Assembly (NCBI RefSeq): GCF_000293885.2
Contig: NZ_CP010945.1
Coordinates: 1,756,001-1,820,000 of the forward strand
DNA from: Pseudomonas fluorescens NCIMB 11764
GTDB taxonomy: Bacteria > Pseudomonadota > Gammaproteobacteria > Pseudomonadales > Pseudomonadaceae
Reading direction: 5' to 3'
Length of the DNA stretch: 64,000 bases
The notes below the pieces were generated by a model. The model was not told the origin of the DNA. It was given only the letters and a program-made list of their open reading frames with translations, and made no database searches. The translations under genes and the position numbers were made by a program. Below, one piece after another: positions 1 to 64,000 of the stretch; position 1 is the first letter of the stretch, and each line of letters opens with the position of its first letter.

Positions 1-2
1 AG

Positions 3-494
3 GCTTCGACCGATGGTCGTTGGGCGGGAAGCCTGTCTTCCGACATCGATCAGCTGTTGCTGCGTCAGGTGGCAGGTCATCTGGACAGTCAACGCGTGGT
101 GCTGGCGCCGGCAACGCTCGGCTTCACGCCGGACGTTCAGGTGCTGCTGACCATCACGCGCCTGGACTCGGGTGAGTCGCAACCGGCGATCCTTGATGCG
201 CAATGGCGTTTGATCGACCGTCGTGGTCAGGTGCGCGATAACCGCATCATTCATCTGCAGGAACAACACGCCGGCGGTACTGCCGCGCAGGTTCAGGCTC
301 AGGGTGTGTTGTTGCAGAAACTTGCCGAGCAGTTGTCGGTAGCGCTCAAGCCGCTGGCTAACCAGCCACCGATTGCGGAAGCGCCAAAGAAACCGGCTGC
401 CAAGCCTGCGGCGCCAGCGACGGAACAGGAAAAGCAGCCGAAGATTCCGATGGCTTCGCCTATCCGTACCGATATGGAAGTGTTCAGGTTCTAA
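3..494 (+). CDS. PqiC-family ABC transport auxiliary lipoprotein, 3' part
   Basis: The reading frame is open from the window edge, so the N terminus with the expected signal peptide and lipobox is missing. The visible part contains a segment reading SSDIDQLLLRQVAGHLDSQR followed by a beta-rich stretch (VQVLLTITRLDSG, ILDAQWRLIDRRG). This is typical of the PqiC/YmbA (ABC_trans_aux) family, outer-membrane lipoproteins that partner with MCE/PqiB proteins in lipid transport between the envelope membranes. After residue ~120 it ends in a low-complexity Lys/Ala/Pro-rich tail. It is probably the last gene of a pqiAB- or MlaD-like operon, because a strong terminator follows at once. The assignment is by family resemblance only. 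Confidence 0.7.
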   Translation, partial: ASTDGRWAGSLSSDIDQLLLRQVAGHLDSQRVVLAPATLGFTPDVQVLLTITRLDSGESQPAILDAQWRLIDRRGQVRDNRIIHLQEQHAGGTAAQVQAQGVLLQKLAEQLSVALKPLANQPPIAEAPKKPAAKPAAPATEQEKQPKIPMASPIRTDMEVFRF

Positions 495-513
495 GCCTGG
501 ATTGATCCAACAC

Positions 514-540
514 AAAGCCCGCAGAGATGCGGGCTTTGTT
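514..540 (+). terminator. Rho-independent terminator of the PqiC-like gene
   Basis: A ten-pair stem (AAAGCCCGCA / TGCGGGCTTT) with a GAGA loop lies 20 bases after the stop codon and is followed by a short T-rich stretch. Confidence 0.75.
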
Positions 541-574
541 GTTTCTGCAGGTTCATCTCCATTGCCTGTCCCGG

Positions 575-657
575 CCTCATCGCCAGCAGGCTGGCTCCCA
601 CAGGGGACATGTGGACGCCATAGATCCAATGTGGGAGCCAGCCTGCTGGCGATGGGG
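575..657. repeat. REP doublet, family A (GGGAGCCAGCCTGCTGGCGAT type)
   Basis: Two nearly perfect inverted copies, at 578-602 and 630-654, are separated by about 27 bases, so the whole element can fold as one long hairpin. The arms carry the motif TGTGGGAGC and GCTGGCGATG. The same family recurs at 37186-37277 and 52545-52622. It sits between two terminators of convergent genes, as expected for REP/REPIN elements. Confidence 0.85.
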
Positions 658-671
658 CCAGAACAGACAAC

Positions 672-705
672 AAAAAACCCGCAGACAATCACTCATCTGC
701 GGGCT
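672..705 (-). terminator. Rho-independent terminator of the Smp/YtjB-like gene
   Basis: Read on the minus strand, an eight-pair stem CCCGCAGA / TCTGCGGG is followed by a run of six T (A at 672-677 on the plus strand). It lies 23 bases after the stop codon of the minus-strand gene ending at 728. Confidence 0.75.
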
Positions 706-727
706 TCTTCACATCAGGGCCTAAGGT

Positions 728-2257
728 TTACGCCCGGCGCTCATGCATCCGCGCCAGTTGCCGCTCCAGCATCGACGGATAAGGCTCCATCAGCCGCTCT
801 ACACAGCATGCACCCTCAGGGCTGGCAATCGGACGGATCCGCGCACGCTGGCGAATCAGCGCGTCGTCGCTGATCTTGCGCTCCACCAACAGCAGATTGC
901 GGCTGTGTTGCGACAGTGCCAGGGCGTCCTGGGCGGTTTCGGTCAGTAGCAGGTCAATCTGGCTCAAGCCAAACAACTCGTCGCCCAGGGTCAGGCCCAA
1001 CTGCAATTGCAGGGTGATGCCGCTGTCCGCGACTTCGATCTGCAACTGATGGCCCAGCGCCCGCAGCAACTCACCGCAGCAAATGGCGTTGGTCAGGTAG
1101 TCGTCACCGCTGTCTTCGGTGTGGAACACCATCAACGTGCTGCCATCGTTCAGGCTATGCAGTTCGCCCTCATAGAGTGACGCGGCCTGGTCGAGGCAGT
1201 CGCGATAGCGTTTCAGCAATTCTTCCAGGCGCGCACGTGGCAGGCGGCGCAACTGATCCTGGGCGCCCAGTTGCACGGCCAGCACCGCGCTGTGTTGCGG
1301 CACGTTCGATACCTGCGGTTTGACCACTGGCTTCGATGCGCTCGCTACCGACTCGTCACGCAGGTCGGCAAACGCATCGTCGTCATCTTCATCTTCTACG
1401 GTGCTGACGATATGCCGTGGCGCAGGCTTGAGGCCAGCGACAGGCTTGGTTTCGTCGAAGCTCGGATCACGCAGATTGCGCACTTCGAAGGCCGGCTCGT
1501 CGTCGCCGTCTTCGTAATCGTTTTCGTCGTACTCGGGTTCCGGCTCAGGCTCTGGCTCGGCCGGCTCCGGCGCGAAGTTGGCGTGCAGCTGGCGAGCCAG
1601 GTCGCCGATCTCGTCCTGACGCCCGGTTGCCGGGGTGTATTCATCGATGTTGCGCAGCCACACGCGCAATTGCAGCAGCGGTGTGGAGATGTGCCGACCC
1701 AGGCGCAGGCTCAAGGCCAACGACAAGGCCAACAGGATTGCACTCAAGATGCCCATGCTTTGCAGGCTGATGGTCATCGGCTGCTGGAACTGATCCATGT
1801 CCAGGCTGATGCGCAGTTGCCCGGCAGTCACGTCCTGGAAGGTGATCTTGCTCTGGTACATGCCCTCCGCTTCGCCCAGCAGGCTGTGCTTGGGGCGCTG
1901 GCCGGCTTCGGCGAGGATGCGGTTGTCCACGCTGTAGATGGCGGCGTGGGCCACCAGCTTGTTCTTGGTCAGGTTGTTGAGCAGCACGTTGAGGCTGAGG
2001 ATGTCGTTGGACACCAGCAGCTCCGTGGCGGACGTGGCGGTCTGCGTGGTCAGGCTTTCGCCCAGGGCATCCGCCTGCTCGTGCATGGCCTGCTTGAACT
2101 GCAAACCCATCACACAGGCGTAGATCACCAGGGCCAGAGCGACCAGGATCACGTTATGGCTGGCAATGCGCAATGCAATCGGTACACGGCGGTGGCGCAG
2201 TGCACGGAAGATCAGCAGAAAGAAGTTATCGGTTTTTACTGGCGTGGGCCGGTTCAC
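728..2257 (-). CDS. Smp/YtjB (AhpA)-type membrane protein with degenerate cyclase-like C-terminal domain
   Basis: A 509-residue inner-membrane protein. It has a transmembrane segment at ~34-52, a periplasmic part at ~55-165, a second membrane helix at ~168-186 and a HAMP-like stretch at ~187-228. A very acidic Pro/Glu/Asp-rich linker follows at ~229-300. The C-terminal domain, at ~323-490, has the outline of a class III nucleotide cyclase: SAVLAVQL as beta1, LNDGSTLMVF resembling the GDGxxxVF region, LQLGLTLGDEL resembling RIGxHxGE, and LALSQHSRNLLLVE. The first metal-binding aspartate is absent, so catalysis is unlikely. The half before the linker resembles enterobacterial Smp/YtjB, which also neighbours serB. 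The start is GTG and the gene is divergent from serB. Function is unknown; signal transduction is inferred from the architecture. Confidence 0.75.
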   Translation of the reverse strand: MNRPTPVKTDNFFLLIFRALRHRRVPIALRIASHNVILVALALVIYACVMGLQFKQAMHEQADALGESLTTQTATSATELLVSNDILSLNVLLNNLTKNKLVAHAAIYSVDNRILAEAGQRPKHSLLGEAEGMYQSKITFQDVTAGQLRISLDMDQFQQPMTISLQSMGILSAILLALSLALSLRLGRHISTPLLQLRVWLRNIDEYTPATGRQDEIGDLARQLHANFAPEPAEPEPEPEPEYDENDYEDGDDEPAFEVRNLRDPSFDETKPVAGLKPAPRHIVSTVEDEDDDDAFADLRDESVASASKPVVKPQVSNVPQHSAVLAVQLGAQDQLRRLPRARLEELLKRYRDCLDQAASLYEGELHSLNDGSTLMVFHTEDSGDDYLTNAICCGELLRALGHQLQIEVADSGITLQLQLGLTLGDELFGLSQIDLLLTETAQDALALSQHSRNLLLVERKISDDALIRQRARIRPIASPEGACCVERLMEPYPSMLERQLARMHERRA

Positions 2258-2392
2258 TTGAGCTCGGCTCTTTTGTCCGTGAAGTTGACGCGCAGTATAG
2301 CGACAGGCCCTAGACCGGCAAAGCGCTCACGGTGCCCGATGGTCACTGAAAGTGGGTAGAATGCGGTTTTTTTCCACCTGCGGGGGTGCGCC

Positions 2393-3607
2393 TTGCGCGA
2401 AATCGTCCTGATAAACATCACGGGAGTCGACCGTCCGGGTCTGACTGCGGCCATTACCGGCGTTCTGGCCCAGGGTGGTGTGAACATTCTCGACATCGGT
2501 CAGGCGGTGATCCACGACACCCTGTCGTTCGGCATCCTGGTTGAAATTCCTGACACCGAGCAAGGCAACTCGGTGCTCAAGGACATTCTGTTCACGGCTT
2601 ACAAACTCGATCAGCAGGTGCGTTTCACGCCGGTGTCCGAAGATGATTACCAGCAGTGGGTCGGCAATCAGGGCAAAAAGCGCCACATCGTGACGCTATT
2701 GACCCGCAAAGTGACCGCCGGGCAATTGCAGGCCGTGAGCTCGATCACCGCCAAATATGGCCTGAACATCGACCACATCGATCGTCTGTCCGGGCGCATG
2801 CCGCTGGACACGCCGGCTGACAAAGGCAAGGGCTGCATCGAGTTTTCCGTGCGTGGCGAAGCGGCTGATCCGCAAGCGCTGCGGGCCGAGTTCCTCAGCG
2901 TCGCCCAGGAATTGAATGTCGATATCGCCTTCCAGGAAGATTCGCTGTTCCGCCGCAACCGTCGTCTGGCGGTGTTCGACATGGACTCCACACTGATCGA
3001 AGCCGAAGTCATCGACGAATTGGCCAAGGCCGCTGGCGTCGGCGACCAGGTTTCGGAAATCACCGAGCGGGCGATGGCCGGAGAGCTCGACTTCCGCGCC
3101 AGCTTCAAAGAGCGTCTGGCCTTGCTCAAAGGTCTGGACGTCAGCGTGCTGGATTCGATCGGCGCCTCCCTGCGCCTGACCGAAGGTGCCGAAACCCTGT
3201 TTGCCGAACTCAAGCGCCTGGGCTACAAGACTGCGATCTTGTCGGGTGGCTTCACTTACTTCGCCAAGCAATTGCAGGCCAAGCTGGGCATCGACTACGT
3301 GTTCGCCAACGAGCTGGAAGTGGTTGATGGGAAGGTCACCGGCGTGGCGGTCGAGCCGATCGTCGATGCCCAGCGCAAGGCGGATCTGCTGAAGGAGCTG
3401 GCGCACAAGGAAGGTTTGCGTCTGGAGCAGACCATCGCGGTCGGCGACGGTGCCAACGATTTGCCGATGCTGGCGATTGCCGGGCTGGGTGTAGCGTTTC
3501 GCGCCAAACCGCTGGTCAAGCAGTCGGCGAAGCAGGCGATTTCCACCCTTGGGCTGGATGGCGTGCTGTACTTGCTGGGCTTTCGGGACCGTGACGGGCA
3601 GCTCTGA
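2393..3607 (+). CDS. serB: Phosphoserine phosphatase SerB
   Basis: Catalyses the last step of serine synthesis, phosphoserine to serine plus phosphate, in the cytoplasm. The 404-residue protein has two N-terminal ACT-like domains (residues ~4-85 and ~97-180), probably for amino-acid sensing. A HAD hydrolase domain follows, with the nucleophile motif DMDST at 196-200, the SGGFTYF motif near 282 and the metal-binding GDGANDLPML near 350. The start is TTG; it gives the conserved beginning REIVLINITGVDRPG, and no in-frame ATG or GTG lies nearby upstream. It is divergent from the Smp/YtjB-like gene, a pairing also known in other gammaproteobacteria, with a possible -10 (TAGAAT) at 2357-2362. Confidence 0.95.
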   Translation: MREIVLINITGVDRPGLTAAITGVLAQGGVNILDIGQAVIHDTLSFGILVEIPDTEQGNSVLKDILFTAYKLDQQVRFTPVSEDDYQQWVGNQGKKRHIVTLLTRKVTAGQLQAVSSITAKYGLNIDHIDRLSGRMPLDTPADKGKGCIEFSVRGEAADPQALRAEFLSVAQELNVDIAFQEDSLFRRNRRLAVFDMDSTLIEAEVIDELAKAAGVGDQVSEITERAMAGELDFRASFKERLALLKGLDVSVLDSIGASLRLTEGAETLFAELKRLGYKTAILSGGFTYFAKQLQAKLGIDYVFANELEVVDGKVTGVAVEPIVDAQRKADLLKELAHKEGLRLEQTIAVGDGANDLPMLAIAGLGVAFRAKPLVKQSAKQAISTLGLDGVLYLLGFRDRDGQL

Positions 3608-3633
3608 GTTTTCCATAACTCAGAAAGTGCCTT

Positions 3634-3726
3634 TGTGGCGAGGGAGCTTGCTCCCGCTGGGCTGCGAAGCGGCCCCAAAAAATGGACTGCTAGGCAGTCC
3701 AGGCGGGAGCAAGCTCCCTCGCCACA
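3634..3726. repeat. REP doublet, family B (GTGGCGAGGGAGCTTGCTCCC type)
   Basis: The inverted copies start TGTGGCGAGGGAGCTTGCTC and end GAGCAAGCTCCCTCGCCACA, with an inner arm pair around GACTGC/GCAGTC. It lies between the convergent serB and PilZ-like genes. It is the first of six copies of this family here (others at 13260, 33011, 41111, 43704 and 54830). Confidence 0.9.
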
Positions 3727-3742
3727 GTTATCGGATTCACCC

Positions 3743-5530
3743 TCAAAGCGTTTTCCACAACGAATCAAATTCTTCCTCAATACCGACCACGCCGCTCCCC
3801 GCGGCGTTGTCGTTTCTGGTGGCCTCCAGCGAACGATAGGCAAACTGATTGAAGCTGTTGGTGCTCGCCACCCGGCGGTCCAGTCCGGCCCGGCGTTCCT
3901 CGCCATTGGTGTTGATCACCACCTTGTTGCCTTCCTGAAAGGGCAGGCGCGGGGCGAGCAAGGTGGCCGGCAGGTCTATCGCGCTGATCGCGGGCAATAG
4001 CAAGCCTCGCAGATATTGGCTGTGGTCGTCACGGGTGCGCACCAGTTGCAGGCCGCAAGGCTCGGCGTAGGGCGCGACTTGCTCGATACCCATTTGCGTG
4101 CCGCCGCCGCGAACCTGGCGGATCCAGCGCACCACCGCGATGCTCCAGCCCGACCCCGCCGTATCCTCGATGCCCACCATCTCGCCTGCCTGTAACTCGG
4201 CCGGCACGTCACCGGGCCAGGCCAGGCAATAACCGCCCGGGCTGTGATTGATCACCGGCAAGGCGTAGGTCGGAAAGTGACGGTTGCGGTCGGAGTCTTT
4301 TTGATTGTCGTCGTTCTGAAGTTGCGGGTATTCGATTTCTTCGTAGGGCAGCAACGTGTCGGCGGTGCCTTGCGGCGCTGCGTCGAAGGCGTGGTGCCAT
4401 TGGTCTTTTTCCCGAAGGGAGGGCGAGGTCGCCGCGAACTGTGCGCGCCCGGCACCGGGATGTTTCAGGATCTCGCTGAACGGACGCTGCCCGCCCAGAT
4501 AGAAGTGCAGCGCGCTCATGCCCACGCACAAGGTCAAGGTCCCTTGACTGGGCGTGCGCTGGAAACTGCGTTCGACCGCCTGGCCCCAGGCGGCATTCAG
4601 GTGTTGCAGCGTATCCAGGCTCAATCCTGCCGGCACGGGCAGTGGCACCGCACTGTCGGTTTTTTGCAAATGGGCATCAATGGCTGTGACCAGCGGCAGC
4701 GTATCGAGCCCCAGCAAGCATTCCTGTTGCTCGGGCCGGAATTTCGAACGGTAACGCGGCCCGATGTCGAGCTCCGGTGCGACGCCAAACAGTCCGCCGC
4801 TCGCGGATTCCGGTTGCAGCTTGATCAATTTGCTCCACGGCTCCAGCACTTCGGCGAGCCGCGCGATCTGGTTCTGGCGCAGTTGATTGCATCGTGCGGC
4901 GCCCAGCAGCAGTGCGACCACGTACGTCTGTTCGATGCTCAGGGTTTGCGTCTGGCTGGCCAGCTCATCGCGCAGGCTCAGGTGCTGGAGCCGATGAGAA
5001 CAGGCGATCCGATACAGCAGATGCAGTTCCAGCCACACACCTTCCGGCACGGGACAATAGAGCTCGGTGGCGCGGATCAGAGGACCGTTGAGGCAATGGA
5101 TCGCCCGTTGCAATGCTTGGGCCAGCAGCGGCGCGCGGTCCTTGCTGAGGCGCGGCGAGAGGCGCACGACGATCTGTTTATAGCCAATCGCCAAATGACT
5201 TTGCAGCGCCTGGCAAAGGTTGGCGATCTTGCGCGAACGCTCGTCGAGGACAATCGACTGGTACAGGAAGTGCCGCTCCAGGTGTTTGCAAACGTAATAC
5301 ACCTCGGGCCTGAGTAACTCGAGTAATTGCAGACGATTGTCGCTGGGTGTCAGCAGTTGATTCAGTTCGCTCAAGCCTTGATAGAGCTGGCGAGCGGTTT
5401 CGCCGATGTTGGCCTTGGGGAGGTCGGCGATCCAGCGCTTGAGGTCGCGCGGGGTGGCTTCGCAGAACGACAGGCGCAACTGTGCAGGGATCGGCGCGCG
5501 TAGCAAAAGGTGAGGACTGGTCTCATTCAT
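3743..5530 (-). CDS. PilZ-like domain protein of unknown function
   Basis: A 595-residue soluble protein starting MNETSPHLLLRAPIP. The first ~430 residues are helical, Leu/Arg-rich and without a domain I recognise. The C-terminal ~170 residues are beta-rich and contain NHSPGGYCLAW, which fits the [D/N]xSxxG half of the PilZ cyclic-di-GMP motif. The RxxxR half is not evident. In P. aeruginosa a homologous gene of unknown role lies in the same serB-psd neighbourhood next to fimX. No fimX-like GGDEF-EAL gene is present here. An upstream extension to 5716 in the same frame has no ribosome site and would run into the lectin promoter, so the ATG at 5530 is preferred. Role in c-di-GMP signalling is inferred only. 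Confidence 0.65.
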   Translation of the reverse strand: MNETSPHLLLRAPIPAQLRLSFCEATPRDLKRWIADLPKANIGETARQLYQGLSELNQLLTPSDNRLQLLELLRPEVYYVCKHLERHFLYQSIVLDERSRKIANLCQALQSHLAIGYKQIVVRLSPRLSKDRAPLLAQALQRAIHCLNGPLIRATELYCPVPEGVWLELHLLYRIACSHRLQHLSLRDELASQTQTLSIEQTYVVALLLGAARCNQLRQNQIARLAEVLEPWSKLIKLQPESASGGLFGVAPELDIGPRYRSKFRPEQQECLLGLDTLPLVTAIDAHLQKTDSAVPLPVPAGLSLDTLQHLNAAWGQAVERSFQRTPSQGTLTLCVGMSALHFYLGGQRPFSEILKHPGAGRAQFAATSPSLREKDQWHHAFDAAPQGTADTLLPYEEIEYPQLQNDDNQKDSDRNRHFPTYALPVINHSPGGYCLAWPGDVPAELQAGEMVGIEDTAGSGWSIAVVRWIRQVRGGGTQMGIEQVAPYAEPCGLQLVRTRDDHSQYLRGLLLPAISAIDLPATLLAPRLPFQEGNKVVINTNGEERRAGLDRRVASTNSFNQFAYRSLEATRNDNAAGSGVVGIEEEFDSLWKTL

Positions 5531-5649
5531 GCCGTGAACAAACTCCAACCGGGAAAATGGGCAGTGAATGACCTGACTGTAGCAGTTCTGGTCGGCGACC
5601 GTTTGTCTGTCAGCCGAGTGAGGTTCGAGTGTGCTACTAATCTGACAGA

Positions 5650-5669
5650 CGTGCGACTGGATACGCACG
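5650..5669. repeat. Short inverted repeat upstream of the lectin gene
   Basis: CGTGCG and CGCACG flank eight bases, 60-80 bases before the lectin start. It could be an operator or a hairpin in the leader. A possible -10 (TACTAAT) lies just before it near 5635. Nothing identifies a regulator. Confidence 0.3.
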
Positions 5670-5729
5670 GTCGTACGGCCTGCTGCCTGTGCCGGGCAGG
5701 TCTCTCGTAACTTCAAGGAGATGAAGTTT

Positions 5730-6131
5730 ATGTCTAGATACGTAGTGGCAAATCAATGGGGCGGTAGTTCTGCACCCTGGCATCCGGGCGGAGACTGGAC
5801 GTTAGGCGCGCGGGACAACCAGAAGGTTGTCGCGATCGAGATCAAGTCGAGCGATGGCGGCAAGAGCTTCACCGGCACCATGACGTACGCGGGTGAAGGT
5901 CCCATTGGCTTCAAGGCTCAGCGCACGGGCCAGAACCAGTACAACGTTGAAAACCAGTGGGGCGGTAACGACGCTCCATGGCATCCGGGTGGCAAGTGGG
6001 TCATCGGGGGGCGGGACAATCAGAACGTTGTCGCGTTGAGCGTGACCTCCAGTGATGGAGGGAAAAACCTCAGTGGCACCAATACCTACGCCAACGAAGG
6101 ACCGATCGGTTTTCGTGGACAGATAGAGTAG
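5730..6131 (+). CDS. OAA/PFL-family high-mannose-binding lectin
   Basis: A 133-residue protein built of two homologous repeats of ~67 residues. Each has NQWGG..APWHPGG near its start, a G-x-R-D-N segment, and a terminal EGPIGF. This is the pattern of Oscillatoria agardhii agglutinin and the Pseudomonas fluorescens lectin, compact beta-barrels that bind the branched core of high-mannose glycans. Residues known to shape the two sugar sites appear conserved: Trp10, Arg95, Glu123 and Gly124 for one, and Trp77, Arg28, Glu56 and Gly57 for the other. No signal peptide is visible. The ATG at 5730 has AAGGAG nine bases upstream. The earlier in-frame ATG at 5721 directly abuts that site and is unlikely. 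The natural ligand in Pseudomonas is unknown. Confidence 0.9.
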   Translation: MSRYVVANQWGGSSAPWHPGGDWTLGARDNQKVVAIEIKSSDGGKSFTGTMTYAGEGPIGFKAQRTGQNQYNVENQWGGNDAPWHPGGKWVIGGRDNQNVVALSVTSSDGGKNLSGTNTYANEGPIGFRGQIE

Positions 6132-6147
6132 GGGCACCACCGAAATG

Positions 6148-6180
6148 TCCGACCCCACGAAGACGTTCGTGGGGTTCGGA
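6148..6180. terminator. Hairpin between lectin gene and psd
   Basis: A long stem (ACCCCACGAA / TTCGTGGGGT region) with a GACG loop lies 17 bases after the lectin stop and 9 bases from the psd stop. There is no clear T-run on either side. It probably separates the two convergent transcripts. Confidence 0.55.
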
Positions 6181-6188
6181 TCAGGGGA

Positions 6189-7049
6189 TCAGGCTTTTGG
6201 CAGGCCCATGCCCTGGCCCATCTGCACCGGCGAACCGGCCGCCAGTTCTTCAGCCCACTGCACTTGATCAGGGCCGAACAGCACTACAGCCGTCGAACCC
6301 AGCTTGAAACGACCCAGTTCCGCACCTTTTTCCAGGTGGATCGGCGCACGAGCCGCTTCGTCGTAGCGGAAGGTTTTCAGCTCGCGCTTCGGTGGCGTCA
6401 CCAGGCCCGCCCAGACGGTTTCGATCGATGCGACGATCATCGCGCCCACCAGCACCACGGCCATCGGCCCGCGCTCGGTGTCGAAAATGCACGCCACACG
6501 CTCGTTGCGGGCAAACAATTCCGGAACGTTTTCAGCGGTGGTCTGATTGACCGAGAAAATCCGGCCTGGAATGTAGACCATCTCGCGCAATGTGCCGGCC
6601 AGCGGCATGTGCACGCGGTGATAGTCCTTCGGTGACAGGTAAATGGTCGCGAAATCACCGCCCATGAACGGCGCTGCGTTGGCAGCGTCACCGCCCAGCA
6701 ACTCCAGCACGCTGAAGCTGTGGCCCTTGGCCTGGAACACGCGACCGTGTTCGATCGGACCGAGCTGGCTGACCGCGCCGTCGGCCGGGCTGAGGATCGC
6801 GCCCGGGGTTTCGTCCAGCGGACGAGCGCCGTCTTTCAACGCGCGGGTGAAGAACGCGTTGAAGTGCTCGTAGGCGGTCAGGTCTTCGACCAGGGCCTGG
6901 GACATGTCCACCTGATAGCGCTTGGCGAACCACGCGGTGAACGCATTCTTGAACCAGCGCACGCGGCATTCGGCGATGCAGCCGGCCAGTCGCGAGAGCA
7001 AGTGGTGGGGCAGCAGGTATTGGCTGAGGATAAACAAACGCTTATTCAT
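6189..7049 (-). CDS. psd: Phosphatidylserine decarboxylase
   Basis: Makes phosphatidylethanolamine from phosphatidylserine at the inner membrane. The 286-residue proenzyme carries the LGST self-cleavage motif at 250-253; Ser252 becomes the pyruvoyl group of the alpha chain. Length and the conserved stretches ([35 protein letters not shown]) match the bacterial type I family. It begins 18 bases after the stop of rhdA and probably shares its transcript. Confidence 0.95.
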
Positions 7050-7067
7050 TAACTGTCCTTAAAAACC

Positions 7068-7883
7068 TTAAATCTCTACAGGCGTATCGGGATGGTTGCC
7101 CCATTCGCCCCAGGAGCCGGCGTAGCCTTTGACCCGCGGATAACCGAGGGACTTGGCCACCAGATAGGTGAAACCAGAACGGTGGTGAGTCTGGCAGTGG
7201 GTAATCACTTCTTTGTCTTTGCTGATCCCGAGTTGTTCGAGGATCTGCGGCATGTCGGTACGGATGCGCAGGTTCCGCGCCCGGTCCATGCCCGCGGTCC
7301 ATTCGAAATTGACCGCGCCGGGAATGTGTCCGGCCTTGGCCGCCAGGACTTTCTCGCCGGAGTACTCCAGCGGCCCGCGCGCGTCCCAGATCGCCAGGTC
7401 GGGGGCACCGAGGCGGCTTTGCAGGTACTCGCGGGTGGCGGTGGGTTCATCGTGCAGGGTCAGGGCAACCGGGCCGCCGACCGCGGGAGGGATCTGGATC
7501 GACATGGGCAAGCCTTCTGCCAGCCACGCCGTAAGGCCGCCATCGACATAGTGGTACTTGCTGTGGCCGATGACGTCCAGCAGCCAGATAAAACGCCCGG
7601 CCCAACCGCCGCCTTCGTCGTCATACACGACGTAGACCGCGTCGGGGTTGTGGCCCAGCTCACCGAACAACGCTTCGAGTGCCGCGTGCGGCGGCATCAA
7701 GCCTGGCGCCGGCGGCTGTCCGAGTTGCGTGCGTTTCGGATCGACAAAACGCGCACCGGGAATATGCCCTTCGGCATAGCGGGCACTGCTGGTCAGGTCC
7801 ACCAGAATCAGTTCGCGGGCGTCGAGACGGGCGAGCAAGTCGCTCGGCTCGATCACCAGCGGCAAGCCAGAGAAGTCAGACAT
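7068..7883 (-). CDS. rhdA: Thiosulfate sulfurtransferase (rhodanese) RhdA
   Basis: A 271-residue tandem rhodanese protein: inactive domain at ~10-130 and active domain at ~150-270. The active-site loop is CQTHHR with the persulfide cysteine at residue 230. The same loop and position are known from Azotobacter vinelandii RhdA, where it differs from the usual CRxGx[R/T] loop. It transfers sulfur from thiosulfate to cyanide or other acceptors. The start at ATG 7883 gives MSDFSGLPLVIEPSDLL; an upstream extension to 7901 adds six residues with no support. It sits just upstream of psd. Confidence 0.93.
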   Translation of the reverse strand: MSDFSGLPLVIEPSDLLARLDARELILVDLTSSARYAEGHIPGARFVDPKRTQLGQPPAPGLMPPHAALEALFGELGHNPDAVYVVYDDEGGGWAGRFIWLLDVIGHSKYHYVDGGLTAWLAEGLPMSIQIPPAVGGPVALTLHDEPTATREYLQSRLGAPDLAIWDARGPLEYSGEKVLAAKAGHIPGAVNFEWTAGMDRARNLRIRTDMPQILEQLGISKDKEVITHCQTHHRSGFTYLVAKSLGYPRVKGYAGSWGEWGNHPDTPVEI

Positions 7884-7922
7884 GTGAGGTCTCCAGGGCA
7901 TAAAGGGGAGGATTGTAGCGGG

Positions 7923-9461
7923 TCATTGGCCGCGATGGCTAAAGCTGTGCAGGGCTTTCTCGATGCACTGCGCGGTTTTGCCAAAGGCCTGCACGGTGAT
8001 TTCCGAGAACGGCCCGCCCCCCTGATCCGCCACGACGATCATGATCACGCGGCCGTTGTTGACCAGCGAGCGCAACAGCAGGTGTTCGCCACCGAACTGC
8101 GAACGCAGGCCGGCCGGCAGCAGGGCCGAAAATTGCGCGTTGTTGGCCGGAGACAGGCGCACCTGCGCCTGTTGCGAAAGCAGGCGTTGCAGTACGGTGC
8201 TTTGGCTGACCACGAAATTCAGGCCCGCGGCTTCTTTCGGCAACCCGGCGATCTGGTGCACGCGCAGATTGGCGTGCGTGCGGTCGGCCATCAGGATCAT
8301 CACCCGACGCATGCCGCACGCGACCAGCGCGTCACGGGCCGAGTTGGTCAAGTGCATGGCATTGGTGAAACGACTCGGCTCTACCAGCAGTTCGGCGCAT
8401 TGTGCGCGCCACTTGGCCAGGTCTTCGGCGGTCGGTGCCGGGGCTGGCAGCAGTCCGGCGTGAACGCGGTTCATGCCCCACGGCCAGAGCAGCGCAACGG
8501 CTGGGTGCCAGAGGTCGGGCATGGCGTGTTGACGCGCACTGTTGGCGGCCTGCTGGTGCAATTGTTGCTGCACTTCGTCCATCGGCATTTGCAGGTAAAG
8601 GCTGGTCAGGTACTGCCAGCGTTCGCTGTGCGGACTGTCCCAGGCCTGTTGCGCCGACAGCGCCAGACCGTTGGACAGCAACACGGTGTTGGCCGGTTGA
8701 TTGAGCCAGCGGCGAAGGGTCGGATCGTCATCAAGACGGTTCTGCTGGCGCAATGGATGATCGCTGTCGCGGGCGATGCGCAGGACTTTCACCAGTTCCC
8801 GCTGCTCGTTGAGCAACAACTTGTAACCCTGCTGCACCCAGATCGGCAGGTGCCAGATATCCACCAGCGCCTGAGCGATTTCCAGCAGGCGAACGCCGAA
8901 CAATTGTTTCTCGACGTTGCGGGCCGACTCGCCTTTATGGATGACCCGCAGTTCCCATTCTTCAAGCAGCTGCGGATGGGTCAACGCCATGGGCCACAGC
9001 GGCGAAAGAAACAGCAGGCTGCCCCAGTGGATGTCCTGCCACAGCCGCGCCAGGCGAGCGGCGAAAAAACCGTTGGCCTGTTGCGTCGCGTGCTGACTGA
9101 TCATCTGCAACTGACGCAGGGCCACGGGGATTTGCGACTCAGGTTCCGCGGGCAACCGGGCGAGCAGTTCTTCGGTGCGCTTCAAACCGAGGCGATTGAT
9201 CGCCACCTCGAGGTTTTCCGCCGGCTCGGTCATGCTGCCGTGGGTGTGCCGGTTGGCTTCGCGGATCACGCTCAAGGCCAGGGCGGGGCTGTCCTGCATC
9301 AACTCGGCGATATCGCGCAGGGAACTGCGATCGTCGCGGATGGCTTTGCAGACACGGTCGTGACTGGCCTGCGGAACCGGCAGGCGCACACCGTCAAGAA
9401 GCTTGACCCAGCCTTCGAGTGTGGTGGGTTTTGGAGTTGGGACGTTCGTTTCGTTAGCCAT
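7923..9461 (-). CDS. HDOD domain protein with C-terminal GAF-like domain
   Basis: A 512-residue cytoplasmic protein. An HDOD domain covers ~20-215 (LRDIAELMQDSPALALSVIREANR, IHWGSLLFLSPLWPMAL). The C-terminal ~150 residues look GAF-like (RVMILMADRTHANLRVHQIAG, LVNNGRVIMIVVADQGGGPFS). HDOD proteins are signalling proteins related to HD phosphodiesterases but lacking their metal ligands. They often affect motility or stress responses, and the gene is divergent from motAB. It lies 39 bases upstream of rhdA on the same strand and may be the first gene of that operon. Confidence 0.8.
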   Translation of the reverse strand: MANETNVPTPKPTTLEGWVKLLDGVRLPVPQASHDRVCKAIRDDRSSLRDIAELMQDSPALALSVIREANRHTHGSMTEPAENLEVAINRLGLKRTEELLARLPAEPESQIPVALRQLQMISQHATQQANGFFAARLARLWQDIHWGSLLFLSPLWPMALTHPQLLEEWELRVIHKGESARNVEKQLFGVRLLEIAQALVDIWHLPIWVQQGYKLLLNEQRELVKVLRIARDSDHPLRQQNRLDDDPTLRRWLNQPANTVLLSNGLALSAQQAWDSPHSERWQYLTSLYLQMPMDEVQQQLHQQAANSARQHAMPDLWHPAVALLWPWGMNRVHAGLLPAPAPTAEDLAKWRAQCAELLVEPSRFTNAMHLTNSARDALVACGMRRVMILMADRTHANLRVHQIAGLPKEAAGLNFVVSQSTVLQRLLSQQAQVRLSPANNAQFSALLPAGLRSQFGGEHLLLRSLVNNGRVIMIVVADQGGGPFSEITVQAFGKTAQCIEKALHSFSHRGQ

Positions 9462-9532
9462 GTCTGGACGCGACCATCGTCTGCATTACCTATGCCTGGA
9501 GCGGGCCAAATTGGCTTTTCGCCTGAACTGGC

Positions 9533-9559
9533 TATAGTCTGGCGCAGTTTTGCCGATAA
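9533..9559 (+). promoter_or_regulatory. Candidate FliA (sigma-28) promoter for motAB
   Basis: TATA at 9533-9536, 15 bases, then GCCGATAA at 9552-9559. This compares with the flagellar consensus TAAA-N15-GCCGATAA. The -10 is perfect and the -35 differs at one base. It lies 68 bases before the motA start. Confidence 0.55.
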
Positions 9560-9627
9560 GTAGAAGAAGAGATTTTTTAACTTCCGAATATGACCTTGAA
9601 CCCGACTCAGTAAGTGCTCTCCTACCT

Positions 9628-10479
9628 ATGGCTAAAATAATCGGCATCATCGTCGTATTCGCGAGCGTGCTCGGCGGATACGTGCTCTCCCACGGCAAGA
9701 TTGCAGCCCTGATTCAACCCTTCGAGGTGTTGATCATCGGTGGTGCGGCCCTTGGCGCATTCCTCCAGGCCAACCCCGGTTACATGACCCTGCACGTGCT
9801 CAAGAAGTCCTTGAGCATGTTCGGGTCGCGGTTCAATCACGGCTACTACCTTGAAGTGTTGGGCCTGATCTACGAGATCCTCAACAAGAGCCGCCGCGAA
9901 GGCATGATGGCCATCGAAGGCGACATCGAAGATGCCGCTGCGAGTCCCATCTTCGCCAAGTACCCGTCGGTGCTCAAGGACGAGCGCATGACCGCGTTCA
10001 TCTGCGATTACCTGCGCATCATGTCCTCCGGCAACATGGCTCCCCATGAGCTGGAAGGCCTGTTCGACATGGAACTCTACAATCTCAAGGAAGACCTGGA
10101 GCACCCCTCCCACGCGGTGAACGGCATCGCCGACGCCATGCCCGGTTTCGGTATCGTTGCGGCGGTATTGGGTATCGTGGTGACCATGGCGTCCCTGGGC
10201 GAAGGCGACCAGAAATCCATCGGTCTGCACGTCGGTGCGGCACTGGTCGGTACGTTCTTCGGTATTTTGGCCGCCTACGGTTTCTTCGGTCCGCTGGCCC
10301 ATTCCCTGGCCCACGATGCCAAGGAAGAACTGAACGTCTACGAAGCCATCAAGGCTTCGCTGGTGGCTTCGGCTTCCGGCATGCCGCCATCGCTGGCGGT
10401 AGAGTTCGGGCGCAAGGTTCTGTACCCGGCGCACCGTCCTAGCTTCGCTGAGCTGGAACAAGCGGTTCGCGGTCGCTAA
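9628..10479 (+). CDS. motA: Flagellar motor stator protein MotA
   Basis: A 283-residue inner-membrane protein that forms the proton-conducting stator with MotB. It has two N-terminal membrane helices (IIGIIVVFASVLGGYVL, PFEVLIIGGAALGAFLQ), a cytoplasmic loop at ~60-165, and two more helices (MPGFGIVAAVLGIVVTMASLG with the conserved Pro/Gly pair, and ALVGTFFGILAAYGFFGPLA). The start at ATG 9628 gives the usual MAKIIGIIVV beginning. The frame stays open further upstream, but that stretch holds the promoter. motB follows after 3 bases. Confidence 0.95.
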   Translation: MAKIIGIIVVFASVLGGYVLSHGKIAALIQPFEVLIIGGAALGAFLQANPGYMTLHVLKKSLSMFGSRFNHGYYLEVLGLIYEILNKSRREGMMAIEGDIEDAAASPIFAKYPSVLKDERMTAFICDYLRIMSSGNMAPHELEGLFDMELYNLKEDLEHPSHAVNGIADAMPGFGIVAAVLGIVVTMASLGEGDQKSIGLHVGAALVGTFFGILAAYGFFGPLAHSLAHDAKEELNVYEAIKASLVASASGMPPSLAVEFGRKVLYPAHRPSFAELEQAVRGR

Positions 10480-10482
10480 GCC

Positions 10483-11505
10483 ATGGAAAACAATCAGCCG
10501 ATAATCATCAAGCGCGTCAAGCGCATCGCCGGCGGGCATCACGGGGGCGCCTGGAAAATCGCCTTCGCCGACTTCGCGACGGCGATGATGGCGTTCTTCC
10601 TGGTGCTGTGGCTGCTGTCTACCGCAACACCGGAACAGAAGATCGCCATCGCCGGTTACTTCAAGGACCCGGTCGGCTTTTCCGAAAGCGGCACGCCTTA
10701 CATCATCGACCTGGGCGGCACGCCGACCCTGGCGCCGGAAAACACCCTCAACCCTGAGGTGAAGTCCCAGCCGCAGCCGGACAAGGTGACTGTCGACGCC
10801 GAACAGGTCGAAGGCATGGCTGAGATGGTGGAGAAGGAACGCCTCGAACTGTTGCTGCAAGAATTGCAGAACAAGGTCGAAGAGAACCCGCAGCTGAAGA
10901 AATTCAAGGACCAGATCCTGTTCGAGATCACGCCGGACGGTTTGCGCATCCAGATCGTGGACGCCGAAAACCGCCCGATGTTCGACTCGGGTTCAGCGCG
11001 TCTCAAGCCTTACTTCGAAGACATCCTGCTGGCCATGGCCGACACCATCAAAGCGGTGCCGAACAAGATCAGCATCAGCGGCCACACCGATGCCAAGCCG
11101 TACTCGGGCACTGGTGACTTCGGTAACTGGGAGCTTTCGGCCAACCGGGCCAACGCCGCACGCCGTGCGCTGGTGGCCGGCAGTTATCCGGAACAGCAGA
11201 TCGCACGAGTGGTCGGTTATGCCTCGTCGGCCTTGTTCGATCGCGAGAACCCGCTCAACCCGGTCAACCGCCGAATCGACATTGTCGTGCTGACCAAGAA
11301 AGCCCAGCGTGCCATCGAAGGTTCGCAAGGCGCGGAACCGACGCCAGAGCCGACCCAGGGGCAGGGTGGCCCGGGTGAGGTGCCTGCCACGCCAGCTGAT
11401 CCGAACGCGTTGCCGGCGGATAAAGAGCCGTTGCCGGCGCATGAGCTTCGTGAGCGGTTGAATCTGTTTGATGATCCCAAGCCAACAGACCCGCCGAAAC
11501 AATGA
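10483..11505 (+). CDS. motB: Flagellar motor stator protein MotB
   Basis: A 340-residue partner of MotA. A cytoplasmic N terminus is followed by one membrane helix beginning at the proton-binding Asp30 (AFADFATAMMAFFLVLWLLS). The periplasmic plug/linker region comes next, then an OmpA-like peptidoglycan-binding domain at ~145-275 (ISGHTDAKPY, NWELSANRANAARRALVAG, NRRIDIVV). The last ~60 residues are Pro/Gly/Glu-rich and disordered. It is translated with motA (3-base gap) and followed by a strong terminator. Confidence 0.95.
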   Translation: MENNQPIIIKRVKRIAGGHHGGAWKIAFADFATAMMAFFLVLWLLSTATPEQKIAIAGYFKDPVGFSESGTPYIIDLGGTPTLAPENTLNPEVKSQPQPDKVTVDAEQVEGMAEMVEKERLELLLQELQNKVEENPQLKKFKDQILFEITPDGLRIQIVDAENRPMFDSGSARLKPYFEDILLAMADTIKAVPNKISISGHTDAKPYSGTGDFGNWELSANRANAARRALVAGSYPEQQIARVVGYASSALFDRENPLNPVNRRIDIVVLTKKAQRAIEGSQGAEPTPEPTQGQGGPGEVPATPADPNALPADKEPLPAHELRERLNLFDDPKPTDPPKQ

Positions 11506-11510
11506 CGCAC

Positions 11511-11541
11511 AAAAAAGCCGCGAGATGATCGCGGCTTTTTT
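11511..11541. terminator. Bidirectional terminator between motB and rsgA
   Basis: The stem AAAAAAGCCGCGA / TCGCGGCTTTTTT with a five-base loop carries A and T runs on both sides. It can serve the convergent motB and rsgA transcripts. Confidence 0.85.
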
Positions 11542-11559
11542 GTCTCTGCAGGAAGCGGC

Positions 11560-12591
11560 TTAGTAACTGCTCTCCGGCAAACTCGCGATGATCGAGCGAT
11601 AGCTGTTCATCCGTTGCTGCTGCACGCGGCCTTCTTCCAATGCCTTGAGCAATGCGCAACCCGGCTCGCGGTCGTGCTTGCAGTCGCGGAAGCGGCAGGT
11701 GCCGATCAGGTCGTTGAACTCGATGAAGCCGGCTTCGACGTCGGCGCGGCTGACGTGGCCGAGGCCGAACTCACGAATACCCGGGGAGTCGATCAGCTCT
11801 CCGCCACCGGGGAAGTGGAACAACCGCGCGGTGGTGGTGGTGTGAGTGCCCTGGCCGGACAGCTCGGACAACGGGCCGACGCGGGTGTCGACTTCCGGCA
11901 GCAGGCTGTTGACCAGCGACGACTTGCCGACGCCGGACTGGCCGACGAACACGCTGATGCGCCCGTCCAGCTGTTCCTGAAGTTGTTCCATGCCATTGCC
12001 ATGGTGCGCCGACACTTCGAGGACCGGATAACCCAGCGTGCGGTAAACCGCGAGCAAGGCATTCAGCGCCGGGGCGTTCTGCTCGTCGATCAGGTCGAAT
12101 TTGTTGAGCAGCAGCAGCGGCCGAATCCCGGCATGCTCCGCCGCGACCAGATAGCGGTCGATCAGGTTGGCGTGAGGCTCGGGCAGTGGCGCGAAGACGA
12201 TGACGATCATGTCGACGTTAGCGGCTACGGGCTTGAGCTGGCCACGGCTGTCCGGACGGCAGAGTTCGGTCTTGCGCGGCAGTTGCGCCACGATCACACC
12301 GATGCCCTGGTTGCCGGCACGCCAGACCACCTGATCGCCGGTCACCAGCGCCGGCAGGTTGGCACGCAAGTGGCAGCGGAACACCTGTCCGGCCAAATCG
12401 CCATCGAGGGCTTCGACTTCGACCTGCACACCGAAGTGCGCGATCACCAGGCCGGTCTGTTCCGGACCCAGGTCGCCACCTTCGAGTGCCTCGACAGCCG
12501 AGGACTCGCGTTTGGCGGCGCGTGCAGCGCGTTCGCCCTGAATCTTTTCGATGCGCCAGTTTTGACGACGATTGAGTTGGCGTTTGGCCAT
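11560..12591 (-). CDS. rsgA: Ribosome small-subunit-dependent GTPase RsgA
   Basis: A 343-residue circularly permuted GTPase assisting late 30S maturation. It has a basic N terminus, an OB-fold (~65-125), a GTPase domain with the G4 motif NKFD ahead of the P-loop [15 protein letters not shown], and a C-terminal zinc knuckle ([14 protein letters not shown], that is C-x4-C-x-H-x5-C). All catalytic motifs are intact. It is divergent from orn, as in other pseudomonads. Confidence 0.95.
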
Positions 12592-12698
12592 GGGTGTTCC
12601 GTATCAAGAATGCAGCGATTAGGTAAAACGGCCGCGAGTTTAGCACGCCCGGCCACCGGCCTAGGCTAAACTGCGCAGCATTGCCTAGGAGCCGACAC

Positions 12699-13241
12699 AT
12701 GCAAAACCCGCAGAATCTGATCTGGATCGACCTGGAAATGACCGGTCTGAACCCTGATACCGACGTCATCATCGAGATGGCCACCATCGTCACCGACAGC
12801 GATCTGAACACCTTGGCCGAAGGGCCGGTGATCGCGATCCATCACAGTGATGAAATCCTCGCCGGCATGGACGAGTGGAACACCCGTCAGCACGGCGGTT
12901 CGGGCCTGACCCAGCGCGTGCGCGACAGCCGCATCAGCATGGCCGAAGCGGAAGCCGAGACCATTGCCTTCCTGGAGAAGTGGGTGCCGAAGGGTAAGTC
13001 GCCGATCTGTGGCAACAGCATTTGCCAGGACCGTCGCTTCCTTTATACCCACATGAAATCCCTGGAAAGCTATTTCCACTACCGCAACCTCGACGTCTCG
13101 ACCCTGAAAGAACTGGCCGCTCGCTGGGCGCCGGACGTGCGCGACAGCTTCAAGAAAGGCAGCACCCACCTGGCGTTGGACGACATCCGCGAATCCATCG
13201 CCGAGTTGCAGCATTACCGCAAGCATTTCATCAAGTTCTGA
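12699..13241 (+). CDS. orn: Oligoribonuclease
   Basis: A 180-residue DEDDh 3'-5' exoribonuclease that degrades 2-5-mers and linear pGpG from c-di-GMP breakdown. The first DEDD motif is WIDLEMTGL near residue 8. The last segment, containing [11 protein letters not shown], carries the terminal His and Asp. The start at ATG 12699 gives [21 protein letters not shown] lies about 8 bases upstream. The frame extends six codons further with no better signal. Confidence 0.95.
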
Positions 13242-13259
13242 TTGGCGGCGGAGGGCTTT

Positions 13260-13391
13260 TGTGGCGAGGGGGCTTGCTCCCGCTCGGCTGCGAAGCAGTC
13301 GCAACCCAGTCGATGCGGTACATCTGAAAGAGCAAGGTGTCTGGTTTTGGGGCCGCGTCGCGGCCCAGCGGGAGCAAGTGTCCTCGCCACA
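13260..13391. repeat. REP doublet, family B
   Basis: TGTGGCGAGGGGGCTTGCTC at the left and an imperfect inverted copy ending GTCCTCGCCACA at the right. An inner inverted pair GGGCCGCG/CGCGGCCC-like lies within (13350-13366). It sits between orn and the TRIC-like gene in the same orientation. Confidence 0.85.
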
Positions 13392-13473
13392 GGTACTCAG
13401 TGTCTGTTCTTGCCCTCTTTTGGTGCCGGGACTAAATGGCTAGACTGCGCGCCTTCCTGCAAGGACCGCCACC

Positions 13474-14085
13474 ATGTTGCTGATGCTTTACCTGATCGCC
13501 ATTACCGCCGAAGCCATGACCGGTGCCCTGTCTGCCGGTCGTCGGGGCATGGACTGGTTCGGCGTGGTGCTGATCGCCTGCATCACGGCGTTGGGCGGTG
13601 GTTCGGTGCGTGACGTGCTGCTCGGCCATTACCCGCTGACGTGGGTGAAACACCCGGAATACCTGGTGCTGACATCGATTGCAGCCATGTTCACGGTCTT
13701 CGCTGCGCGCTGGATGCGTCACTTGCGCTCACTGTTTCTGGTGCTCGACGCCGTGGGCCTGGTGGCGTTCACCCTGATCGGTTGCATGACTGCCCTGGAA
13801 ATGGGCCACGGCATGCTGGTGGCCTCGGTCAGCGGCGTGATCACCGGGGTATTCGGCGGCATCCTGCGCGACATCTTCTGTAACGACATCCCGCTGATCT
13901 TCCGTCGCGAACTCTACGCCAGCGTGTCGTTCGCGGCGGCGTGGTGCTACATGCTGTGCCTGTATTTGAACGTGCCGGGAGAACAGGCAATTCTGATCAC
14001 CCTGTTCGGCGGCTTCCTGCTGAGGTTGTTGGCGATTCGTTTCCACTGGGAAATGCCGAAATTCGTTTATAACGACGAAGCCTGA
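13474..14085 (+). CDS. TRIC/YadS-type trimeric cation channel family protein
   Basis: A 203-residue membrane protein with about seven helices and two homologous halves, each with a Gly-rich Arg-Asp motif (GGGSVRDVLLGHYP and GGILRDIFCNDIP). This is the UPF0126/TRIC family, whose prokaryotic members form trimeric channels permeable to potassium or sodium. AAGGA lies 8 bases before the ATG. The last 19 bases overlap the 3' end of queG on the opposite strand. Confidence 0.85.
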   Translation: MLLMLYLIAITAEAMTGALSAGRRGMDWFGVVLIACITALGGGSVRDVLLGHYPLTWVKHPEYLVLTSIAAMFTVFAARWMRHLRSLFLVLDAVGLVAFTLIGCMTALEMGHGMLVASVSGVITGVFGGILRDIFCNDIPLIFRRELYASVSFAAAWCYMLCLYLNVPGEQAILITLFGGFLLRLLAIRFHWEMPKFVYNDEA

Positions 14086-15146
14086 CGTTCGGCGTGTTGC
14101 TTCAACGCCCATTCCACATGCTCGCGAACCAGTTCCGACGGATACTCGCGCCGCGCCTTCAACGCTTCCAGCACCGGAATGCTCGACGGCGCATTCCCCA
14201 GGCCCACCGCCAGATTCCGCAACCAGCGCTCATAACCGGCACGCCGTAACGGCGAGCCTTCAGTGCTGCTGAGGAACTTGTCTTCGTCCCACATAAACAG
14301 CTCCGCCAGTTCGGCGTTGTCCAGATTGTGCCGTGGCTTGAAGTCGCTTTCGCCGGACGGGCGAGCGAAGCGGTTCCACGGGCAGACGATCTGGCAGTCG
14401 TCGCAGCCGAAGACCCGATTGCCGATCAATGGCCGCAAGTCTTCGGGGATCGCGCTTTTCAGTTCGATGGTCAGGTAGGAAATGCAGCGACGGGCATCCA
14501 GCACATAAGGGCCGACAAAGGCGTTGGTCGGGCAGATGTCGAGGCACGCGGTGCAGCGGCCGCAATGTTCGGTGCTGTGGGGCGGGTCGACGGGCAGCGG
14601 CAAGTCGACAAACAGCTCACTGAGGAAGAAATAACTGCCGGCCTTGCGATTCAAGACCAGGGTATTTTTGCCGATCCATCCAAGGCCCGCCTGTTCCGCT
14701 ATGGCTTTTTCCAGCACCGGCGCACTGTCGACAAACGCGCGGTAGCCGAACGGGCCGATGACCGCCTGAATCTTTTCTGCCAGTTGTTGCACACGTTTAC
14801 GGATCAATTTGTGGTAATCGCGGCCCAAGGCATAACGCGACACGTAGGCTTTTTCCGGTTGGGCGAGGCGTTTGGCCATTTCAGTATCACCCGGCAGGTA
14901 ATCCATGCGCAGGGACACCACCCGAAGCGTACCGGGCACGAGCTCTTCCGGGTGTGAGCGTTTAGTGCCGTGGGCACCCATGTAGTCCATTTCGCCGTGG
15001 TAGCCGGCCGCAAGCCAGCGCTCCAGGTGCTGTTCATGCTCGGCCAGGTCCAGGCCGCTGATGCCGACTTGCTGAAAGCCCAGCTCGCGGCCCCAGTCCT
15101 TGATGGATTGGGCGAGGGCGGGCAGGTCTGTGGTAATAGCAGGCAT
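14067..15146 (-). CDS. queG: Epoxyqueuosine reductase QueG
   Basis: A 359-residue cobalamin- and iron-sulfur-dependent enzyme for the last step of queuosine synthesis, epoxyqueuosine to queuosine in tRNA. Two ferredoxin-type clusters are visible: CGRCTACLDICPTNAF and CDDCQIVCPW. A HEAT-like C-terminal region (RWLRNLAVGLGNA..) follows. The start at ATG 15146 gives MPAITTDLPALAQSIKDWGRELGF. An upstream extension of 24 residues has no homologous look and would cover the divergent promoter shared with nnr. Confidence 0.95.
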   Translation of the reverse strand: MPAITTDLPALAQSIKDWGRELGFQQVGISGLDLAEHEQHLERWLAAGYHGEMDYMGAHGTKRSHPEELVPGTLRVVSLRMDYLPGDTEMAKRLAQPEKAYVSRYALGRDYHKLIRKRVQQLAEKIQAVIGPFGYRAFVDSAPVLEKAIAEQAGLGWIGKNTLVLNRKAGSYFFLSELFVDLPLPVDPPHSTEHCGRCTACLDICPTNAFVGPYVLDARRCISYLTIELKSAIPEDLRPLIGNRVFGCDDCQIVCPWNRFARPSGESDFKPRHNLDNAELAELFMWDEDKFLSSTEGSPLRRAGYERWLRNLAVGLGNAPSSIPVLEALKARREYPSELVREHVEWALKQHAERQASSL

Positions 15147-15209
15147 GAGGCGAGAGAAACCGGAGCTGAGGTGCGTATAATTCTGCCAGACATCGGAGCC
15201 CGAAGACGC

Positions 15210-16709
15210 ATGCCGCACACTAAAGATGATTTACCCGACGCGCTGTACAGCGCCGCACAAGTGCGAGCCCTCGATGCGAGCCTGATTGCGGCGGGTACGC
15301 CGGGCTTCGAATTGATGCACCGTGCAGCACGGGCGACCTGGCGTGCGCTGGTCCGACAGTGGCCGACGGCCAACGAGCTGACGGTAGTCGCCGGTCAAGG
15401 CAATAACGCCGGTGATGGCTATCTGGTGGCGGTGTTGGCCCGGCGTGCCGGTTGGCATGTGCGCGTATTGGCGGCGGGTGATCCTCAGCGTTTGCAGGGC
15501 GATGCCGGGTTGGCCCACGCCGAGGCCCTGTCCGAAGGCGTTGCCGTTCAAGCCTGGAGCGCGCAATCCGATTTGCGCGGTGTCGTGTTGGACGCCTTGC
15601 TGGGCACCGGTCTGACAGGCGAGGTGCGAGAGCCTTACGCCAGTGTCATCGCCGCGATCAATGCCAGCGATCTGCCGGTTGCTGCCGTGGACATTCCTTC
15701 GGGACTGTGTGCCGATACAGGGCGTGTGCTCGGCGTGGCCGTTCGGGCGAATCTGACCGTGACCTTCATCGGTTTGAAGTTGGGACTGTTCACGGGCGAA
15801 GCGGCGGACGTGGTGGGTGAGTTGGTTTTCAATGATCTGCAGGCTTCTCCCGAGTCGTACAACGGGATTGGCGTCAGTGCGCGTCGCCTGACGGCCGGCA
15901 AATTGCCGCGTTTGGCGGATCGCGCGCCGACTGCCCATAAAGGCAAATTCGGCCATGTTTTGTTGATCGGCGGGGATCGCGGCTTTGGCGGTGCCATTTT
16001 GTTGAGCGCGCAAAGTGCCCTGCGCAGTGGGGCCGGCATGGTTTCGGTGGCCACCCGCAGCGAGCATGTGCCCGCAGCACTCGCCCGAATCCCCGAAGCC
16101 ATGGTAGTGGGCACTTCGTCAGCCAATCAGTTGATGGGATTGCTGCAAAAGGTTTCCGTGCTGGTAGTGGGGCCGGGCCTGGGGCAGGCTTCGTGGGGGC
16201 GCAGTCTGTTGTCGGCGGCGGCCAATGCGCCGTTGCCGCAGGTATGGGACGCCGACGCGCTGAACCTGCTGGCCGAACAACATGTGAGCTTGCCCATGGA
16301 CTGCGTGATCACCCCGCATCCAGGGGAGGCGGCGCGGTTGCTCGGGATAAGTACCGCTGAAGTTCAGGCTGACCGTCCGTCCGCCGCTCACGCATTGAGC
16401 AAAAAATACACAGCTGTCGTGATTCTGAAAGGCGCCGGCAGCCTGATCGCCAGTCCCGACGGGCGCCTGGCGTTGTGTCATCAAGGCCACCCGGCCATGG
16501 CCACCGCTGGTCTGGGCGATGTGCTGGCTGGATTGGTTGGCGCATTGCTGGCGCAAGGCATGAATGCGTACGACGCCGCTTGCCTGGCGGTCTGGCTGCA
16601 CGCCAATGCCGGTGCGCAACAAGGTAAATCGGGCCGTGGGCTGGCGGCCAGTGATCTGATTCCAGCCATTCGTCAGTTGTTGGAGGAGCAAGCACCGTGT
16701 CTGAAGTAA
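15210..16709 (+). CDS. nnr: Bifunctional NAD(P)H-hydrate epimerase / ADP-dependent dehydratase
   Basis: Repairs hydrated NADH and NADPH. In this 499-residue protein the epimerase half (~1-215) shows VVAGQGNNAGDGYLVA and AAVDIPSGL. The dehydratase half (~225-490) shows GHVLLIGGDRGFGGA, WDADALNLLA, TPHPGEAARLLG, VILKGAGSLIA and the ATP-site-like ATAGLGDVLAGL. The start at ATG 15210 gives MPHTKDDLPDALYSAAQVRALD. The 3' end overlaps tsaE by 13 bases. It is the first gene of a seven-gene overlapping group running to hflX. Confidence 0.93.
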   Translation: MPHTKDDLPDALYSAAQVRALDASLIAAGTPGFELMHRAARATWRALVRQWPTANELTVVAGQGNNAGDGYLVAVLARRAGWHVRVLAAGDPQRLQGDAGLAHAEALSEGVAVQAWSAQSDLRGVVLDALLGTGLTGEVREPYASVIAAINASDLPVAAVDIPSGLCADTGRVLGVAVRANLTVTFIGLKLGLFTGEAADVVGELVFNDLQASPESYNGIGVSARRLTAGKLPRLADRAPTAHKGKFGHVLLIGGDRGFGGAILLSAQSALRSGAGMVSVATRSEHVPAALARIPEAMVVGTSSANQLMGLLQKVSVLVVGPGLGQASWGRSLLSAAANAPLPQVWDADALNLLAEQHVSLPMDCVITPHPGEAARLLGISTAEVQADRPSAAHALSKKYTAVVILKGAGSLIASPDGRLALCHQGHPAMATAGLGDVLAGLVGALLAQGMNAYDAACLAVWLHANAGAQQGKSGRGLAASDLIPAIRQLLEEQAPCLK

Positions 16710-17167
16710 CCCTGTACCTGGCTGATGAAGAGGCGATGACCGCATTTGGCGAGCGCATCGCAAAAACCACTCAAGGGCACGGTCTGATTTTTCTGGAAGG
16801 GGATCTGGGGGCGGGCAAGACCACGCTGTCGCGGGGCATCATCCGGGGCCTAGGGCATGTAGGCGCGGTTAAAAGTCCGACCTTCACGCTGGTCGAGCCC
16901 TACGAGATCGGTGACATCCGCGCCTTCCATTTCGATCTCTATCGCTTGGTCGACCCTGAAGAACTGGAGTACCTCGGCATCCGCGACTACTTCGAAGACG
17001 ACGCGTTATGCCTGATCGAATGGCCCCGCAAAGGTGCAGGCTTTTTGCCAAAGCCCGACCTGACCATTACCATTAGCCCGCAAGGCAGCGGGCGTTCGCT
17101 GAAAATTTTGTCCCAGGGCTCGCGTGGCGAGTCGTGGTGTGCCGCTTTGGCATTGGAATCCAATTAA
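16697..17167 (+). CDS. tsaE: tRNA threonylcarbamoyladenosine biosynthesis ATPase TsaE
   Basis: A 156-residue P-loop ATPase acting with TsaB, TsaC and TsaD to make the t6A37 modification. Walker A is FLEGDLGAGKTTLSRG at ~28-43; TSP-like KSPTFTLVEPYE and a Walker-B-like region LCLIEWP follow. The GTG start lies inside the end of nnr, with GGAGG a few bases upstream (16682-16686), which points to translational coupling. Confidence 0.93.
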   Translation: MSEVTLYLADEEAMTAFGERIAKTTQGHGLIFLEGDLGAGKTTLSRGIIRGLGHVGAVKSPTFTLVEPYEIGDIRAFHFDLYRLVDPEELEYLGIRDYFEDDALCLIEWPRKGAGFLPKPDLTITISPQGSGRSLKILSQGSRGESWCAALALESN

Positions 17168-17182
17168 ATGATGGGGTCAGGT

Positions 17183-18595
17183 ATGCGCTTTCGCGCGATG
17201 GTAGCTGCCGTAGGGATGTTGTTTTTGGCGGTGACCGTCGACGCTGTGGCTGAAACAAAGGTCAACAGCGTTCGCCTGTGGCGGGCGCCGGACAACACAC
17301 GGTTGGTGTTCGACCTGACCGGGCCGGTGCAGCACAGCGTTTTCACCCTGACATCCCCGGATCGACTGGTTATCGACATCAATGGCGCGTCCCTCGGCGC
17401 ACCACTGAACGTCAATGCTTCGAATACGCCCATCACCGCCATGCGTTCGGCCCAACGCACGCCGACCGACTTGCGTGTGGTCATCGACCTGAAAAAAGCC
17501 GTCACGCCAAAAAGCTTCACCCTGGCGCCGAACGCCCAGTACGGCAATCGCCTGGTGGTCGATCTGTTCGATAACGCCGCCGACGCCGCGCCGATCCCGC
17601 CGCCGACCAACGTGGCGACCGTGGCACCGGTCCCGGTCACCCCGGTAGATCCACCGGTCAAATTGCCGCCCGCTCCGGCTGGCAAGCGCGACATCATCGT
17701 GGTCATCGATGCCGGCCACGGCGGTGAGGACCCGGGCGCCTCCGGCTCTCGCGGCCAGCGTGAAAAAGACGTGGTGCTGGCCATCGCCCGCGAATTGCAG
17801 CGTCAGGTCAACGGCATGAAGGGCTTCCGCGCCGAACTGACCCGCACCGGTGACTACTTCATCCCGTTGCGTGGCCGTACCGAAATCGCCCGTAAGAAGG
17901 GCGCCGACCTCTTTGTCTCCATCCACGCCGACGCCGCGCCTTCGGCGGCTGCGTTCGGTGCGTCGGTGTTCGCCTTGTCGGATCGCGGCGCCACGTCTGA
18001 AACAGCCCGCTGGCTGGCCGACAGCGAAAACCGTTCCGACTTGATCGGCGGTGCCGGCAACGTCAGCCTCGACGACAAGGACCGAATGCTCGCAGGCGTT
18101 CTGCTCGACCTGTCGATGACCGCGTCCCTGACCTCCAGCCTGAACGTTGGCCAAAAAGTGCTGAGCAACATCGGTCGCGTGACGCCACTGCACAAACAGC
18201 GCGTGGAACAAGCCGGTTTCATGGTGCTGAAATCGCCGGACATCCCGTCGATCCTGGTGGAAACCGGATTCATCTCCAACGCCAACGAAGCGTCGAAACT
18301 CGCGGCGGCCAGCCACCAGCAAGCGCTGGCGCGCTCGATCAGCAGCGGCGTGCGTCAGTTCTTCCAGCAGAATCCACCGCCGGGCACTTACATTGCCTGG
18401 TTGCGTGATTCCGGCAAGATCGCCCAGGGCCCACGGGATCACCGGGTCAACCCGGGCGAAACCCTGGCGATGATTGCCGTGCGTTATCAGGTGTCCCCGG
18501 CCACCTTGCGCAGTGCCAACAATCTCAAAAGTGACGAGCTGAAAATCGGTCAGACCCTGACCATTCCCGGCACTGAACTGGCGTCCAAAGAATGA
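17183..18595 (+). CDS. amiB: N-acetylmuramoyl-L-alanine amidase AmiB-type
   Basis: A periplasmic septal cell-wall amidase of 470 residues. It has a signal peptide ([23 protein letters not shown]), an AMIN domain at ~25-125 and a Pro-rich linker. A zinc amidase_3 domain follows at ~165-395, with [26 protein letters not shown] and the catalytic-Glu region [11 protein letters not shown] single C-terminal LysM repeat is at ~420-465 ([21 protein letters not shown]). The ATG at 17183 follows GGGGTCAGG at suitable spacing. An ATG at 17168 would prepend five residues to the signal. It overlaps mutL by 4 bases (ATGA). Confidence 0.93.
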
Positions 18596-20502
18596 ATCAG
18601 GCCGTGATCAACAGCGCTCGCATCGAGCTCCTCAGCCCGCGACTGGCGAACCAGATTGCCGCCGGTGAGGTGGTTGAGCGTCCCGCTTCGGTGATCAAGG
18701 AGTTGCTGGAAAACAGCCTCGACTCCGGCGCCAGGCGCATCGATGTCGATGTCGAGCAGGGCGGCGTCAAGCTGCTGCGGGTGCGCGACGATGGCAGCGG
18801 CATTTCTGCCGATGACCTGCCACTGGCCCTGGCGCGACACGCCACCAGCAAGATCCGCAACCTGGAAGATCTCGAACAGGTCATGAGCCTCGGGTTTCGC
18901 GGTGAAGCACTCGCCTCGATCAGTTCCGTGGCGCGCCTGACCCTGACGTCCCGCACCCGCGATGCCGATCAGGCCTGGCAGGTTGAAACCGAAGGCCGGG
19001 ACATGGCGCCCCGCGTGCAACCGGCCGCTCACCCGGTGGGTACTTCGGTGGAAGTGCGTGACCTGTTTTTCAACACTCCGGCGCGGCGCAAATTCCTCAA
19101 GACCGAAAAAACCGAATTCGATCACCTCCAGGAAGTGATCAAGCGTCTGGCCCTGGCGCGCTTCGACGTGGCGTTCCATTTGCGCCACAACGGCAAAACC
19201 ATCCTCAGCCTGCACGAAGCCCATGATGACGCGGCCCGTGCGCGGCGAGTGGCGGCGATTTGCGGTTCGGGTTTTCTCGAACAGGCGCTGCCGATCGAGA
19301 TCGAGCGCAATGGTCTGCATTTATGGGGTTGGGTTGGCTTGCCGACGTTCAACCGCAGCCAGGCGGACTTGCAGTATTTCTTCGTCAACGGCCGTGCCGT
19401 ACGCGACAAACTGGTGGCTCACGCGGTGCGCCAGGCGTATCGCGACGTGCTGTTCAATGGTCGGCACCCGACGTTCGTGCTGTTTTTCGAAGTCGATCCG
19501 GCCGGTGTCGACGTCAACGTGCACCCGACCAAACACGAAGTACGCTTCCGTGACGGACGCATGGTTCACGATTTTCTTTATGGCACCTTGCACCGCGCTT
19601 TGGGCGATGTACGGCCGGATGATCATTTGGCGGCGCCGGTGGCGACGGCCATTGTTCGCCCGACCGGCATCGATGCGGGGGAATTCGGTCCCCAAGGCGA
19701 AATGCGCCTGGCGGCCAATGCGCTGCTGGAACAGCCTCAGGCACAACCGTCATTCAACACCGCTGCGGGTTCCGGCGCTGGCGCCGGTTATCAGTATCAG
19801 TACACGGCGCGTCCCCAGTCGGGCGTGCCTGCGGCTGAAGCCCAGGCGGCGTATCGTGAATTTTTTGCGCCGTTGCCTGAAGCCAACGCCGTCGCACTTC
19901 CGGCCGGTCAGGACGATATTCCTCCGCTGGGTTATGCGCTGGCGCAGCTCAAAGGCATCTACATTCTTTCGGAAAACGCCCAGGGCCTGGTGCTGGTGGA
20001 CATGCACGCCGCGCACGAGCGGATCATGTATGAACGCCTGAAAGTCGCCATGGCCAGCGAAGGCCTGAGCGGTCAACCGTTGTTGGTGCCGGAGTCTTTG
20101 GCTGTGAGCGAGCGCGAAGGTGACTGCGCCGAAGAAAACGTCGCGTGGTTCCAGCGTCTGGGCTTTGAATTGCAGCGTCTGGGCCCGGAAACGCTGGCCA
20201 TCCGGCAGATTCCAGCCTTGCTCAAGCAGGCGGAAGCCAATCGATTGGTGAGCGACGTGTTGTCGGATTTGATGGAATACGGCACCAGCGACCGGATTCA
20301 GGCGCACCTGAACGAATTGCTCGGCACCATGGCCTGCCACGGCGCGATTCGGGCGAATCGGCGTCTGGCCCTGCCGGAAATGAACGGTCTGCTGCGTGAT
20401 ATGGAAAACACCGAGCGCAGCGGTCAATGTAACCATGGCCGGCCGACCTGGACCCAATTGGGCCTGGACGATCTGGACAAACTGTTCCTGCGCGGTCGTT
20501 GA
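18592..20502 (+). CDS. mutL: DNA mismatch repair protein MutL
   Basis: A 636-residue GHKL ATPase that couples MutS recognition to strand incision. N-terminal motifs are intact: [25 protein letters not shown] and [10 protein letters not shown]. After a poorly conserved linker (~340-445) the dimerisation domain carries [12 protein letters not shown]. This matches the DxHAxxERxxYE metal-binding endonuclease motif that E. coli MutL lacks, and CNHGRP lies near the end. The protein is therefore expected to be an endonuclease, as shown for P. aeruginosa MutL. It overlaps both amiB and miaA. Confidence 0.96.
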
Positions 20503-21473
20503 TGAGCCAGCTCCCTCCTGCGATTTTCCTGATGGGCCCGACAGCAGCGGGCAAGACCGACCTGGCCATCGAGCTCACCAAAGTCTTGCCTTGCGAGTTG
20601 ATCAGTGTCGATTCGGCGCTGGTCTATCGCGGCATGGACATCGGCACCGCCAAGCCCTCGAAAGAGATTCTGGCCGAATTCCCCCACCGTCTGATCGACA
20701 TTCTCGATCCGGCAGAGAGCTATTCCGCTGCGGATTTCCGCCGTGACGCCCTCGAAGCCATGGCCGACATCACCGCACGCGGAAAAATTCCGCTGCTGGT
20801 GGGTGGCACAATGCTCTATTACAAGGCTTTGGTTGAAGGTCTGGCGGACATGCCAGCCGCGGATCCTGAAGTCCGCGCGCAGATCGAAGAAGAAGCCGCA
20901 CGCCTTGGCTGGCAAGCCCTGCATGACCAATTGGCACTCATCGACCCGCAATCCGCCGCACGTATTCACCCGAACGATCCCCAGCGCCTGAGTCGAGCAC
21001 TGGAAGTTTATCGCGTCAGTGGTCAGAGCATGACCGAGCTGCGGCAGCGACAAAGTGCGCAAAGTACTGAAGCAGCCGCTTCGGGACTGCAACAATTGCC
21101 CTATACTGTCGCGAACTTGGCCATTGCTCCGGCAAATCGCCAGGTACTGCACGAGCGAATTAAACAAAGATTCACTTTAATGTTGGAACAGGGATTCATT
21201 GACGAGGTCGTAGCCCTGCGTGAGCGAAGTGACCTGCATTCAGGGTTGCCGTCTATACGTGCGGTAGGCTACCGACAAGTCTGGGACTACCTGGATGGCA
21301 AGCTGACGCAAGCCGAGATGCAGGAGCGTGGAATCATTGCCACGCGCCAATTGGCAAAGCGTCAGTTCACCTGGCTGCGCAGTTGGGCTGATTTACACTG
21401 GCTGGACAGCCTGGATTGCGACAATCTGCCGCGCGCCTTGAAATACCTGGGGACCATCTCCATATTGAGCTGA
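20502..21473 (+). CDS. miaA: tRNA dimethylallyltransferase MiaA
   Basis: A 323-residue enzyme adding the isopentenyl group to A37 of tRNAs reading UNN codons. P-loop [14 protein letters not shown] at ~12-25; other family motifs are [36 protein letters not shown] and [12 protein letters not shown]. The ATG overlaps the mutL stop by one base (TGATG). A TTG one codon earlier is possible but less likely. Confidence 0.95.
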
Positions 21474-21568
21474 GTCCTTGCAATTGCCGTCTATCCTTGG
21501 GGGTGTGACGGCCACAAGCCATCTGTTTACCTATTTTTTTATATTGAATCCTTAAAGGAGTGCGGCAC

Positions 21569-21829
21569 ATGTCAAAAGGGCATTCGCTACAAGACCCTTA
21601 CTTGAATACTTTACGTAAAGAGAAAGTTGGGGTGTCGATCTACCTGGTCAACGGGATCAAACTGCAAGGCACGATCGAGTCTTTCGACCAGTTCGTTATC
21701 CTGCTGAAAAACACCGTCAGCCAGATGGTTTACAAACACGCTATCTCTACAGTGGTGCCGGTTCGTCCAATTCGTCTGCCTAGCGCAACCGAATCCGAGG
21801 CAGGCGACGCTGAGCCAGGTAACGCCTGA
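21569..21829 (+). CDS. hfq: RNA chaperone Hfq
   Basis: An 86-residue hexameric Sm-like protein that pairs small RNAs with mRNAs; in Pseudomonas it also works with Crc in catabolite control. Sm1 is [15 protein letters not shown] ([20 protein letters not shown]) and Sm2 is [10 protein letters not shown]. The proximal-face QDPYLN is present. The tail after ~70 is short and acidic. AAGGAG lies 8 bases upstream of the ATG. The 95-base gap after miaA probably carries its own promoter. Confidence 0.98.
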
Positions 21830-21841
21830 TAGGAGTCTCCT

Positions 21842-23143
21842 TTGTTCTTTGAGCGCCACGGTGGTGGTGAGCGAGTGATCCTCGTTCACTTGGATGGACA
21901 GGACCCTGAGGCGCGCGAAGACCCGCAGGAGTTTCAGGAATTGGCTAATTCGGCCGGCGCCGAGACCGTTGCGTTTTTTAACGTGCCGCGTCATCGGCCA
22001 ACCGCCAAATACCTGATCGGTAGCGGCAAGGTCGAGGAACTACGCGACCTGGTCCATGCCGAAAAGGCAGATCTGGTGATCTTCAATCACATCCTCACGC
22101 CCAGTCAGGAACGTAACCTCGAACGTGTTTTCGAGTGTCGCGTGATCGACCGCACCGGCCTGATTCTCGATATTTTCGCCCAGCGCGCCCGTACCCATGA
22201 AGGCAAGCTCCAGGTAGAACTGGCCCAACTTGACCACATGAGTACCCGTCTGGTTCGTGGCTGGACTCACCTTGAACGTCAAGGTGGCGGTATCGGCATG
22301 CGTGGCCCGGGTGAAACCCAGCTGGAAACTGACCGCCGCTTGCTGCGGGTTCGCCTGCGACAGATCAAGGGCCGGTTGGAAAAAGTGCGCAGCCAGCGCG
22401 AACAGTCGCGACGTGGTCGTACGCGTGCGGATATCCCTACCGTGTCTTTGGTGGGGTATACCAACGCCGGTAAATCCACGCTCTTCAATAACCTGACGAA
22501 ATCCGACGTGTACGCGGCTGACCAGTTGTTTGCCACGCTGGACCCGACCTTGCGCCGTCTGGAACTGGACGACCTGGGGCCGATTGTCCTGGCTGACACT
22601 GTGGGTTTCATTCGCCACTTGCCCCACAAGCTGGTCGAGGCATTTCGGTCTACCCTCGAAGAGTCGAGTAACTCCGACCTGCTGTTGCACGTGATCGACG
22701 CGGCCGAACCGGATCGCATGTTGCAGATCGAGCAGGTGATGGTGGTGCTGGGCGAGATTGGTGCCCAGGACTTGCCGATCCTCGAGGTCTATAACAAACT
22801 CGATTTGCTTGAAGGCGTTGAACCACAAATCCAGCGCGACGAAAACGGCAAGCCTCAACGGGTCTGGCTGTCTGCGCGTGATGGCAGTGGTCTGGAACTG
22901 CTTGAACAAGCCATTGCCGAGTTGCTGGGCAGTGAGTTGTTTATCGGTACCTTGCGCTTGCCGCAACGATTCGCTCGACTGCGTGCGCAGTTCTTCGAAC
23001 TCGGAGCAGTGCAGAAAGAAGAACACGACGAAGAAGGTGTCAGCTTGCTGGCCGTTCGATTGCCGCGCTCGGAGCTCAATCGGCTGGTCAGCCGTGAAGG
23101 CGTTGTGCCGACAGAGTTCATCGAGCAACACACTTTGCAATAA
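21842..23143 (+). CDS. hflX: Ribosome-splitting GTPase HflX
   Basis: A 433-residue GTPase that rescues stalled 70S ribosomes. N-terminal HflX domain, then helical linker GPGETQLETDRRLLR, then a GTPase domain with P-loop VGYTNAGKSTLFN, DTVGFIRHLP (G3) and NKLD (G4). The start is TTG with AGGAG 6 bases upstream; it lies 12 bases after hfq and gives the FFERHGGGERVILVHLD start seen in pseudomonads. Co-transcribed with hfq. Confidence 0.94.
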   Translation: MFFERHGGGERVILVHLDGQDPEAREDPQEFQELANSAGAETVAFFNVPRHRPTAKYLIGSGKVEELRDLVHAEKADLVIFNHILTPSQERNLERVFECRVIDRTGLILDIFAQRARTHEGKLQVELAQLDHMSTRLVRGWTHLERQGGGIGMRGPGETQLETDRRLLRVRLRQIKGRLEKVRSQREQSRRGRTRADIPTVSLVGYTNAGKSTLFNNLTKSDVYAADQLFATLDPTLRRLELDDLGPIVLADTVGFIRHLPHKLVEAFRSTLEESSNSDLLLHVIDAAEPDRMLQIEQVMVVLGEIGAQDLPILEVYNKLDLLEGVEPQIQRDENGKPQRVWLSARDGSGLELLEQAIAELLGSELFIGTLRLPQRFARLRAQFFELGAVQKEEHDEEGVSLLAVRLPRSELNRLVSREGVVPTEFIEQHTLQ

Positions 23144-23239
23144 AAGCCTGAGAAAGCGGTTGTGCCGTGGTGACAGGCATTCTGTAGCATTGGTCGGCGC
23201 GCCGTGGGTGCGTCTTTGCTTTATCAGATGGAGAGCGCT

Positions 23240-24412
23240 ATGGCTTGGAATGAGCCGGGTGGCAACTCGAACAATCAGGATCCTTGGGGTGGCAAGCGCC
23301 GCAATAACGGCGACCGCAAGGGACCACCGGATCTCGACGAGGCCTTCCGAAAGCTGCAGGAAAGCCTGAATGGGTTGTTCGGTGGTGGTAAGAAACGTGG
23401 TGACGACGGCGGTGGTTCGGGCAAGAGTGGCGGCTTCGGCGGCCTGCTCGGCATCGGCCTGGTCGTATTGGCGGCCGTGTGGTTGTACAGCGCGGTCTAC
23501 GTGGTCGACGAGCAGGAGCAAGCCGTGGTGCTTCGCTTCGGCAAGTACTATGAAACCGTCGGCCCGGGCCTGAACATCTATTTCCCGCCGCTCGATCGAA
23601 AGTACCTGGAAAACGTCACGCGTGAGCGTGCCTATACCAAGCAGGGTCAAATGCTGACTGAAGACGAAAACATCGTCGAAGTGCCGCTGACCGTGCAGTA
23701 CAAGATCAGCAACCTGCAGGACTTCGTGCTGAGCGTAGACCAGCCGGAAATCAGTCTGCAGCACGCGACTGAAAGTGCCTTGCGCCATGTGGTGGGTTCC
23801 ACCGCGATGGACCAGGTGCTGACCGAAGGTCGTGAGTTGATGGCCAGTGAAATCAAGGAGCGTCTGCAACGCTTCATGGATACATACCGCACCGGCATCA
23901 CCATTACCCAGGTCAACGTACAGAACGCAGCGGCACCGCGTGAAGTGCAGGAAGCTTTCGATGACGTGATTCGCGCCCGTGAAGACGAGCAGCGTTCGCG
24001 CAACCAGGCTGAAACCTACGCCAACGGCGTCGTGCCGGAAGCCCGTGGCCAGGCCCAGCGCATCCTTGAAGATGCCAATGGTTACCGCGATGAAACCGTC
24101 TCGCGCGCCAAGGGTGAGGCCGATCGCTTCACCAAACTGGTCGCCGAGTATCGCAAGGCACCTGAAGTCACCCGCGAGCGTCTGTATCTGGACACCATGC
24201 AGGAAGTCTTCAGCAATACCAGCAAGGTTCTCGTGACCGGCAACAAGAATGGCCAGAGCAATCTGCTGTACTTGCCGCTGGACAAGATGGTCGAAAGTGG
24301 TCGCAACACCAGCACGTCCGTGCCTGGCGCGGCTGCCACCAGCAATGAAGCGAATGCACGTGCGGCAGCTGATCTGCAGCAACAGCCAGCACGTACCAGG
24401 GAGAGTCGCTGA
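23240..24412 (+). CDS. hflK: FtsH protease modulator HflK
   Basis: A 390-residue SPFH/band-7 membrane protein. It forms a large complex with HflC around FtsH and limits its proteolysis. The N terminus is Gly/Asn-rich and cytoplasmic (~1-75). One membrane helix (GLLGIGLVVLAAVWLYSAVYVV, ~75-96) follows, then the periplasmic SPFH domain and coiled coil. The ATG at 23240 has GGAG at proper spacing. An in-frame ATG at 23228 is possible. It overlaps hflC by one base. Confidence 0.94.
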   Translation: MAWNEPGGNSNNQDPWGGKRRNNGDRKGPPDLDEAFRKLQESLNGLFGGGKKRGDDGGGSGKSGGFGGLLGIGLVVLAAVWLYSAVYVVDEQEQAVVLRFGKYYETVGPGLNIYFPPLDRKYLENVTRERAYTKQGQMLTEDENIVEVPLTVQYKISNLQDFVLSVDQPEISLQHATESALRHVVGSTAMDQVLTEGRELMASEIKERLQRFMDTYRTGITITQVNVQNAAAPREVQEAFDDVIRAREDEQRSRNQAETYANGVVPEARGQAQRILEDANGYRDETVSRAKGEADRFTKLVAEYRKAPEVTRERLYLDTMQEVFSNTSKVLVTGNKNGQSNLLYLPLDKMVESGRNTSTSVPGAAATSNEANARAAADLQQQPARTRESR

Positions 24413-25281
24413 TGAGCAATAAATCGCTGATCACCCTTATTGTCGTCGTCGTTGTAGCGATCGCAGCCTGGAACTGCTTCTACATCGTGGCTCAGACCGA
24501 GCGTGCGGTGCTGCTGCAATTTGGTCGTGTGGTTCAGGCCGATGTTCAGCCTGGCCTGCATGTGAAAGTGCCTTACGTTAACCAGGTGCGTAAATTCGAC
24601 GCGCGTCTGATGACGCTGGATGCACCGACACAACGCTTCCTGACGCTGGAAAAGAAAGCGGTCATGGTCGATGCCTACGCCAAGTGGCGGGTGAAGGACG
24701 CCGAGCGCTTCTACACCGCAACTTCCGGTCTCAAGCAGATCGCTGACGAGCGTCTTTCCCGTCGTCTGGAGTCGGGCCTGCGTGACCAGTTTGGTAAGCG
24801 CACGCTGCATGAAGTGGTTTCTGGTGAGCGCGACGCGTTGATGTCCGATATCACTGCCTCGTTGAACACGATGGCGGAAAAAGAGCTGGGCATCGAAGTG
24901 GTCGATGTTCGGGTCAAGGCCATCGATCTGCCGAAAGAAGTAAATCGCAGTGTGTTCGAGCGCATGAGCTCCGAGCGTGAGCGTGAAGCTCGCGAGCACC
25001 GCGCCAAGGGTAACGAGCTGGCGGAAGGCATTCGTGCCGACGCCGATCGTCAACGCCGCGTGCTGCTGGCTGAAGCCTATCGTGAATCCGAAGAGGTTCG
25101 CGGTGATGGCGATGCCCAGGCCGCTGCGATCTACTCCAAGGCCTACGGCCAGGATCAGGAGTTCTACGGTTTCTACCGTAGCCTGCGCGCCTACCGTGAA
25201 AGCTTCGCGAACAAATCCGACGTCATGGTCCTGGACCCAAGCAGCGACTTCTTCCGTTACCTGGAAAAAGCCAAGCCTTGA
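24412..25281 (+). CDS. hflC: FtsH protease modulator HflC
   Basis: A 289-residue partner of HflK. An N-terminal membrane helix (LITLIVVVVVAIAAWNCFYIV) is followed by the SPFH domain (QTERAVLLQFGRVVQ...GLHVKVPYVNQV) and a long coiled coil (~180-250). The start overlaps the hflK stop as TGATG. Last gene of the hfq-hflX-hflK-hflC group; two hairpins follow. Confidence 0.95.
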   Translation: MSNKSLITLIVVVVVAIAAWNCFYIVAQTERAVLLQFGRVVQADVQPGLHVKVPYVNQVRKFDARLMTLDAPTQRFLTLEKKAVMVDAYAKWRVKDAERFYTATSGLKQIADERLSRRLESGLRDQFGKRTLHEVVSGERDALMSDITASLNTMAEKELGIEVVDVRVKAIDLPKEVNRSVFERMSSEREREAREHRAKGNELAEGIRADADRQRRVLLAEAYRESEEVRGDGDAQAAAIYSKAYGQDQEFYGFYRSLRAYRESFANKSDVMVLDPSSDFFRYLEKAKP

Positions 25282-25298
25282 TACGACGTTGACCTGAA

Positions 25299-25338
25299 TC
25301 ATCCCCCGCCTGGCGGCTAAAGCCTCGGGCGGGGTGAT
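25299..25338 (+). terminator. Hairpin after hflC
   Basis: CCCCGCC and GGGCGGGG arms, extended by ATC/GAT, lie 20 bases after the hflC stop. There is almost no T-run after the stem, so termination may be partial. Confidence 0.5.
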
Positions 25339-25367
25339 CCTTTGGGAAAACGTGTGTATGATGCGGC

Positions 25368-25391
25368 AGCCGGGAAATTCCCGGCTTTTTT
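25368..25391 (+). terminator. Rho-independent terminator between hflC and hisZ
   Basis: Perfect stem AGCCGGGAA / TTCCCGGCT followed by six T. The ~200 bases from here to hisZ contain no convincing gene. The DUF2065 gene that lies between hflC and hisZ in P. aeruginosa was not found. A separate hisZ promoter is expected but not identified. Confidence 0.75.
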
Positions 25392-25597
25392 GCGTCTGCA
25401 CGTTTGATTGCTGTTGTTTATGCAGGCGCCCGAGTCGAATGACTCGACAGGTTTTTCGAGGAAAGTGATTGGCGAAGCTTATTTTCAGGCTTTTCGCCGC
25501 GTTGTTCATGCGTGGCTTGTCAACAAGGCCGATCATTTTCTGCTTCACTCAAGGCTCGCCCAAAGGCTGGCCGCCCGGACCATAGGGGAATGGCGTA

Positions 25598-28130
<2,533 letters not shown>

Positions 28131-28149
28131 TAAGCCGTTGATGTAAAAC

Positions 28150-28184
28150 ACAAAGGGCCCTTAATCGGGCCCTTTGTCGTTTTT
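28150..28184 (+). terminator. Rho-independent terminator of hisZ-purA
   Basis: Stem ACAAAGGGCCC / GGGCCCTTTGT with a short loop, followed by GTCGTTTTT, 20 bases after purA. Confidence 0.85.
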
Positions 28185-28194
28185 GCCTGTTGGA

Positions 28195-28210
28195 CGGCAT
28201 GACCTTTGCT
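28195..28210 (+). promoter_or_regulatory. Candidate sigma-54 promoter for the chemoreceptor gene
   Basis: CGGCATGACCTTTGCT matches TGGCACG-N4-TTGCW at 10 of 12 defined positions. The invariant GG and GC are correctly spaced by 10 bases. The predicted transcript would start near 28221, giving a 60-base leader before the GTG at 28281. No activator site was identified. Confidence 0.55.
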
Positions 28211-28280
28211 GTGATCTTCATTAAGAGCACGTCTTCTGGCGTGCCATCAATTTAATGGCGTCCAGGCAGAGGGATATCAA

Positions 28281-30215
28281 GTGTCGGCGGTTCTCTCATT
28301 GTTACAAAGCCGTCTATTGCGGCCGGTGTTCGTTACCCTTGGTATCGCCCTTTTGGTGCAGGTGCTGGTGGCTGTTGCTCTGACTCGAAGCACAGTGACT
28401 GCACTGGAAGCCGATCTGGGTGTGCGCCTTGGGGCGGACAGTCAAAAGCTCTCTGGTGAGCTGGAGCAGGCAGGGCGTGAAGTCACGTCGAGCCTCGACA
28501 ACCTCTCCACCAGTACACGCCAGCGCCTCACGGCCGGTTTGTCCTCGAAGCTGGAGGAAGAACAGGCTCAGCTGCGTGCCACGCTGGAAAAGGATCTGAA
28601 GGATTCCGCCAATGATATGGCGCAGCTCCTGGCCTCGGTCGCACCCCGCGCCATGTGGGACAGCGACGTGCCAACCCTGTCCGAATTCGCCCGTCGCGCC
28701 CAGCGCAATCCGAACGTGCTGTTCGTGGTTTATGACGACGCAACGGGGCAGCATCTGACGCGCTACCTCAATCGCGAAAACCCGATCAACAAGGCCCTTC
28801 TGGAGAAAGGCCAGGGCGAGCGCGCACTGGACAAAGTGCTGGATGCGGCGAAGAACGATCCTTCGGTCTACTACCTCGAAGCCTCGATCAACCCAAATGG
28901 CGTGGAAATCGGCAAGGTTTTGATGGGCGTTTCCACCGCCTCGGTGGAAACCGATCTGGCCGCGTTGGACAAGCGCTTCTCGGCGCTGATCGCCAGCAGT
29001 GATCAACTGGTCGGCGATAGCCTCAAAGGTGCGGCAGCTGACAGCGCCACCGCGATGCGGGCTCGCCTGACCTCCGCTCAGTCGACCGCCTCGGAAATGA
29101 AAGCCAACACCACCAGTACCGTGCAGGAAGCTGCAGCGACCTTGCGCTGGCGCATCGGCATGGGTCTGGCGCTTGTGGGTTTCGGCGTACTGCTGTTGCT
29201 GGCCGTGGTCCTGGGTCGTCGTGTGGTCAACCGCTTGAAGATGCTGATTGCCGCGATGGACGACCTGGCGGCAGGCGAGGGTGATCTGACCAAGCGCGTG
29301 CAGATCAACAGCAAGGACGAGATTGGCGATATGGCGTCGGCGGTCAATCGCTTTGTGGACAAGTTGCAACCCATCGTGCGTGAGGCGGGCGACGTGGCCC
29401 AGCGCACGGGCGTTGAAATTGGCGCCATGACCTTGCGTAACGCTGGTGCCGACGCGGCCGCGGGCATGCAGCGTGACGAGGTTGCCGAAAGTCTGCGCGC
29501 GTTGTCGCAGATGGCTGATGAAGCGCAGTCTGAAAGTCATGCCATGCAGGCAGCCTTGCAGCAGGTGGTGGACATCCGTTCTGCGACCGATGAAAACACC
29601 CGGACCTCGGCGAAAGTCGGCAGCTTGATAGAGGCGTTGGCCGGACAGGTCGATACCGGGGCGAAAGTCATCGAGCGACTGGCGCAGCAGAGTGAACAGA
29701 TTGAAGTGGTGCTCACCGTGATTCACGGGATCGCCGAGCAGACCAACCTGCTGGCGCTGAACGCTGCCATTGAAGCAGCGCGTGCAGGCGAGACCGGCCG
29801 CGGCTTTGCCGTAGTGGCGGACGAAGTACGGGCATTGGCGAGCAAGACCCAGAGCTCCACGGGCGACATTCAGGCGCACATCGTGGCCTTGCAGCAAGGT
29901 GCACGTGAGGCGGTTGCCGCGATCGGTCAGGCCGGGCGTCAGGCCAGCGAAGGTCTGCTGGTATTGCGTGACAGTGCGCGGTTGCAGCAGTCGGTGCAGG
30001 TGTCGGTCGAGCAGGTGCATGCGGCCATTGGCCTGGCAACGCAGGCAGCAGCGCATCAGGCGCAAGGCGCGCAGGCGGTGCGGGGTCGGGTTGAAACCAT
30101 TCACGCGCAGGCTGAGAAAGCGGCTCAGGCGGTGGTGGAGACTACGGCGAGCGGCAAGGTGCTGGACGGGTTGGCAGCGCAGTTGAAGGCGAGCCTGGGG
30201 CAGTTCAGGGCCTGA
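28281..30215 (+). CDS. Methyl-accepting chemotaxis protein
   Basis: A 644-residue inner-membrane chemoreceptor. Helix TM1 (~12-32) is followed by a periplasmic region (~33-285) containing coiled-coil stretches around a small PAS/Cache-like core ([50 protein letters not shown]). TM2 (~290-312), HAMP (~313-365) and the signalling domain with the hairpin tip [36 protein letters not shown] segment (~490-520) complete it. No CheR-tethering pentapeptide is seen at the C terminus. The start is GTG with AGAGGGA upstream. The ligand is unknown. It has its own candidate sigma-54 promoter and a terminating hairpin. Confidence 0.92.
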
Positions 30216-30233
30216 TAAGGTCTGAAGATCAAG

Positions 30234-30310
30234 AGATCGCAGCCTTCGGTAGCTCCTGCACAGGAATATGCGTTTCCCTGTAGGAGCTGCCGAAGGCTGC
30301 GATCTTTTTT
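30234..30310. repeat. REP-like hairpin, family C, also acting as terminator
   Basis: Inverted arms AGATCGCAGCCTTCGG / CCGAAGGCTGCGATCT plus an inner pair TAGCTCCTGCACAGG / CCCTGTAGGAGCT, ending in six T. This is a different repeat family from A and B. It sits between the convergent chemoreceptor and permease genes and can terminate the former. Confidence 0.8.
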
Positions 30311-30316
30311 GCTTTG

Positions 30317-31882
30317 TTAGCGGCTCAGGTACATTCGCGTTGTAAGCAGATAAACCGGTAGCCCCGACACCAATATCAACAACGCCGCATAAGGCGCCGC
30401 CGCCGCAAACTCTACGTTCGCGGTATGCGCCCAAACTTCCGTCGCCAACGTATTAAGTCCGGTCGGACTCAGCAGCAACGTCGCCGTCAGCTCCTTCATC
30501 GCGTCCAGAAACACCAGCGCAAACGCCGCGCCGAGTGCCGGGAAAATAATCGGCAGGGTCACCCGGCAAAACGCACTGAAGGATGAGGCCCCCAGCGTGC
30601 GAGCCGCCTCTTCCAGCTGCGGCGCAGCCTTGTTCAATGCCGTACGAATCGGCGCCTGAGCCAGCGGCAGAAACAGCAGCGCATAAGCGATCAGCAGCAA
30701 CGCTGAGGTCTGGTACAGCACCGGCACGTAGTGCAGCGCGAAATACACCAGCGTCAGCGCAATCACCAGTCCTGGCAGCGCATGCAGGAGATACGGCAAT
30801 CGCTCGGCCCAGATCGCCAGTTGGCCTTTGTAGCGCACCACCAACAAGCCCACCGGCACCGCCAGCACCAGGCACAACGCTGCGCCACCCAGCGATAGCG
30901 CCAGAGAAGAAAGCAGTGCCTCGCTGATCGCTGCCACCGGGAACGCCGCTGAAGAACCGACCGCCAGCCAGTACGCCAGCATCCCCAAGGGAATCCCGCT
31001 GCCGATGATCGCCAGTGCCAGGCAATAAATTTGTCCGGCGACAGCCCAGGGCCCTAATCGAACCTGTTCCGCTTGTCGCGCGGCGCCCTGGCCGGTGCGC
31101 ACGTGCCGGCCTTTACCGCGGACTCGCAGTTCAAGCAATAGCAGCATCAGGCATAGCGCGAGCAACACAGCGGAAAGCATCGCCGCGTTGGCGTTGCTGA
31201 ATTCCAGTTCGAACTGCTGATAGATCGCCGTGGTGAATGTCTGCAAGCCGATGATCGACAGCGCACCGAATTCCACGAGCATGTGCAGGGCAATCAGCAA
31301 CGAGCCGGCAAGCAGCGACGGCCAGAGCAGTGGCAGGGTGATTTTGAAGAATACACCCCAGCGATTCTGTCCAAGCGTCCGTGCGGACTCCTCGAGAGAG
31401 GGGTCAAGATTGCGCAGGGTCGCCGCAACCGGTAAAAAAATCAGCGGATACTTGGACAGGGTCATCACCAGGATCGCCCCGCCCAAACCTTCGAAGTGGG
31501 CGCTCAACGAAACCCAGGTGAAGCTGCTGACAAAGGCCGGCACCGCGAACGGCAGGCACAGGATCACGCCCCACAAACGCCGTCCGGGCAAGTTGCTGCG
31601 CTCAAGCAGCCAGGCCAGCGAGAGGCCGATCACGCCACAGGCAACCGTCACACCCACCATCAATGCCAGGGTATTGCGCAGCAGGCCGAACACATACGGT
31701 CGCCACAACAGATGCAGCGCCTCGGCCCAGCCGGCCTGCCAGGTCTTGAGCCCGACGTATGCCAGCGGTAAAAGACTGAGCACCACCAGCAGCAAAACCG
31801 GTAACAACAGCCAGATCGAAGGCCGCTTGCGCCGTGGCACGTAAGCCCCGCGAGACGCAGGGACTGATAACGATGCGCCCAT
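30317..31882 (-). CDS. Ferric iron ABC transporter permease (HitB/FbpB type)
   Basis: A 521-residue inner-membrane permease formed of two tandem binding-protein-dependent transport domains with about twelve helices. Each half has the EAA-type loop (EESARTLGQNRWGVFFKITLPLLWP and EEAARTLGASSFSAFCRVTLPIIFP), as in FbpB, HitB and SfuB. It imports iron released by the periplasmic protein encoded just upstream; the genes overlap by one base. No ATP-binding subunit gene is adjacent, so an ATPase encoded elsewhere must serve it. Confidence 0.88.
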   Translation of the reverse strand: MGASLSVPASRGAYVPRRKRPSIWLLLPVLLLVVLSLLPLAYVGLKTWQAGWAEALHLLWRPYVFGLLRNTLALMVGVTVACGVIGLSLAWLLERSNLPGRRLWGVILCLPFAVPAFVSSFTWVSLSAHFEGLGGAILVMTLSKYPLIFLPVAATLRNLDPSLEESARTLGQNRWGVFFKITLPLLWPSLLAGSLLIALHMLVEFGALSIIGLQTFTTAIYQQFELEFSNANAAMLSAVLLALCLMLLLLELRVRGKGRHVRTGQGAARQAEQVRLGPWAVAGQIYCLALAIIGSGIPLGMLAYWLAVGSSAAFPVAAISEALLSSLALSLGGAALCLVLAVPVGLLVVRYKGQLAIWAERLPYLLHALPGLVIALTLVYFALHYVPVLYQTSALLLIAYALLFLPLAQAPIRTALNKAAPQLEEAARTLGASSFSAFCRVTLPIIFPALGAAFALVFLDAMKELTATLLLSPTGLNTLATEVWAHTANVEFAAAAPYAALLILVSGLPVYLLTTRMYLSR

Positions 31883-32892
31883 CAGTTCAAGCCAACGTCA
31901 CGTTCCAGGTCCAGGGCTTCTTCGGCGTTGCCAAGGTCGGCCGGCGTGACTTTCGGCGCTTGCAGTTCGCTGAATGGCTTGAGGCCGCGATCCGATTGCA
32001 TGCCTTTGTGCAGCGGGTATTCGGCGGTGGTCTGGGTGATCACGCGCTGACCTTCTTCGCTGGCCATGTAGGCGAGGAATTGCTGGGCTTCTTTTGGGTG
32101 TTTGCTGGATTTCAGGACGGCAGCGCTGGAAACGGTGATCAGTCCGCCGACGTCGCCGCCGGTGAAGTAGTGCAGTTTCGAGTCGAGCTGGCCTTTTTCA
32201 CGCTGCAAGGCGAACCAGTAGTAATTGTTCACCAGCACGGTGGCGACTTCGCCGTTTTCCACGGCTTTCAGCGCCACCATGTTATTGCTGTAAGTCTTGC
32301 CGAACGCGCGCAGGCCGGTCAGCCATTCTTCGGCTGCGTCCATGCCGTGCACCTTGATGATTGCCACGGCTTGTTCCTGGAACGCGCCGCTGGTGGGCAC
32401 GAAGCCGACCTTGCCTTGCCATTTCGGGTCGGAGAATTCCATCACCGATTTCGGCAGGTCTTTTTCATCGATGAGCTTGGGGTTGAATGCAACGACGCGG
32501 ACTCGTGCAGTAATTCCGATCCAGGTGCCATTGCCGGCGACGTAGTCTTTGGGCAGGACGGCGAGGGTGGTGGCATCGGTTTGTGCCAGCAGGCCCTGTT
32601 CGCCCAGTTTGTTCAGCGGCGGCGATTCTTCGGTGTAGATCACGTCGGCGGGGGAGCGATCGCCTTCTTCGACGACCTGGCTGGCAAGCTGGTTGCTGCT
32701 GCCTTTGCGCACATTGACGTGGATGCCGGTCTTGGCTTCAAAGGCTTTGGCGACGGCGTCGCCGACTTCCTTGTGTTGGCCGTTATAGAGTGTCAGGGAA
32801 ACTGGATCAGCCGCCTGGGTGAGGGAGGTGGCGAGTGCCAGGCCGAGCAGGGTGAAGGTCAGGCCGCGGCGCAGGGTATTTCGAAACATCAT
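31882..32892 (-). CDS. Ferric iron ABC transporter periplasmic binding protein (HitA/FbpA type)
   Basis: A 336-residue protein with a signal peptide ending near residue 27 (LGLALATSLTQA|ADPVSL), and the two-lobed fold of FbpA-type transferrin-like binders. The tandem tyrosines that bind ferric ion in FbpA appear as NNYYWFALQ near residue 219-220. LTLYNGQHKE, DVIYTEES and the C-terminal EGQRVITQTTAEYPLHKG are family stretches. A Fur-box-like dyad lies 38 bases upstream. The iron specificity is inferred from these residues; a related cation or anion cannot be fully excluded. Confidence 0.86.
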   Translation of the reverse strand: MMFRNTLRRGLTFTLLGLALATSLTQAADPVSLTLYNGQHKEVGDAVAKAFEAKTGIHVNVRKGSSNQLASQVVEEGDRSPADVIYTEESPPLNKLGEQGLLAQTDATTLAVLPKDYVAGNGTWIGITARVRVVAFNPKLIDEKDLPKSVMEFSDPKWQGKVGFVPTSGAFQEQAVAIIKVHGMDAAEEWLTGLRAFGKTYSNNMVALKAVENGEVATVLVNNYYWFALQREKGQLDSKLHYFTGGDVGGLITVSSAAVLKSSKHPKEAQQFLAYMASEEGQRVITQTTAEYPLHKGMQSDRGLKPFSELQAPKVTPADLGNAEEALDLERDVGLN

Positions 32893-32929
32893 TCGCAGGG
32901 TTCCTCACTGTCGCATTGCAAAATCTTGC

Positions 32930-32951
32930 AACAATGATAAACGATATTGTT
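32930..32951 (-). promoter_or_regulatory. Possible Fur box upstream of the iron-uptake pair
   Basis: AACAAT and ATTGTT flank GATAAACGAT, an AT-rich dyad overlapping the likely promoter of the HitA-like gene. Agreement with the Fur 7-1-7 consensus is only moderate (about 9 of 14 positions). Confidence 0.35.
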
Positions 32952-33010
32952 TCTCAAGTGCGCCTTGCGGCGCTGGAAGGGTTTTGCTAGAGGGGGCTGG
33001 TTCAGATCTG

Positions 33011-33132
33011 TGTGGCGAGGGAGCTTGCTCCCCTCGGCTGCCAAGCAGTCGTTGATCCTGAGCGCGCGGTGTCAATTTTGAAATAGGTCGGGAGCGCTTC
33101 GCTCTCCAGCGGGAGCAAGCTCCCTCGCCACA
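33011..33132. repeat. REP doublet, family B
   Basis: TGTGGCGAGGGAGCTTGCTC at the left and its inverted copy ending CTCCCTCGCCACA at the right. It fills most of the gap between the iron transporter promoter and the tRNA genes. Confidence 0.9.
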
Positions 33133-33166
33133 AAAGCCTTCATGTATTTTCGAAAGCCAGAAACGC

Positions 33167-33190
33167 AAAAACCCGCTTTCGCGGGTTTCT
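33167..33190 (-). terminator. Terminator of tRNA-Leu copy 1
   Basis: On the minus strand AACCCGC-GAAA-GCGGGTT is followed by a T-run. It lies 34 bases after the tRNA 3' end. Confidence 0.8.
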
Positions 33191-33223
33191 GTGAAACTCA
33201 AGGTCGTGACCTTGAATTTGAAT

Positions 33224-33310
33224 TGGTGCCCAGAAGAAGACTCGAACTTCCACGACCTTGCGGTCACCAGCACCTGAAGCTGGCGTGTCTACCAATTTCA
33301 CCATCTGGGC
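33224..33310 (-). tRNA. tRNA-Leu (anticodon CAG), copy 1
   Basis: An 87-base long-variable-arm tRNA including encoded CCA. The acceptor stem GCCCAGA pairs with TCTGGGC. The anticodon stem CCAGC/GCTGG holds the loop TTCAGGT with anticodon CAG, reading CUG. The T arm contains GTTCGAGTC. Identical in sequence to the second copy 252 bases away. Confidence 0.95.
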
Positions 33311-33344
33311 ATAATCTTCAGCGTTGCCGCTGTTGATGTGGCGC

Positions 33345-33373
33345 ACTATACGGAGAGCGTTTTGATCTGTAAA
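33345..33373 (-). promoter_or_regulatory. Sigma-70 promoter of tRNA-Leu copy 1
   Basis: Minus strand TTTACA (33373-33368), exactly 17 bases, then TATAGT (33350-33345), followed by a GC-rich discriminator (GCGCC) typical of stringently controlled stable RNA promoters. Confidence 0.75.
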
Positions 33374-33412
33374 CCCCTGATTTGGTTTTAATAAATCAGA
33401 AGCCTGGAATGC

Positions 33413-33436
33413 AAAAACCCGCTTTCGCGGGTTTTT
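33413..33436 (-). terminator. Terminator of tRNA-Leu copy 2
   Basis: The same AACCCGC-GAAA-GCGGGTT hairpin with a T-run as after copy 1, so the terminator belongs to the duplicated unit. Confidence 0.8.
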
Positions 33437-33475
33437 GTGTGAGCCTTGAAATTGAACTAATCTCAAGCTCTAAAT

Positions 33476-33562
33476 TGGTGCCCAGAAGAAGACTCGAACT
33501 TCCACGACCTTGCGGTCACCAGCACCTGAAGCTGGCGTGTCTACCAATTTCACCATCTGGGC
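33476..33562 (-). tRNA. tRNA-Leu (anticodon CAG), copy 2
   Basis: An 87-base gene identical to copy 1 over its whole length, with acceptor stem GCCCAGA/TCTGGGC, anticodon loop TTCAGGT and encoded CCA. It lies upstream of copy 1 in transcription order. The two copies are separated by a terminator and a promoter, so they are independent units. Confidence 0.95.
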
Positions 33563-33598
33563 AGTATCTACAGCGCTAGTGCGTCGTCGATGGCGCGC

Positions 33599-33627
33599 AC
33601 TATACGGAGCGTCTTTTTAACTGTAAA
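33599..33627 (-). promoter_or_regulatory. Sigma-70 promoter of tRNA-Leu copy 2
   Basis: TTTACA, 17 bases, TATAGT, then a GCGCGCC discriminator on the minus strand. The boxes are the same as for copy 1, while much of the spacer differs. Confidence 0.75.
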
Positions 33628-33788
33628 CCCCTGGCATCAAAAAAACCTGAAAAATATTACCAGTGGCATTCAAGTAAGCTTTTCGGTGTCGATAAAGGGC
33701 TTTAGATGGGCGCTCATAGCCTGAAATTTCCCGTTTCATTACGCCTATGCCAAACTAACCCGCATATAGACAAGGTGAAAACTCTCTA

Positions 33789-36407
33789 ATGGCCGATTGG
33801 CAGTCCCTCGATCCCGAGGCCGCTCGTGAAGCGGAAAAATACGATAACCCTATTCCTAGCCGCGAACTGATCCTTCAGCACCTTGCTGATCGGGGTTCGC
33901 CTGCTAACCGCGAGCAACTGGTCGAAGAGTTTGGTCTGACCACAGAAGACCAGATCGAAGCCCTGCGCCGCCGCCTGCGCGCCATGGAGCGCGACGCTCA
34001 ACTCATCTATACCCGTCGCGGCACCTATGCGCCGGTGGACAAGCTCGACCTGATCCTGGGCCGCATCAGCGGTCACCGTGACGGCTTCGGTTTCCTGGTC
34101 CCGGACGACGGCAGTGACGATCTGTTCATGAGCCCGGCGCAAATGCGTCTGGTGTTCGATGGTGACCGTGCCCTGGCGCGTGTTTCCGGCCTGGACCGTC
34201 GCGGTCGCCGTGAAGGCATGATCGTCGAAGTGGTCTCCCGCGCTCACGAAACCATCGTCGGCCGTTACTTCGAAGAGGGCGGTATCGGCTTCGTGGTGGC
34301 GGACAATCCGAAGATCCAGCAGGAAGTGCTGGTCACGCCGGGCCGCAATGCCAACGCCAAGATCGGTCAGTTCGTCGAAGTGAAGATCACTCACTGGCCG
34401 ACCCCACGCTTCCAGCCGCAAGGCGACGTGGTCGAGGTCGTGGGCAACTACATGGCGCCGGGCATGGAAATCGACGTTGCCCTGCGCACCTACGATATTC
34501 CTCACGTCTGGCCTGAGGCGGTACTCAAAGAGGCCGCCAAGCTCAAGCCTGAAGTTGAAGAGAAAGACAAAGAGAAGCGCATCGACCTGCGTCATCTGCC
34601 GTTCGTGACCATCGACGGTGAAGATGCGCGCGACTTCGATGACGCGGTTTACTGCGAAGCCAAGCCTGGCAAGCTGCGCCTGTTCTCCGGCGGCTGGAAG
34701 TTGTACGTGGCGATTGCCGACGTTTCCAGCTACGTGAAGATCGGTTCGGCACTGGATAACGAATCCCAGGTTCGCGGCAACTCCGTTTACTTCCCGGAGC
34801 GCGTCGTGCCGATGCTGCCCGAGCAGCTGTCCAACGGCCTGTGCTCGCTGAATCCGCACGTCGATCGCCTGGCCATGGTCTGCGAAATGACCATCTCCAA
34901 AACCGGTGAGATGACCGACTACTGCTTCTACGAAGCAGTTATTCACTCCCATGCCCGCCTGACCTACAACAAGGTCAGCGCGATGCTGGAAACGCCGAAA
35001 CTCACCGAGGCGCGTCAGCTTCGTGGCGAGTACAACGACGTTCTGCCGCATCTGAAGCAGCTTTACTCACTGTACAAAGTGCTGCTGGCCGCTCGTCACG
35101 TGCGTGGCGCGATCGATTTCGAAACGCAGGAAACCCGGATCATCTTCGGGACCGAGCGCAAGATTGCCGAAATCCGCCCAACCGTTCGTAACGATGCGCA
35201 CAAGCTGATCGAGGAATGCATGCTGGCGGCCAACGTGGCCACCGCCGAATTCCTGAAAAAGCACGAAATTCCTGCGCTGTATCGCGTCCACGATGGTCCG
35301 CCGCCGGAGCGTCTGGAAAAACTGCGCGCCTTCCTTGGTGAGCTCGGCCTGTCCCTGCACAAAGGCAAGGATGGCCCGTCGCCGAAGGATTACCAGGCCT
35401 TGCTGGCGAGCATCAAGGACCGTCCGGATTTCCATCTGATCCAGACCGTCATGCTGCGCTCGTTGAGCCAGGCGGTGTACAGCGCCGATAACCAGGGCCA
35501 CTTCGGCCTGAATTACGAAGCCTATACCCACTTCACCTCGCCGATCCGCCGCTACCCGGACTTGCTCACGCACCGGGCGATCCGCAGCGTCATCCATTCC
35601 AAGCAGAACACCCCGCACGTTCGCCGTGCCGGCGCGATGACTATTCCGAAAGCGCGCATCTATCCATACGACGAAGCGGCGCTGGAACAGCTCGGCGAGC
35701 AATGCTCGATGAGCGAACGCCGTGCCGACGAAGCCACCCGCGACGTGGTGAACTGGCTCAAGTGCGAGTTCATGAAAGACCGTGTGGGCGAATCGTTCCC
35801 GGGTGTGATCACCGCAGTGACCGGTTTTGGTCTGTTTGTCGAGCTGACCGACATCTACGTCGAAGGTCTGGTGCACGTCACCGCGCTGCCGGGCGATTAC
35901 TACCACTTCGATCCTGTGCATCACCGCCTCGCCGGTGAGCGTACCGGTCGCAGCTTCCGCCTTGGCGACACTGTTGAAGTGCGCGTGATGCGCGTCGACC
36001 TCGATGAGCGCAAGATCGACTTCGAGATGGCTGAAAAAACCATCAGCGCACCGATCGGCCGCAAGAAGCGCGGGACTGAAACCGCTGCACCTGCTGCGAA
36101 AACGGCTGCTGAGCCGGCGCCGGCGAAAACCGGTCGTCGTCCTGCCAAGGAAAAGGCGGTCGAAGCCTATCGCCCGAGCGATGCTGCGGCGAAAAACGCT
36201 GAGCTGCGTAAAAGCCGTGAACTGAAGCAGGCGTTGCTGTCTGAAGCGAAAAGCGGTGGTAAAGCGGCGTCTGGGGGAAAGACCGGACGGTCGGCGCCTG
36301 ACAAGGCTCCCGGCAGCAAGCCAAGCAAACACCGTAAAGGCCCGCCGAAAGCGGGCTCGGCCCCAGCCAAAAGCGGCGGGGCGCGTAAACCTAAGGCCAA
36401 GTCATGA
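33789..36407 (+). CDS. rnr: Ribonuclease R
   Basis: An 872-residue 3'-5' exoribonuclease that degrades structured RNA and takes part in trans-translation quality control. Order: N-terminal winged-helix region, two cold-shock domains (~70-225), RNB catalytic domain (~255-590) with DGEDARDFDDAVYCE holding the metal-binding aspartates, S1 domain (~640-725, GVITAVTGFGLFVEL), and a Lys/Ala-rich basic tail of ~130 residues. It overlaps rlmB by 4 bases. Confidence 0.96.
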   Translation: MADWQSLDPEAAREAEKYDNPIPSRELILQHLADRGSPANREQLVEEFGLTTEDQIEALRRRLRAMERDAQLIYTRRGTYAPVDKLDLILGRISGHRDGFGFLVPDDGSDDLFMSPAQMRLVFDGDRALARVSGLDRRGRREGMIVEVVSRAHETIVGRYFEEGGIGFVVADNPKIQQEVLVTPGRNANAKIGQFVEVKITHWPTPRFQPQGDVVEVVGNYMAPGMEIDVALRTYDIPHVWPEAVLKEAAKLKPEVEEKDKEKRIDLRHLPFVTIDGEDARDFDDAVYCEAKPGKLRLFSGGWKLYVAIADVSSYVKIGSALDNESQVRGNSVYFPERVVPMLPEQLSNGLCSLNPHVDRLAMVCEMTISKTGEMTDYCFYEAVIHSHARLTYNKVSAMLETPKLTEARQLRGEYNDVLPHLKQLYSLYKVLLAARHVRGAIDFETQETRIIFGTERKIAEIRPTVRNDAHKLIEECMLAANVATAEFLKKHEIPALYRVHDGPPPERLEKLRAFLGELGLSLHKGKDGPSPKDYQALLASIKDRPDFHLIQTVMLRSLSQAVYSADNQGHFGLNYEAYTHFTSPIRRYPDLLTHRAIRSVIHSKQNTPHVRRAGAMTIPKARIYPYDEAALEQLGEQCSMSERRADEATRDVVNWLKCEFMKDRVGESFPGVITAVTGFGLFVELTDIYVEGLVHVTALPGDYYHFDPVHHRLAGERTGRSFRLGDTVEVRVMRVDLDERKIDFEMAEKTISAPIGRKKRGTETAAPAAKTAAEPAPAKTGRRPAKEKAVEAYRPSDAAAKNAELRKSRELKQALLSEAKSGGKAASGGKTGRSAPDKAPGSKPSKHRKGPPKAGSAPAKSGGARKPKAKS

Positions 36408-37171
36408 GTCAGTTGGAAAAAATCTACGGCGTACATGCGGTAGAAGCATTGCTGCGTCATCACCCGAAACGCGTCAAGCAGATCTGGCTGGCTGAAGGCC
36501 GCAGTGATCCGCGGGTTCAGACGCTGATCCAGCTCGCTGCGGAAAATCGCGTAGCTGTCGGCAACGCCGAGCGTCGTGAACTCGATGCCTGGGTTGAAGG
36601 TGTGCACCAGGGCGTGGTGGCGGACGTGAGCCCGAGCCAGGTGTGGGGTGAGGCGATGCTCGACGAGCTGCTCGATCGTACCGACGGGGCGCCGCTGCTG
36701 CTGGTGCTTGACGGCGTGACCGATCCGCACAACCTTGGCGCTTGCCTGCGTTCGGCCGATGCGGCCGGCGCGTTGGCGGTGATCGTTCCGAAAGACAAGT
36801 CGGCCACGCTGACCCCGACGGTACGAAAAGTGGCCTGTGGCGCAGCGGAAGTGATTCCGTTGGTCGCGGTGACCAACCTGGCGCGTACCCTGGAAAAGCT
36901 CAAGCAGCGCGGCTTGTGGGTCGTCGGTACGGCGGGCGAGGCTGAGCAGAGTCTGTATCAGCAAGACATGACCGGCCCGACCATTCTGATCATGGGAGCG
37001 GAAGGCAGCGGCATGCGTCGCCTGACTCGCGATCTTTGCGACTACCTGGTGCACCTGCCGATGGCCGGCAGCGTCAGCAGTCTCAACGTGTCCGTGGCGA
37101 CTGGCGTTTGCCTGTTCGAAGCCCAGCGCCAGCGCAGCGTCAAGGCTGCAGCGGGCGGCAAAAAGTCTTAA
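36404..37171 (+). CDS. rlmB: 23S rRNA (guanosine-2'-O-)-methyltransferase RlmB
   Basis: A 255-residue SPOUT methyltransferase modifying G2251 of 23S rRNA. The N-terminal substrate-binding domain begins IYGVHAVEALLRHHPKRVKQIWL. The knotted SAM-binding C terminus holds LDGVTDPHNLGACLRSADAAG, MGAEGSGMRRLT and MAGSVSSLNVSVATGV. Start ATGA overlaps the rnr stop, so the two are translationally coupled. Confidence 0.96.
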   Translation: MSQLEKIYGVHAVEALLRHHPKRVKQIWLAEGRSDPRVQTLIQLAAENRVAVGNAERRELDAWVEGVHQGVVADVSPSQVWGEAMLDELLDRTDGAPLLLVLDGVTDPHNLGACLRSADAAGALAVIVPKDKSATLTPTVRKVACGAAEVIPLVAVTNLARTLEKLKQRGLWVVGTAGEAEQSLYQQDMTGPTILIMGAEGSGMRRLTRDLCDYLVHLPMAGSVSSLNVSVATGVCLFEAQRQRSVKAAAGGKKS

Positions 37172-37185
37172 AGCGGTTGTAATCC

Positions 37186-37277
37186 CTGTGGGAGCGGGCC
37201 TGCTCGCGATAGCGGTGTAACATTCAGCATAAATATTGAATGTTGCGTCCTCATCGCGAGCAGGCTCGCTCCCACAG
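37186..37277. repeat. REP doublet, family A
   Basis: CTGTGGGAGCGGGCCTGCTC and its inverted copy GAGCAGGCTCGCTCCCACAG, with an inner dyad AACATTCA / TGAATGTT, so the whole element folds as one hairpin. Lies between rlmB and the rpsF promoter. Confidence 0.85.
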
Positions 37278-37339
37278 TGGTTTGTGTCAGGGCGAAAAGG
37301 AACGGTGTGAACGAACTGTTCAAATAATCACCAATTGCC

Positions 37340-37368
37340 TTGCACCTCTTCTGTCCCTTCTCTACAAT
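37340..37368 (+). promoter_or_regulatory. Sigma-70 promoter of the rpsF operon
   Basis: TTGCAC, 17 bases, TACAAT. It is followed by a GC-rich stretch (TGCGCCCC). The transcript would start about 110 bases before rpsF. Confidence 0.7.
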
Positions 37369-37375
37369 TGCGCCC

Positions 37376-37486
37376 CTTGCTGTGACGGCAGGCACGCATG
37401 TGTCTATCGCAGGCAAGTCCATAAGTGTCATTCACTCCTTGTCTGACCGCTTTTGAGCGGCAGGCTACAACCCGTAAGGAGCATTC
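37376..37486 (+). promoter_or_regulatory. rpsF leader, possible ribosomal-protein autoregulatory site
   Basis: A leader of about 110 bases with a hairpin CCGC-TTTTGA-GCGG at 37447-37460, some 25 bases before the rpsF start, and AAGGAG immediately before the gene. Leaders of rpsF operons in many bacteria bind the S6:S18 complex. I could not confirm the specific motif here. Confidence 0.3.
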
Positions 37487-37909
37487 ATGCGTCATTACGA
37501 AATCATCTTTTTGGTCCACCCGGATCAAAGCGAGCAAGTCGGCGGCATGGTTGAGCGTTACACCAAGCTGATCGAAGAAGACGGCGGCAAAATCCACCGT
37601 CTGGAAGATTGGGGCCGTCGTCAACTGGCCTACGCAATCAACAATGTTCACAAGGCTCACTACGTGATGCTGAACGTTGAGTGCACTGGCAAGGCCCTGG
37701 CCGAGCTGGAAGACAACTTCCGCTACAACGATGCAGTGATCCGTAACCTGGTCATCCGTCGCGAAGAAGCCGTTACCGGCCAATCCGAGATGCTCAAGGC
37801 TGAAGAAAACCGCAGTGAGCGCCGTGAGCGTCGCGACCGTCCTGAGCACGAAGGCGCTGAAAGCGCTGATAGTGATGACAGCGACAACAGCGATAACGCT
37901 GACGAGTAA
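37487..37909 (+). CDS. rpsF: 30S ribosomal protein bS6
   Basis: A 140-residue protein with a ferredoxin-like core at 1-95 ([41 protein letters not shown]). It binds S18 in the platform of the small subunit. The tail after ~105 is rich in Arg/Glu, then Ser/Asp/Asn, and acidic, as in other gammaproteobacteria where RimK adds glutamates; such modification is not deducible here. First gene of the operon. Confidence 0.97.
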
Positions 37910-37937
37910 TCCACGGACCTTTTAAGGAGCCTATCAA

Positions 37938-38168
37938 ATGGCACGTTTCTTCCGTCGTCGTAAATTCTGCCGCTTCACCGCTGAAGACGTGAAAGAGATC
38001 GATTACAAAGATCTCAACACTCTGAAAGCTTACGTATCCGAGACCGGCAAAATCGTTCCAAGCCGCATCACCGGTACCAAAGCACGTTATCAGCGTCAGC
38101 TGGCCACCGCTATCAAGCGCGCCCGCTTCCTGGCCCTGCTGGCCTACACCGACAGCCACGGCCGCTGA
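37938..38168 (+). CDS. rpsR: 30S ribosomal protein bS18
   Basis: A 76-residue basic protein ([18 protein letters not shown]...[16 protein letters not shown]) of the small-subunit platform and partner of S6. Follows rpsF by 28 bases with AAGGAG upstream. Confidence 0.97.
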
Positions 38169-38204
38169 GACCGGGCAGTCGACACGTAGCAAAGGATTGA
38201 AAGC

Positions 38205-39098
38205 ATGCGTGCCTTAGCTGAGTTCATCATGCGCGGCCGTATGCAGGCCACTCTCGTAGTGGCTGGATGCGCAACATTGCCGTTGTTGTATTGGTTGGGT
38301 GCTGCCGCCGGATGCCTTGTGCTCCTGCGGCGCGGATTGAAGGACGCCCTTGGCGTACTTGCTCTGGGACTGCTGCCGGCGTTGATCTGGTGGCTTTACT
38401 CCGATGACCCACGGGCACTCCTGGTGCTGCTGGGGTCTTCGAGCCTTGCGTTGGTTTTGCGCGCAAGCGAGTCCTGGAACCGCGTGCTGCTGGTCAGCAT
38501 AGCGATGGGAGTGGTGTTTGCAGTGGTGCTGGGGACAGCTTTTGCTCCCCAAATCGAGATGCTGGCGCAGGCCTTGATAAAGGTCATGCCGTCGCTACTC
38601 GGTGATGTCTACCAGAAGTTGTCGGTAGACGAGCAAGCGCATTTTGCGTCCCTGATTGCACCGGTCCTGACCGGCCTGATTGCGGCCTTGTTGCAAATCG
38701 TCAGTGTGCTGAGCCTGATTGTCGGGCGCTACTGGCAGGCGTTGTTGTACAACCCGGGTGGTTTTGGTCGCGAGTTTCGCGCCATCCGATTCCCGCTTTT
38801 ACCAGCGATGTTGCTGCTGGCGTGCATGCTTCTGGGGCCGAACATCGGTCCACAGATGGCCATGTTGACGCCGTTGTGCAGCGTACCGCTGGTGTTCGCC
38901 GGGCTGGCCCTGATTCACGGGCTGGTGGCGCAAAAGCGACTGGCCAGGTTCTGGCTGGTGGGGTTGTACGTCACGCTGTTGCTGTTCATGCAGCTGATCT
39001 ATCCGTTGCTGGTGGTTCTGGCCATCGTCGACAGCCTGATTGATTTTCGCGGTCGTCTGGTGTCGAAAGACCCCGATAACGCGAACGGTGAAGGTTAA
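38205..39098 (+). CDS. DUF2232 multi-pass membrane protein of unknown function
   Basis: A 297-residue, very hydrophobic protein with about eight membrane helices and a single larger loop near residues 135-150. It lies inside the S6/S18/L9 operon, 36 bases after rpsR and 19 before rplI. The same placement is known in other pseudomonads. The DUF2232 family is also found in other phyla, without a settled function. No catalytic motif is visible. Confidence 0.8.
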   Translation: MRALAEFIMRGRMQATLVVAGCATLPLLYWLGAAAGCLVLLRRGLKDALGVLALGLLPALIWWLYSDDPRALLVLLGSSSLALVLRASESWNRVLLVSIAMGVVFAVVLGTAFAPQIEMLAQALIKVMPSLLGDVYQKLSVDEQAHFASLIAPVLTGLIAALLQIVSVLSLIVGRYWQALLYNPGGFGREFRAIRFPLLPAMLLLACMLLGPNIGPQMAMLTPLCSVPLVFAGLALIHGLVAQKRLARFWLVGLYVTLLLFMQLIYPLLVVLAIVDSLIDFRGRLVSKDPDNANGEG

Positions 39099-39117
39099 AA
39101 GTTAAGAGGATTTTCAC

Positions 39118-39564
39118 ATGCAACTGATCCTTCTGGAAAAAGTCACCAACCTGGGCAACCTGGGTGACAAAGTGAACGTTAAGGCTGGTTACGGTCGTAA
39201 CTACCTGCTGCCTTACGGCAAAGCTACCGCCGCGACCCCAGCCAACCTGGCTGCGTTCGAAGAGCGTCGCGCTGAGCTGGAAAAAGCCGCAGCAGACCGT
39301 AAAGCATCGGCTGAAAGCCGTGCCGCCCAACTGGCTGAGCTGGAAGTGACTATCACTGCCACCGCTGGTGACGAAGGCAAGCTGTTCGGTTCGATCGGTA
39401 CTCACGATATCGCTGATGCACTGACCGCCTCTGGCGTTGAAGTTGCCAAAAGCGAAGTTCGTCTGCCGAACGGCACCATCCGCAACGTAGGCGAATTCGA
39501 CGTAGCCGTGCACCTGCACGCCGAAGTTGAAGCCACCGTACGCGTTGTCGTGGTAGCAGCTTAA
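39118..39564 (+). CDS. rplI: 50S ribosomal protein bL9
   Basis: A 148-residue two-domain protein. N-terminal RNA-binding domain ([36 protein letters not shown]), long helix at ~41-74, and a C-terminal domain at ~80-148. It extends from the L1 stalk base and helps maintain reading frame. AGAGGA lies a few bases upstream of the start. Confidence 0.97.
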
Positions 39565-39609
39565 GCAGCACTTGTCGGCTGGCACCCTCGGGTGCTTGCC
39601 GGTAACATC

Positions 39610-39645
39610 GGGCACGATCCTGTTTACAGGTCGTGCCCTTTGTCT
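39610..39645 (+). terminator. Terminator after rplI
   Basis: Stem GGGCACGA..CCTG / CAGG..TCGTGCCC followed by TTTGTCTTT. Separates the ribosomal protein operon from dnaB. Confidence 0.7.
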
Positions 39646-39685
39646 TTCTGAACCCCCCAGCTTTTCTTAAATAAACCTAGTGGCC

Positions 39686-41080
39686 ATGAACGATATCTCC
39701 GCTCCCGAGCAATACGATCTGCAAACCGCTGCCCTGAAGGTGCCGCCGCATTCCATCGAGGCCGAACAGGCTGTGCTCGGTGGTCTGATGCTGGACAACA
39801 ACGCCTGGGAACGTGTGCTCGATCAAGTCTCCGACGGCGATTTCTACCGGCATGACCACCGCCTGATCTTCCGCGCGATCGCCAAGCTCGCCGACCAGAA
39901 CTCCCCGATCGACGTCGTGACCCTTGCCGAGCAATTGGACAAGGAAGGTCAGACTTCGCAGGTCGGCGGCCTCGGTTACCTCGGCGAGTTGGCGAAAAAC
40001 ACGCCGTCCGTCGCCAACATCAAGGCCTATGCGCAGATCGTCCGCGCGCGGGCAACGCTGAGGCAACTGATCGGCATCGCGACCGAGATTGCCGACAGCG
40101 CCTTCAACCCGGAAGGCCGCACCGCTGAAGAGATTCTCGACGAAGCCGAGCGTCAGATTTTCCAGATCGCCGAGGCCCGGCCTAAAACCGGCGGCCCGGT
40201 GAGCGTGAATGACCTGCTGACCAAGGCAATCGACCGCATCGACACCCTGTTCAACACCGACAACGCCATCACTGGCCTGTCGACGGGTTACACCGACCTT
40301 GATGAAAAGACCAGCGGCCTGCAGCCAGCCGACCTGATCATCGTCGCCGGCCGTCCGTCCATGGGTAAAACCACCTTTGCGATGAACCTGGTGGAAAACG
40401 CCGTGCTACGCAGCGACAAGTGCGTGCTGGTGTACTCGCTCGAGATGCCAGGTGAATCGCTGATCATGCGTATGCTCTCGTCCCTCGGCCGCATCGACCA
40501 GACCAAGGTCCGTGCCGGTCGACTGGACGACGACGATTGGCCGCGCCTGACCTCGGCGGTCAACCTGCTCAACGACCGCAAGCTGTTCATCGACGATACG
40601 GCGGGTATCAGCCCTTCGGAAATGCGCGCGCGGACCCGGCGCCTGGTGCGTGAGCACGGCGATGTTGCCCTGATCATGATCGACTACCTGCAATTGATGC
40701 AGATTCCGGGTTCCGGTGGTGACAACCGGACCAACGAGATTTCCGAAATCTCCCGTTCCTTGAAAGCCCTGGCCAAGGAATTCAATTGCCCGGTGGTGGC
40801 GCTGTCACAGCTCAACCGCTCCCTGGAGCAACGACCGAACAAACGCCCGATCAACTCCGACCTCCGGGAATCCGGAGCGATCGAGCAGGATGCCGACGTC
40901 ATCATGTTCGTGTACCGGGACGAGGTGTATCACCCGGAAACCGAGCACAAAGGCATCGCCGAGATCATCATCGGCAAGCAGCGGAACGGCCCGATCGGCA
41001 CGTCGCGACTGGCGTTCATCGGCAAGTACACCCGCTTCGAAAACCTGGCGCCGGGCAGCTACAACTTCGACGACGAGTAA
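39686..41080 (+). CDS. dnaB: Replicative DNA helicase DnaB
   Basis: A 464-residue hexameric 5'-3' helicase of the replication fork. The N-terminal primase-interacting domain begins KVPPHSIEAEQAVLGGLMLD. The RecA-like domain has Walker A GRPSMGKTTFAMN (~220), Walker B VALIMIDYLQLM and the C-terminal arginine region. No intein is present. The ATG at 39686 (MNDISAPEQYD) is chosen over GTG at 39680, which only adds two residues. Confidence 0.96.
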   Translation: MNDISAPEQYDLQTAALKVPPHSIEAEQAVLGGLMLDNNAWERVLDQVSDGDFYRHDHRLIFRAIAKLADQNSPIDVVTLAEQLDKEGQTSQVGGLGYLGELAKNTPSVANIKAYAQIVRARATLRQLIGIATEIADSAFNPEGRTAEEILDEAERQIFQIAEARPKTGGPVSVNDLLTKAIDRIDTLFNTDNAITGLSTGYTDLDEKTSGLQPADLIIVAGRPSMGKTTFAMNLVENAVLRSDKCVLVYSLEMPGESLIMRMLSSLGRIDQTKVRAGRLDDDDWPRLTSAVNLLNDRKLFIDDTAGISPSEMRARTRRLVREHGDVALIMIDYLQLMQIPGSGGDNRTNEISEISRSLKALAKEFNCPVVALSQLNRSLEQRPNKRPINSDLRESGAIEQDADVIMFVYRDEVYHPETEHKGIAEIIIGKQRNGPIGTSRLAFIGKYTRFENLAPGSYNFDDE

Positions 41081-41110
41081 CCCGGCAAAAACCTGTGGCA
41101 AAGCAGTTTT

Positions 41111-41204
41111 TGTGGCGAGGGAGCTTGCTTCCGCTTGAGTGCGCAGCGCTCACAAGATCTTGGGGCCGCTTCGCAACCCAGCGGGAGCAAGCTCCTTGGC
41201 CACA
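41111..41204. repeat. REP doublet, family B
   Basis: TGTGGCGAGGGAGCTTGCTT and an inverted copy ending GAGCAAGCTCCTTGGCCACA. The right arm carries substitutions compared with other copies. Located between dnaB and the YgiQ gene. Confidence 0.85.
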
Positions 41205-41330
41205 AAGGCGTGACCTTAAGATCGGCGCTCAAAACAACCACCGACATTTCCGACCATAGCCGTCGGAATTGGTTATTTTTTGTGCTATATTCCGCGCCCG
41301 CGATTTTTCATCTCAACACCGGTCATCGTC

Positions 41331-43634
41331 ATGCAAACAGCCAAGCCGTTATTTGACTATCCCAAGTACTGGGCCGAATGTTTCGGTCCAGCGCCATTCC
41401 TGCCAATGAGCAGGGAGGAGATGGATCAGCTTGGCTGGGATTCGTGCGACATCATCATCGTCACCGGTGATGCCTACGTTGACCATCCGTCGTTCGGCAT
41501 GGCGATCATCGGCCGGCTGCTGGAGTCGCAAGGTTTCCGCGTCGGGATCATCGCCCAGCCGAACTGGCAGTCCAAAGACGATTTCATGAAACTCGGCGAG
41601 CCGAACCTGTTCTTCGGCGTCGCGGCCGGCAACATGGACTCGATGATCAACCGCTACACCGCCGACAAGAAAATCCGTTCCGATGACGCCTACACCCCCG
41701 GTGGCCTGGCGGGCAAACGTCCGGATCGTGCGAGCCTTGTTTACAGCCAGCGCTGCAAGGAAGCCTACAAGAACGTGCCGATCGTGCTTGGCGGCATCGA
41801 AGCGTCCCTGCGCCGCATCGCCCACTACGATTACTGGCAGGACCGGGTGCGCAACTCGATCCTGATCGACGCCTGCGCTGACATCCTGCTCTACGGCAAC
41901 GCCGAGCGTGCGATCGTCGAAGTTGCCCAGCGTCTGTCCTACGGTCACAAGATCGAAGACATCACCGACGTGCGCGGCACCGCGTTCATCCGTCGCGATA
42001 CGCCGAAAGACTGGTACGAAGTCGATTCCACGCGCATCGACCGTCCGGGCAAGATCGACAAGATCATCAACCCGTACGTGAACACCCAGGACACTCAGGC
42101 CTGCGCCATCGAGCAGGAAAAGGGCCCGGTTGAAGACCCGAGCGAAGCCAAGGTCGTGCAGATCCTGGCGAGCCCGAAAATGACTCGCGACAAGACCGTG
42201 ATTCGTCTGCCATCGGTTGAAAAGGTCCGTGGCGACGCGGTGCTTTATGCTCACGCCAACCGTGTGCTTCACCTCGAAACCAACCCGGGCAACGCCCGTG
42301 CACTGGTGCAGAGGCATGGCGAAGTCGACGTCTGGTTCAACCCGCCGCCGATTCCGATGACCACTGAAGAAATGGACTACGTGTTCGGCATGCCTTACGC
42401 ACGTATCCCGCACCCGGCGTACGGCAAGGAAAAAATCCCGGCCTACGACATGATCCGTTTCTCGGTGAACATCATGCGAGGCTGCTTCGGTGGCTGCACG
42501 TTCTGCTCGATCACCGAGCACGAAGGCCGGATCATCCAGAACCGTTCCGAAGAGTCGATCATTCGCGAAATCGAAGAGATCCGCGACAAGGTCCCAGGCT
42601 TTACCGGCGTCATTTCCGACCTCGGCGGCCCGACCGCGAACATGTACCGAATCGCCTGCAAGAGCCCGGAAATCGAATCCGCGTGCCGCAAGCCATCGTG
42701 CGTGTTCCCGGGTATTTGTCCGAACCTGAACACCGACCACTCGTCGCTGATCCAGCTGTATCGCAGCGCCCGTGCCTTGCCGGGTGTGAAGAAGATTTTG
42801 ATCGCGTCCGGCCTGCGTTATGACCTCGCGGTCGAGTCGCCGGAATACGTCAAGGAGCTGGTGACCCACCACGTCGGTGGTTACCTGAAGATCGCCCCGG
42901 AACACACCGAGGAAGGTCCGCTCAACCAGATGATGAAACCGGGCATCGGCAGCTACGACAAGTTCAAGCGCATGTTCGAGAAGTACTCCAAGGAAGCCGG
43001 GAAAGAGCAGTACCTGATTCCGTACTTCATCGCCGCTCACCCGGGCACCACCGACGAAGACATGATGAACCTGGCCCTGTGGCTCAAGGGCAATGGCTTC
43101 CGCGCCGACCAGGTGCAGGCGTTCTACCCGTCGCCAATGGCCACCGCCACCGCGATGTACCATTCGGGCAAGAACCCGCTGCGCAAGGTCACTTACAAGA
43201 GCGACGCCGTGACCATCGTCAAGAGCGAAGAGCAGCGTCGTCTGCACAAGGCGTTCTTGCGTTACCACGACCCGAAAGGCTGGCCGATGCTGCGTGAAGC
43301 GTTGACCCGCATGGGCCGCGCCGACCTGATCGGGCCAGGCAAGAACCAGCTGATTCCGCTGCATCAGCCGGCGACCGACAGCTATCAGAGTGCCCGTCGC
43401 AAGAACTCGACGCCGGCGGGCAGCCATAAAGTGGCGGGTGAGAAGACCACCAAGATCCTGACCCAGCACACTGGCCTGCCACCGCGTGCCAGCGATGGCG
43501 GCAACCCGTGGGACAAGCGTGAACAGGCCAAGGCGGCGGCATTCGCCCGCAACCAGCAGGCGGCCAAGGAGCGCAAGGATGCGGCCAAAGGCAAAGGACC
43601 CAAGCCTGCGCGCAAGCCGGTGGTACCACGGTAA
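41331..43634 (+). CDS. YgiQ-family radical SAM protein
   Basis: A 767-residue protein. An N-terminal region resembling cobalamin-binding-type domains ([40 protein letters not shown]) precedes the radical SAM domain, with the cluster motif CFGGCTFC at 385-392 followed by SITEHEGR. The C-terminal ~90 residues are Lys/Ala-rich and disordered. The UPF0313/YgiQ family is widespread and its reaction is unknown. The ATG at 41331 gives [19 protein letters not shown]; an upstream ATG at 41280 would add 17 residues without a clear ribosome site. Confidence 0.88.
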
Positions 43635-43652
43635 ACACTGACCGCTGACAAC

Positions 43653-43684
43653 AGAACGCCAACCTTCGGGTTGGCGTTCTGCGT
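43653..43684 (+). terminator. Terminator after the YgiQ gene
   Basis: A twelve-pair perfect stem AGAACGCCAACC / GGTTGGCGTTCT closed by a very stable TTCG loop, followed by GCGTTT. Confidence 0.8.
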
Positions 43685-43703
43685 TTCTGGATCGGTGATC
43701 ACC

Positions 43704-43834
43704 TGTGGCGAGGGCGCTTGCTCCCGCTCGACTGTGAAGCAGTCGCAAACCAGCTGGCACGTCTTGATAGAAGGGACTCATTACCTGATTCAGGGCCGCT
43801 GCGCGCCCCAGCGGGAGCAAGCGCCCTCGCCACA
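43704..43834. repeat. REP doublet, family B
   Basis: TGTGGCGAGGGCGCTTGCTC and an inverted copy ending GAGCAAGCGCCCTCGCCACA. The matched GGGCGC/GCGCCC change in both arms keeps the pairing, a sign of selection or gene conversion on the hairpin. Confidence 0.9.
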
Positions 43835-43899
43835 ATGACGGCGTACACTCACTCCTGCGCCACAAATGCGTGCAACTCCCCCAAACCAATTCTCCGCAT

Positions 43900-43916
43900 T
43901 GCCCGATTTTGGTGCT
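43900..43916 (+). promoter_or_regulatory. Possible NtrC-type site upstream of the peptide-ligation operon
   Basis: TGCCCGATTTTGGTGCT compares with TGCACC-N5-GGTGCA at 9 of 12 positions, including a perfect GGTGC half. It lies ~45 bases upstream of the -24 element, closer than usual for an enhancer. Confidence 0.3.
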
Positions 43917-43958
43917 GTACTGCCTAAGCAAATCTATGAAAGCGCCAGCGCCACTGGA

Positions 43959-43974
43959 TGGCATAAGTCTTGCG
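43959..43974 (+). promoter_or_regulatory. Candidate sigma-54 promoter of the transglutaminase/ATP-grasp operon
   Basis: TGGCATAAGTCTTGCG has GG and GC at the required 10-base separation, and matches TGGCACG-N4-TTGCW at 9 of 12 positions. The predicted start near 43985 gives a 28-base leader containing AGGAGG before the GTG at 44013. Confidence 0.5.
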
Positions 43975-44012
43975 CGCTTTCGAATACGCTCAAGGCTCGC
44001 AGGAGGCACGCC

Positions 44013-47000
44013 GTGTCGATTCATGTCGCATTGCACCACGTCACGCATTACCGCTACGACCGCGCCGTCGAGCTCGGGCCGCAGATCGTTCGCCTGCGCC
44101 CGGCCGCCCACAGTCGCACGCGGATACTGTCGTACGCGCTGAAAGTCTCGCCCGAGCAGCATTTCATCAACTGGCAGCAGGATCCCCAGGGCAATTACCT
44201 GGCGCGGTTGGTGTTCCCGGAGAAAACCGCGGAACTGCGGATCGAAGTCGATCTGCTGGCAGAGATGGCGGTGTTCAATCCGTTCGACTTTTTCCTCGAG
44301 CCTTACGCCGAACAGATCCCTTTCGCCTACGCTGCCGACGAGCGCAAGGAACTGGCGCCGTACCTGGAAACCTTGCCGCTGACGCCGAAGTTCAAGGCGT
44401 ATCTGGACGGTATCGACCGCACGCCGTTGCCAAGCGTGGATTTCCTTGTCGCGCTGAACCAGCGGCTGAGCGAAGACATTGGCTACCTGATTCGTATGGA
44501 GCCGGGTGTGCAAACGCCTGAACACACGCTTGAGCATGCCTCCGGTTCCTGCCGCGACTCGGCGTGGTTGCTGGTGCAATTGCTGCGCAATCTCGGGCTG
44601 GCCGCTCGTTTCGTCTCCGGTTACCTGATTCAACTCACCGCCGACGTCAAAAGTCTGGATGGCCCTTCTGGTACCGAGGTGGACTTCACTGATTTGCACG
44701 CCTGGTGCGAAGTCTATTTGCCGGGGGCCGGCTGGATCGGCCTGGACGCGACGTCGGGGCTGTTTGCCGGTGAAGGACACATTCCGTTGGCGTGTAGTCC
44801 CGATCCGGGCTCTGCGGCACCGATCAGTGGCTTGGTGGAACCGTGCGAGTGCGAATTCACCCATGAAATGTCCGTGGAGCGGATTTGGGAAGCGCCGCGG
44901 GTCACCAAGCCCTACACCGAGGATCAATGGCTGGCGATCCAGGCGCTGGGCCGGCAGATCGATGCCGACCTGCTGGAAGGCGACGTTCGCCTGACCATGG
45001 GCGGGGAGCCGACCTTCGTCTCCATCGATGATCCAGACGGCGCCGAGTGGAACACCGCTGCACTCGGGCCGGACAAGCGTCGCCTGTCCGCCGAACTGTT
45101 TCAGCGCATGCGCAAGCGTTACGCGCCCAAGGGCCTGGTGCACTTCGGTCAAGGCAAGTGGTACCCCGGCGAGCAACTGCCGCGCTGGTCGCTGAACTGT
45201 TACTGGCGTCGGGACGGCGTGCCGATCTGGCACAACAGCGCGCTGATTGCCGACGAGCAGGAAGACTACGGCGCCGATGGCGAGCTGGCGGGGCGCTTTC
45301 TGGCAAGTGTCGCCGAACGTTTGAAAATTCCGACACGTTTTGTGTTCCCGGCTTACGAAGACAATTTCTATTACCTCTGGCGCGAAGGCACGTTGCCGCA
45401 GAACGTCAGCGCCGAAGACTCACGACTGGAAGAGCCGCTGGAGCGTGCGCGTCTGCGTAAAGTCTTCAGTCAGGGGCTGGATAAAGTAATCGGCCAGGTC
45501 CTGCCGCTGGCGCGCACCGCCAAGGGCGATCAATGGCAAAGCGGTCGCTGGTACCTGCGCGATGACCACTGCCGCTTGGTGCCGGGGGATTCGCCGCTGG
45601 GCTATCGCTTGCCGCTGGGATCGCAGCCGTGGGTCAAGGCCGCCGAGTATCCGTTCATCTATCCCAACGACCCTAACCAGGAATTCCCGGCGCTTCCGGA
45701 CACCCAGCAGCTGAACAGCCCCGGAGCCGCGGCTGAAGCGGTCGAGCGGGATCTGGAGGTCGACGAATCCGCCGACTGGCTGACGCGCACCGCGTTTTGC
45801 GCCGAGGCGCGGGAAGGGCGCTTGTACCTGTTCATGCCGCCGCTGGAGCGGGTCGAGGATTATCTGGAACTTGTCACCGCGATCGAGGCCACGGCGCAGG
45901 AATTGCACTGCCCGGTGTTGCTGGAAGGCTATGAGCCGCCGAGCGATCCGCGTCTGAGCAACTTCCGCATCACCCCGGACCCGGGCGTGATCGAGGTGAA
46001 CGTGCAGCCGTCCGCCACATGGGACGAACTGGTCGAGCGCACCGAGTTTCTCTACGAAGAGGCGCGCCAGACCCGGCTGACCACCGAGAAATTCATGATC
46101 GATGGCCGACACACTGGCACCGGCGGCGGTAACCATTTCGTACTGGGTGGCGCGACGCCGGCTGACTCACCGTTTCTGCGTCGTCCCGACCTGCTGCGCA
46201 GCCTGATCAGTTACTGGCACAACCATCCGTCGTTGTCCTACCTGTTTTCCGGGCTGTTCATCGGCCCGACGTCCCAGGCACCGCGCGTCGATGAGGCACG
46301 CAACGATGCGCTGTACGAGCTGGAAATCGCCTTTGCACAAATGCCTGAACCGGGCGAAGAGTGCGCGCCATGGCTGGTGGATCGGTTGTTGCGCAACCTG
46401 TTGATCGACGTGACTGGCAACACCCACCGCGCCGAGTTCTGCATCGACAAGCTTTATTCACCGGACGGCGCGACGGGGCGCCTTGGTTTGCTGGAGTTGC
46501 GTGCCTTTGAAATGCCACCGCATGCGCGCATGAGTCTGGCGCAACAGTTGTTGCTGCGAGCGCTGGTCGCGCGATTCTGGCGCGAGCCTTATGCGCCGCC
46601 GAAACTGGCGCGCTGGGGCACTGAATTACACGACCGGTTCCTGTTGCCGCACTTTATCGAACAGGATTTCGCCGATGTCATCGTTGATCTCAACGCCTCG
46701 GGTTACCCCGTGCGGGCCGAGTGGTTTGCCGCGCATCTGGAGTTCCGCTTTCCCAAGGTCGGCGACTACGCCGTCAGCGGCATCGAACTGGAAGTGCGCC
46801 AGGCGCTCGAGCCGTGGCATGTGCTGGGCGAGGAGGGCGCCGTTGGTGGCACGGTACGGTATGTGGATTCTTCCCTTGAGCGTTTGCAGGTCAAGCTCAC
46901 CGGCCTGCCGCCGCAACGTTATTTGCTGACCTGCAACGGCGTTCCGGTGCCCTTGCAGCCCACCGGGCGGGTTGGCGAGTTCGTGGCCGGCGTGCGTTTC

Positions 47001-47288
47001 CGCGCCTGGCAGCCGGCCAACTGCCTGCAACCGACCATTGCGGTCCATGCGCCGCTGGTGTTCGACCTGCTCGACACCTGGATGCAGCGGTCGCTGGGGG
47101 GCTGTCAGTACCACGTCGCCCATCCGGGCGGGCGCAACTATGACAGCTTGCCGGTGAACGCCAATGAAGCCGAAAGTCGGAGAATGGCGCGTTTCTTCCG
47201 CATCGGACACAGCCCAGGGAAACTTCCTATCCCGATTCTGGAAGTTAACGACGAGCTGCCGATGACTCTCGATTTGCGACGTTTCTAA
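44013..47288 (+). CDS. Transglutaminase-like / DUF2126 fusion protein
   Basis: A 1091-residue protein. An N-terminal transglutaminase-associated beta domain (~1-90, VALHHVTHYRYDRAVELGPQ) is followed by a papain-fold transglutaminase core. The triad is Cys180 (GSCRDSAW), His229 (LHAWCE) and Asp245 (GLDATSG). The DUF2126 region fills ~290-1090, including LTMGGEPTFVSIDD and KWYPGEQLPRWSLNCYWR. No signal peptide. Family members accompany ATP-grasp/alpha-E proteins, as here. The role is predicted as hydrolysis or transfer at amide bonds of a peptide made by the ligase; the substrate is unknown. Start is GTG 44013 with AGGAGG 6 bases upstream. An in-frame extension to 43866 would cover the promoter and is rejected. 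Confidence 0.88.
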   Translation: MSIHVALHHVTHYRYDRAVELGPQIVRLRPAAHSRTRILSYALKVSPEQHFINWQQDPQGNYLARLVFPEKTAELRIEVDLLAEMAVFNPFDFFLEPYAEQIPFAYAADERKELAPYLETLPLTPKFKAYLDGIDRTPLPSVDFLVALNQRLSEDIGYLIRMEPGVQTPEHTLEHASGSCRDSAWLLVQLLRNLGLAARFVSGYLIQLTADVKSLDGPSGTEVDFTDLHAWCEVYLPGAGWIGLDATSGLFAGEGHIPLACSPDPGSAAPISGLVEPCECEFTHEMSVERIWEAPRVTKPYTEDQWLAIQALGRQIDADLLEGDVRLTMGGEPTFVSIDDPDGAEWNTAALGPDKRRLSAELFQRMRKRYAPKGLVHFGQGKWYPGEQLPRWSLNCYWRRDGVPIWHNSALIADEQEDYGADGELAGRFLASVAERLKIPTRFVFPAYEDNFYYLWREGTLPQNVSAEDSRLEEPLERARLRKVFSQGLDKVIGQVLPLARTAKGDQWQSGRWYLRDDHCRLVPGDSPLGYRLPLGSQPWVKAAEYPFIYPNDPNQEFPALPDTQQLNSPGAAAEAVERDLEVDESADWLTRTAFCAEAREGRLYLFMPPLERVEDYLELVTAIEATAQELHCPVLLEGYEPPSDPRLSNFRITPDPGVIEVNVQPSATWDELVERTEFLYEEARQTRLTTEKFMIDGRHTGTGGGNHFVLGGATPADSPFLRRPDLLRSLISYWHNHPSLSYLFSGLFIGPTSQAPRVDEARNDALYELEIAFAQMPEPGEECAPWLVDRLLRNLLIDVTGNTHRAEFCIDKLYSPDGATGRLGLLELRAFEMPPHARMSLAQQLLLRALVARFWREPYAPPKLARWGTELHDRFLLPHFIEQDFADVIVDLNASGYPVRAEWFAAHLEFRFPKVGDYAVSGIELEVRQALEPWHVLGEEGAVGGTVRYVDSSLERLQVKLTGLPPQRYLLTCNGVPVPLQPTGRVGEFVAGVRFRAWQPANCLQPTIAVHAPLVFDLLDTWMQRSLGGCQYHVAHPGGRNYDSLPVNANEAESRRMARFFRIGHSPGKLPIPILEVNDELPMTLDLRRF

Positions 47289-47376
47289 ACCGTACGCGAC
47301 GCTCGGATTTTTCGTATATCCGGGCGTCATGAGCCTGCGTTAGTCTGACCGTTCCTTGCTGTCTGCCGAGCTTTCC

Positions 47377-49863
47377 ATGCCTGACCTGCTAGACCGCTAC
47401 CCGCTGACGGCGGGCACTTATCACGAACTGCTCGACAACAGCGGCGCGGTGCGTTTGCACTGGCGTCGGCTGTTCGACCAGTTGCAACGCAGTACGCCCG
47501 CGCAGCTGGTGCAGCGTCAGGCACTGCTGACCCGGCAGATCCAGGAAAACGGCGTGACCTACAACGTCTACGCCGATCCCAAGGGCGCGGATCGACCGTG
47601 GGAGCTGGACCTGCTGCCGCATGTGATCGCCGCGGATGAGTGGGCGCTGTTGTCAGCCGGGATCGCACAGCGGGCGCGTCTGTTGAATGCCGTCCTGGCG
47701 GATTTATACGGGCCGCAGCGGCTGATCGCTGAAGGCTTGCTGCCGGCTGAACTGGTGTTCGGTCACAACAACTTCCTCTGGCCCTGTCAGGGCATCACGC
47801 CGCCCGACGGGGCCTTTCTGCATCTGTATGCCGTGGATCTGGCGCGCACGCCCGACGGGCGCTGGTGGGTCACGGCGGATCGGACTCAGGCACCGTCCGG
47901 CGCGGGTTACGCCCTGGAAAACCGCACGATCGTGTCCCGGGCCTTCCCCGAGTTGTACCGAGATTTGAAGGTGCAGCATCTGGCCGGGTTCTTCCGCACG
48001 CTGCAGGAAACCCTGGCCCGTCAGGCTCCGAGCGATGATGAAGCGCCGTTGGTGGTACTGCTGACACCGGGGCGTTTCAACGAAAGCTACTTCGAACATC
48101 TGTACTTGGCACGGCAGCTCGGTTATCCGCTGGTGGAGGGTGGCGACCTCACGGTGCGCGATGCCACGGTGTACCTGAAAACCCTGAGCGGCCTGCGTCG
48201 CGTCCACGCGATCATGCGTCGCCTCGACGACGACTTCTGCGATCCGCTGGAATTGCGCACCGACTCTGCGCTGGGCGTGCCGGGCCTGCTCGAAGCCGTG
48301 CGGCAGGGGCGAGTGCTGGTGGCCAACGCGCTGGGCAGCGGCGTTCTCGAGTCGCCAGGACTGTTGGGCTTTCTACCGAGGATCAATCAATTCCTGTTCG
48401 GCGAAGAGCTGATTCTGCCCTCCATCGCCACATGGTGGTGCGGCGAAGCGCCGGTGCTGGCCCAGGCATTGGAAAAGTTGCCGGAGCTGCTGATCAAACC
48501 GGCGTTTCCTTCGCAGAGTTTTGCGCCGGTATTTGGCCGTGACTTGAGTGAAAAACAGCGCCAGACCCTTGCTGAGCGCATGCAGGCGCGACCTTACGCC
48601 TATGTGGCGCAAGAGCTGGCGCAATTGTCGCAGGCGCCGATCTGGCAGGCTGAGGACGGTCAGTTACAGCCTCGGGCGATCGGCATGCGCATGTATGCGG
48701 TGGCCAGTCGCGATGGCTATCGGGTGCTGCCCGGTGGTTTGACCCGTGTGGCCGCCGAGGCCGATGCCGAAGTGGTGTCGATGCAACGTGGCGGCGCGAG
48801 CAAGGACACCTGGGTGCTGGGGGATCGGCCACCGAGCGGCGAGCAGTGGAAAGCCCAGCGCAGCATCGGCGTGCACGACCTGGTGCGGCGCGATCCGTAT
48901 CTGCCGTCCCGGGTCGTGGAAAACCTGTTCTGGTTCGGCCGCTACTGTGAACGCTGCGATGACAGCGCTCGGTTGCTGCGGATCATGCTGGCGCGCTACG
49001 TCGACGGCGATGACCCGCAAGCTCTGGAGGCGGCTGTCGAACTGGGCGAGCGGTTGATGTTGCTGCCCGATGAAGGCGAATTGCCTGAACGGCTACTGGC
49101 GGCGCTGCTCGGCGACGACTGGCCGTTCAGCCTGCGTTCCAACCTGCAGCGCTTGCAGTGGGCGGCTTCTCAGGTGCGCGGCAAGCTCTCGCGGGAAAAC
49201 TGGCAGGCGCTGGTGGAGTTGCAGCGCGAGGCAATCGAGCTGGAAACCGAAGAGCCGGATTTCGGCGAGTTGCTGGATTTCCTCAACCGTCTGGTGATGT
49301 CGCTGGCGGCGCTGTCGGGTTTTGCCCTCGACGACATGACCCGGGACGAAGGCTGGCGCTTCCTGATGATCGGCCGGCGGATCGAGCGCCTGCAATTTCT
49401 CAGCGGCAGCCTGGCGGCGTTCCTGCGCGGTAGTGGTGCCTTCGACCAGGCCGGACTTGAATGGCTGCTGGAACTGGGCAACAGCAGCATCACCTACCGC
49501 TCGCGGTATCTGGCGGTGGCGCAATTGATTCCGGTGCTGGACCTGTTGCTGCTCGATGAGCAGAACCCTCACGCCGTGTTGTTCCAGCTGAAACTGGTCA
49601 CTCGCACCCTCAAGCGGTTGAACGATGATTTTGCTGTGCCGCGCGAAGCGGGGCTGCCGCACTTGGTGGAACGGCTGGCGCGCTTCGATCTGGGGTGCCT
49701 GGAGAATTCGTTGTTCGGCGATGCCAGCGTTCGTGCCGCCATAGAGGGTCTGGCCGATCTGCTGCAAGAGATCGCTGACGCCAGCGGACAAGTGTCGGAT
49801 CGTCTGGCGTTGCGCCATTTCGCCCATGTCGATGATGTCAGCCAGCGCACGGTGTCCGTCTGA
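47377..49863 (+). CDS. Circularly permuted ATP-grasp / alpha-E fusion protein
   Basis: An 828-residue protein with two parts. Residues ~1-480 form the circularly permuted ATP-grasp type 2 domain (YADPKGADRPWELDLLPHVI, PDGRWWVTADRTQAPSGAGYALENR, LLIKPAFPSQSFAPVFG). Residues ~505-815 form the helical alpha-E (DUF403) domain (SRVVENLFWFGRYCERCDDSARLLRIMLARY, WRFLMIGRRIERLQFLS). In many bacteria these are separate genes. Comparative genomics by Iyer, Aravind and colleagues predicts such proteins are amidoligases making unknown peptides. ATG 47377 gives MPDLLDRYPL; a TTG at 47356 is an alternative start. Overlaps the next gene by one base. Confidence 0.88.
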   Translation: MPDLLDRYPLTAGTYHELLDNSGAVRLHWRRLFDQLQRSTPAQLVQRQALLTRQIQENGVTYNVYADPKGADRPWELDLLPHVIAADEWALLSAGIAQRARLLNAVLADLYGPQRLIAEGLLPAELVFGHNNFLWPCQGITPPDGAFLHLYAVDLARTPDGRWWVTADRTQAPSGAGYALENRTIVSRAFPELYRDLKVQHLAGFFRTLQETLARQAPSDDEAPLVVLLTPGRFNESYFEHLYLARQLGYPLVEGGDLTVRDATVYLKTLSGLRRVHAIMRRLDDDFCDPLELRTDSALGVPGLLEAVRQGRVLVANALGSGVLESPGLLGFLPRINQFLFGEELILPSIATWWCGEAPVLAQALEKLPELLIKPAFPSQSFAPVFGRDLSEKQRQTLAERMQARPYAYVAQELAQLSQAPIWQAEDGQLQPRAIGMRMYAVASRDGYRVLPGGLTRVAAEADAEVVSMQRGGASKDTWVLGDRPPSGEQWKAQRSIGVHDLVRRDPYLPSRVVENLFWFGRYCERCDDSARLLRIMLARYVDGDDPQALEAAVELGERLMLLPDEGELPERLLAALLGDDWPFSLRSNLQRLQWAASQVRGKLSRENWQALVELQREAIELETEEPDFGELLDFLNRLVMSLAALSGFALDDMTRDEGWRFLMIGRRIERLQFLSGSLAAFLRGSGAFDQAGLEWLLELGNSSITYRSRYLAVAQLIPVLDLLLLDEQNPHAVLFQLKLVTRTLKRLNDDFAVPREAGLPHLVERLARFDLGCLENSLFGDASVRAAIEGLADLLQEIADASGQVSDRLALRHFAHVDDVSQRTVSV

Positions 49864-50753
49864 TGAGCGCCCGTTACCAGATTTTCCACGACACCCATTA
49901 TCACTACGACAGCCCGGTGTCCCTCGCCCAGCAATTGGCACACCTGTGGCCGCGATCGTGTGCCTGGCAGCGCTGCACCGAGCAGCAATTGCAGATCAGC
50001 CCCGATCCGACATCGCGCCGGGACGAGCTGGATGTGTTTGGCAACCCGCTGACCCGACTGGCATTCGAGCGGCCGCACGATGAACTATTGGTCAACGCCC
50101 GGCTCACCGTCGAAGTGATGTCTCGGCCAACGCTGGATTTCAATCAATCCCCGGCCTGGGAAGACACCCGCAACGCACTGACCTACAGCAGTCAGCCGCT
50201 TTCTCCTGAATTGCTGGAAGCTTGCCGTTACCGGTTCGAATCGCCCTATGTGCATCTGAAGCGCAACTTCGTCGAGTTCTCGGAAAGTTGTTTCCCCGCG
50301 GGCCGTCCGTTGTTGCTCGGCGTTCAGGCGCTGATGGAGAAAATCTTCAGCGAGTTCACCTTCGACGCCGAAGCGACGCAGGTGGCAACGCCACTGGTGG
50401 AAGTGCTGGAGCGCCGGCGCGGGGTTTGCCAGGACTTCGCTCACCTGATGCTCGCTTGCGTGCGTTCCCGCGGGTTGGCGGCTCGTTACATCAGCGGTTA
50501 CCTGCTGACTCAGCCACCGCCCGGCCAGCCACGGCTGATCGGTGCCGACGCCTCGCATGCCTGGGTTTCGGTTTTTTGCCCGATGCTGGGCTGGGTGGAT
50601 TTCGATCCGACCAACAATGTGCAGCCGGCGCTGGAACACATCACCCTGGCCTGGGGCCGGGATTTCTCCGATGTCTCGCCGTTGCGGGGGGTGATTCTGG
50701 GGGGCGGTAATCACGACCCGGAAGTCCGCGTCACCGTAATGCCACTGGAGTAA
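49863..50753 (+). CDS. Transglutaminase-like cysteine peptidase-fold protein
   Basis: A 296-residue cytoplasmic protein with an N-terminal beta domain (YQIFHDTHYHYDSPVSLAQQLAHLWPR) and a transglutaminase core. The putative triad is Cys189 (RGVCQDFAH), His232 (ASHAWVSV) and Asp248 (WVDFDPTNN), all present. Its start overlaps the stop of the ATP-grasp/alpha-E gene (TGATG), so the proteins are probably made in fixed ratio. It is the third member of the predicted peptide ligation/processing operon. A different substrate from the first transglutaminase domain is likely, but unproven. Confidence 0.88.
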   Translation: MSARYQIFHDTHYHYDSPVSLAQQLAHLWPRSCAWQRCTEQQLQISPDPTSRRDELDVFGNPLTRLAFERPHDELLVNARLTVEVMSRPTLDFNQSPAWEDTRNALTYSSQPLSPELLEACRYRFESPYVHLKRNFVEFSESCFPAGRPLLLGVQALMEKIFSEFTFDAEATQVATPLVEVLERRRGVCQDFAHLMLACVRSRGLAARYISGYLLTQPPPGQPRLIGADASHAWVSVFCPMLGWVDFDPTNNVQPALEHITLAWGRDFSDVSPLRGVILGGGNHDPEVRVTVMPLE

Positions 50754-50830
50754 CGCAGGGCCAGCAGCGTAACTGCTGACCCTGGACACAGATCCGGTGG
50801 GCCTGATCAGATCATCGGGCCCTGAGGGTC

Positions 50831-51022
50831 TCAGGCGTCGGGCGCCTGATCTTTCGGTGCTTCAACATCACTTTCTGCGGCCACTTCACCGTCTGTTTCC
50901 GGGTTCAGTGCGGCGGCTTCTTCTTCAGCTGTAGCTTTCTTGCGCTGAAGCTTTTCCTCTTTCTTCTGCTCCTTGGCCAAGTCTCTCTGACGTTTGGCGA
51001 AGGAATAATTAGGTTTAGCCAT
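50831..51022 (-). CDS. Small highly charged protein of unknown function
   Basis: A 63-residue protein: MAKPNYSFAKRQRDLAKEQK, then a Lys/Glu-rich helix to ~residue 36, then an acidic Glu/Asp/Ala/Pro tail. No membrane segment or known catalytic motif. The amphipathic basic helix could bind nucleic acid, which is speculation. The GATCGCC before the ATG has only a weak ribosome site (GAGGAT-like, 51027-51032). It is convergent with the transglutaminase operon. The frame extends upstream to 51115 without support. Confidence 0.65.
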   Translation of the reverse strand: MAKPNYSFAKRQRDLAKEQKKEEKLQRKKATAEEEAAALNPETDGEVAAESDVEAPKDQAPDA

Positions 51023-51090
51023 GGGCGATCCTCTGGGGTCGAAGGTGAGGTTGAGCGGCGCATATTCTGCCCTGTATCGGTGCCGAGCCG

Positions 51091-51678
51091 TTAGCTGGGT
51101 TTTTGCTCTGTCCACTTTGGCACCACGGTCGGCTGCCAGGCATCCAGGGCATCGAGCAGGGTTTGCGGCGATTCGCTCAGTTGCAGCATGTCACGGTGCG
51201 CTTCGCGAACGAAGCCTTCGCCGACGATATGATCAAGAAAACCAGTCAATTTGCTGTAGAAGCCGTTCACTTCCAGCAGACCCAGTGGTTTGCCGTGGTA
51301 GCCGAGCTGGCCCCACGTCCAGACTTCGAACAGTTCCTCCAGAGTGCCCAGGCCGCCGGGCAATGCGATAAATGCGTCGCTGAGCTCAGCCATCCGCGCC
51401 TTTCGCGCATGCATGCCGTCGACCACTTCGAGGCGAGTCAGGCCGCTGTGGCCGATTTCCTTGTCCTTGAGGCTTTGCGGGATGATCCCGATCACTTCAC
51501 CGCCGGCTGCCAGTGCAGCATCGGCCACAATCCCCATCAACCCCACGGCGCCGCCGCCATAGACCAGGGTCAACCTGCGCTCGGCCAATGCTCGCCCCAG
51601 GGCGACAGCCGCTTCACGATAAGCCGGGTTGGTGCCGGTGCTGGCACCGCAAAATACACAAACGGATGCTAAAGACAT
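51091..51678 (-). CDS. LOG-family nucleotide 5'-monophosphate phosphoribohydrolase
   Basis: A 195-residue Rossmann-like protein of the TIGR00730/LOG family with the signature [20 protein letters not shown], and CVFCGASTG and [18 protein letters not shown] near the N terminus. Relatives cleave cytokinin riboside monophosphates or AMP to free base and ribose 5-phosphate. The actual substrate here is unknown. The ATG at 51678 gives [13 protein letters not shown]; an upstream ATG at 51705 would add nine residues. Confidence 0.88.
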
Positions 51679-51737
51679 GCCTTGCTCCAGGGTCAGGATG
51701 GCCACAGAGTAAAGGCTGAGGCGCTGCGCTCCAAGGT

Positions 51738-51827
51738 CTAAACTTCGCGTTGGGACGTTTCACAGGTACCACTGGCGCCACAGGCATAAGCGGCGAGCAA
51801 ACTGCACAAAAAGCTGTTGATCGACAT
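51738..51827 (-). CDS. Candidate 29-residue small protein
   Basis: A complete short frame, ATG at 51827 to TAG, with GGAG 8 bases upstream. It encodes [20 protein letters not shown], then a short polar tail ending QREV. It contains a hydrophobic segment and three cysteines. It lies divergently from azu and 59 bases before the LOG-family gene on the same strand. Its reality rests on the ribosome site and composition; conservation across strains is untested. Confidence 0.4.
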
Positions 51828-51922
51828 GACAGACGCTCCATATTGGTGATGACGACCTGATGATAGGGCCGCCCTGGACGTCTGGCTGGTAGATTATTTG
51901 GATAGGTGTCATAGCTCTAAAG

Positions 51923-51932
51923 TTGTATACAA
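51923..51932 (+). promoter_or_regulatory. Palindrome TTGTATACAA upstream of azu
   Basis: A perfect 10-base palindrome 91 bases before the azu start, resembling operators of some GntR-type regulators. No regulator can be assigned. Confidence 0.25.
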
Positions 51933-51935
51933 TTT

Positions 51936-51949
51936 TTGATTCAGGTCAT
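51936..51949 (+). promoter_or_regulatory. Possible Anr (Fnr-type) half-conserved site upstream of azu
   Basis: TTGATTCAGGTCAT compares with TTGAT-N4-ATCAA: the left half is perfect, the right half matches 3 of 5. azu is Anr-controlled in P. aeruginosa, which is why the site is reported. Confidence 0.35.
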
Positions 51950-52022
51950 AGGAACTTGCGAAGTTTTCAGGCAGTCTTCTGTCCATTCGCACTTTTGTTT
52001 ACCCCCGCCTTGGAGATTCACC

Positions 52023-52469
52023 ATGTTTGCCAAACTTGTTGCGGTATCCCTGCTGACACTGGCCAGCAGTCAATTGATGGCTGCCGAGTGCAAGACGACC
52101 ATCGACTCCACCGACCAAATGTCCTTCAACACCAAGGCCATTGAAATCGACAAAAGCTGCAAGACCTTCACCGTTGAACTGACCCACTCCGGCAGCCTGC
52201 CGAAAAATGTGATGGGTCATAACTGGGTGCTGAGCAAAGAGGCTGACATGCAGCCGATCGCCACTGACGGCCTGGCTGCCGGTATCGACAAGAACTATCT
52301 GAAGGAAGGTGATGCGCGCGTTATCGCCCACACCAAAATCATCGGTGCCAAGGAAACCGACTCGGTGACCTTCGACGTGTCGAAGCTTGATGCTGCCGAG
52401 AAATACGGCTTCTTCTGCTCGTTCCCGGGCCACATTTCGATGATGAAAGGCACGGTTACGCTGAAGTAA
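52023..52469 (+). CDS. azu: Azurin, periplasmic blue copper protein
   Basis: A 148-residue precursor with a 20-residue signal peptide (..[12 protein letters not shown]). The type 1 copper ligands are all present: His66, Cys132, His137 and axial Met141 in precursor numbering, equal to mature His46, Cys112, His117 and Met121. The Cys3-Cys26 disulfide pair is also present. It shuttles electrons in the periplasm, for example to nitrite reductase or peroxidase. Followed by a strong terminator; upstream dyads are listed separately. Confidence 0.97.
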
Positions 52470-52484
52470 GCGAATCGGGTTCAT

Positions 52485-52516
52485 AAAAAAAGCGTCCTGC
52501 GAGGGACGCTTTTTTT
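52485..52516 (+). terminator. Terminator of azu
   Basis: AAAAAAAGCGTCC / GGGACGCTTTTTT with a short loop, 15 bases after the stop codon. Confidence 0.88.
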
Positions 52517-52544
52517 GTGCCTGACATTTGACCGAGTCATCGTT

Positions 52545-52622
52545 CATCGCTAGCAGGCTAGCTCCCACACTGGATCTGCGACACTCCGCAAGTCCCCTGT
52601 GGGAGCTAGCCTGCTAGCGATG
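52545..52622. repeat. REP doublet, family A variant
   Basis: CATCGCTAGCAGGCTAGCTC and its exact inverted copy GAGCTAGCCTGCTAGCGATG. The arms contain paired changes relative to the copy at 575-657 (CTAG for CCAG). Between convergent azu and nadE. Confidence 0.88.
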
Positions 52623-52647
52623 TGGTCGGTTCAGGCGCCGCCCTTGC

Positions 52648-53475
52648 TTATGGTGCAAACGGCATCACGCGCTTGTGGTGGGTCTTTTTGTACGTATCGC
52701 AGATGATCTTGAACGCTTCCTCACGCACCGGCTCACCGTGCAGGAACGCATCGATCTCGGCATACGTCACGCCGTGGGACGCTTCGTCCGGCTTACCCGG
52801 CGACAGGTCTTCCAGGTCGGCAGTCGGGACTTTCTCCACCAGTGCTTCTGGCGCACCGAAACTGCGGGCAATGGCCCGGACCTGGTTTTTCACCAGGCCG
52901 CTCAACGGGGCCAGGTCGCAAGCACCGTCACCGAACTTGGTGAAGAACCCCATCACCGCTTCTGCCGCGTGGTCGGTGCCGATCACCAGGCCATGGGCCG
53001 CGCCAGCGATGGTGTACTGGGCGACCATGCGCATCCGCGCCTTGGTGTTGCCGAGGACGAAATCCACTGACACCGCGTGCTTGCCTTCGAAGGCTGCCAC
53101 TTCATTGGCCAGGGATTTGACTGCCGGGCCGATGTTCACGGTGTGACGCTCGTCCGGCTTGATGAAATCCACCGAAGCCTGGGCGTCGTGTTCATCGAAC
53201 TGGGTTTCATACGGCAGGCGCACGGCGATGAACTTGTAGTTGTCATCACCGGTGCGGGTGCGCAGTTCACGCATGGCGCGCTGGGCCAGCAGGCCGGCGG
53301 TCAGGGAATCGACCCCGCCGCTGATGCCGAGCACCAGGGTCTTGAGCCCGGAATTGACCAGGCAATCCTGGATGAAGGTAATGCGCCGGGCGATTTCCGC
53401 CTCGAGGGCGGCCTTGTCGGCGAATGGCGGTTGAACCTTGAGCTGCTCAGCAATCTCACGCTGTACGGCTTGCAT
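52648..53475 (-). CDS. nadE: Ammonia-dependent NAD synthetase
   Basis: A 275-residue enzyme for the last step of NAD synthesis (deamido-NAD plus ammonia). PP-loop motif [17 protein letters not shown] near residue 48; [39 protein letters not shown] follows in family order. It lacks the glutaminase domain, so it uses free ammonia. Starts 4 bases after pncB and is certainly co-transcribed. Confidence 0.95.
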
Positions 53476-53479
53476 GAAT

Positions 53480-54706
53480 TCACTCCTTGCTTGGTGTGCT
53501 GGAAAGGGCGGCAGGAACTTTGAAAACGTGTCGCAAGTAGGCGACGAAATTCGGGTCTTTGCAGTGAGTCTTGCCAGGCTCGTCGGAGATCTTTGCCACC
53601 GGTTGGCCATTGCAGGCCGCCATTTTAAGCACGATGCTCATCGGTTCAACACCTGGAATATCGCACGTCAGGTTGGTGCCGATGCCGAAGCTGACATTGA
53701 TCCGACCGCGTAATGCGCGAAATATTTCCAGCGCCTTGGGCAGCGTCAGACTGTCGGAGAACGTCAGGGTCTTGCTCATCGGGTCGATGCCCAGCTTTTG
53801 ATAGTGGGCGATCGCCTTTTCTGCCCAGATCACCGGATCCCCGGAGTCATGGCGCAGGCCGTCGAAGAGTTTGGCAAAGTACAGGTCGAAATCGTTGAGG
53901 AAGGCATCCATGGTGATGCAGTCAGTCAAGGCGATCCCCAGCAGGCCGCGGTATTCGCGGACCCAGCAATCGAGGGCGGCAATCTGGCTGTCGATCAGTC
54001 GCGGACCGAGTTGCTGGTGGGCCATGATCCATTCGTGGGCCATGGTGCCCAGCGGTTTCATGTCCAGTTCCCGGGACAAATGCACGTTGCTGGTGCCGAC
54101 GAAACGTCCGGGGAAATCGTGCTTGAGCACGTTCACCACTTCTTCCTGCACACGGTACGAAAAGCGACGGCGGGTGCCGAAATCGGCTACTTGCAATTCC
54201 GACAATTCGTCGCTGCTGGCGTTGGCGGTCAGCCAGTCGAACTTGCGATAAAGTTGCTCGCGCGCTTGCTCCAGAACGATGTCCCGGTAGCGATAGCGGT
54301 TGCGCACTTCGCTGACGATGGACAGCAGCGGGACTTCAAAAAGAATCACATGCAGCCAGGGCCCGCGCAGGCGGATAAACAGCTCGCCGTTTTCGATGCC
54401 GGTGTGGACGTAGCGCAGGTTGAAGCGGAACAAGCCGAGGAAGCGCAGGAAATCCGGCTTCATGAAGCTGATGCGCTCCATGAAACTCAACTGGTCGGCG
54501 CTCAGGTTCAACTCGGCGAGGCGCTCGATCTGAAAGCGGATTTCCGCCAGGTACGGGCGCAGGTCTTCACTGTTGCGGCAACGGAACTCCCATTCGACGT
54601 CCACGTTCGGGTAGTTGTGCAGCACCGCCTGCATCATCGTCAGTTTGTAGAAGTCGGTGTCGAGCAGGTTCTGCACGATGCGATCGGCAAACACACTCTC
54701 GCTCAT
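53480..54706 (-). CDS. pncB: Nicotinate phosphoribosyltransferase
   Basis: A 408-residue enzyme for salvage of nicotinate to its mononucleotide. Family stretches [60 protein letters not shown] (with the autophosphorylated histidine region) and [11 protein letters not shown] are intact. First gene of the pncB-nadE pair; together they convert nicotinate to NAD with NadD. The ATG at 54706 is the natural family start; a longer frame upstream has no support. Confidence 0.95.
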
Positions 54707-54829
54707 AACGGGGTTCTCCAGGCTGGCCGCGGCCCGTGGCAGTGGCGTTGCAGCTGTTTCAATGAATGGGGCTAGTGGCGCATATCCGCGCGGGGTATTG
54801 CCAGCGATTTTTGCATCGCAGCAGATCCC

Positions 54830-54959
54830 TGTGGCGAGGGAGCTTGCTCCCGCTCGGTTGCGCAGCAGCCGCAAAACGGTAAACGCAGCTTTTCAGTTTG
54901 AACGTAGCGGCTGTAGGGGGGCGCTTCGCACCCCAGCGGGAGCAAGCTCCCTCGCCACA
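54830..54959. repeat. REP doublet, family B
   Basis: TGTGGCGAGGGAGCTTGCTC and inverted copy GAGCAAGCTCCCTCGCCACA, with an inner GGGTGCGAAGCG-type pair on the minus strand. Between pncB and the LysR gene. Confidence 0.9.
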
Positions 54960-54993
54960 GTGATGGTGCTTTGCCACAGGTCTTGGTGAAGCC

Positions 54994-55905
54994 TTAAGTT
55001 TGCGGTACTTCCGGGCTATCAATCTGCTCCAGCATCCACTTCACAAAGTCCCGCACCTTGGGCACTTCCGCCGAATGTTCCGGGTACGCCAGGTAATAGG
55101 CGTCGGAACTGGGCATCGCGTGCTGCCAGGGTATGACCAGTTTGCCGTCGGCCAACTCCTCTTCCACCAGAAACCGCGGCAACAGCGCCACGCCACAGCC
55201 GACCTGCGCGGCGCGGATGCACATGTAGAAGGTCTCGAAGCGCGGCCCGTGGTAGCTGTGTTCGGTGTGGTAACCCTGACTGTCGAACCAGTCGTGCCAA
55301 GCCTGCGGACGGGAGGCGTTTTGCAGCAGGACCAGGTCGGTGAGTTGGGTGGGATCAGTGAACGGTGTCGCCGGCAGGCTACCCGGTGCACACACGGGAA
55401 CAAGCTCTTCGCCGAACAGCTTCAGGCATTCGGTACGGGGGCGTGAGCCCTGGCCGAAATAGAACGCCAGATCGCTGCGACCTTGCAGCAGGTCATCGGC
55501 TTCCTGCTCGCTGCACAGGTCCAGGTGGATCGATGGGTGACGCAGGCGCCAGCCTTTCAGGCGGGGCACCAGCCAGCGGGCGCCGAAGGTCGGAGGGGTC
55601 GAGACGCGCAGGACTTCGGTTTCCCCGCCGTAGGAACGCAGGTAGTGGGTCGACATCTCGACTTGCGTGAGGATTTTTCGTACCTCAACCAGGTACAAAT
55701 CACCGGCCGGGGTCATTTGCAGGCGTCGACGCACCCGGCGAAACAACAGGTGTTGCAACAATTCTTCCAGTTGCGCGACCTGTTTGCTGACCGCGCTCTG
55801 GGTCAGGTTCAGCTCTTCGGCCGCCCGTGTGAAGCTCAAATGCCGGGTCACGGCCTCGAAACACTGCAATGCGGTGATCGACGGCAGGTAACGTTTATTC
55901 AGCAT
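54994..55905 (-). CDS. LysR-type regulator (GcvA-like), divergent from amaB
   Basis: A 303-residue regulator. Winged helix-turn-helix at ~1-65 (FTRAAEELNLTQSAVSKQVAQLEELL) and a periplasmic-binding-protein-like effector domain at ~95-295. The GcvA-type family look comes from LPSITALQCFEAVTRHLSFTRAAEEL. It is divergently transcribed from amaB with a 175-base gap. A LysR gene holds the same position in P. putida, so control of lysine/pipecolate catabolism is inferred. The ATG at 55905 is chosen; the frame extends upstream but covers the intergenic region. Confidence 0.85.
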   Translation of the reverse strand: MLNKRYLPSITALQCFEAVTRHLSFTRAAEELNLTQSAVSKQVAQLEELLQHLLFRRVRRRLQMTPAGDLYLVEVRKILTQVEMSTHYLRSYGGETEVLRVSTPPTFGARWLVPRLKGWRLRHPSIHLDLCSEQEADDLLQGRSDLAFYFGQGSRPRTECLKLFGEELVPVCAPGSLPATPFTDPTQLTDLVLLQNASRPQAWHDWFDSQGYHTEHSYHGPRFETFYMCIRAAQVGCGVALLPRFLVEEELADGKLVIPWQHAMPSSDAYYLAYPEHSAEVPKVRDFVKWMLEQIDSPEVPQT

Positions 55906-56080
55906 GGGGTTGTCCTTTTTCTTGTTTCTTTCTGACCAGCAATTCGCAGCATGAATAAACGGAATGATATCTCTCTTAAAGGTCGTTTGTTGGGTAACCT
56001 CCGGCAAGCTAAAACTACAGGTCTGATCAGTCGTGATTTTCCGGCTGCATGTTTTGTGTTTTTTGCTCGAGGAGTGACCC

Positions 56081-57571
56081 ATGGTTGCCGCATTGCTTGA
56101 TCGTCTTGGTGTGAATCCGGCCCTGTACCAGAACGGCAAAGTGCCGGTGCATTCGCCAATCGATGGCAGCAAGATCGCCTCTGTGAACTGGGAAGGTGCC
56201 GCTGAAGTCGAGCAGCACATCAGTCGCGCAGATCATGCGTTCGAATTGTGGCGCAAGGTCCCGGCCCCGCGCCGTGGCGAACTGGTACGCCAGTTGGGCG
56301 ACATCCTGCGTGAATACAAGGCCGATCTCGGCGAGCTGGTGTCCTGGGAAGCGGGCAAGATCACTCAGGAAGGCCTGGGTGAAGTTCAGGAAATGATCGA
56401 CATCTGCGATTTCGCCGTCGGCCTGTCCCGTCAACTGTACGGCTTGACCATCGCTTCCGAGCGCCCGGGCCACCACATGCGTGAAACCTGGCACCCGCTG
56501 GGCATCGTGGGCGTGATCAGTGCGTTCAACTTCCCGGTGGCGGTCTGGGCCTGGAACACCACGCTGGCGCTGGTCTGCGGCAACCCGGTGATCTGGAAAC
56601 CCTCGGAGAAAACCCCGTTGACCGCACTGGCCTGCCAGGCGCTGTTCGACCGCGTACTGAAAAACTTCAGCGACGCACCTCCGCACCTGAGCCAAGTGAT
56701 CATCGGCGGCCGCGATGCCGGCGAAGCGCTGGTCGATGACCCGCGTGTCGCGCTGATCAGCGCCACCGGCAGCACCCGCATGGGCCGCGAAGTGGCACCG
56801 AAAATCGCCGCACGATTCGCCCGCAGCATCCTGGAGCTGGGTGGCAACAACGCCATGATCCTCGGCCCAAGCGCTGATCTGGACATGGCTGTTCGCGCGA
56901 TCCTGTTCAGCGCCGTCGGCACCGCCGGCCAGCGTTGCACCACGTTGCGTCGCCTGATCGCTCACGAATCGGTGAAAGAAGAAATCGTTACCCGCCTCAA
57001 GGCCGCTTACTCGAAAGTGCGCATCGGCAATCCGCTGGAAGGCAACCTGATCGGCCCACTGATCGACAAGCACAGCTTCGACAACATGCAGGACGCGCTG
57101 GAGCAAGCCTTGAGCGAAGGCGGTCGGGTCTTCGGCGGCAAGCGTCAGCTGGAAGACAAATACCCGAACGCTTACTACGTCTCGCCGGCCATCGTTGAAA
57201 TGCCGGAACAGAGCGATGTGGTCTGTCACGAAACCTTCGCGCCGATCCTGTACGTGGTCGGTTACAAGGACTTCGCTGAAGCGCTGCGCCTGAACAACGC
57301 CGTTCCACAAGGCCTGTCCTCATGCATCTTCACCACCGACGTGCGTGAAGCCGAGCAGTTCATGTCGGCGGTGGGCAGCGACTGCGGCATCGCCAACGTC
57401 AACATCGGCCCGAGCGGTGCGGAAATCGGCGGCGCGTTTGGTGGCGAGAAAGAGACGGGCGGTGGTCGTGAGTCGGGCTCCGATGCATGGCGCGGGTACA
57501 TGCGCCGCCAGACCAACACCGTGAACTACTCGCTGGAGTTGCCGTTAGCTCAAGGGATTACGTTCGACTGA
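56081..57571 (+). CDS. amaB: L-piperidine-6-carboxylate / aminoadipate semialdehyde dehydrogenase
   Basis: A 496-residue aldehyde dehydrogenase of the ALDH7 (antiquitin-like) group. It oxidises piperidine-6-carboxylate to 2-aminoadipate in lysine breakdown. The catalytic cysteine is Cys286 (GTAGQRCTTLRRL), the general-base glutamate lies in LELGGNNAMI near 252, and the cofactor-site motif is ISATGSTRMGREV. GAGGAG lies 7 bases before the ATG. Assignment among ALDH7 substrates rests on the adjacent amaA-like gene. Confidence 0.9.
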   Translation: MVAALLDRLGVNPALYQNGKVPVHSPIDGSKIASVNWEGAAEVEQHISRADHAFELWRKVPAPRRGELVRQLGDILREYKADLGELVSWEAGKITQEGLGEVQEMIDICDFAVGLSRQLYGLTIASERPGHHMRETWHPLGIVGVISAFNFPVAVWAWNTTLALVCGNPVIWKPSEKTPLTALACQALFDRVLKNFSDAPPHLSQVIIGGRDAGEALVDDPRVALISATGSTRMGREVAPKIAARFARSILELGGNNAMILGPSADLDMAVRAILFSAVGTAGQRCTTLRRLIAHESVKEEIVTRLKAAYSKVRIGNPLEGNLIGPLIDKHSFDNMQDALEQALSEGGRVFGGKRQLEDKYPNAYYVSPAIVEMPEQSDVVCHETFAPILYVVGYKDFAEALRLNNAVPQGLSSCIFTTDVREAEQFMSAVGSDCGIANVNIGPSGAEIGGAFGGEKETGGGRESGSDAWRGYMRRQTNTVNYSLELPLAQGITFD

Positions 57572-57579
57572 TCGGGCCC

Positions 57580-57652
57580 CATCGCTGGCAAGCCAGCTCC
57601 TGCACGGCCTGTGTCGTGGCGCATAACCTGTAGGAGCTGGCTTGCCAGCGAA
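57580..57652. repeat. REP-like doublet, family D
   Basis: CATCGCTGGCAAGCCAGCTC and inverted TAGGAGCTGGCTTGCCAGCG, with arms related to family A but with the GTAGGAGCTGGC core. It lies between amaB and amaA inside what is probably one transcription unit, so it may modulate mRNA stability. Confidence 0.8.
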
Positions 57653-57690
57653 GCTTTTTCTGTTTGTTAGGTTTCTGTTGGAGTCTGGCA

Positions 57691-58974
57691 ATGCCGTTAC
57701 GCGAAGAGTGTCTGTGGGAAAAACTGACGCCGCAAAGGCCTGATAACGCGGCGCTCAAGGGTGAAGTCACGGTCGACGTCTGCGTCATCGGCGCCGGTTT
57801 CACCGGTCTGTCGGCGGCGGTGCATCTGCTGGAACAAGGCAAAACGGTGTGTGTGCTGGAAGCCCATCGTGCCGGTCATGGCGGTTCGGGGCGCAACGTC
57901 GGGCTGGTCAATGCCGGCATGTGGATTCCGCCGGACGACATCGAAGCCGGGTTTGGCGAAGCGGTGGGCAGTCAGCTCAATCGCATGCTGGGGGCGGCAC
58001 CTTCGTTGGTGTTCAGCCTTGTGGACAAGTACAACATCGATTGCCAGTTACGCCGCGAAGGCACGCTGCACATGGCGCATAACGCTCGTGGTGAAGCGGA
58101 CTTGCGCAGTCGTGAAGAACAATGGAAACGTCGCGGCGCACCGGTCGAACTGCTGACCGGTCAAGCCTGCGAACAGGCAACCGGCACCCAAAAAATCGCC
58201 GCCGCACTGCTGGATCGGCGTGCTGGCACGATCAACCCGATGGCTTACACCACGGGGCTGGCCAAAGCGGCCATCGGCCTCGGCGGTCAGCTGTTCGATC
58301 ATTCCCCCGTGACCCGGCTCGAACGTCAGGGCCAGAAGTGGTCAGTACAGACCGCGCAGGGTTCGGTGCTTGCCGAGCAGGTTGTCATCGCGTCCAACGC
58401 TTATACCGAAGGCGACTGGACAGAGCTTCGGCGCAATTTCTTCCCCGGTTATTACTATCAGGTGGCATCGGTGCCACTCACTGAAGAAGCCGCCCGGCAA
58501 ATCCTGCCCGGTGGCCAGGGTTCCTGGGACACCCGTCAGGTGCTCAGCAGCATTCGCCGCGATAAAGACGGTCGGCTGTTGCTCGGCAGCCTGGGTAATG
58601 GCAATCAGAAGCCGACCTGGTTCCTCAAGGCCTGGGCCGATCGCGTTCAGCAGCACTATTTCCCCTACCTCAAACCGGTGGAATGGGAGTGCACCTGGAC
58701 CGGTTGCATCGCCTTCACCCCCGATCATTTGATGCGCCTGTTCGAGCCAGCGCCCGGTTTAGTGGCAGTCACTGGCTATAACGGTCGGGGCGTGACCACT
58801 GGCACTGTAGTCGGCAAAGCCTTTGCCGATTATTTGTGCAACGGAAATCCGCAGGCGTTGCCGATCCCCTTCGCTCCGATGCAACCACTGGCCGGGGCTG
58901 GCCTGCGTAGCTGTCTGTATGAAGCGGGATTTTCGCTGTATCACGCGGGCCAGTGCTTGCGGATCGTGATTTGA
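57691..58974 (+). CDS. amaA: FAD-dependent oxidoreductase, probable L-pipecolate oxidase
   Basis: A 427-residue DAO-family flavoprotein. The dinucleotide-binding motif is DVCVIGAGFTGLSAAVHLLEQG at ~28-49, followed by GGSGRNVGLVNAGMW. The C-terminal FAD segment is VAVTGYNGRGVTTGTVVGKAFADYLCNG. Next to amaB and in the same orientation as the P. putida amaA-amaB pair, where AmaA oxidises L-pipecolate. A related amine oxidase activity cannot be excluded from sequence alone. Confidence 0.85.
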   Translation: MPLREECLWEKLTPQRPDNAALKGEVTVDVCVIGAGFTGLSAAVHLLEQGKTVCVLEAHRAGHGGSGRNVGLVNAGMWIPPDDIEAGFGEAVGSQLNRMLGAAPSLVFSLVDKYNIDCQLRREGTLHMAHNARGEADLRSREEQWKRRGAPVELLTGQACEQATGTQKIAAALLDRRAGTINPMAYTTGLAKAAIGLGGQLFDHSPVTRLERQGQKWSVQTAQGSVLAEQVVIASNAYTEGDWTELRRNFFPGYYYQVASVPLTEEAARQILPGGQGSWDTRQVLSSIRRDKDGRLLLGSLGNGNQKPTWFLKAWADRVQQHYFPYLKPVEWECTWTGCIAFTPDHLMRLFEPAPGLVAVTGYNGRGVTTGTVVGKAFADYLCNGNPQALPIPFAPMQPLAGAGLRSCLYEAGFSLYHAGQCLRIVI

Positions 58975-59052
58975 TTGTTGAAATTTGTTGCGGGGAGCGG
59001 CGCTTTTCGGCGCAGCGACTAGCCTGTAAAAGGTGCGGGTTGTAGCAGTACC

Positions 59053-59067
59053 GCACCAGCAGTGTGC
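59053..59067 (+). promoter_or_regulatory. Candidate NtrC site 1 for the bra operon
   Basis: GCACCAGCAGTGTGC is a perfect GCAC-N7-GTGC dyad and matches the full NtrC consensus at 10 of 12 positions. It lies about 200 bases upstream of the sigma-54 promoter at 59267. Confidence 0.5.
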
Positions 59068-59133
59068 ACTTCGGTGACGCGCGTTGTTACAGGCTGGTTG
59101 CACGTCGTTTGGCGCTGCGGTTGCAATGATGGC

Positions 59134-59148
59134 GCGCACGGGTTGCGC
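59134..59148 (+). promoter_or_regulatory. Weaker NtrC-like dyad 2 for the bra operon
   Basis: GCGCACGGGTTGCGC is GCGC-N7-GCGC, one base off in each half, 74 bases downstream of site 1, about seven helical turns. Confidence 0.3.
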
Positions 59149-59266
59149 CTTGATAAATAAATGGTTTCACCTTCAGCGGTTTAGACGGTTGCACGTCCAA
59201 TGAAAATGGGCTCGAAACAGTCGATATAACAATAAAGCAGCGACTTTTTTCAGAATAAAAAACCGA

Positions 59267-59282
59267 TGGCACGGCCCTTGCT
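59267..59282 (+). promoter_or_regulatory. Sigma-54 promoter of braCDEFG
   Basis: TGGCACGGCCCTTGCT matches TGGCACG-N4-TTGCW at all 12 defined positions. Transcription is expected to start near 59292, leaving a ~48-base leader before braC. Confidence 0.8.
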
Positions 59283-59339
59283 CTGAGCATTCAGTGAAGT
59301 TGCAGTGCCAATTAAAAAAAAACCTTGGAGCACCACCTC

Positions 59340-60473
59340 ATGTCCCAGACGTTTTACAAGAAAGGCTTTCTGGCCCTCGCAGTGGCAACTGCGCTGGGTG
59401 TTTCTGCGTTTGCACAGGCTGACGTAAAAATCGGTGTGGCGGGTCCAATGACGGGCGCCAACGCGGCATTTGGCGAGCAGTACATGAAGGGTGCACAGGC
59501 CGCAGCCGATGCCATCAACGCATCGGGCGGCGTTAACGGGGAAAAAATCGTACTGGTCAAGGGCGATGACGCCTGCGAACCGAAACAGGCTGTGACGGTC
59601 GCCAAGGACCTGACCAACCAGAAAGTGGCAGGCGTGGTCGGTCACTTCTGCTCCTCGTCGACCATTCCGGCCTCCGAGATCTACGACGAAGCAGGCATCA
59701 TCGCAATCACTCCGGGCTCCACCAACCCACAGGTGACCGAGCGCGGCCTGAGCGCCATGTTCCGTATGTGCGGCCGTGACGACCAGCAGGGTATCGTGGC
59801 CGGCGACTACATCGTCGACGTGCTCAAGGGCAAGAAAGTCGTGGTTCTGCACGACAAGGACACCTACGGTCAAGGTCTGGCGGATGCCACCAAGGCCCAA
59901 CTGGCCAAGCGCGGCGTGACCCCGGTGCTGTACGAAGGTCTGACCCGTGGCGAGAAAGACTTCAGCGCCGTGGTGACCAAGATCCGTGCAGCCGGTGCCG
60001 ATGTCGTCTATTTCGGCGGCCTGCACCCGGAAGCCGGTCCACTGGTTCGTCAACTGCGTGAGCAAGGCCTCAAGGACGTCAAATTCATGTCCGATGATGG
60101 CATCGTGACTGATGAACTCGTGACCACCGCCGGTGGCCCGCAGAACGTTGATGGCGTGTACATGACCTTCGGCGCCGACCCACGCCTGCTGCCAGACAGC
60201 AAGACCGTGGTAGACACCTTCCGCAAGGCCGGTACCGAGCCTGAAGGCTACACCCTGTACGCCTACGCTTCGGTTCAAACCCTGGCGGCTGCTTTCAACG
60301 GCGCCAAGTCCAACAATGGCGAAAAAGCGGCCGAGTGGCTGAAGAAAAACCCGGTTAAAACCGTGATGGGCGAGAAGACCTGGGACGCCAAGGGCGACCT
60401 GAAAGTCTCCGACTACGTGGTTTATCAGTGGGACAAGGATGGCAAATACCACCAACTGGAAAAACAGAAGTGA
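59340..60473 (+). CDS. braC: Branched-chain amino acid ABC transporter binding protein
   Basis: A 377-residue periplasmic protein with a signal peptide (KKGFLALAVATALGVSAFAQA|DVKIGVAGPMTG). The mature part has the two-lobed LivJ/BraC fold (GANAAFGEQYMKGAQAAADAINASGGVNG, GHFCSSSTIPASEIYDEAGI). It captures leucine, isoleucine and valine (and alanine or threonine in P. aeruginosa) for BraDEFG. TTGGAG lies 9 bases upstream. First gene of the operon, behind the sigma-54 promoter. Confidence 0.94.
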   Translation: MSQTFYKKGFLALAVATALGVSAFAQADVKIGVAGPMTGANAAFGEQYMKGAQAAADAINASGGVNGEKIVLVKGDDACEPKQAVTVAKDLTNQKVAGVVGHFCSSSTIPASEIYDEAGIIAITPGSTNPQVTERGLSAMFRMCGRDDQQGIVAGDYIVDVLKGKKVVVLHDKDTYGQGLADATKAQLAKRGVTPVLYEGLTRGEKDFSAVVTKIRAAGADVVYFGGLHPEAGPLVRQLREQGLKDVKFMSDDGIVTDELVTTAGGPQNVDGVYMTFGADPRLLPDSKTVVDTFRKAGTEPEGYTLYAYASVQTLAAAFNGAKSNNGEKAAEWLKKNPVKTVMGEKTWDAKGDLKVSDYVVYQWDKDGKYHQLEKQK

Positions 60474-60488
60474 TATGAGCTGCTGAAT

Positions 60489-60513
60489 TGCCCGGTGCCT
60501 TGTGCACCGGGCA
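60489..60513 (+). terminator. Intercistronic hairpin between braC and braD
   Basis: A ten-pair stem TGCCCGGTGC / GCACCGGGCA lies 15 bases after the braC stop, without a T-run. This pattern fits mRNA protection or partial termination giving excess binding protein over permease. The 170-base gap contains no other gene. Confidence 0.55.
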
Positions 60514-60644
60514 GTCAACCAACATGTCCGTGCAGTACCTGTCTTTTCTCGTAGAGCTGCACACAACCGTGTTGCGCGGGTGGCTGAACCCCGGTCCGTC
60601 GCACCCGGCTTCTGTGCAGTCTCTCAAATGCGTGAGATTGCGTT

Positions 60645-61559
60645 ATGGATGGTATTTTCCTGCAGCAACTGGTCAACGGCCTGACCCTCGGGTCGGTCTA
60701 TGGCCTGATCGCCATCGGCTACACAATGGTCTATGGCATCATCGGCATGATCAACTTCGCCCATGGTGAGGTTTACATGATCTCCGCTTACCTCGCGGCG
60801 ATCAGTCTGGCTCTGCTGGCATACTTCGGTATTGAATCCTTCCCTCTGCTGATGCTTGGCACACTGGTCTTCACCATCATCGTCACGGCGGTTTATGGCT
60901 GGGTCATCGAGCGTGTCGCCTACAAACCCCTGCGTAACTCAACCCGACTGGCACCGCTGATCAGCGCCATCGGTATTTCCCTGATCCTGCAAAACTATGC
61001 ACAGATCGCCCAGGGCGCCCGCCAACAAGGCGTACCTACCTTGCTGACCGGTGCATGGCGAGTGGAAGTCGGAAGCGGCTTCGTCCAGCTCACCTACACC
61101 AAGATCTTCATTCTGATCGCCGCATTCGCCGGCATGGCCCTGCTGACCTACGTCATCAAGTACACCAAGCTCGGCCGCATGTGCCGCGCCACCCAGCAAG
61201 ACCGCAAGATGGCCTCGATCCTGGGGATCAACACCGATCGCGTGATTTCCTACGTGTTCATCATCGGTGCCGCAATGGCGGCCCTGGCCGGTGTGCTGAT
61301 CACCATGAACTACGGCACGTTCGACTTCTACGCAGGCTTCGTTATCGGTATCAAGGCGTTCACCGCTGCGGTACTTGGCGGAATCGGCTCGCTGCCTGGC
61401 GCGATGCTTGGCGGGATCATCCTCGGCATTTCCGAGTCGCTGTTCTCGGGTCTGGTCAACTCGGACTACAAAGACGTTTTCAGCTTCTCGCTGCTCGTTC
61501 TCGTTCTGGTCTTTCGGCCCCAAGGCCTGCTCGGCCGTCCTCTTGTGTCGAAGGTGTAA
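60645..61559 (+). CDS. braD: Branched-chain amino acid ABC transporter permease
   Basis: A 304-residue LivH-type permease with about eight membrane helices, starting MDGIFLQQLVNGLTLGSVYGLIAIGYTMVYGIIGMINFAHGEVYM. The cytoplasmic coupling loop RMCRATQQDRKMASILGIN is followed by the ALAGVL and GGIGSLPGAMLGG segments. Pairs with BraE to form the membrane channel. 3 bases separate it from braE. Confidence 0.94.
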   Translation: MDGIFLQQLVNGLTLGSVYGLIAIGYTMVYGIIGMINFAHGEVYMISAYLAAISLALLAYFGIESFPLLMLGTLVFTIIVTAVYGWVIERVAYKPLRNSTRLAPLISAIGISLILQNYAQIAQGARQQGVPTLLTGAWRVEVGSGFVQLTYTKIFILIAAFAGMALLTYVIKYTKLGRMCRATQQDRKMASILGINTDRVISYVFIIGAAMAALAGVLITMNYGTFDFYAGFVIGIKAFTAAVLGGIGSLPGAMLGGIILGISESLFSGLVNSDYKDVFSFSLLVLVLVFRPQGLLGRPLVSKV

Positions 61560-61562
61560 GCG

Positions 61563-62842
61563 ATGTCTTCAACCACTAAAAAAACCATTGATCTCAAAAG
61601 AAGCCTGGTTGACGCGATTCTTGCCGGTCTGGTCGCCCTCATTGTGTTCGGCCCGATTGTTGGCGTAGTCCTCGACGGCTACGGCTTCAATCTGGAAACG
61701 ACCCGAGTGGCGTGGATTGTCGCCATCGTCATGGCCGGCCGCTTTGCCCTGAGCCTGTTCCTGCAAACGCCCAAAGGCCTGAGAATTCTCGAAGGTTTTG
61801 AAAGCACAGGCTCCGGGGTACATGTACTGCCGCCTGACTACAAGACCCGGTTGCGCTGGATCATTCCAGTGGTGATCGTCGTCGCCGTGGTGTTCCCGTT
61901 TTTCTCCAACTCCTACCTGCTGGGCGTGGTCATCCTCGGGCTGATCTACGTGCTGCTGGGGCTTGGCTTGAACATCGTGGTCGGCCTGGCCGGCCTGCTC
62001 GACCTCGGCTACGTGGCGTTCTACGCCATCGGGGCCTATGGCCTGGCACTCGGCTATCAATACCTGGGGCTGGGCTTCTGGACGGTGCTGCCACTGGCAG
62101 CGATCACCGCCGGCCTTGCCGGTTGCATCCTCGGCTTCCCGGTATTGCGCCTGCACGGTGACTACCTGGCGATCGTGACCCTGGGCTTCGGTGAAATCAT
62201 TCGCTTGGTCCTCAACAACTGGCTGAGCCTGACGGGGGGCCCAAATGGCATGGCGGCGCCGCTGCCAACCTTCTTCGGCCTGGAGTTCGGCAAAAGGGCA
62301 AAGGACGGTGGCGTTCCGTTCCATGAGTTTTTCGGTATCGCCTACAACCCGGACGTGAAGTATTACTTCATTTACGCGGTGTTGTTCCTCGTGGTACTGG
62401 CCGTGCTGTACGTCAAGCACCGTCTGACCCGTATGCCGGTCGGTCGCGCCTGGGAGGCCTTGCGTGAAGATGAAATCGCCTGCCGCTCCATGGGTCTGAA
62501 CCACGTGCTGGTCAAGCTTTCGGCGTTCACCATCGGTGCGTCGACGGCGGGTCTGGCGGGTGTGTTCTTCGCCACCTACCAAGGCTTCGTCAACCCGACC
62601 TCGTTCACCTTCTTCGAGTCGGCACTGATCCTCGCCATCGTGGTACTCGGTGGTATGGGCTCGACCATTGGCGTCGTCATCGCAGCCTTCGTGCTGACCG
62701 TGGCCCCGGAACTGCTGCGTGGCTTCGCGGAATACCGCGTGCTGCTGTTCGGCATCCTGATGGTGTTGATGATGATCTGGCGACCGCGCGGCCTGATTCG
62801 GATCAGCCGTACCGGTGTGACCCCGCGTAAAGGAGTAGCGCC

Positions 62843-62846
<4 letters not shown>
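61563..62846 (+). CDS. braE: Branched-chain amino acid ABC transporter permease
   Basis: A 427-residue LivM-type permease. An N-terminal extension of ~110 residues with three helices is followed by the core, with VVGLAGLLDLGYVAFYAIGAYGLAL, the coupling loop GRAWEALREDEIACRSMGLN and VLGGMGSTIGVVIAAF. Length matches E. coli LivM. Overlaps braF by 4 bases (ATGA). Confidence 0.94.
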
Positions 62847-63714
<868 letters not shown>

Positions 63715-63718
<4 letters not shown>

Positions 63719-64000
63719 GTCAACCTATCCTCGAACTGAAGGATCTGGACGTGTTTTACGGGCCAATCCAGGCCCTGAAAAAAGTCTCGCTGCACATCAA
63801 CGAAGGGGAAACCGTCAGTCTGATCGGCTCCAACGGTGCCGGGAAGTCGACCCTGCTGATGTCGATCTTCGGCCAACCGCGGGCGGCTGACGGGCAGATC
63901 ATCTATCAAGGGGTGGACATCACCCACAAGTCGTCGCACTACATCGCGTCCCACGGTATCGCGCAATCGCCGGAAGGACGGCGGGTGTTCCCCGACATGA
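63715..64000 (+). CDS. braG: Branched-chain amino acid ABC transporter ATP-binding protein, 5' part
   Basis: The first ~95 residues of a LivF-type ATPase, cut by the window end. Walker A is GSNGAGKST near residue 38; QSPEGRRVFPDM at the edge is the LivF-typical Q-loop region. Completes the bra transporter with BraF as the second nucleotide-binding subunit. Confidence 0.92.

Follow-up and report, generated by a model that had tools for sequence, protein, structure and literature searches.

The operon at positions 44013..50753 of the window, i.e. the 64,000-nucleotide stretch of Pseudomonas fluorescens NCIMB 11764 DNA that was analysed, is best explained, with a probability of roughly one half, as part of a nitrogen-induced ligation/hydrolysis system, in which DUF2126 would be the ligase and the degenerate ATP-grasp/alpha-E protein of gene 2 would be a partner of split enzymes encoded elsewhere in the genome. 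The families, the triads, the glutamine synthetase (GS) fold, the loss of ATP-grasp residues, the conservation of the promoter element and the second locus were computed here; we infer the partnership of the two ATP-grasp proteins and the direction of the reaction.

Organisation and conservation of the operon

All three genes lie on the forward strand. According to Pfam, gene 1 (44013..47288) encodes a transglutaminase-like domain and DUF2126, gene 2 (47377..49863) a circularly permuted (CP) ATP-grasp fused to Alpha-E, and gene 3 (49863..50753) a stand-alone transglutaminase-like protein. Reading of the sequence places the start codon of gene 1 at the GTG at 44013, preceded by the Shine-Dalgarno sequence AGGAGG (44001..44006, forward strand). 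The start of gene 2 is probably the ATG at 47377, which was chosen because the resulting length of 828 aa is that of most homologues among the 120 listed matches. The interval between ygiQ and the operon contains a REP-like inverted repeat with two arms of the gcgagggcgcttgctcccgc type (43705..43838, no strand assigned), which we regard as context rather than as a functional part.

A sequence-only reading had described a tight operon of these families with overlapping last genes, a fused ATP-grasp/alpha-E protein and intact Cys-His-Asp triads in both transglutaminase cores, and these descriptions were borne out. Pfam searches recovered every family named, with CP_ATPgrasp_2 (8.2e-158) and Alpha-E (2.9e-64) on the single chain of gene 2, and genes 2 and 3 share one base at 49863. 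The same-strand order TG-DUF2126, fused ATP-grasp/alpha-E and TG was found in 69 of 80 loci, 67 of them plain and 2 preceded by an additional transglutaminase gene. A gap of 0.9-2.5 kb interrupts 8 of the 69, and several of the other 11 loci stop at a contig edge. The three-gene operon is common in bacteria.

The operon brings CP ATP-grasp, alpha-E and transglutaminase domains together, which places it in the peptide-synthesis class of that composition credited to Iyer et al. (2009) by PMC5666114 and PMC6376114. No established product of the ATP-grasp/alpha-E family was found in the literature searched, in line with the earlier prediction of an amide or peptide ligation and hydrolysis operon whose product has no established identity; this part of the interpretation is supported.

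DUF2126 is the likely ligase domain of the operon

The N-terminal families of gene 1 are Bact_transglu_N (2.1e-26) and Transglut_core (5.9e-18), whose triad C180/H229/D245 is invariant in 39/39 aligned proteins, followed by DUF2126 (1351 bits; residues 276-1089, 44838..47279, forward strand). Within DUF2126, E332, E661, N663, H708, E828 and R830 are likewise invariant in this alignment and are candidates for lining a GS-type Mg-ATP site. In gene 3, which matches the same two transglutaminase families (3.2e-27 and 1.4e-19), the triad C189/H232/D248 is kept in 50/50 proteins. Both proteins thereby carry the Cys-His-Asp signature of transglutaminase-like cysteine hydrolases, and they are likely to be the amide-bond cutters of the predicted system.

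A structure model of gene 1 with moderate confidence (pLDDT 78) matched the GS fold over model residues of about 299-915 (VIA-align), although Foldseek alone gave GS matches only at E 0.08 or worse, which is not significant. The predicted fold is shared with the GS superfamily (GS, GmaS, YbdK-type), from which DUF2126 differs in being joined to a transglutaminase-like domain and in the one sequence-level test made, a profile comparison of a single glnA sequence with 39 DUF2126 proteins, which returned nothing (probability 0.2%). Iyer and colleagues are said to include a GS-like second ligase in their class, and DUF2126, identified by Pfam and by the GS fold of the model, corresponds to this feature. 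DUF2126 is therefore likely to be a GS-fold amidoligase and the bond-forming domain of the operon, rather than the fused ATP-grasp that had been suspected first. Gene 1 would then form the bond, its GS-fold ligase being joined to a cysteine transglutaminase-like hydrolase or transferase, and gene 3 would act as a second hydrolase or transferase. The sequence-only reading had not named a ligase role for DUF2126.

An alternative role for the same domain is the scavenging of amines, in which DUF2126 would gamma-glutamylate free amines in the manner of GmaS-type or polyamine enzymes, so that starving cells could regain the nitrogen; release or transfer of the glutamyl group would fall to the transglutaminase-like domains. 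We consider this rather unlikely: the fold match of DUF2126 does not separate the GS subfamilies, and among open reading frames of at least 90 aa at the non-Pseudomonas loci no gene recurred in at least 5 of them once system genes, antisense frames and a large ORF shared by 6 loci are set aside.

The fused ATP-grasp of gene 2 appears degenerate

Gene 2 has a permuted, glutathione synthetase-like ATP-grasp fold, but in the alignment A167-D168-R169 (47875..47883, forward strand) takes the place of the metal-binding E-x-N motif of the split paralogue, and Q380-S381-F382-A383 (48514..48525, forward strand) that of its GGYG glycine-rich loop, the two features expected of a competent ATP-grasp ligase. 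Both are missing from 43/43 fused proteins compared, i.e. the window and 42 loci out of 67 with a full-length gene 2, those left out being mainly close Pseudomonas. The split set comprised 26 proteins (that of this genome and those of 25 loci, selected by their start, their length and an identity of 50% or more), and its numbering (E159, N161, 370-373) runs from L006:3667, one residue ahead of the ATG at 3670. The Alpha-E domain (48901..49821, forward strand) retains its ER motifs, E525-R526 and E670-R671. What the glutamate and the loop do is described for yeast and trypanosome glutathione synthetase in PMC2845819, and the gene 2 positions are presumably equivalent to these residues, judging from motif and fold. 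A putative glutathionylspermidine synthase from Methylobacillus flagellatus (3n6x) has LEDN and a GSGGYGM loop, which are absent from gene 2, and its chain stops ahead of an alpha-E domain.

These losses bear on the proposal that gene 2 is an active ligase, made stoichiometric with its alpha-E partner by the fusion, whose product is trimmed by the two transglutaminase-like proteins. Families and fold were correctly assigned, D154, R282 and R438 (43/43) as well as D284, D285, Q412 and D477 (42/43) are retained as in the split proteins, and phosphate release from ATP is seen with a related ATP-grasp protein encoded in an Anbu operon of Yersinia. However, the fused ATP-grasp not only lacks both motifs but also diverges faster, and no fused gene was found in one lineage that retains DUF2126 and the split enzyme. 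We regard an active fused ligase as improbable: a check of the ATP-binding residues, set in advance by the sequence-only reading as decisive, went against it. The ligation/hydrolysis operon of that reading was supported, whereas its active ATP-grasp ligase was not; DUF2126 as a ligase-like domain, the degeneration of gene 2 and a second, split locus had escaped it. The ATP-grasp of gene 2 appears to have kept its fold while losing the Mg-ATP residues and, by all appearances, the catalytic ones. Nevertheless, the loss of canonical residues is no proof of absent catalysis, as R169 and Q171 are conserved across the fused family and the lysine ahead of the glycine-rich loop is retained in 32/43 fused proteins.

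An intact split ATP-grasp and an alpha-E protein are encoded at 3.19 Mb in the same genome, also preceded by a sigma54-type element. The operon would represent one half of an amide ligation/hydrolysis system induced by nitrogen limitation, with gene 2 most likely a partner of the intact split ATP-grasp/alpha-E proteins that does no catalysis itself but acts as scaffold, substrate binder or competitor. Against such a partnership, PMC6376114 reports that the proteins encoded by a related Anbu operon showed no specific interaction with one another.

Promoter elements and probable nitrogen control

Upstream of gene 1 lies a sigma54-type -24/-12 promoter element, TGGCATAAGTCTTGC (43959..43973, forward strand), which is present in 29/29 same-genus loci (30 fetched, 29 with a locatable start). 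A strong element is absent from 16/37 non-Pseudomonas loci in which the gene comes first, a class set by eye from the locus maps, as was that of internal genes. Of 17 internal loci, 2 (L163 and L172) have a sigma54 match, but there the measured region precedes an additional transglutaminase gene at the head of the operon, where the homology match begins, so that both are really first-gene positions.

The consensus of NtrC sites is GCAC-N7-GTGC. The site GCCCGATTTTGGTGC (43901..43915, forward strand) deviates from it by 1 mismatch and, taken alone, is a weak candidate. Sites with 0-1 mismatch occur in 43/80 loci compared with 25.8% of random windows, in many Pseudomonas loci near -112, and exact sites occur in 10/80 loci compared with 264/16000 random windows.

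The P. putida cluster PP_2685-2688, whose identity we assume from annotation, contains the same ATP-grasp, alpha-E and transglutaminase families. According to PMC7801951 and PMC3325844, this cluster is induced by nitrogen limitation; PP_2685, however, changed 1.12 fold in the wild type in the former and 11.1 fold in the latter. PP_2686-2688 rose 11-15 fold in the wild type and 14-20 fold in an rpoN mutant (PMC7801951), and the equal rise in the mutant indicates that sigma54 is dispensable there, in that data set. The urt genes, which are attributed to the same regulator, show a similar pattern in it. The Burkholderia cenocepacia cluster I35_5080-83 is, in contrast, reported in PMC5491218 to depend on NtrC and sigma54, so that the published data on related clusters conflict. 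This cluster encodes DUF404/407, DUF403, transglutaminase-like and large transglutaminase-like proteins, the last presumably being TG-DUF2126, and has the ATP-grasp and alpha-E proteins in split form; Burkholderia sp. TSV86 carries split and fused genes in one row.

The operon is probably switched on under nitrogen scarcity. We infer that sigma54 RNA polymerase, probably activated by NtrC, would transcribe it from the element at 43959. The comparison of nitrogen-limited with nitrogen-replete growth suggested earlier was well chosen, given the conserved sigma54-type elements and the published nitrogen data on related clusters.

Relation to the Anbu operon

The Anbu operon, e.g. of Yersinia bercovieri, shares the ATP-grasp, alpha-E and transglutaminase families and consists of a split ATP-grasp, alpha-E, transglutaminase and Anbu (PMC5666114 and PMC6376114); here, ATP-grasp and alpha-E are fused, the ATP-grasp is degenerate and DUF2126 is added. 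The hypothesis set out in the same papers, that proteins are tagged with peptides and that the Anbu peptidase acts as remover or degrader, agrees with the presence of alpha-E in 100/101 Anbu genomes and with Anbu adjoining DUF2126 in three genomes examined. However, Anbu gave no match in this genome at E 1e-10, where the single match to the proteasome family PF00227 is a 187-aa frame taken as HslV, and was not found in 5/6 DUF2126-positive genomes of this genus from the same sample or in 34/84 DUF2126 genomes; nor was a recurring tag gene of at least 90 aa found beside the operon. For the present operon, tagging with Anbu as remover or degrader is an unlikely explanation.

Implications

Pupylation (PafA/Dop) employs a GS-fold ligase and is linked with nitrogen starvation, features which the operon would share with it by analogy only. 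In a bolder reading, to which we attach little weight, the two sigma54 loci would form one nitrogen-starvation machine whose logic resembles pupylation, in proteobacteria that have neither Pup nor a 20S proteasome: the GS-fold ligase would tag proteins or peptides, the transglutaminase-like domains would undo the bond, and the conserved pseudo-ATP-grasp/alpha-E protein, with R169/Q171 replacing the metal motif, would be a regulatory sensor or perform new ATP-independent chemistry.

For the nitrogen-induced system with DUF2126 as ligase, the candidates for ligase assays are DUF2126 and the split ATP-grasp rather than the fused protein, nitrogen limitation is the condition, and rpoN and ntrC deletions are the proper controls. 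The intact and the degenerate ATP-grasp in one genome provide a built-in control pair, and a CP_ATPgrasp annotation in fused proteins should be read with caution when ligase activity is inferred from it.

Gene organization and distribution of the DUF2126 operon

The sequence-only reading had placed three genes in a single operon, and the domain search bore out both their positions, all on the + strand, and their domains, i.e. a transglutaminase-like protein with a DUF2126 domain (44013..47288), a protein in which ATP-grasp and alpha-E are fused (47377..49863) and a second transglutaminase-like protein (49863..50753). The one-base overlap ascribed to the last two genes is indeed present in the sequence, which also reveals a good ribosome-binding site in front of the GTG start at 44013 and a REP-like inverted repeat (43705-43838) between ygiQ and the operon promoter. 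The end of the operon is adjoined by a convergent ORF on the - strand (50831-51115), which encodes a small, highly charged protein with no match in Pfam or NCBIfam. Elsewhere in the window, two adjacent tRNA-Leu(cag) genes are located on the - strand (33224-33310 and 33476-33562). The host genome comprises 7.0 Mb in one contig, and the closest named proteins, among the matches listed, originate from Pseudomonas.

Within the genus, the search for DUF2126 was positive for 220 of 298 genomes, and in a sample spanning the phylum for 84 of 299. All of these 84 genomes encode alpha-E, and 76 of them harbor at least two alpha-E copies, vs 11 of the 215 genomes without DUF2126. For the analysis of gene order, 80 named loci were collected by DUF2126 alignment, representing the best 80 of 593 relatives. 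The arrangement of the window, with the DUF2126 gene followed by the fused ATP-grasp/alpha-E gene and the second transglutaminase-like gene on the same strand, was found in 69 of these 80 loci, which include Pseudomonas, beta-proteobacteria, Verrucomicrobia, one planctomycete and one myxobacterium. The domain class is already known and the operon is common. A divergent transglutaminase-like DUF2126 protein (32-36% identity) was observed at the fetched locus L183 (G559:C1:3606000-3620000), and no ATP-grasp or alpha-E match was detected within the 14 kb examined there.

Sigma54-type and NtrC-type elements upstream of the operon

About 40 bp 5' of the start codon of the first gene we identified the sigma54-type -24/-12 element TGGCATAAGTCTTGC. 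Matches to the sigma54 consensus with two mismatches are common in the window (47 observed vs 38 expected). The element was kept in all 29 same-genus loci with a locatable start (30 fetched), two of which show one altered base within the spacer, and the flanking DNA diverges. We scored the 200 bp upstream of each gene by the number of matched consensus positions, applying a threshold of at least 7 of 8. This score was reached by 26 of 26 loci of the Pseudomonas group (25 named Pseudomonas and one, L18, named gamma proteobacterium), by 21 of 37 other loci with DUF2126 as the first gene and by 2 of 17 loci classed as internal, in both of which the hit sits before an extra leading transglutaminase gene; among other ORFs the number was 4 of 401. 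A perfect -24/-12 match, TGGCACGGCCCTTGC, is located on the + strand at 59267-59281, just 5' of a set of genes for a branched-chain-type ABC transporter (binding protein at 59325, permeases at 60645 and 61563, ATPase at 62843).

Exact NtrC-type palindromes (GCAC-N7-GTGC) were found in 10 of the best 80 of 593 relatives, compared to 1.65% of random windows. The site in the window itself carries one mismatch; such one-mismatch sites occur in 43 of the same 80 loci, yet also in 25.8% of random windows.

The split ATP-grasp/alpha-E locus and the distribution of Anbu

Many non-Pseudomonas loci carry ATP-grasp and alpha-E as two unfused genes, which are located upstream of the operon or divergent from it. 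In the host genome such a split pair forms a second locus at about 3.19 Mb (G000:C1:3193669-3196847, corresponding to 3670-6848 of the fetched locus L006), which is 1.4 Mb away from the operon and includes a transglutaminase-like gene of its own. A perfect sigma54 element begins 50 bp before the first ATG of this locus. Upstream of the split ATP-grasp genes of other genomes, the element reached a score of 7 in 8 of 26 cases and a score of 6 in 20 of 26, against a baseline of 1.4% and 5.1%, respectively, of random 350-bp windows.

The peptidase family Anbu was absent from the 13 kb read around the split locus of the host, and a search of the host genome with an Anbu protein as query found none. 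The same query revealed Anbu in 101 of the 299 sampled genomes, 100 of which encode alpha-E. Since 34 of the 84 DUF2126 genomes lack Anbu (50 possess it), we conclude that the DUF2126 module does not require this peptidase.

Nitrogen-dependent regulation of related clusters

The literature on related clusters does not give a uniform picture. In B. cenocepacia, I35_5080-83 are among the shared NtrC and sigma54 targets listed, with a 6 to 9 fold drop in the ntrC mutant (PMC5491218). In P. putida, PP_2686-2688 were 11 to 15 fold up in the wild type under nitrogen limitation, with ntrB/ntrC given as the regulator, and the values reported for PP_2685 show no rise in the wild type (PMC7801951); PP2685-2687 are reported as upregulated in PMC3325844. 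According to Table 2 of PMC7801951, PP_2686-2688 were still 14 to 20 fold up in the rpoN mutant, and the urt genes, to which the same regulator is assigned, were likewise induced in this mutant under nitrogen limitation.

We conclude that there is good support for induction by nitrogen limitation in relatives of the operon, and that the evidence on a need for sigma54 is two-sided: the requirement is supported by the conservation of the element and by the B. cenocepacia data, but contradicted by the single P. putida data set of PMC7801951. Induction of NtrC-assigned genes (urt and PP_2686-2688) in an rpoN mutant, as tabulated there, is odd for sigma54 promoters.

Discussion

Our analysis adds a prediction of which protein serves as ligase and finds that the fused ATP-grasp is degenerate, that Anbu is not detectable in the host genome and that sigma54-type elements are conserved at both the operon and the split locus. 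The GS-fold DUF2126 protein and the split ATP-grasp are the predicted ligases. Each of the two transglutaminase-like proteins may be a hydrolase or a transferase, and the protein with fused ATP-grasp and alpha-E domains would be a non-catalytic partner. The best-supported picture is that of a nitrogen-limitation system, which would both make and break an amide or isopeptide bond.
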